In this document: piece by piece, positions 1-20,915 of the stretch
Numbering within the stretch: the stretch's first letter is position 1
Layout: the number at the start of each line of letters is the position of its first letter
IMG/VR virus record: IMGVR_UViG_3300023284_000165
Location: 1-20,915 of that record
Strand: one strand, 5' to 3'
Length of the DNA stretch: 20,915 nucleotides
Source of the DNA: a virus
Notes under the pieces: generated by a model
Told to the model about the DNA's origin: nothing
Databases searched by the model: none
What the model saw: only the letters and a program-made list of their open reading frames with translations
Translations under genes and position numbers: made by a program

Positions 1-78
1 TATGCGTGGGGCATGGTGTGGTGTTCCTACGCAGTGGCGGGCATTGGCATACTCTTAGCGAGGTTGGGTTATGGCTGA
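1..78 (+). CDS. Partial hydrophobic protein, C-terminal 25 residues
   Basis: The first reading frame is open from the window edge to a TGA at 76-78. It encodes a hydrophobic stretch (MVWCSYAVAGIGILLARLGY) that looks like a transmembrane helix at the C-terminus of a membrane protein. It would overlap the next gene's ATG by 8 bases, the same overlap seen between the next two genes, which supports a shared operon. The start is outside the window. A second frame (ATG at 2, TAG at 56-58) gives an 18-residue peptide and a third frame is also open. The frame choice therefore rests only on composition and overlap spacing, and no function can be assigned. Confidence 0.4.
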   Translation, partial: YAWGMVWCSYAVAGIGILLARLGYG

Positions 79-262
79 TACTTTTGCATTAGAACATCAG
101 ATCGGCGTGCTGCATCGTGAACTTCACCGGCAGCGAGATCGAGTTAACTTCCTTGAGCGGGAGAACGGGGGCATGGTCCGGGCCATCAAAGAACTGAATC
201 GTCAGCTTGACGAGATGCAATCTGAAGTCAATCGGCTGAAGGGGGAGTTAAAACGTGGGTAA
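71..262 (+). CDS. Small coiled-coil protein, 63 aa
   Basis: A charged, helix-favouring 63-residue protein. Leucines and other hydrophobics recur at about heptad spacing from residue 8 to the end, as in the segment IKELNRQLDEMQSEVNRLKG, so a parallel coiled coil is likely. A GAGG ribosome binding site lies 7 bases before the ATG. The gene overlaps the following GTG start by 8 bases (GTGGGTAA), suggesting translational coupling. It is one of only four plus-strand genes and converges on the late operon. I do not recognise the family. Small coiled-coil proteins like this occur in phage early or accessory regions, but no role is visible. Confidence 0.65.
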   Translation: MADTFALEHQIGVLHRELHRQRDRVNFLERENGGMVRAIKELNRQLDEMQSEVNRLKGELKRG

Positions 263-395
263 TCCGCTGGCGTGGGAAATGATGTTTTACGAAATAGGAC
301 CGATGATCGAAACAGATACGTTCTCCTGTTTCAGCGACGATGACCACGTTGACGACGGGTATCCGGCCCTGGCCTGGGAATGGGACGTGCTATGA
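255..395 (+). CDS. Small acidic protein, 46 aa, GTG start
   Basis: This short gene starts with GTG at 255, 7 bases after a strong GGGGGAG ribosome binding site inside the end of the preceding coiled-coil gene, and ends with TGA at 393-395. The product is acidic and rich in Trp and Met, with the acidic patch SDDDHVDDG near residues 27-35 and a WEWD motif close to the C-terminus. It has no membrane segment or Cys pair. The stop overlaps the next ATG as ATGA, so the three plus-strand ORFs form a coupled chain. The function is unknown. Support comes from the ribosome binding site and the overlaps, not from homology. Confidence 0.55.
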   Translation: MGNPLAWEMMFYEIGPMIETDTFSCFSDDDHVDDGYPALAWEWDVL

Positions 396-463
396 CAGCC
401 GACCTGCACAAATGCACAATACTGCCGTGCCCGCACTGCGGGAGAAAGGTGCCTAGCGGTTAG
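392..463 (+). CDS. Putative 23-aa zinc-knuckle microprotein
   Basis: An ATGA overlap with the preceding gene opens a 23-codon ORF ending TAG at 461-463. Its product contains C-x4-C-P-H-C-G-R-K, so Cys 8, 13 and 16 resemble half of a zinc ribbon or one zinc knuckle. The ORF has no ribosome binding site of its own and would depend on coupling. Its last 11 bases overlap the end of the convergent minus-strand gene. It may be a real microprotein, the remnant of a longer zinc-ribbon protein, or chance. The CPHCG motif is the main reason to list it. Confidence 0.38.
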   Translation: MTADLHKCTILPCPHCGRKVPSG

Positions 464-465
464 GC
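451..465. other. Inverted repeat covering two convergent stop codons
   Basis: GCCTA-GCGGT-TAGGC is a perfect 5-bp inverted repeat with a 5-base loop. Its left arm carries the stop (CTA on the plus strand) of the minus-strand 89-aa gene. The TAG stop of the plus-strand micro-ORF lies at the loop and right-arm boundary. There is no run of T on either side, so it is not a typical intrinsic terminator. It may still act as a weak bidirectional end or only reflect the palindromic nature of TAG/CTA. Confidence 0.25.
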
Positions 466-722
466 GTCGGAGGCGGGTTGCCCCGGTCTACACTCTTCTG
501 AATGTTTTCAAGGGCTTGATTGATTCGCTTGTCCAGACGGTCTAAGCGATCATTCAAGTCCTTTTTTATGTCCTTGGCCTGTTCCCGCACTTCGTGTTTA
601 ATGCCCTGGTCAGCCGCGAGAGCGGATTGGTAGGTTGTCCAGCCGAAGGCATACGACCCCATGATTGCCGTACACATGATCGGCACGACTATCCTAGAGA
701 ATGATGGTCTGTCGTTAGCCAT
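453..722 (-). CDS. One-helix membrane protein with coiled coil (holin or i-spanin candidate)
   Basis: An 89-residue protein with a short basic N-terminus (R5, R10), one hydrophobic segment at about residues 11-29, and a charged helical region at about 40-78 whose spacing suits a coiled coil (KDLNDRLDRLDKRINQALEN). The end is proline-rich. The layout fits N-in/C-out topology and resembles inner-membrane spanins or XhlA-type lysis accessory proteins. No lipoprotein o-spanin partner is seen nearby. Its ATG overlaps the TAA of the 1389-aa gene by one base (TAATG), so it is the last gene of the late operon. A lysis role is inferred from shape and position only. It could equally be a virion-associated membrane protein. 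Confidence 0.7.
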   Translation of the reverse strand: MANDRPSFSRIVVPIMCTAIMGSYAFGWTTYQSALAADQGIKHEVREQAKDIKKDLNDRLDRLDKRINQALENIQKSVDRGNPPPTPNR

Positions 723-3700
723 TAGAATACTCCCGTCTTGTTGAAGAGTGGGTTCCTGATGATCCTCTCGGTCGGGCCTCGTAGCCGTCGAATCTGCGCC
801 TGTCTCGGGGTTTCCTTTTTAATCCGCACACGCTGTTCCTTGGTCTTGAGCGAAGCCTGTCGGATAAGCTCCCGTTTTACGGTCGGGTCCATGAACCGCG
901 TCGGCAGGACACCGCCGTTCGCTTTGCGGTAAGCAGTGATGAAATCGTTGGCCGAGTTGAACTGGCCCTTCTTGAGCAACCGGATTACCTCGCGTCGGGC
1001 GATAGCGTCCGCCGTGGGTAAGCCAGCGAACGAGGCTACGAAGTCTCCCGCGTTTCCGCCCGCCTGCCACTCCGACCACGCTTGTCCGAACCGCCGAAGA
1101 GGGACCGGCAGAAGGTTCCGGGCTCCGAACTGCTTTATCGCTTCGTCAGTCCGTTGGCTCTCGAAGAACTTATTGCCGAGTTCTCCCGCCTCGAACACGA
1201 GACGGGCGGTTGGACCGAATCGCACGCCGAAGTCACGGGCGTCGATGCTGTTTTTCAGGGCAGCTTTCGCGCGTACCCAATCACCTTCGCTCGCACCCGC
1301 GAGCACGTCGAACATCTCTACTACGTTTATCGGGGAAGCTACGCCGTCTCCGAGCGTCGGGAATCCTGCTAACGCACCGAACGTGGCAACTCCACCGGAT
1401 GCAGTTAAGAACGTCAGCAACTTTCGCCGGCCTGCTCGTCCCTCTCTGAACCCCCATTTCCACATTAGCTCCGACGCTTTGATCGGGAATGAAGAGAACT
1501 GAAGAGCAGTTCCAATCAGCGGGTCACGGAGTAGCAGCGGTAAATCCACCTTCCCGTATCGGAACTGTGTCTTTCGGACAATGTCGTTTGCGAAGTCTTT
1601 AGCTTCAAGCGGTATGAAGTCGAAGCCCTTGCTCATGGCCTCTTCCAGACTCACACCAGCTTTCTTGGCGTTGGCTTCGTACCACTTACTCAGACCGCCA
1701 AGGTAGGACACGCCTCGGTTCGTAGTTTCAACCTTGTGGAACATCCATCCCGCGACGGCGACCATGCGCTTCCACCCGGAGGTATACGCCGTGTGCGATT
1801 CGCGACGGATGAACATATCGGGAACGTCAAGGCCATGACCGGAGGCGTCAAAGATTCCCTTTCCTAACCCGTGACGGTAAAGCTGCCAACCTCGGACGGT
1901 GTGCCCGACGCCAATCTCGGACGTAGTGAAGAGCGGCTGGAACGCATTTTTCGCCGCCGTCAACGGGTTGAATCCGATGGTACGGACGAACTGAGCCTCT
2001 CGCACATTAGCCGCGATGTGCGCAATTTGATCGGGGATACGGTCCTTGATGCCCGCCACGTCTCGGATATACTCACGCGCGAGACCTTGCACGCCCTCGG
2101 GAAGCTCACCAAGACGAGGGACAAATTCATTCATCACTTTGTCGAAGTAAAGTTTCCGGCTGGTGTTACCGAGATAGGTCATGTATGCTTTAGCGGCGTC
2201 GAACGAATATCCGCCTTTCCCGGTTCGCGTTTCAAAGAACCGAGAGCGCAGGGAAGTCGGTAGACCTTCATAGAGGATGGCCTGGCCCCTGTTCAGCAAG
2301 TCCAGGTTCTCTTGGAGATGCGATGCTCGTTCGAGAGAAGTGGCTCCGCTTTCGCCCTTCAAGGCGTTAATCTCTTGGATAAGTTCTGACTTAACAAGTT
2401 CGGGGTCGAAGATGTGCGTAAGATAGTTCTTGATGCGCCCGACCTTGATGTTCGGGTCAATGGCATGGGCTTCTCGGATGAGTATTTCAAACTCGTCGGA
2501 GAGAACTTTTGCCGCACGTTGGATGGACTTCGGGTAGCGCCCGGCAACGTCGGGGTTTTCTATGATGTACCCGGTTCCAATGCTGGCAACAGTACCCTCT
2601 TTAATTTCGAGATCAGTCAAGCCGCCCCTGCGTTTGCCAATTTCGGATGTCTTCTTACCGAACACGCGGTCGATTGAATCGGTCATGTACCGATCTTTCA
2701 GCAAGGACTGTCGGTCTACCGCCTGGATGAGACGTTTACCGAGAGGGAATTTTTCAAGGTGGAAAGACGGACTCAGCATTGTGGTGAGTAATGGTTTCTC
2801 ACTGAATACTTGCTTGAGGTTTTTGACGCTCTCAATGAACGGCACAGACTTTTTGACAGCAGCAGCAGCCTGGACTCCGGCTTCGGTTGGTTTCAGAAGT
2901 TGGAGTAATTCTATCTCCCGCGCAGCAGTGTTGATCCTCAAATCTTCCGGGTCAGGGACACAGCCTACCGGGGAGGCTCGCTTGCACTTCAATTTCCTCT
3001 TGCCGCGAAACGTCTCGGTAGCTGGTTCGCCTCGATCACGGGACGCTCGGTACTCCATGATCTTGTTCGTAACCTCGGTCTTGGTCTGCTTCAAGGGCTC
3101 GCCGAAGATGTCTCCGCCGGTGAAGACCTCACGGATGACGCTCTCAGCGTCGTTGAACGGCTGATTGATGGTCTTCCGTCCTGACTTTCCACGGAGGAAA
3201 GACTGTACTCCTTTTGGTCCGCGCTCGAACTCTACTCGGAATCCGTGCTCTTCTGCGACTTGACGTAGACGCCGTATGGAATCTGGACGCTGCACCACTT
3301 CAGTCGGATCAACGAATGTGGACTCGCCGACAGGACGTTTTGGGCCTTTAGCAGTAGCCACCTCTGTAACGTCAAGAGGTCTATCAGCAATCCTGAGAAA
3401 ATCTGCATTACCATTGACAGCAGCTTCAGTAGCGACTTCGTTAAACTCAGCAGCAGCCGCATCAGCAACCTCCTTCTTGGGTGTTTTGATTCTACCCTTG
3501 AGGCGCAGGTCTTCCGCGCGCTCCTTCAGTAGATTCTTCCGTCCGGCAGGCTTGCCTCGGTCGGCACGCTTAACCCGCTTGACGGTCTTCTTATCGAACA
3601 GTCCATCTTGCTTTACGTTCGCCTTCGCCTTCTGTACGGCCTTGGCGAGCTTGGCGTTTGCACCGGCATCTGTCTGTGTGACGGTACGAACGTCTTTCTT

Positions 3701-4891
3701 GATCGCGTCGATGGCCGGTGTATCAAGGCCAGCGTTCATTTCAAGTTGGCCTTCGACATCGGTGATAAAGTCTACTTTTTCTTTCGGAATACGCGAAGGT
3801 CCGACTTCAATCGGCCCACCAGCACGCTCCGCTAACGCCCGCCGTGGTACTGCGCCTGTAAGCCTCGGACGTTCCGCACCAAATGGGGAAGGTCGAGCCT
3901 CGATTGCACCACCAGCACGTTCGGGCAGAACTCGCTGTGCTTCGGGCGGAGCAGGACGACGCATGAATCCGGTCTCAGGCTCAGGAATGAATGCCCGGTC
4001 GACCTGCGCTTTAAGCTGTTCAATCGGTACGAACGGTTCAGTGGTTCTAACGCTTTCAGGAAGAATCGGAGATTGCTCGACAGCCCTCCCAATCTCTCCT
4101 TCGGTCAAGGGCGCATCGAGTGTGCGCACCGGAACGGGATTGTCGATAGAGCCCTGCGGAGGCAAGAAGCCCGCGCTTTCGAGCGCGAGACGGGTGAAGT
4201 CCGGGTTGCCAAAGTCTATCTTGCCGGGAGACCGAGTGAGCAATTGCCGTTCAATCTCTGCGAGCGGGATTTGTCCTACGGTTCCCTTGGAGATTTCCCG
4301 CGCTTTGCGTAGGAGTGGTACAAGTTCGCCCACGCCGAATAATGCCGAGTTTATTGCTAGTGATTCGAGCGTAGATTCAACATCGGGAAGCTCTCTACGC
4401 GCGATTGAGGTTCCAGCCGTGGAGAGGCCGGTGAAGACAGCACCCTCAGTCGCGCCTTTGATAACCTGCTGTGCGCCGGGAGAAAGGACCGCCCTGAGAC
4501 CTGCCTTCGCCATGATGCGCGGAAGAAAGCGCGCGGCAATAGCCTGAGCAGCCTTCGCCGGGACAACAAAGCCGGGAACGATGCCCGCGATGTCTGCAAG
4601 ACCTTCGCCCACGCCCACAGGCTCCGGTAGCTCGGGCTGGAAGAGTCCAAAGGACGCTTCGCGTGCGGCTGACTTGAAGAATCTCTCACCGAGACCTGGA
4701 CGTATTTGAGGGTCCGCCGCTCTACTTACAAACGCACCCGCAGCTTCCGGGCTCAATCCCTCTTCTCGTAATTGTCGGATGTTATCTTGGATAGACTCTA
4801 GGATGGACGAGTCGGGGATGCCCTCAGAACGGAATTGCGCGATGTCCGCAGCGTAAATTGGGTATAGCTTTTCTAGGGCAATGAACGCCAT
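722..4891 (-). CDS. Giant ejection-type (internal virion) protein, 1389 aa
   Basis: The largest gene here starts 7 bases after an AAGGAG site. Residues 95-200 are Gly/Ala-rich with hydrophobic, amphipathic stretches. Residues 319-335 and 350-366 form an internal repeat around ERAGG(A/P)IE. Residues 410-475 are strongly Lys/Arg-rich. Residues 700-1300 look globular and include HLEKFPLGKRLIQ near 711, KVETTNRG near 1053-1060, and TQFRYGKVDLPLLLRDP near 1108-1123. The last block resembles the C-terminal part of large polyvalent or ejection proteins (LPD38-like), recalled from memory and not tested. Such proteins are packed in the head and injected to help form a DNA conduit across the envelope. 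Position after the 262- and 349-aa genes recalls the T7 gp14-15-16 order. No transglycosylase or peptidase motif is visible. Confidence 0.75.
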   Translation of the reverse strand: MAFIALEKLYPIYAADIAQFRSEGIPDSSILESIQDNIRQLREEGLSPEAAGAFVSRAADPQIRPGLGERFFKSAAREASFGLFQPELPEPVGVGEGLADIAGIVPGFVVPAKAAQAIAARFLPRIMAKAGLRAVLSPGAQQVIKGATEGAVFTGLSTAGTSIARRELPDVESTLESLAINSALFGVGELVPLLRKAREISKGTVGQIPLAEIERQLLTRSPGKIDFGNPDFTRLALESAGFLPPQGSIDNPVPVRTLDAPLTEGEIGRAVEQSPILPESVRTTEPFVPIEQLKAQVDRAFIPEPETGFMRRPAPPEAQRVLPERAGGAIEARPSPFGAERPRLTGAVPRRALAERAGGPIEVGPSRIPKEKVDFITDVEGQLEMNAGLDTPAIDAIKKDVRTVTQTDAGANAKLAKAVQKAKANVKQDGLFDKKTVKRVKRADRGKPAGRKNLLKERAEDLRLKGRIKTPKKEVADAAAAEFNEVATEAAVNGNADFLRIADRPLDVTEVATAKGPKRPVGESTFVDPTEVVQRPDSIRRLRQVAEEHGFRVEFERGPKGVQSFLRGKSGRKTINQPFNDAESVIREVFTGGDIFGEPLKQTKTEVTNKIMEYRASRDRGEPATETFRGKRKLKCKRASPVGCVPDPEDLRINTAAREIELLQLLKPTEAGVQAAAAVKKSVPFIESVKNLKQVFSEKPLLTTMLSPSFHLEKFPLGKRLIQAVDRQSLLKDRYMTDSIDRVFGKKTSEIGKRRGGLTDLEIKEGTVASIGTGYIIENPDVAGRYPKSIQRAAKVLSDEFEILIREAHAIDPNIKVGRIKNYLTHIFDPELVKSELIQEINALKGESGATSLERASHLQENLDLLNRGQAILYEGLPTSLRSRFFETRTGKGGYSFDAAKAYMTYLGNTSRKLYFDKVMNEFVPRLGELPEGVQGLAREYIRDVAGIKDRIPDQIAHIAANVREAQFVRTIGFNPLTAAKNAFQPLFTTSEIGVGHTVRGWQLYRHGLGKGIFDASGHGLDVPDMFIRRESHTAYTSGWKRMVAVAGWMFHKVETTNRGVSYLGGLSKWYEANAKKAGVSLEEAMSKGFDFIPLEAKDFANDIVRKTQFRYGKVDLPLLLRDPLIGTALQFSSFPIKASELMWKWGFREGRAGRRKLLTFLTASGGVATFGALAGFPTLGDGVASPINVVEMFDVLAGASEGDWVRAKAALKNSIDARDFGVRFGPTARLVFEAGELGNKFFESQRTDEAIKQFGARNLLPVPLRRFGQAWSEWQAGGNAGDFVASFAGLPTADAIARREVIRLLKKGQFNSANDFITAYRKANGGVLPTRFMDPTVKRELIRQASLKTKEQRVRIKKETPRQAQIRRLRGPTERIIRNPLFNKTGVF

Positions 4892-4900
4892 AGAATCTCC

Positions 4901-5950
4901 TTATCGTTGTGGTGCCCTTCCTAATGCTCCGCGAACACCAGCTTGACCAAGAATAGATCGGAGGAAGTTTATCACGTCCATAACTTCCCCGCCAGGAGTA
5001 AGTTCGCCTGGGCCTGCGCCTTCAGGAATACCCGGCTGAATCAGTCGTTGTCGACCTTCTTGAATGCGACGGGACCGGCGTGGTGCCCGAGCGCGTGTAG
5101 GTACGGCCCCTCTTTGTGCTGCACCGGGCCTTGCTCTTCCACCGCGCTCTTGCTGAAGCACGCGGATGATTTCGTCAGTCGTACCTTCGATAGTCCGACC
5201 GTTGATCGTGATAGCTCCTCGATCCCCTCCACCTGCGTCAGCTTGAGGACGCCTAGTGAGACTACCGACTCTACCTCCAAATCCTAATCCAGCCGCGCGA
5301 ATTAGCTCGGACTGTTGTAGAGCGAATTGAGCAGCCGCACCATTACCAGTTGCCGCAAATGTTTCTGCCAATTGTTCAAGCTGTTCAGCTTCTCGGAGAT
5401 TGCTGGCTTTGAACTCCCTGTTCAGTTTGTTGAACTCTGTTTCCTTTGCAGTGTCCGTGAACTTACCCGTCTCCCTGTCCGGCAGCAAGTCCTGTACGGC
5501 TGTGCGGGCTGCTTGTTCTCGCTCTTGAAACTGCCGAGAGATACTCGTAAGCTGGCCGATGTTTGTGAGACCGCCTGCCCCGAGAACACCTCCGCCGCCT
5601 GCGCGTGTTGCGCGCGTACCGCGAGTACCGCCGCCGAATAGACCTTTGGCTGCGATCTGCTCTAGCTCGAAAGGCTGGACAGCCTGTTGTGTTGCACCTG
5701 CTCCGAGGGCCTTAAGTAATATATCCTGTAAGCCAGCCTCACGCCCGCCCGCGAGGGCGCTCTGGAAACGCGTGCCGAAGTCTGTTCCCGGTGCCAAAAA
5801 ACTCTCGAACAGTTTCGCTACCCTTAAAGTTTCTTCAGGAGATACGCCCGGTCGACCGGCAGTGCCAGCCTGCAAAACTCTCGGAGCACCACGCACCTGT
5901 CCGCGCTGGTTCCGCAGAGGTTCAAGTAATTTTGAGAAAAAACTTGACAT
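4901..5950 (-). CDS. Probable internal virion protein, Gly/Ala/Arg-rich, 349 aa
   Basis: Starts at an ATG with GGAGG 7 bases upstream and lies 9 bases after the 262-aa gene and 9 before the giant ejection protein, so the three are co-expressed. The N-terminus (MSSFFSKLLEPL) is amphipathic. Residues 105-130 are Gly-rich linkers, about 137-225 is helical and charged, and a short segment GAITINGRTIEGTTDEII looks like beta strands followed by a helix. An Arg-rich stretch follows at about 270-300. No enzyme motif is visible. By gene order I infer a second ejection or internal core protein. A neck or tail accessory role is possible. I do not recognise a named family. Confidence 0.6.
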   Translation of the reverse strand: MSSFFSKLLEPLRNQRGQVRGAPRVLQAGTAGRPGVSPEETLRVAKLFESFLAPGTDFGTRFQSALAGGREAGLQDILLKALGAGATQQAVQPFELEQIAAKGLFGGGTRGTRATRAGGGGVLGAGGLTNIGQLTSISRQFQEREQAARTAVQDLLPDRETGKFTDTAKETEFNKLNREFKASNLREAEQLEQLAETFAATGNGAAAQFALQQSELIRAAGLGFGGRVGSLTRRPQADAGGGDRGAITINGRTIEGTTDEIIRVLQQERGGRARPGAAQRGAVPTRARAPRRSRRIQEGRQRLIQPGIPEGAGPGELTPGGEVMDVINFLRSILGQAGVRGALGRAPQR

Positions 5951-5959
5951 TGGTGCCTC

Positions 5960-6748
5960 CTACAAGCTATTGAGCAGATTGATTAACTGCGTGAGTTCAT
6001 TCTGCCGTCTTGACTGTTCGAACTGTCGGCCTTGAAGACCAAGCTGCGCCAGCAGAGTGTCGATCTCTCCGCCCGCTCGTGAAACCTCTCGTCCGCGCCG
6101 CTCTTCAAATTCACCAAGAATGTTGCTTGGAACGGTCCCACTTACGTCCCGGCCAAGAGCGCCGAACTGGTTGAGTGTCCGTTGACGAGCAGCGTCAATG
6201 ATGTCGTTGATGTCTGCGGTGCGTGGTCCGAGTAATTCCTCTCGTGTCGGAAGTCCTAGATCAAAGTCTCCGCCTCCGCCTCCGGCTCCCTGAAGAGCCT
6301 GAAGGATCATCTGTTGAACCCGATCTCCAAACGAGCCGGGGGCAAACCCTCCGGTGACGGAGAGAATGTCACTGCCTTGGATTCCTGGTCCCGGTCGGAG
6401 TCGCTGCGTAACGCCGCCCTGCGTGAAGATGGTTCCTGTCCCTTCTTCCGCCGGTCGCGGCTGCGGTGCAAGTCGGAGAGCTTCCTGTTGTCGGGCTGCT
6501 TGTTGTGGGTCTTCTGTGGGCTGACCGCCGACATCGACTCCGGCTTGTGCGAGTGCGTCTAAGATCATTTGTAGAGCGTCTTGGGTGCCCCCTCCAAATC
6601 CGCCGGGTGCAAAGAACTCCGCTCCACCAACCCGTGATAATTCACCCGGACGTGCGCTCGTCTGGAATTGTGAAAACGCGTCAGGGTCGGTGAATCCCCC
6701 GCCTGCTCTACCTCGGGTAGCGGTTTGTGTTCCTCGTGTGTGTGGCAT
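5960..6748 (-). CDS. Probable internal virion protein with internal duplication, 262 aa
   Basis: An AAGGAGG site precedes the ATG by 7 bases. The first 170 residues are Gly/Gln/Pro-rich. They contain two copies of a module beginning FAPG(G/S)F and continuing to a helix QMIL(D/Q)AL-x-(Q/G)AG, at about 46-70 and 135-156. The last 90 residues are predicted helical, with EFEERRGREVSRAGGEIDTL and a Gln-rich amphipathic end. The protein has no Cys and no enzyme motif. It is the first of three consecutive genes that together look like an ejection-protein set. Assignment rests on position and helical composition, so a tail-needle or portal-plug role cannot be excluded. Confidence 0.58.
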   Translation of the reverse strand: MPHTRGTQTATRGRAGGGFTDPDAFSQFQTSARPGELSRVGGAEFFAPGGFGGGTQDALQMILDALAQAGVDVGGQPTEDPQQAARQQEALRLAPQPRPAEEGTGTIFTQGGVTQRLRPGPGIQGSDILSVTGGFAPGSFGDRVQQMILQALQGAGGGGGDFDLGLPTREELLGPRTADINDIIDAARQRTLNQFGALGRDVSGTVPSNILGEFEERRGREVSRAGGEIDTLLAQLGLQGRQFEQSRRQNELTQLINLLNSL

Positions 6749-6760
6749 TGACTTTCCTCC

Positions 6761-7711
6761 TTACGGCGTTGGAAATGGGTCGATAGTATCGAGTGAGTCT
6801 ATGTTGATTTCGCAGTTAGGACAGGTCGCACCGCAACCAGTTTCCGGGTCTTCCATAGCGGCTTTGATACATTCAGCAATAGCTTGCAAATTCCTCGCAG
6901 CGTTCCTCGGAAGAAATCCCCAATCAGCTTGCGGTGAATCACATCCGTGACCACTAAAGCCTGCCCCACATACCCCCGATTCAATTTTGCGGCCTTCGGG
7001 AAAAGATGGACTAGGGGGGAAGGTGACAATTCGCGTAAGACCCGCGCCATGATTCCATCCTATGCACTGACAAGCAGGCGAACAGAATATACCAGCGTCA
7101 ACGAGAGTTGCTTTCCAGCTCACTTCTAGTCTAAAAGCTACGTTAGAAGGGCTGCAACACTTAGTATCACCAGTATTGTTAGCAAAATTATTACCCACTG
7201 TGTCTTCGCCATCAGCGATGTTGTTTTTAATTCGCGACGCTTCTGCTATAAAATCATCTTCACCAAATCCCGCAGCAGCAGTGGCTATCGCCAAACTCAT
7301 AAATTGACACGGCCCAAGGAGGCTTTGGCATTGATCCGACTGAGTCTGTTGAGCGGCTTCGCATTGTCCCGCGAGCAACACAGGCTGGCAAAACTGCTGC
7401 ACAAAGTCATCTCCGAAGGTGCCTTCTGCTTCACCTCCGCCTGCTCCGGTCCCACCTGGCGGGTCTATAAGATCAATACTTTCCAAATCCCACGCGAGGT
7501 TGATGTTCGGCCAGCTAGGAAAGTTCAAATTAGCGCCGCCGAGGGTAAGAATGGCCGATTCAAGAGATTCGTACAGGAATGGATACCACCCCCATCTTTC
7601 CCAATTCTCGTTCTCCCAAGGAAAAGGCTTTGACTCTTCCTGAAGGGTGTTGTCAACTGGGTCAAGGGTCGATACCCGCCCTCTCGTCTGTCTAGTGAAA
7701 AAGTCAGGCAT
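6761..7711 (-). CDS. Cysteine-rich protein next to the M15 peptidase, 316 aa
   Basis: The protein has 15 cysteines, all between residues 108 and 300. They include C108, C117, C128, C135, a CC pair at 185-186, C210-x3-C214-x-C216, C248, C257, C281 and a C-terminal C293-x3-C297-x2-C300. The first 80 residues are Trp/aromatic-rich (ENENWERWGWYPF near 34-46), followed by a Gly-rich linker. No signal peptide or membrane helix is visible. The ATG overlaps the TAA of the M15 gene by one base. Spacing suits either several metal sites or disulfides formed after release from the cell. I do not recognise the family. A receptor-binding, tail-tip or lysis-accessory role would fit the position. Confidence 0.6.
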   Translation of the reverse strand: MPDFFTRQTRGRVSTLDPVDNTLQEESKPFPWENENWERWGWYPFLYESLESAILTLGGANLNFPSWPNINLAWDLESIDLIDPPGGTGAGGGEAEGTFGDDFVQQFCQPVLLAGQCEAAQQTQSDQCQSLLGPCQFMSLAIATAAAGFGEDDFIAEASRIKNNIADGEDTVGNNFANNTGDTKCCSPSNVAFRLEVSWKATLVDAGIFCSPACQCIGWNHGAGLTRIVTFPPSPSFPEGRKIESGVCGAGFSGHGCDSPQADWGFLPRNAARNLQAIAECIKAAMEDPETGCGATCPNCEINIDSLDTIDPFPTP

Positions 7712-8073
7712 TACTTTTTACTCTTTCCAAGCCACGTCACCTGCTGTGGCAGTTTCGGGTGCATGCCTAAGTGAATGTGCTTGTCGTAGATGCCGATGCG
7801 CGGAAACTCCACATCGTAAGCTGCCTTCAAGATCATGTGTCGTTGGTGCGACGTATGGGCTCGAATGTCTACCCCGTAGCCCGTGTGGTCCGTAACCTTG
7901 ACCTTGGGGTTCACGCGCTTCTGCTGTGCCGAGCACCGTAGCCTCCCGGTGACGATGAACTTAATACCTGCCCTGTGTCGGGCCTCGTCCAGTTGCACCA
8001 TGAACACAGGGTCCGGCTTGGTCCCACACCCACACTTGCACTCTACTTCGTCTTCGGTGAAGTACCTAAGCAT
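7711..8073 (-). CDS. M15-family zinc peptidase (L-Ala-D-Glu or D-Ala-D-Ala type)
   Basis: This single-domain 120-residue protein has the family hallmarks. The N-terminus is CKCGCG (residues 12-17), followed by LDEARHRAG, then TGRLRC at 42-47. The zinc-binding block is T61-D-H63-T-G-Y-G-V-D69, and H99-I-H101 lies near the C-terminus. H63, D69 and H101 are the likely zinc ligands. Family members cleave peptide crosslinks or stems in peptidoglycan, and phage copies serve as endolysins or as virion-bound wall-piercing enzymes. There is no signal peptide. It overlaps the beta-propeller gene by 8 bases and the Cys-rich gene by one. No classical holin lies beside it, so a structural role in entry is as plausible as lysis. 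Confidence 0.85.
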   Translation of the reverse strand: MLRYFTEDEVECKCGCGTKPDPVFMVQLDEARHRAGIKFIVTGRLRCSAQQKRVNPKVKVTDHTGYGVDIRAHTSHQRHMILKAAYDVEFPRIGIYDKHIHLGMHPKLPQQVTWLGKSKK

Positions 8074-9532
8074 CGGTGATCTCTTCGTATTGTCCCGCGT
8101 ACCCGAGCCAGCGTATACGGCCCTGGTTGATTGTACTTGAAATTATGAAGTCAATTCCCCATCCAGATTCATCACCCATCTTGACCGCAATCTTGCTGAT
8201 CTGATCTGCCGGAATTGTGAAGTTCTGTGTTGCGCCGTCAATGCGGGTGTTGCCCCGATACGCTCGCGGCGTAACGGTAACAGTCTGCGCGCCGTCTTCT
8301 GTCTCAAAGAATAAATGTAGAATCCCTCGGAATCCCCACCGCTTCTCACGGTGGAATGTCGGAGGACTTCCAGAAAAGATGCCGCTCACGATCCTTGCTT
8401 GAATCGCCTGTCCGTCATCCGTGAACCCCCGGATAGCGAAGATCGAAGAGTTAGCGCCATATTCAATTTGTCCGCGTCCCACCCTTGGAAAGAAATCCGA
8501 ACCTCCCGCGTCCTGGTTGTCGTGGAGCGTTATCGCGGCGTCGGCCACATGGATTTTGATGAGCCGATTCATGACGCGATTGGCCTGGTTGGGAACCCAC
8601 AAGTAGATCGTATTCTCTCGCGGGTGATAGGCGGCATGCGCGAACCGAATGAACTCGCCGAAGTTGTCCACCATGTCGTCCCACGTCCGCTGAATCCTAT
8701 GCGTCAGCGACGGGAAGGACACGGAGCCGATGGCGTTCAAGAAGTATGCCCCGCTGTCATGCACGAAGAAGTGACTCTTGCCAAGGCGTAGAACAGAGTT
8801 CGGTGCCGTCAAGCCTATGTCATTCGACACAGGTATGATTCGCCAGGTATCCGGGTTCCCGCCTTTCCGCATGTAGATATGATTGCGCTTGTAGATGGCG
8901 ATGTTGGTTTCGAGTCCGGCCTCAATCGCCACGATGTCTTCCCGGTCGTTGCCGATAGGCTCCTGTCCGCCGCCTCCTGATGCTGTCCACTCGTTAAAGT
9001 TGCCGACCGCAGACCATGCCCAAGAGTCCGGCCCAAGATCGCCGGGGAAAGCGAACAGTCTTGGCCCGCCGAAGTCGAACGTCGCACCTTTGAGTGGTGC
9101 CGTAGGTCCGACCAGTTCCTTCCAGACCGAGTCCGAAGGGTCTTTCCAGGCTGCATTCTGATTAGTGCGAGTGACAACCGCCGCCCCTGTGCCAGCAGCG
9201 AAATATGGGATGACGCCGTTGAAGTTACCCAGGTTGAAAACGCCCGGCTGCACGCGCTGCCCAATGTCTGTCGTGTCTTCGAAGATCGAGCCCGCCTCGT
9301 TCACCCATACCCGGTGCAATGTACCGTCCACGTCGTAGTAATGACGGGCGAGTAATATGGCCTGACTGACCGGGCCAGCTTGAAGCTCACGCGTGCTACC
9401 GCGCCTCGACCATCCGAATCGGGCGTCGAAGTTAAGAGAGTCGGCCCACTCGTCCGGTTGCAATAGGACGGCAGACTCGTTGTTGCGCATCCCGCGCCAG
9501 CGTTTCGGTAGAATCGTGAATTCTGTTGGCAT
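8066..9532 (-). CDS. Beta-propeller-like tail or DNA-stabilisation protein, 488 aa
   Basis: The sequence is rich in alternating hydrophobic and Gly/Asp turns. It contains recognisable blocks: a start MPTEFTILPKRWRG-M, WAWSAVGNFNEWT at 171-183, IAIYKRNHIYM at 211-221, GAYFLN at 261-266, and a Y-x-P-x2-N-x-IYLWVP strand at 302-314. These resemble podovirus propeller-type tail proteins such as P22 gp10 and related tail-hub proteins. Those bind below the portal and adaptor and close or extend the tail. A GGGAG site lies 7 bases before the ATG. It overlaps the peptidase gene downstream. The family match is from memory of the motifs, and the exact tail role is inferred. Confidence 0.72.
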   Translation of the reverse strand: MPTEFTILPKRWRGMRNNESAVLLQPDEWADSLNFDARFGWSRRGSTRELQAGPVSQAILLARHYYDVDGTLHRVWVNEAGSIFEDTTDIGQRVQPGVFNLGNFNGVIPYFAAGTGAAVVTRTNQNAAWKDPSDSVWKELVGPTAPLKGATFDFGGPRLFAFPGDLGPDSWAWSAVGNFNEWTASGGGGQEPIGNDREDIVAIEAGLETNIAIYKRNHIYMRKGGNPDTWRIIPVSNDIGLTAPNSVLRLGKSHFFVHDSGAYFLNAIGSVSFPSLTHRIQRTWDDMVDNFGEFIRFAHAAYHPRENTIYLWVPNQANRVMNRLIKIHVADAAITLHDNQDAGGSDFFPRVGRGQIEYGANSSIFAIRGFTDDGQAIQARIVSGIFSGSPPTFHREKRWGFRGILHLFFETEDGAQTVTVTPRAYRGNTRIDGATQNFTIPADQISKIAVKMGDESGWGIDFIISSTINQGRIRWLGYAGQYEEITDA

Positions 9533-9534
9533 TG

Positions 9535-9744
9535 CTAACTCCCGTGCGCGGCGATGGTAGTGTCTAGCGTAACCTTTTCTGCTGGTGTTAAAGCTAACGT
9601 AAACAGGGCCCGTACTGCATCGCCATCTCGCCTCAAGCCATCAAAGGTTACTCCGATAGGAGTGAGAGCTATTTCCGCGTGAAGAAGGTTGAGCGTGCAA
9701 ATGCCGCTCATGTCGTTTACTACGCTGTACTCGTAGTCGATCAT
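9535..9744 (-). CDS. Small phage protein, 69 aa
   Basis: The ATG at 9744 is preferred over the in-frame TTG at 9756. GGAGAG lies just before it, and the ATG overlaps the TGA of the upstream gene as ATGA. The 69-residue product has alternating hydrophobic residues in its first half and ends LTPAEKVTLDTTIAAHGS, a short helical tail. It has one Cys and no membrane helix. It ends 2 bases before the beta-propeller gene. Its place in the tail block suggests a small tail or assembly component. No family is recognised. Confidence 0.65.
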   Translation of the reverse strand: MIDYEYSVVNDMSGICTLNLLHAEIALTPIGVTFDGLRRDGDAVRALFTLALTPAEKVTLDTTIAAHGS

Positions 9745-10343
9745 GCCACTCTCCAAAATTCAATTCGAGCATCCGTGATACCAGCGATGTTGCCGCCCGC
9801 TTGGTCTCGAAATTGAAGCTCGAATGTTTTGGAAGCACCAGTGAAAACTACTTCGCCAAAACCACTCTCGGTCATGCGCTCGCCTGCGTCGCCTGGTTTG
9901 TTAATTCTCGCAATACCGAGGGTTAGAGCATCGGTTGTATTCTGCAATCGTATTTCAGGCAGGTCTAGCCCGTCCATTACACCAACCCAACCCACTCTAT
10001 AGGTGCCGGTGAGTGACGGGGTAATCAAGGTTGTTTTGATTTGGAATGTCGAGCTAGTTGTCGTGCTCCGCGCAGCAGAGACGGCTGTTTGGTAATCATT
10101 GCCGAAGACACCGACTAATGCATCGTTCGCGTCAAGTCGAGCTACGACAGTAGCAAACAGTCCTGCCGGGTCAATGCCTAACTCGCCCTGGACCGCTAGG
10201 ATCGCGTTCAGCACATCGTTAAGAACTTCGGCGTCCATTCGCGAGTCGGTATCCGATATGACCGGCGCTGCATTGATGAACGTCTGCGCGGTGTCGATTG
10301 CACCGGGATAGCCTGTCCCGCCGCCTACTCCTAAGATCGCCAT
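9741..10343 (-). CDS. Fibre-like or tail structural protein, 200 aa
   Basis: The N-terminus holds the sequence GYPGAIDTAQTFINAAP, then a helix of the type EVLNDVLNAILAVQGELGID (residues 42-61). The same order of a short greeting strand and an AxQxxLGI-type helix is common at the start of phage tail-fibre-like proteins. Residues 85-200 alternate in a beta-sandwich-like pattern and end in RIEFWRVA. A GGAG site lies 8 bases before the ATG, and the upstream gene's TAA is directly adjacent. I infer an adaptor-anchored fibre or tail-side decoration. The C-terminal half may bind a ligand or cap a trimer. Family and symmetry are not certain. Confidence 0.62.
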   Translation of the reverse strand: MAILGVGGGTGYPGAIDTAQTFINAAPVISDTDSRMDAEVLNDVLNAILAVQGELGIDPAGLFATVVARLDANDALVGVFGNDYQTAVSAARSTTTSSTFQIKTTLITPSLTGTYRVGWVGVMDGLDLPEIRLQNTTDALTLGIARINKPGDAGERMTESGFGEVVFTGASKTFELQFRDQAGGNIAGITDARIEFWRVA

Positions 10344-10976
10344 TTAAGTGCTCCAATCATCGGGTTCGGACACGTCTTGCTTCACCCATGTGTCCGGCTC
10401 GCTATCCGGCTCGTCCACGAAAGTGTCCGGTTCGCTGTCGTCCTGCTTTATCCACGCGTCGAACAGGCTCCATGCCACGGGAAATACTTTGTCGATTTGG
10501 ACTCCCGCCTTCCACGCCAACTCGAAGGTTCGGAGAACAAATATAAACGGTATACGCCAGGAAATCTCGAACACCCGTACAATCTCTTTTGTCGCGCGCT
10601 GTGCGGTTTCGAAGATACGGTTGATGAAGATTGGGCAACCCACGGTTACTCCACCACCTAGCGGGGAGGTGTCAAAGCCGAGACTTATCTTGCCGAGTTG
10701 CTCTCCCGTAAACGCGATGCAGCCCGAAAAAGCAAGAGCAAAGAACCTAAGAACCTCAAGCGAGCCCCGCAAAGCAGTAGAGAAGACGCGGTCAAAGAAT
10801 TCGAGTTTTCTGTTAGCCGTAGCGAAAGTCCGGGTTGCACATACATCGGCCACTAGCGCGCCAGGGCATTTACCGGCTACCGGCGCAGCCGTGAGCGGAC
10901 TGATAGTGAACCCGCCCGCATCTCCAAAGAGGGCTCCTGTTTGAGTGTCGACGAATATGCCCGTAAATGCTGTCAC
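10344..10976 (-). CDS. Repeat protein with period 14-15 motif and SEPD tail, 210 aa, GTG start
   Basis: The start is GTG at 10976 with GGAGGT 6 bases upstream. Residues 1-50 include the strand FTGIFVDTQTGALFG. From 63 to 175 a motif of the form (R/K)-x-F-x-x-(A/S)-(W/L/Q)-(K/R) recurs at residues 63, 77, 120, 134, 149 and 163, giving a 14-15-residue period, so a solenoid is possible. Residues 175-208 carry three SEPD units at an 11-residue spacing (181, 192, 203) flanked by W and KQD. This makes an acidic, Trp-dotted tail. The N-terminal ten residues match the neighbouring 33-aa ORF. No family is recognised. The position in the tail block suggests a virion or fibre component. Confidence 0.62.
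   Translation of the reverse strand: MTAFTGIFVDTQTGALFGDAGGFTISPLTAAPVAGKCPGALVADVCATRTFATANRKLEFFDRVFSTALRGSLEVLRFFALAFSGCIAFTGEQLGKISLGFDTSPLGGGVTVGCPIFINRIFETAQRATKEIVRVFEISWRIPFIFVLRTFELAWKAGVQIDKVFPVAWSLFDAWIKQDDSEPDTFVDEPDSEPDTWVKQDVSEPDDWST
10353..10454 (-). repeat. Three degenerate 33-bp units coding the SEPD tail
   Basis: The end of the 210-aa gene contains three related 33-bp units. Each encodes a Ser-Glu-Pro-Asp core followed by D/T-x-W/F residues and a variable linker. The plus strand shows the shared core as tgtccgg(c/t)tcgct followed by a variable spacer. The units differ at several positions, so this is an old or selected protein repeat, not a recent slippage tract. Confidence 0.6.
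10461..10790 (-). repeat. Coding repeats of 14-15 residues (residues 63-172)
   Basis: At the protein level RVF, RFF, RIF, RVF, RTF and KVF triplets begin units spaced 14, 43 (three units), 14, 15 and 14 residues apart. The later units read (R/K)-x-F-E-x-(A/S)-W. Similarity is weak at the DNA level. The regular phase suggests stacked turns, although short amphipathic helices could give a similar pattern. Confidence 0.45.
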
Positions 10977-10986
10977 AGCTTACCTC

Positions 10987-11088
10987 CTACGGGCAGAATG
11001 TTTCTTCACATACCCGAACTTCAACCGCGAATGGGACTTCGCTTTCCTCTACCAGCGTATCAACCAATATACCCTCGAAGTCTGCCAT
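10987..11088 (-). CDS. 33-aa ORF paralogous to the start of the next gene
   Basis: An ATG lies one base after the TAA of the upstream gene (TAATATG), and the TAG at 10987-10989 is fused to the ribosome binding site of the 210-aa gene. The product begins M-A-D-F-E-G-I-L-V-D-T. The next gene begins M-T-A-F-T-G-I-F-V-D-T, so seven of the first eleven residues match in register. The remainder is acidic and ends with two Cys (VCEETFCP). It has no strong site of its own and probably relies on coupling. It may be a truncated duplicate of the 210-aa gene's N-terminus or a separate tiny virion factor. Confidence 0.5.
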   Translation of the reverse strand: MADFEGILVDTLVEESEVPFAVEVRVCEETFCP

Positions 11089-11089
11089 A

Positions 11090-11845
11090 TTACACCAAGT
11101 ACGCCAGCGTTCCACCACCAGCCACTCGGTAGACATTTGCTCCGATAGTGATAGTGTCATCGAAATTCATAGGACCGGGAACTTGTAGCACATCATCTGC
11201 TGACCCTGGAAGTTGCTCAACACTTGCGGTGCCGTGTGCGAATACAGAAACAGTCGGAACCTTTCCACTTGTACTTTCGATGGCCGTTGAGTAGTTACCA
11301 AGTAGAAACGTGTTTATATTTGTGTTGTTGAATCCAACGCCAGCGTCGGTGCGCCAAAAGGCTTTATAAGCTGTTGAATTTCCGAGTGAGGCAAAGAATC
11401 CTACGGGCACGGCATACAGAGCCGGTATTGCTAACGTGGTCAGTAATCCGGCCCATGCGGAACTGACAAGTCCGGCTGACACGTTGAAAGTCGCCGCAAT
11501 GAACCGAGTACCCCCAAAGATTCGGTATGACTGTGTCGCAACAGCCGTTGGAAAGTCGAAGCCGTTGACTGTTGTGCTATCTACAACATTGGGCGCATCG
11601 CCGGTTCCGACGGACCCGATGTTATCCCAATCCTGCCAAATTCGCAGGAAGACCGTAAACCCGACCGTGTCGTGGTTGAGTTCAACGAAGGCTGGACCCT
11701 GCCCGCCATCTGCCGGAAGCGTAAAGACCTTCTGTGTGGGACTCACATCATCAAAGAGCACCCAACCTAACGTGGTGCCCATGACGGTCTGGAAGTCGGC
11801 AAACAACTGAGCCGCCGTACCTGTGTTAGTCAATCTGAGTGACAT
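11090..11845 (-). CDS. Structural protein of unknown role, 251 aa
   Basis: The ATG at 11845 is chosen because GGAGG lies 7 bases upstream and 8 bases follow the previous stop. Extending the frame to 11935 would overlap the upstream gene by 82 bases. The product is beta-rich with many Gly, Thr and aromatic residues. It starts with a helix (TGTAAQLFADFQTVMG) and contains NTNINTFLLGNYSTAIES and a C-terminal DDTITIGANVYRVAGGGT strand pair. It has no Cys and no membrane helix of typical length. Its place between the adaptor block and the tail fibres suggests a virion component. I do not recognise the family. Confidence 0.65.
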   Translation of the reverse strand: MSLRLTNTGTAAQLFADFQTVMGTTLGWVLFDDVSPTQKVFTLPADGGQGPAFVELNHDTVGFTVFLRIWQDWDNIGSVGTGDAPNVVDSTTVNGFDFPTAVATQSYRIFGGTRFIAATFNVSAGLVSSAWAGLLTTLAIPALYAVPVGFFASLGNSTAYKAFWRTDAGVGFNNTNINTFLLGNYSTAIESTSGKVPTVSVFAHGTASVEQLPGSADDVLQVPGPMNFDDTITIGANVYRVAGGGTLAYLV

Positions 11846-11853
11846 GATCCCTC

Positions 11854-12609
11854 CTACGCCGCCACGCCAGCAAGTCGCAGTGAAAATGTAGATTCCTGTG
11901 CCGCGAAGCCCTGCGGTAGTGTGTTCTGTAACCATATTCCTTGTGCGGAACCAGGCGTGAGGTTGCCCGAGTTTGCAACCGCTTTGGTCGTCTGATCGAA
12001 CACGAAAGCTATCGGCGCGACCTGTCGATTATTGCCAACGCCGTTGTCCGTAATCCCGTCCAATGTAAATTCCAACGCAAACGTTATTACACCCTGGACA
12101 TCGTCGATCAGAAGTACCTCGGATGCCGTGAGTGAGTCTACGCCGTTGGTGTTTTTGACGAATACCTTGTCGAAGTAAGTCCGGGTATTGCCGGACGCTC
12201 CCTCGGCTATTACATCATGGAACACTCTCCGAACAGTAATGATAGTCGGACCAAGGACGATGAGATCATCTACCGGCCCTGTCTCTCGTATCGTCACGGT
12301 ACGGACTCCATCCGGGGCAGACAACACCGCCCTCAAGATGGTCTTCATGATGCTTGTGAACGCGACAGGCGCAGCGCCCGTCAGAGTTCTAGTCTCGCTC
12401 GTCACGACGCCGGTATTGTCGATGAAGTGGATGGTCAGCATCCGGGTGTCTGCGCCGTCCGACAATGCTTCCACCGTTCCGTCCGGGTCTATGTCGACGA
12501 AAATCACATTCGTGGTCAGGTCAATAGCTCCGCCGATCTGCGTTGTGAGATCGTCATTCGCCATCACCTGTGAACCAAAGTAAACAATATCTGAGTCTAC
12601 GACAGCCAT
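11854..12609 (-). CDS. Phage structural protein, beta-rich, 251 aa
   Basis: The start is the ATG at 12609, which overlaps the TAA of the adaptor gene by one base. GGGAG lies 9 bases before it, inside the longer TTG-started frame, so that frame is rejected. The product opens MAVVDSDIVYFGSQVMANDD, then GGAIDLTTNVIFVDIDPDGT. I associate this arrangement with a phage structural family found near head-tail connector genes, but I cannot name it firmly. Later parts alternate strand-like and turn residues through to LRLAGVAA. I infer a tail or neck protein of the virion. Confidence 0.65.
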   Translation of the reverse strand: MAVVDSDIVYFGSQVMANDDLTTQIGGAIDLTTNVIFVDIDPDGTVEALSDGADTRMLTIHFIDNTGVVTSETRTLTGAAPVAFTSIMKTILRAVLSAPDGVRTVTIRETGPVDDLIVLGPTIITVRRVFHDVIAEGASGNTRTYFDKVFVKNTNGVDSLTASEVLLIDDVQGVITFALEFTLDGITDNGVGNNRQVAPIAFVFDQTTKAVANSGNLTPGSAQGIWLQNTLPQGFAAQESTFSLRLAGVAA

Positions 12610-13292
12610 TAGTAGCTCTCCCAATCGAAGCGCCTACGCCTAGAAAACTGATTCACTTGGCGGGGGCCGGTTCTGATCTTCATACCGTATTTGCCTTTCA
12701 ATCGCTTCTGATTCGAATACGTCACCAAGTCCTCGTACAGCGGGCGAGCAAGTTCCTGCCACACCAATGCCTCATCGTGCGCGTTCGGCAGCTTCTTATA
12801 GAAACGCCAGGTCGCCCATGCTTCTACGAGGTCTTCCCATGTAACAGTGAGTTCGTTACTCTGTCCGCCAACGAGGTCCGGCAAGAATTTGTAGTATTCC
12901 AGGTGCAGGTCTTGGGTGTCATCATCCGGCTTTGGAGGCCACACGAAGAAAGCATCACGGAAGATCGTGTACGCTTCGGGTTCGCCTTCATCGTCCACGT
13001 TCCAGAGGTTTCGGGCTTCCTCGAATGACAATTGATCGAGCGGGTCTGTCCGCCATGATCCGTCCTCATCGAGTCGGTAGACGTTTACCATGTCTTTGAA
13101 GTCAGACGGCAGATCGTAGTCCTGTTGGTCTATGACAAGGTCTCGGGTAGCGATCTCTTCCATGAAGTAATGGTTATCCCGGCGCTGAAGCTCCTTAAGA
13201 GACGCCGTCAGCGTACTCTCGATAAGCACCTGCTTGTCCGAGCGTCCGGTTATGGTGATGATGTTCGCAACGATTGCGTCAAACGTCGCCAT
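12609..13292 (-). CDS. Head-tail adaptor (connector) protein, 227 aa
   Basis: The N-terminus is helical (ESTLTASLKELQRRDNHYFM), followed by Q-Q-D-Y-D-L-P-S-D-F at 56-65. That is the signature strand of SU10-type and related adaptors. Next come PEAYTIFRDAFFVWPPKP at 105-122 and a helical region ending in a basic tail (RRRRFDWESY). Adaptors form the ring below the portal that receives the tail. A GGAG site lies 5 bases before the ATG, only 12 bases from the 3' end of the tRNA. The gene starts the tail block. Family assignment is from motif pattern and position. Confidence 0.75.
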   Translation of the reverse strand: MATFDAIVANIITITGRSDKQVLIESTLTASLKELQRRDNHYFMEEIATRDLVIDQQDYDLPSDFKDMVNVYRLDEDGSWRTDPLDQLSFEEARNLWNVDDEGEPEAYTIFRDAFFVWPPKPDDDTQDLHLEYYKFLPDLVGGQSNELTVTWEDLVEAWATWRFYKKLPNAHDEALVWQELARPLYEDLVTYSNQKRLKGKYGMKIRTGPRQVNQFSRRRRFDWESY

Positions 13293-13297
13293 CTTGT

Positions 13298-13309
13298 CTC
13301 CATGTGGAG
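13298..13309 (-). promoter_or_regulatory. tRNA 3' end can pair with the adaptor gene's ribosome site
   Basis: On the minus strand CTCC-ACAT-GGAG forms a 4-bp stem with a 4-base loop. It joins the tRNA's 3' end (CTCCA) with the GGAG that precedes the adaptor ATG. Acceptor-stem folding and RBS pairing are not exclusive for all bases, but the CCA and the site compete for the same short region. The effect on translation is speculative. Confidence 0.25.
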
Positions 13310-13379
13310 CCCCAGGAGTAGAATCGAACTCTCGTCGCCCGCTTACAAGGCGGGTGCTCTACCACTGAGCTACCAGGGC
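13305..13379 (-). tRNA. tRNA-Thr (anticodon UGU)
   Basis: On the minus strand the cloverleaf reads as follows. The acceptor arm is GCCCTGG with CTGGGGC (two G-U pairs), the D-arm is GCTC-AGTGGTA-GAGC, and the anticodon arm is CCCGC-CTTGTAA-GCGGG. The anticodon TGT is at plus-strand 13345-13347. The T-loop is TTCGATT, and CCA is encoded. The T-stem is GAGAG against CTACTC: all five pairs form only if one A bulges out, equivalent to a base inserted in CTCTC. It reads ACA codons. It lies between the decoration gene and the adaptor gene in the same direction, so it is likely cut from the late transcript. Confidence 0.88.
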
Positions 13380-13445
13380 ATATTCATGTTTTGTGTCGAA
13401 AGTTTGCACTCCCAATGCACATACAGTACATAAAATATGAATGCG
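13380..13445 (-). other. Noncoding gap between the tRNA and a stem-loop
   Basis: The stretch upstream of the tRNA on the minus strand is AT-rich compared with its surroundings. It holds no convincing -35/-10 pair and no ORF. It could carry a weak or phage-specific promoter for the tRNA and tail genes, but nothing in the bases requires one. Confidence 0.3.
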
Positions 13446-13472
13446 TGGCGGTTTTTGTATAGAGTACCGCCA
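13446..13472 (-). other. Stem-loop after the decoration gene
   Basis: On the minus strand TGGCGGT and ACCGCCA form a 7-bp stem around a 13-base loop, starting 13 bases after the decoration gene's TAA. No T-run follows, so it is not a standard intrinsic terminator. An RNA-stabilising or processing stem at the 3' end of the capsid-decoration message, or a factor-dependent terminator, is possible. Confidence 0.45.
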
Positions 13473-13485
13473 AACTCCCTAAACC

Positions 13486-13995
13486 TTAAGCAAACGGACC
13501 CACTCGCGGACTATCTTCGAGTGTAAGCACCCGAGTCGCGAAGAGGTCTGCACCATCAGTCCGCAGCATAACCACGGGCACGACGGCTCCACCCGCTCCA
13601 CCAGCCGAAGTCTTGTGCTCTGCGATCAGAGTAGACCCCGCCGGAAGTTCAAACGGCAATGATACGCCGGTGAACAGCAGGATGTCGCCTACGTCGATGT
13701 CGGCTTCGTCAGCGATCAGGTCGATACCGGCCCTATTACGACCGTCACCACGCGCCAGCGTCTCGTCGATTGTGAGTTCAAGGATTTCCGCGCGGGCGTT
13801 ATCCTTGTCCATCCAATCGAGCGAGAACACGGCAGACGTGCCTTGAGACGTAAAGTCCTCGGTAACGAGCAACGCATAACCTTCCACCTGTGCGGCAAAG
13901 GGCATACGCCGAGTCCAGACATCGGATGGGCCAGCTTCCACCTCGACAGGCGTGACTTCCATGCCAAGGTACTGTAACCCCATTCCGTAAGACAT
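13486..13995 (-). CDS. Head decoration-like protein, 169 aa
   Basis: The gene lies 27 bases after the major capsid gene, with GGAGG 8 bases before its ATG. The first third has the strand-rich segment YLGMEVTPVEVEAG, and the middle is beta-rich and acidic. It ends with TLEDSPRVGPFA, and a Gly/Ala stretch occurs near 130. It contains no Cys. In phages with this capsid family a small beta protein in this position often decorates the shell, and I infer that role. It may instead be a minor head protein. A stem-loop over the capsid stop codon stands between the two genes and could set their ratio. Confidence 0.62.
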   Translation of the reverse strand: MSYGMGLQYLGMEVTPVEVEAGPSDVWTRRMPFAAQVEGYALLVTEDFTSQGTSAVFSLDWMDKDNARAEILELTIDETLARGDGRNRAGIDLIADEADIDVGDILLFTGVSLPFELPAGSTLIAEHKTSAGGAGGAVVPVVMLRTDGADLFATRVLTLEDSPRVGPFA

Positions 13996-14013
13996 TGTTG
14001 TTCCTCCTTCGAC

Positions 14014-14033
14014 CCTCTCAGATTACTGAGAGG
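14014..14033 (-). promoter_or_regulatory. Perfect stem-loop holding the capsid stop codon in its loop
   Basis: On the minus strand CCTCTCAG-TAAT-CTGAGAGG is a perfect 8-bp stem with a 4-base loop. The capsid gene's TAA is the first three loop bases. A ribosome finishing the capsid gene must open it, and no T-run follows. It sits 5 bases before the GGAGG of the decoration gene. Roles in transcript stability, termination or capsid-to-decoration ratio would all fit. Confidence 0.6.
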
Positions 14034-15003
14034 TGATGTGAAAGATGTGAGACTCGGGGATCGTGTCGGTCGCGAGGTGCTTCCAGGTGATCTTCCAGCC
14101 CAGGAGCGCGTACCAAGCAATACCTTTGTCTCGCCCGAAGTCCTGTGGTATCTTCGCTCGAAGTTCTTCCGGCGTTGCGATACCTTCCATGACCGGGTCT
14201 TCGCCAAAGAGCACAGCTTCTCCGAGCACATTCGCGGACCCGGTGCCATTACTCAGAGCAGAGGTGTGGTTTGACTCAACCACGCGCACGCCGTAAATCC
14301 GGCCAACCTCACCATTGATAAGGCGGTCGGGTGACGTGTACTTCAACCACTCTTCGAATTCCGGGTCGTCCTTGATTCCACGAGCAGCCTTGACGGAGGC
14401 GATCATGATATAATCACCTTCTGGCCCGGTGAAGGGCATGACAGGGTTGAAAACCTCGGACCCAAATTCACCTGTCTTGAACGCATCAACCATCTCCTTA
14501 ACGTGGAAGATGGCGAGGTTCGCTGTCGCGGTCGTAGACGGAGTACCATCGTTGTCGAAGGTTCCCGAAGCAAGACCTGTCGGGATGTACTTCGTGTTCG
14601 TGTCCTTAAACTCCAACGCCACGTTGATGTCGATGACCTTGACCATGTCATCCCGCAACGCACGCTGCACCGGGTTCTGAATGTCGAACTCAGAAAGCAT
14701 TTCCAGCTTCCCGGTGTAAGGGATTGAGTTACCATACTCGTCGATGATGAGACTGTCCTTGACGATCTGGAACTTCGTCTCAGGAATCTTGACCGCCTCG
14801 GTCAGTCTTCCACCCTGCGTCTGGACGTTCGAGACTTTATCGAAGTCCAGGGTATCGCCTTTGTTCTTGCCGAAGCCAGGCTCCGTTCGAACGAACTGCC
14901 GAAACTTCATCATCGGCTGTGTCGCCTTCCGAAGCTGCTTAGACAAGGGCGGGTTCGCAAGGAATCCACCATCAGCGGATACGGCCCACTGTTGCCTAGC
15001 CAT
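14023..15003 (-). CDS. Major capsid protein, N4-gp56 family
   Basis: The 326-residue protein has the family's typical start: an arm region, then FGKNKGDTLDFDKVSNV (44-60), followed by QGGRLTEAVKIPETKF (63-78) and a long helix-containing segment with GNSIPYTGKLEMLSEFD (91-107). The middle has FNPVMPFTGPEGDYIMI and the end IFHITSQ. These match the HK97-fold capsid group named after N4 gp56. A GGAGG site lies 7 bases before the ATG. It is next to the scaffold-like gene upstream and the decoration gene downstream. No N-terminal propeptide cleavage motif is obvious. Confidence 0.9.
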   Translation of the reverse strand: MARQQWAVSADGGFLANPPLSKQLRKATQPMMKFRQFVRTEPGFGKNKGDTLDFDKVSNVQTQGGRLTEAVKIPETKFQIVKDSLIIDEYGNSIPYTGKLEMLSEFDIQNPVQRALRDDMVKVIDINVALEFKDTNTKYIPTGLASGTFDNDGTPSTTATANLAIFHVKEMVDAFKTGEFGSEVFNPVMPFTGPEGDYIMIASVKAARGIKDDPEFEEWLKYTSPDRLINGEVGRIYGVRVVESNHTSALSNGTGSANVLGEAVLFGEDPVMEGIATPEELRAKIPQDFGRDKGIAWYALLGWKITWKHLATDTIPESHIFHITSQ

Positions 15004-15022
15004 TGGATTTCCTCCTTAGAGG

Positions 15023-15733
15023 CTAGGGATTCAAGCCGAACATCTTGGAGCCTCGGTCTTTGCGCTCCTTAAGGTACTCGTCGAAGCTCTCGTCTTTCTC
15101 TTCGTCTTCTTTGGTCGGCGCTGGTTCGTTGCCGCCGGTGCCAATGTCAGCAGCACCTTTCTTGTTGTCCTTCTCGAATTCCTTTGCCTTTTTCTTGTCC
15201 TCGTCATGCTGCTGTAACATAGCAGCAAGTTTATCGTTGTAGGAATCTTTCGCTTTACTCAGACGGTCGGCAAGTGTGCCTTTCGTCTTTTGAAGCTCAA
15301 GAGCAAAAAGCTCTGGATTTTGTCGAACATCCGGGTTGGCGATAACAAAATCGCGAATACCGTCACGGGTGTCGATCATCTTTGACACTCCGTCGTAAAC
15401 GTGAGTTATCAACTCTTCGCCAAACTCGCGGAGACCTGCTTTGGGGTTTTGTATAAAACGCTCGGTGTATTGCTCGTCCAGGCTTTGCTGCTTCTCCCTG
15501 GCTTCCGGGGTATCCTCGGTCCCTGCTGCGCCTTCTCCGCCCGCCAATAGCTGATCGACGGTGCCCTTCCAGCGTGCAGTTTCCTCGGCCCTCTCGTGAG
15601 CCATACGCTCGGCGCTCTTATACGCCTCAACCAAATCTTCTTGAGTCTTGAACTTACCGGCGATGAGTTCTTCGCCTTTACCGGCCCCGTCTTTGGGGTT
15701 ATCGGTGCCCTTCTCGTTCGCCTCGTCCGTCAT
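15023..15733 (-). CDS. Scaffold-like capsid assembly protein, 236 aa
   Basis: The ATG at 15733, with GGAGG 7-8 bases upstream, is preferred to an upstream in-frame start at 15805 that overlaps the preceding gene. The product is very charged and helical, with acidic and Lys-rich patches. Residues 25-43 read AGKFKTQEDLVEAYKSAER, a motif typical of phage scaffold proteins. Residues 85-190 are helical. The last third is a Lys/Glu-rich linker ending in KERKDRGSKMFGLNP, which could bind the capsid. It ends 19 bases before the capsid ATG. Scaffolds guide shell assembly and leave or are digested. Confidence 0.8.
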   Translation of the reverse strand: MTDEANEKGTDNPKDGAGKGEELIAGKFKTQEDLVEAYKSAERMAHERAEETARWKGTVDQLLAGGEGAAGTEDTPEAREKQQSLDEQYTERFIQNPKAGLREFGEELITHVYDGVSKMIDTRDGIRDFVIANPDVRQNPELFALELQKTKGTLADRLSKAKDSYNDKLAAMLQQHDEDKKKAKEFEKDNKKGAADIGTGGNEPAPTKEDEEKDESFDEYLKERKDRGSKMFGLNP

Positions 15734-15776
15734 CTGCCTTTCCTCCTTGGAGTTATCCCTGTGGGGCTCCGAACAC

Positions 15777-16106
15777 CTATGGTTTCCCTGTCGGCTGTGG
15801 GGCATAGGGGAGTTTGGTTTTGGCCTCGTCTAGCACCTTCCCCGCGCTGTCGTACATCATACTGAACATGCGGAGTAGGTCTTCCAACGCACGAACCTGG
15901 CCTTGGTAGTGCGTGAGTTGAATCATCCCGTCCATTGACGGGGCGCGTTGAGCGTTCTGTACTCGTGCCTGTGCCGCGCGCATCCTATTCAGGATGGCAG
16001 ACACGATGTATTCCCAACGCTGGTCTTCCATGATCCCCCGGATTGCTGCTGCATTGATCGTCCGGTGGATAAACTGAGTGTCCTTCTCAATCGAAGGGTC
16101 AGTCAT
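15777..16106 (-). CDS. Small helical protein, 109 aa
   Basis: An AAAGGAG site lies 8 bases before the ATG. The product is alpha-helical by composition: Arg, Met, Gln and Ala in HRTINAAAIRGIMEDQRWEY and a long middle helix with RMRAAQARVQNAQ. A Pro-rich end (YAPQPTGKP) follows. It has no Cys and no membrane segment. The 38-base gap before it holds a stem-loop. It is directly upstream of the scaffold gene. I infer an assembly or head-associated factor. A DNA-binding role is possible because of its basic surface. Confidence 0.62.
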   Translation of the reverse strand: MTDPSIEKDTQFIHRTINAAAIRGIMEDQRWEYIVSAILNRMRAAQARVQNAQRAPSMDGMIQLTHYQGQVRALEDLLRMFSMMYDSAGKVLDEAKTKLPYAPQPTGKP

Positions 16107-16127
16107 GTGACAGTCTCCTTTAATAAC

Positions 16128-16154
16128 GGCCCGGCTTATTACAGTTATCGGGCC
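16128..16154 (-). other. Stem-loop before the 109-aa gene
   Basis: On the minus strand GGCCCG and CGGGCC form a 6-bp, fully GC-rich stem around a 15-base loop. It begins inside the last codons of the 46-aa gene and ends 21 bases before the 109-aa gene's start. It may reduce read-through or protect the downstream message. The following bases (GTTATT) are too short a T-rich stretch for confident termination. Confidence 0.4.
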
Positions 16155-16285
16155 AAAACTTTAACAGGGACTAATTTTCCTCTTGACGGAGGCGTAGCGT
16201 CCTCGCTCTCACACGCGAGGGCAAATCCTATTGTATGGCCCATGAGCACAATGCCCATCGCTATCACCGTCAATACTGCGCTCAT
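16145..16285 (-). CDS. Small protein with signal-like N-terminus, 46 aa
   Basis: The ATG overlaps the TGA of the 54-aa gene as ATGA. The first 25 residues are hydrophobic (MSAVLTVIAMGIVLMGHTIG then FALAC) and look like a signal sequence or transmembrane helix. A-L-A precedes C25, giving either a signal peptidase site or, less well, a lipobox. The rest is short and mixed-charge. No strong ribosome site is seen, so coupling is likely. The gene may be a lysis or membrane protein placed in the head block, or a small virion protein. An o-spanin is possible but the lipobox is imperfect. Confidence 0.5.
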   Translation of the reverse strand: MSAVLTVIAMGIVLMGHTIGFALACESEDATPPSRGKLVPVKVLAR

Positions 16286-16446
16286 TTTCTCGCTTTCGGT
16301 TCCTCGTCTGCGTGAACTGGATTGTCTGCAAAGCGTAGATCGCGCTTCATAGGCACGACACTGAAGCCCTGCATCATGTCACTATTCGTCACATTCTTGC
16401 GCACAAACTGCCGAGCCGTCTTCGGTCGCTTCGCTTTTCGTGCCAT
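16282..16446 (-). CDS. Small basic protein, 54 aa
   Basis: A GGAG lies 5 bases before the ATG at 16446, and the gene ends in ATGA, starting the 46-aa gene. The N-terminus is basic (MARKAKRPKTARQFVRKN), followed by a neutral middle and an acidic-basic end (HADEEPKARK). This suggests nucleic-acid binding or an electrostatic assembly role. It overlaps the 50-aa ORF in another frame by 65 bases, so one of the two may not be made. The ribosome site and downstream overlap favour this one. Confidence 0.55.
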   Translation of the reverse strand: MARKAKRPKTARQFVRKNVTNSDMMQGFSVVPMKRDLRFADNPVHADEEPKARK

Positions 16447-16534
16447 CATCGCTCCAATCTATTTTCTCGAAGTTTTCCTTGCCTTGCTTGGTCGAACACA
16501 CGGGCTCTGTCCAAGATCGCCGCAAGTGCTTCAT
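16382..16534 (-). CDS. Overlapping 50-aa ORF coupled to the 95-aa gene
   Basis: The ATG overlaps the TGA of the 95-aa gene (TGATG). This continues a row of one-base stop-start overlaps through the 845-, 77- and 95-aa genes. The product has a basic start (MKHLRRSW) and an acidic second half with three Cys (C13, C44, C48). The last 65 bases overlap the start of the 54-aa gene out of frame. The pattern argues for translation, but no independent support exists, and the overlap is long for two free genes. Confidence 0.42.
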   Translation of the reverse strand: MKHLRRSWTEPVCSTKQGKENFEKIDWSDDGTKSEATEDGSAVCAQECDE

Positions 16535-16821
16535 CACTTAAACGCTTTCTGAAATCGACCTCTCGTCTTCAGGAGAGCGCCGACTTCACCGCCGACGGTT
16601 GAATCCTTCGGCTGAGTCTCCATTGCTTTCCTGTTTGCGGCCACACAAGCGTCATGCTTGGGGTCGCCTGCGGTGAACTCTAGGTCACAATTCTTCAACG
16701 GCCCACTGAACGGGGCAGCATTGTGGCCTTGCTCTAGGAACTTCCGGTTACGGAACTTACCGAGGAATCCGAAGTTCTTACCCTTCATTACCTCGTCTGC
16801 TTCTCGATTGTGTTTCGCCAT
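16534..16821 (-). CDS. Small basic protein, second copy of a tandem pair, 95 aa
   Basis: The first 34 residues (MAKHNREADEVMKGK then N-F-G-F-L-G-K-F-R-N-R) match the 77-aa neighbour at 30 of 34 positions, differing at 16, 27, 28 and 31. The rest differs. It has two Cys (C45, C59), an NRKAMETQPKDST segment, and a Lys/Arg-rich end (LLKTRGRFQKAFK). The gene overlaps the 77-aa gene by one base and the 50-aa ORF by one. The shared N-terminus may bind the same partner, for example the portal or DNA, with different C-terminal effects. No family is known to me. Confidence 0.65.
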   Translation of the reverse strand: MAKHNREADEVMKGKNFGFLGKFRNRKFLEQGHNAAPFSGPLKNCDLEFTAGDPKHDACVAANRKAMETQPKDSTVGGEVGALLKTRGRFQKAFK

Positions 16822-17054
16822 TATCGTCTCCGTGGTCGCTCGCCTCCGGCAACTGCGCCGAAGAACCGCTTTTGCTTCGCCGTCAGCGGAGTACCGCCAA
16901 CCTCGTCGTCTCTAAGAATCTCCTTCGCCTTTGCAGACGTGAGTTCACCCCGGTTGTGCCCGCGCTCCAAGATTTCCCGGTTGCGAAACTTACCCAGGAA
17001 CCCGAAGTGCTTGCCCTTCATTACCTCATCTGCTTCTCGGTTGTGTTTTGCCAT
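16720..17054 (-). repeat. Tandem duplicated gene starts (16720-16821 and 16953-17054)
   Basis: Two 102-bp segments begin adjacent genes and encode nearly the same 34 residues. By hand alignment 85 of 102 bases agree, without gaps. Most differences are synonymous, and only four residues change. Conserved protein with drifted DNA indicates an old duplication kept by selection on both copies. Confidence 0.85.
16821..17054 (-). CDS. Small basic protein, first copy of a tandem pair, 77 aa
   Basis: It begins MAKHNREADEVMKGK then H-F-G-F-L-G-K-F-R-N-R, and continues to the same GHN end as its neighbour. The C-terminus is G-G-T-P-L-T-A-K-Q-K-R-F-F-G-A-V-A-G-G then E-R-P-R-R-R. I recall the LTAKQ(K/R)RFFGA-type motif in small phage proteins from structural clusters, but its function is unknown. 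The gene is coupled to both the fibre gene (TAATG) and the second copy (TAATG). Strongly basic character suits binding to DNA or an acidic protein. Duplication gave one copy with and one without the RFFGA end. Confidence 0.7.
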   Translation of the reverse strand: MAKHNREADEVMKGKHFGFLGKFRNREILERGHNRGELTSAKAKEILRDDEVGGTPLTAKQKRFFGAVAGGERPRRR

Positions 17055-19591
17055 TACCCGCCTCCGGCCAGTTCAAACATTCCATGATCGGTTAGCGAGG
17101 CCACAATAAAGTTCAGGAACGCTGCGGTATCCCGTTGGTCAGCCCGGAGCGCGTTAATCTCTTCGGCAAGTTCAGCGATGGCGTCAGGTACATCCTGACC
17201 CACGTTACCGCCAGTGGCAATCGCGCCGATGGTGTTGTCAGTTGCACCACCGCCAGAGTTATCTACCAGTACGGCAGCAGTTCGGTTAGCGTGTGTTGCA
17301 TCCTCTGTTGAGAAATCCTGTGTAACAATCTGGATGCTGGCTTCTGTGCCGAAGAGACCGAATCGGTTTGTGCCATTGGCGAGCTTTCCAAGGTTGAGAA
17401 GGCCGGTGAGCGACCCATTCACATTTTGCTGGATACGCAGTATGGTTTTTTCTGTACCGGATGAAACATCAGCCATCTCACTTATAATACGGTGACTCTC
17501 AGTCTGTACTCCACCAGCATCAGGCTGGAAGAAGGACATATGTATCTCGTCGTTGTCCGCCCTGGTAGCGCGAACAGACCTGAGCCGCAGTATTTCTATG
17601 CTAGGCGTGTTGGTGTCATCCTCAATCGTCAGCATGACGCCGGAGATGGGGGCTGTCCCGATAGCTACGGTGTCAAAGAGACCACTTGTGCGGAACAGTT
17701 GCGCCTCGCCGTCGCCTTGAATCTGGAAATCCATTAGTCTGCCGTCAGGGTTGAAGTCCCATGTACTAGCGTCAACGCCAGCAGTGGCGTTCCAGGTCAT
17801 GATTCGACGGAATACGTTGCCCTGGAAACCTTCAATCTGGAACCCGGAAGCCTTGGCCGCGTTGCTCACGTCCTCGGCAATAGCCGTCATTCGCAGGTAT
17901 TCTTGCGTGGAACCCCCATCTGTGGGCATGTACCAGCCCATGTAGATTTCGTCGTTGTCTAGGCGAGTGGCACGATCACTTTGGAGTCGAATAATCTCCT
18001 TGGATGCTATATTGTCGCCTTGGACAACGTGCAATTTGGCGGCAGGAGCAGTCCCGATACCAACGTCAGTCCCAACGCCCAATGCCATAAGGATACGAGC
18101 AGAACTTACATCCACAAGAAAGGCGGTCGCGTCACCGTTCACTTCGCAACGGAAGTCGGGAGCGTCGCCGGGGCTGGCCCCCGCTCCATCGCCAATAACA
18201 ACTTCATTGACTCCGTTCGGGAGCGACTGAAGCCGCATGTATTCAACAAGCGAACCGTTACTCTGAACTTCAAACAGCAGTGCACCTTTCTCAAGGTTTC
18301 CTGCCTCGGTCACATCGGTGATGATACCAGTGATTCGTGCAGATTCTTGCTGACCACCAGCATCGCCGGGGTTGTAGAAACTCTGAAACACTTCGTCATC
18401 GTCAACGCGTGTAGCGCGAGAAGATTTTAAACGAAGCATCTCTCGGGATGCTGCGTTAGTGTCATTCTCGATAGTTAGTTTTACGCCCCCTATTGCAGCG
18501 CCCCCAATAGCTACAACATCCGCACCTCCGTCGCAAACAAGCAGGGTAACGCTACCACCGGCAAGAACAAAAAAGTCTGTATCCGACCCAGTAGGGTTGA
18601 CAGTAACTCTATTTAAGTCACCATCTAAATGTAAGAAGGAGAGGGGTCCACCACCACTAGACGAACACGCTGTTTCAAACTCCATTATTCCGCCAACAGA
18701 ACCAGCTTGCACAGCAGCAGCCCGGAGAGTAATACGTCCCGTTTCTACTACGTTACCGCCACTATCGGGCTGGAAGAAAGTCATGTAGATTTCGTCGTCG
18801 TCGGCCCTGGTAGCTCTCCGAGATGTCACCCGTAGAATTTCCTGAGAGACGGCGTCTTCTACTTCAGCAACCTCCAAGGGTGCGCCCCCTGTACCGCCAT
18901 CAAACCCAATTATTACGTTACCACCAGGACGGCACGACAGCGAAGTATTAGCCTCATGCTGTACTTTAAATTGAAAACTACCATCACTGTCCGGGTTAAA
19001 GAGCGCAGCAATTGCATCTTCTTCCTCAGTTCCCAAAAACAACATCCGTTGAAGCGTGCCTTCAACCGAAGCATCAAACTCAAACGCCCCGCCACGGGAA
19101 CCCTCATCGACTTCTGTAATCCTACTGGTAAGTCGCGTAAACTCTCTTGGAGCGCCGAGACTATCGGGCTGAAGGAAGTCGATGAAGATTTCGTCATCGT
19201 TAGCGCGGGTAGCACGTTCAGACTGAAGCCTAAGTACCCCTCTAGATGGGGTGTCATGCGCGTTCCGAATGATAATCCCATCGTCAGTGGAACCACTTGA
19301 CCCACGAAGGACTAGGTCAGCCCCCGCATTCACCCCTCCAATGATGGTCTGCCCACCGCCACGTCCAAGTAGAAGAACGTACTGTGCGTGGTCGTCATCC
19401 GATAACCCGGTCAGACCGCCATGATCGGTGACTCCACTGACATTAGCTGTCCAATTCCCATCTTCGAACCACTCGAACATCTCGTCAGTGGTGTTATAGA
19501 TTCGCATACCGTTGACGGCTGAAATAGCGTCACGCTGTACCGTAGTCAGCCGGGGTATGAGTAGGTTATCAAGAACGATCACTGTGGACAT
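17054..19591 (-). CDS. Fibre protein with five repeated modules, 845 aa
   Basis: GGAG lies 7 bases before the ATG. Residues 1-50 form an attachment region. Residues 55-75 (TDHGGLTGLSDDDHAQYVLL) match the H-x-x-L-x-G-L-x-D-D-D-H-x-Q-Y motif common in phage fibres. Five modules follow, each with an IG(T/G)-type strand turn and a core RATR-x-(N/D)-(D/N)-DE(I/V)(F/Y/H) at about 126, 259, 392, 540 and 674. Spacing is about 133, 133, 148 and 134. The C-terminus has a helix (DAIAELAEEINALRADQRDT) and no visible S74 chaperone. It is likely a trimeric, beta-rich head or tail fibre that binds host surface. Its position between portal and scaffold is unusual for a receptor fibre. Confidence 0.82.
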   Translation of the reverse strand: MSTVIVLDNLLIPRLTTVQRDAISAVNGMRIYNTTDEMFEWFEDGNWTANVSGVTDHGGLTGLSDDDHAQYVLLLGRGGGQTIIGGVNAGADLVLRGSSGSTDDGIIIRNAHDTPSRGVLRLQSERATRANDDEIFIDFLQPDSLGAPREFTRLTSRITEVDEGSRGGAFEFDASVEGTLQRMLFLGTEEEDAIAALFNPDSDGSFQFKVQHEANTSLSCRPGGNVIIGFDGGTGGAPLEVAEVEDAVSQEILRVTSRRATRADDDEIYMTFFQPDSGGNVVETGRITLRAAAVQAGSVGGIMEFETACSSSGGGPLSFLHLDGDLNRVTVNPTGSDTDFFVLAGGSVTLLVCDGGADVVAIGGAAIGGVKLTIENDTNAASREMLRLKSSRATRVDDDEVFQSFYNPGDAGGQQESARITGIITDVTEAGNLEKGALLFEVQSNGSLVEYMRLQSLPNGVNEVVIGDGAGASPGDAPDFRCEVNGDATAFLVDVSSARILMALGVGTDVGIGTAPAAKLHVVQGDNIASKEIIRLQSDRATRLDNDEIYMGWYMPTDGGSTQEYLRMTAIAEDVSNAAKASGFQIEGFQGNVFRRIMTWNATAGVDASTWDFNPDGRLMDFQIQGDGEAQLFRTSGLFDTVAIGTAPISGVMLTIEDDTNTPSIEILRLRSVRATRADNDEIHMSFFQPDAGGVQTESHRIISEMADVSSGTEKTILRIQQNVNGSLTGLLNLGKLANGTNRFGLFGTEASIQIVTQDFSTEDATHANRTAAVLVDNSGGGATDNTIGAIATGGNVGQDVPDAIAELAEEINALRADQRDTAAFLNFIVASLTDHGMFELAGGG
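17510..19237 (-). repeat. Five coding modules in the fibre gene, about 400-445 bp apart
   Basis: DNA cores with the pattern gtcgt(t/c/a)gtc-x-gccctggtagc or variants recur near 17550, 17955, 18400, 18800 and 19200 and encode the RATR-x-D-DE segment. Each module also carries a LTIE(N/D)DTN-type strand before the core or a variant of it. The cores are similar enough to permit recombination that changes module number, and diverged enough to show age. Confidence 0.75.
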
Positions 19592-19595
19592 TGAA

Positions 19596-19850
19596 CTACT
19601 CCTTTTTCATAGCCTTTTCTTCTTTGGGGTCAGACCCGTTGTTAGAGTCAGCCCACTCGACCTTACCTTCGACGAGCAGTATCTTCAACCCCTCAACTGG
19701 AATTTCCAGCAGACCGCATGCGTCGTACAGCTTTTGGAGAACTATCATGCGCTGCTGGTCGAGAACTTTCATACAACTGTCAATGGTATTGGCCTGGTTA
19801 TACAAACTGAGTAGAGTCTGCGCCTTTGCAACACCTATTGTCTTTTCCAC
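19596..19850 (-). CDS. Small helical protein, 84 aa, GTG start
   Basis: The start is GTG at 19850, with AGGAG 5-6 bases upstream lying against the previous gene's stop. The product is helical through about residue 55 (VAKAQTLLSLYNQANTIDS and MKVLDQQRMIVLQKLYDAC), then short strands and a charged end (DPKEEKAMKKE). It has two Cys, C26 and C45. It ends 4 bases before the fibre gene. A small adaptor or chaperone for the fibre is a reasonable inference from coupling, but no family is recognised. Confidence 0.6.
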   Translation of the reverse strand: MEKTIGVAKAQTLLSLYNQANTIDSCMKVLDQQRMIVLQKLYDACGLLEIPVEGLKILLVEGKVEWADSNNGSDPKEEKAMKKE

Positions 19851-19858
19851 GTCGTCTC

Positions 19859-20197
19859 CTATCGGGGTGCGATAACTTCCATTAGGAACACTTGTAATGA
19901 ATCTGCTCCACCGGACAGCGTAGCCGCCACGAGAATATCAATCTCGTTGAGGGGGCCTATTTCTTGCGTGACAATATCTCCGCTAGAACTAATCGCCATA
20001 CCGGGCACATCCGAAAACGTACTACCGTCCAGACTACCACGCAGTTGCACATTCACGCTGGTATACCCTGTGAAAACAACCTGCATGGAAATCCTTGAGA
20101 TACCTCGCGTACCCGCCACATATTCCACGGCGGGTGTCGAGTTATCCTGCTCGGTAATATTTACGACTAATCGTGGCTCTCCATGAGCGACAGACAT
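19859..20197 (-). CDS. Beta-sandwich structural protein, 112 aa
   Basis: Two adjacent ATGs exist. The second (20197) has GGAGG at the better distance of 6 bases, and the first would give 113 residues. The pattern SMQVVFTGYTSVNVQLRGSL-D-G-S-T-F-S-D-V is a strand-rich run of the GSLDG type found in phage decoration and fibre-base domains. The C-terminus ends in SLQVFLMEVIAPR. It is a likely jelly-roll-like domain of the virion surface. It is in the block between portal and fibre, with the 118- and 84-aa genes. Confidence 0.65.
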   Translation of the reverse strand: MSVAHGEPRLVVNITEQDNSTPAVEYVAGTRGISRISMQVVFTGYTSVNVQLRGSLDGSTFSDVPGMAISSSGDIVTQEIGPLNEIDILVAATLSGGADSLQVFLMEVIAPR

Positions 20198-20209
20198 CAT
20201 GCGCCTCCT

Positions 20210-20566
20210 TTACCACCCGTAGACGGTTAAAAGCATGTCCAGGGTAGGCTGGTCGCCAGCATCAAGCTCTAGAAGACCCTGTTCTCCGCCCCCACCAGGA
20301 GCCTCAAACGCGCGAAGCACATTGGCGTCTTCGTCCCACATCCAGACCAGACCGTTGATGTCAGCGTTCGGGTCAACCACAATGCGGTTGATGTTCCGAA
20401 TCAGACCAGCCTGCGCGGGTGTTGGTGCCGCTACGCCTGTGTCATAGTTCTCAGAACCAGGAGAAGTAGCCTTTAAGACGGCTCGCTTCTCACGAGGATT
20501 GGTACGTTCGTGGCCTCGCCCACCCATAAGGTCGGGCTGTGGTGTGTACGTTACTGTGACTGCCAT
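20210..20566 (-). CDS. Small virion-associated protein, 118 aa
   Basis: The ATG has GGAGG 6 bases upstream and follows the portal-like gene by 36 bases. The first 45 residues are polar and flexible (MGGRGHERTNPREKRAV). From about 53 the order is helix-strand-strand (AGLIRNINRIVVDPNADING, then LVWMWDEDANVLRAFE). A Gly run and an ELDAGDQPTLDMLLTVYGW end follow. I associate the late strand pattern with small phage head proteins. The role is unknown and could be a portal-proximal or decoration factor. Confidence 0.62.
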   Translation of the reverse strand: MAVTVTYTPQPDLMGGRGHERTNPREKRAVLKATSPGSENYDTGVAAPTPAQAGLIRNINRIVVDPNADINGLVWMWDEDANVLRAFEAPGGGGEQGLLELDAGDQPTLDMLLTVYGW

Positions 20567-20602
20567 TTCTTCCTCCGTTGACCAGGCGCTTTCGTCCTCC
20601 CC

Positions 20603-20915
20603 CTATCGTTGGCCCTCCATCCTTTGTTGCACGCCCTGCGCCATTTCGGGCGGAAGCTGGCCGTTGGTCAGTTGTGGCGCGTTCTCGTCTGGACGATCCG
20701 ACTCGCCGGGTACAATGACGCTCGGCTGCGCGGATACGTTCTTGATAATATCGTCTTGCTGAAATGCTTCAGTGATCTTGTCGAAGATGGCCGGAAAGTC
20801 GATTTTCTGGCCGAACATCTGCAAGAACTCCGGTCCAAGGTTGCCGATGACCGTCAGCATGTCTATCATGTTCTTGAGCATTTCTGTCCGCCGGATAGCT
20901 GCGTTTAATCCGGCT
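20603..20915 (-). CDS. Probable portal protein, C-terminal fragment
   Basis: The frame is open to the window edge, so only the last 103 or so residues are visible. They begin AGLNAAIRRTEMLKNMIDML, then TVIGNLGPEFLQMFGQKIDF, followed by PAIFDKITEAFQQDDIIKNV and a Pro/Gln-rich end. The pattern of a helix, a P-E-x2 turn, I-D-x-D/F and a second amphipathic helix is typical of the C-terminal region of portals (head-tail connecting proteins). Position, first in the head block, agrees. A larger part of the gene and any terminase would lie to the right of this window. Confidence 0.68.
   Translation of the reverse strand, partial: AGLNAAIRRTEMLKNMIDMLTVIGNLGPEFLQMFGQKIDFPAIFDKITEAFQQDDIIKNVSAQPSVIVPGESDRPDENAPQLTNGQLPPEMAQGVQQRMEGQR

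Follow-up and report, generated by a model that had tools for sequence, protein, structure and literature searches.

The internal proteins of T-even phages are diverse, and a targeting sequence is all they have in common (PMC3012670). Domain mosaicism, with fragments common to otherwise unrelated proteins, has been described in phages mainly for receptor-binding proteins, endolysins, polymerases and neck proteins (Smug et al. 2023, PMC10684548). Functionally uncharacterised small genes are reported to accompany the genes for portal, scaffold and capsid in the LUZ24/phiEco32 lineage (PMC10386132). All three resemble a pair of small genes, ORF A and ORF B, in a virus record of 20,915 bases (the window, i.e. 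the whole stretch of DNA analysed), which is a fragment of an SU10/phiEco32-like podovirus. Like the T-even internal proteins, A and B are small, otherwise unrelated proteins encoded beside head functions, which share only an N-terminal segment (30 of 34 residues, termed here the head module), their tails being unrelated. The likeness is one of design: no homology to T4 internal proteins was detected in PHROGs, Pfam, NCBIfam or 50,697 phage records including T-even phages. In contrast to the T4 case, the segment comprises 34 residues, the phage is an SU10-like podovirus and A and B are only putative virion components. Compared with the mosaic proteins of Smug and co-workers, we deal with one tandem pair of very small proteins from a head locus, and both parts of A can be traced. 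A and B lie in the same neighbourhood as the small genes of the LUZ24/phiEco32 lineage; those are conserved lineage-wide, whereas A and B are missing from the 12 capsid relatives examined.

The features of the locus are listed in Table 1. ORF A and ORF B overlap by one base (TAATG), and A overlaps the upstream gene for an 845-aa protein in the same manner. Residues 1–34 read MAKHNREADEVMKGKHFGFLGKFRNREILERGHN in ORF A and MAKHNREADEVMKGKNFGFLGKFRNRKFLEQGHN in ORF B, and the start of ORF B is preceded by a ribosome-binding-like GGAG. The two DNA copies are arranged in tandem, 233 nt apart (direct repeat D2, 103 nt, 83%), and represent the only tandem duplication in the window that yields two genes. 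The preliminary description had reported adjacent, coupled genes with 30 of 34 N-terminal residues in common, a basic LTAKQKRFFGA block at the end of A and a tail with two Cys in B; coordinates, overlaps and identity were all verified, and both tails are as it stated, A ending in KQKRFFGA...RPRRR. Its count of about 17 differing bases in 102 has to be corrected to 18, while the excess of silent changes it noted is real. The 10-mer GCCGGAGGCG lies a short way upstream of both head modules (16829–16862 and 17055–17080), 13 nt from one start and about 29 nt from the other; it is possibly a remnant of the duplication or merely a Shine–Dalgarno-rich stretch.

Table 1. Features of the A/B locus and of the adjoining head-assembly genes in the window.
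Feature	Position	Strand	Description
ORF A, 77 aa	16821..17054	-	Shared 34-residue head module and complete KQ module; KQ profile score 83 bits (profile of 49 sequences, A itself among them)
ORF B, 95 aa	16534..16821	-	Shared 34-residue head module and orphan tail with two Cys; coding statistics of the tail normal
Head module copy 1 (A residues 1–34)	16953..17054	-	Shares 30/34 residues with copy 2; DNA differs at 18/102 nt
Head module copy 2 (B residues 1–34)	16720..16821	-	Alignment to copy 1
KQ module, about residues 37–77 of A: GELTSAKAKEILRDDEVGGTPLTAKQKRFFGAVAGGERPRRR	16824..16946	-	At least 156 homologous viral-contig loci; AlphaFold2 helix-hairpin-helix, pLDDT about 90
109-aa protein	15777..16106	-	Same interval, upstream of scaffold-like gene; place and character like the small portal–scaffold genes of relatives
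Scaffold-like gene	15023..15805	-	Directly before capsid gene; 26% identical to its counterpart in L014 over 207 residues (E=1e-4)
Major capsid protein, HK97-type	14023..15003	-	phrog_1357, E=1.8e-14
SU10-type adaptor protein	12609..13292	-	PF24175, E=2.3e-12

The 18 differences between the head modules are distributed 4/1/13 over first, second and third codon positions. An NG86 calculation (S=20, N=82, Sd=13.5, Nd=4.5) gave a dN of about 0.057, a dS of about 1.73, which is a rough figure as dS is saturated, and a dN/dS of 0.033; the excess of synonymous over nonsynonymous changes is highly significant (Fisher p=1.5e-9). Thus the comparison of dN and dS proposed in the preliminary description returned a clear signal. 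A saturated dS together with a dN/dS of about 0.03 indicates that the protein and not the DNA is conserved in the head module, and that the copies are old, which speaks against both a recent copy and gene conversion. Judged from this single pair of copies, on which the conservation rests, both head modules appear to be under strong purifying selection at the protein level. This is in line with the earlier proposal that selection holds the head module in both proteins.

Searches using the whole of A gave matches confined to its C-terminal half. Residues 37–77 of ORF A match the pattern LTxxKAKxILxDGxVxGxxLTxKQ[KR]xFxGAxAGG, and independent pairwise matches of this part to other loci reached E-values down to 3e-14. 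We refer to this segment of about 38 residues (LTSxKAKxILxDGxVxGxxLTxKQKRFFGAxAGG) as the KQ module, a name coined here. The loci retrieved in uncultivated viruses by a search with its alignment are those counted in Table 1. Among the best 80 of 156 loci, the module makes up whole small proteins (41–62 aa), stands at the N-terminal end of long proteins, whose length ranges from hundreds of residues to beyond a thousand, or lies inside other proteins. Stand-alone KQ proteins in other phages begin with MAKKLTS.... Short KQ proteins account for 24 loci among the best 80 of 156, and in 21 of these 24 a TerL, portal or MCP gene is located nearby within 6-kb flanks; this should be taken as a trend, not as a rate, since flank length is limited, several of the loci are nearly identical and part of the labels derive from these very loci. 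Neighbours were identified by tblastn and the proteins labelled via PHROGs, the 575-aa gene at the portal position by its place only. The typical order, TerL, portal-position gene, a gene of about 107 aa, KQ, scaffold-position gene and MCP, matches the position of A ahead of scaffold and capsid. At two loci, L103 (about 1255–6290) and L055 (about 1728–4549), the small KQ gene is found immediately ahead of a TerL-like gene. L103 has further TerL and portal matches upstream on the opposite strand; two related structural segments may be present in this contig, or its assembly may be inverted.

No significant match of the KQ module to PHROGs, Pfam, NCBIfam or PDB was obtained at the sensitivity used. 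Likewise, no cultured phage matched at the sensitivity used, where low-complexity filtering may hide some, and a text search of the literature for the motif gave no paper. The KQ module is a structural element newly described here. AlphaFold2 predicts the KQ part of A as two helices joined by a short hairpin. The head module of A was modelled at low confidence (pLDDT in the 50s), which may be an effect of the lack of aligned homologues, and the model of ORF B was too poor for use (pLDDT 50). There were no significant structural matches to A in PDB or BFVD, and A and B as a whole gave no significant PHROGs, Pfam or NCBIfam hit (phrog_4228, E=0.21, is non-significant). Beyond the head module, the DNA of A and B is no closer than shuffled sequences (score 17 vs 16.2 ± 2.5). 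The remainders of the two proteins are dissimilar to each other, as first described, but what had been taken in A for an unrelated basic block proves to be a complete phage domain that recurs elsewhere.

The head module, in contrast, whose recurrence before other C-termini had been proposed as a test, was found nowhere else in the searches below; it is the tail of A that recurs. Peptide patterns taken from either protein or from the two-row alignment detected no further copy in IMG/VR. The DNA pattern for HNREADxVMxG had 0 hits in IMG/VR; that for FGFLGxFRN hit 24 IMG/VR stretches, only 3 of them encoding the motif and none related. Neither tblastn nor blastn revealed a copy in the 50,697 cultured-phage records, and a profile that scores 88–91 bits on the window found none in 12 capsid-related records. 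Single copies in relatives together with a missing dN/dS signal, named beforehand as counting against the proposal, were not what we found: the signal is clear, and none of the relatives examined has the module. For the tail of B, no homologue was detected in any search (IMG/VR, cultured phages, KQ loci). Its coding statistics correspond to the 27th percentile of in-frame segments, a value reached by 4.7% of off-frame segments. Matches of B and A to Rhizobium and Gordonia phages had E-values of 3 to 9 and ran against the strand of the annotated genes, and were taken as chance. A diverged KQ module was rejected both for the head module (hhalign probability 0.4%; profile 1.5 bits, with 44 of 861 scored shuffles as high) and for the tail of B (−1.6 bits, beaten by 689 of 868 scored shuffles).

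The genes for capsid, scaffold-like protein and SU10-type adaptor support the head-assembly setting proposed for the pair; the window also encodes a virion structural protein and a protein resembling endolysins. The adaptor points to a phage close to SU10/phiEco32. An SU10-type portal (PF23899, E=3e-20) is encoded by L014, the nearest relative by capsid (60% identity), so that both hallmarks of an SU10/phiEco32-like podovirus, adaptor and portal, are present, the portal evidence coming from L014 as the phage's own portal gene lies outside the window. Gene order in L014 is portal, small genes, scaffold and capsid, and A and B sit in the corresponding interval. The 109-aa protein of this interval had no family match. 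A and B, with both modules, are absent from the 12 capsid relatives, and as the closest relatives do without both modules, neither is essential to this head type. The portal–scaffold interval of relatives contains further proteins that are short and basic (SKAQARAAFGG..., GKPQKQAIAIAL...; L017 3653–3820, L025 5352–5471); they had no Pfam match and look like interchangeable small modules comparable to KQ.

Since the shared head module stops at residue 34, KQ homology starts at about residue 37 and KQ stands alone elsewhere, A is best read as a fusion of head module and KQ, and the A/B pair as an old duplication combined with domain exchange. A small head-assembly gene would have been duplicated long ago and, before or after this, a fusion of the 34-residue head module with the complete, mobile KQ module would have given ORF A; the other copy would have come to carry the unrelated tail with two Cys (ORF B). 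Both copies would then have been retained under strong protein-level selection on the head module. This evolutionary part, duplication plus domain fusion, is well supported. The need of two different tails for the same strongly conserved head module suggests a common partner, and the head-assembly location of the pair together with the locations of small KQ proteins makes a component of the phage head the likeliest one. Of the 42 capsid-side and KQ-side comparisons able to reveal the head module, 41 had no bearing on a partner. We infer, on the model of the T4 capsid-targeting sequence (CTS), that the head module may be a binding tag, short, basic and probably disordered, with a predicted helix at about residues 7–13, which would bring two different small proteins to one partner in the assembling phage head and into the virion. 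Candidates for this partner are the portal, the scaffold, the capsid interior and packaged DNA. In T4, a head protease cleaves off the CTS. An (I/L)xE-like site is present in both proteins (ILE in A, FLE in B), and no protease family was detected among the scanned proteins of the window, which is a genome fragment. Many small phage proteins encoded near the portal are not virion components, which counts against a tag. Taken as a whole, duplication, fusion and a selected head module acting as docking or packaging tag form a plausible scheme, which we put forward tentatively; the docking function itself is suggested by analogy.

A repeat kept as DNA or RNA, as a packaging signal or regulatory site, would also explain two tandem copies 233 nt apart, but with 13 of the 18 differences at third positions and the silent excess at p=1.5e-9 this is extremely improbable. 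We further regard it as very unlikely that the duplication was recent and recombinational and that B is a decaying leftover with out-of-frame junk as its tail. In favour of this, the tail has no homologue in any search; the dS of about 1.7, however, points to an old duplication, the head module of B has few replacement changes, the tail runs through 61 codons without a stop and resembles genes in its codon statistics, and GGAG stands before the start.

The head module could alternatively be a dimerisation segment from a homodimeric ancestor, with A and B forming a hetero-complex or regulated pair and each tail contributing half of a joint function. Hetero-oligomers are a frequent outcome of subunit duplication, and the adjacent genes with their start/stop overlap are probably co-translated in comparable amounts. 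Such a complex nevertheless seems unlikely to us, the head module being predicted at low confidence. Doubtful, too, is a nonstructural accessory role in the late region, e.g. in host takeover or counter-defence, with the head module as an independent functional domain, for instance one for nucleic-acid binding. Phages often insert accessory genes among late genes, and A and B are both small and basic and are missing in the capsid relatives, but scatter would be expected in this case, whereas small KQ proteins hold to the packaging/head region in 21 of the 24 loci, as a trend among the best 80 of 156.

Returning to the docking tag, a delivery function of the head module would make it a short, naturally occurring address by which proteins could be loaded into podovirus heads; such addresses are so far known mainly from T4-like phages. 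KQ, for its part, is a compact domain with a steady place by portal and capsid genes, unnamed in the libraries searched, and a function for it would annotate many small genes that now have none. That SU10-like podoviruses might use the head module as a head-delivery tag of a new type, and that KQ might be a widespread, undescribed block of head assembly or genome-delivered cargo traded between small and large proteins, is a bolder proposal that we consider improbable as it stands.

The 845-aa gene upstream of the pair (17054–19591, minus strand) gave no relative in a search of viral contigs. It carries three or more internal repeats, each about 86 nt long and 62–73% identical, with ...LRLxSxRATRxDDDEI... 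units, and its product resembles a fibre or decoration protein built from repeats.
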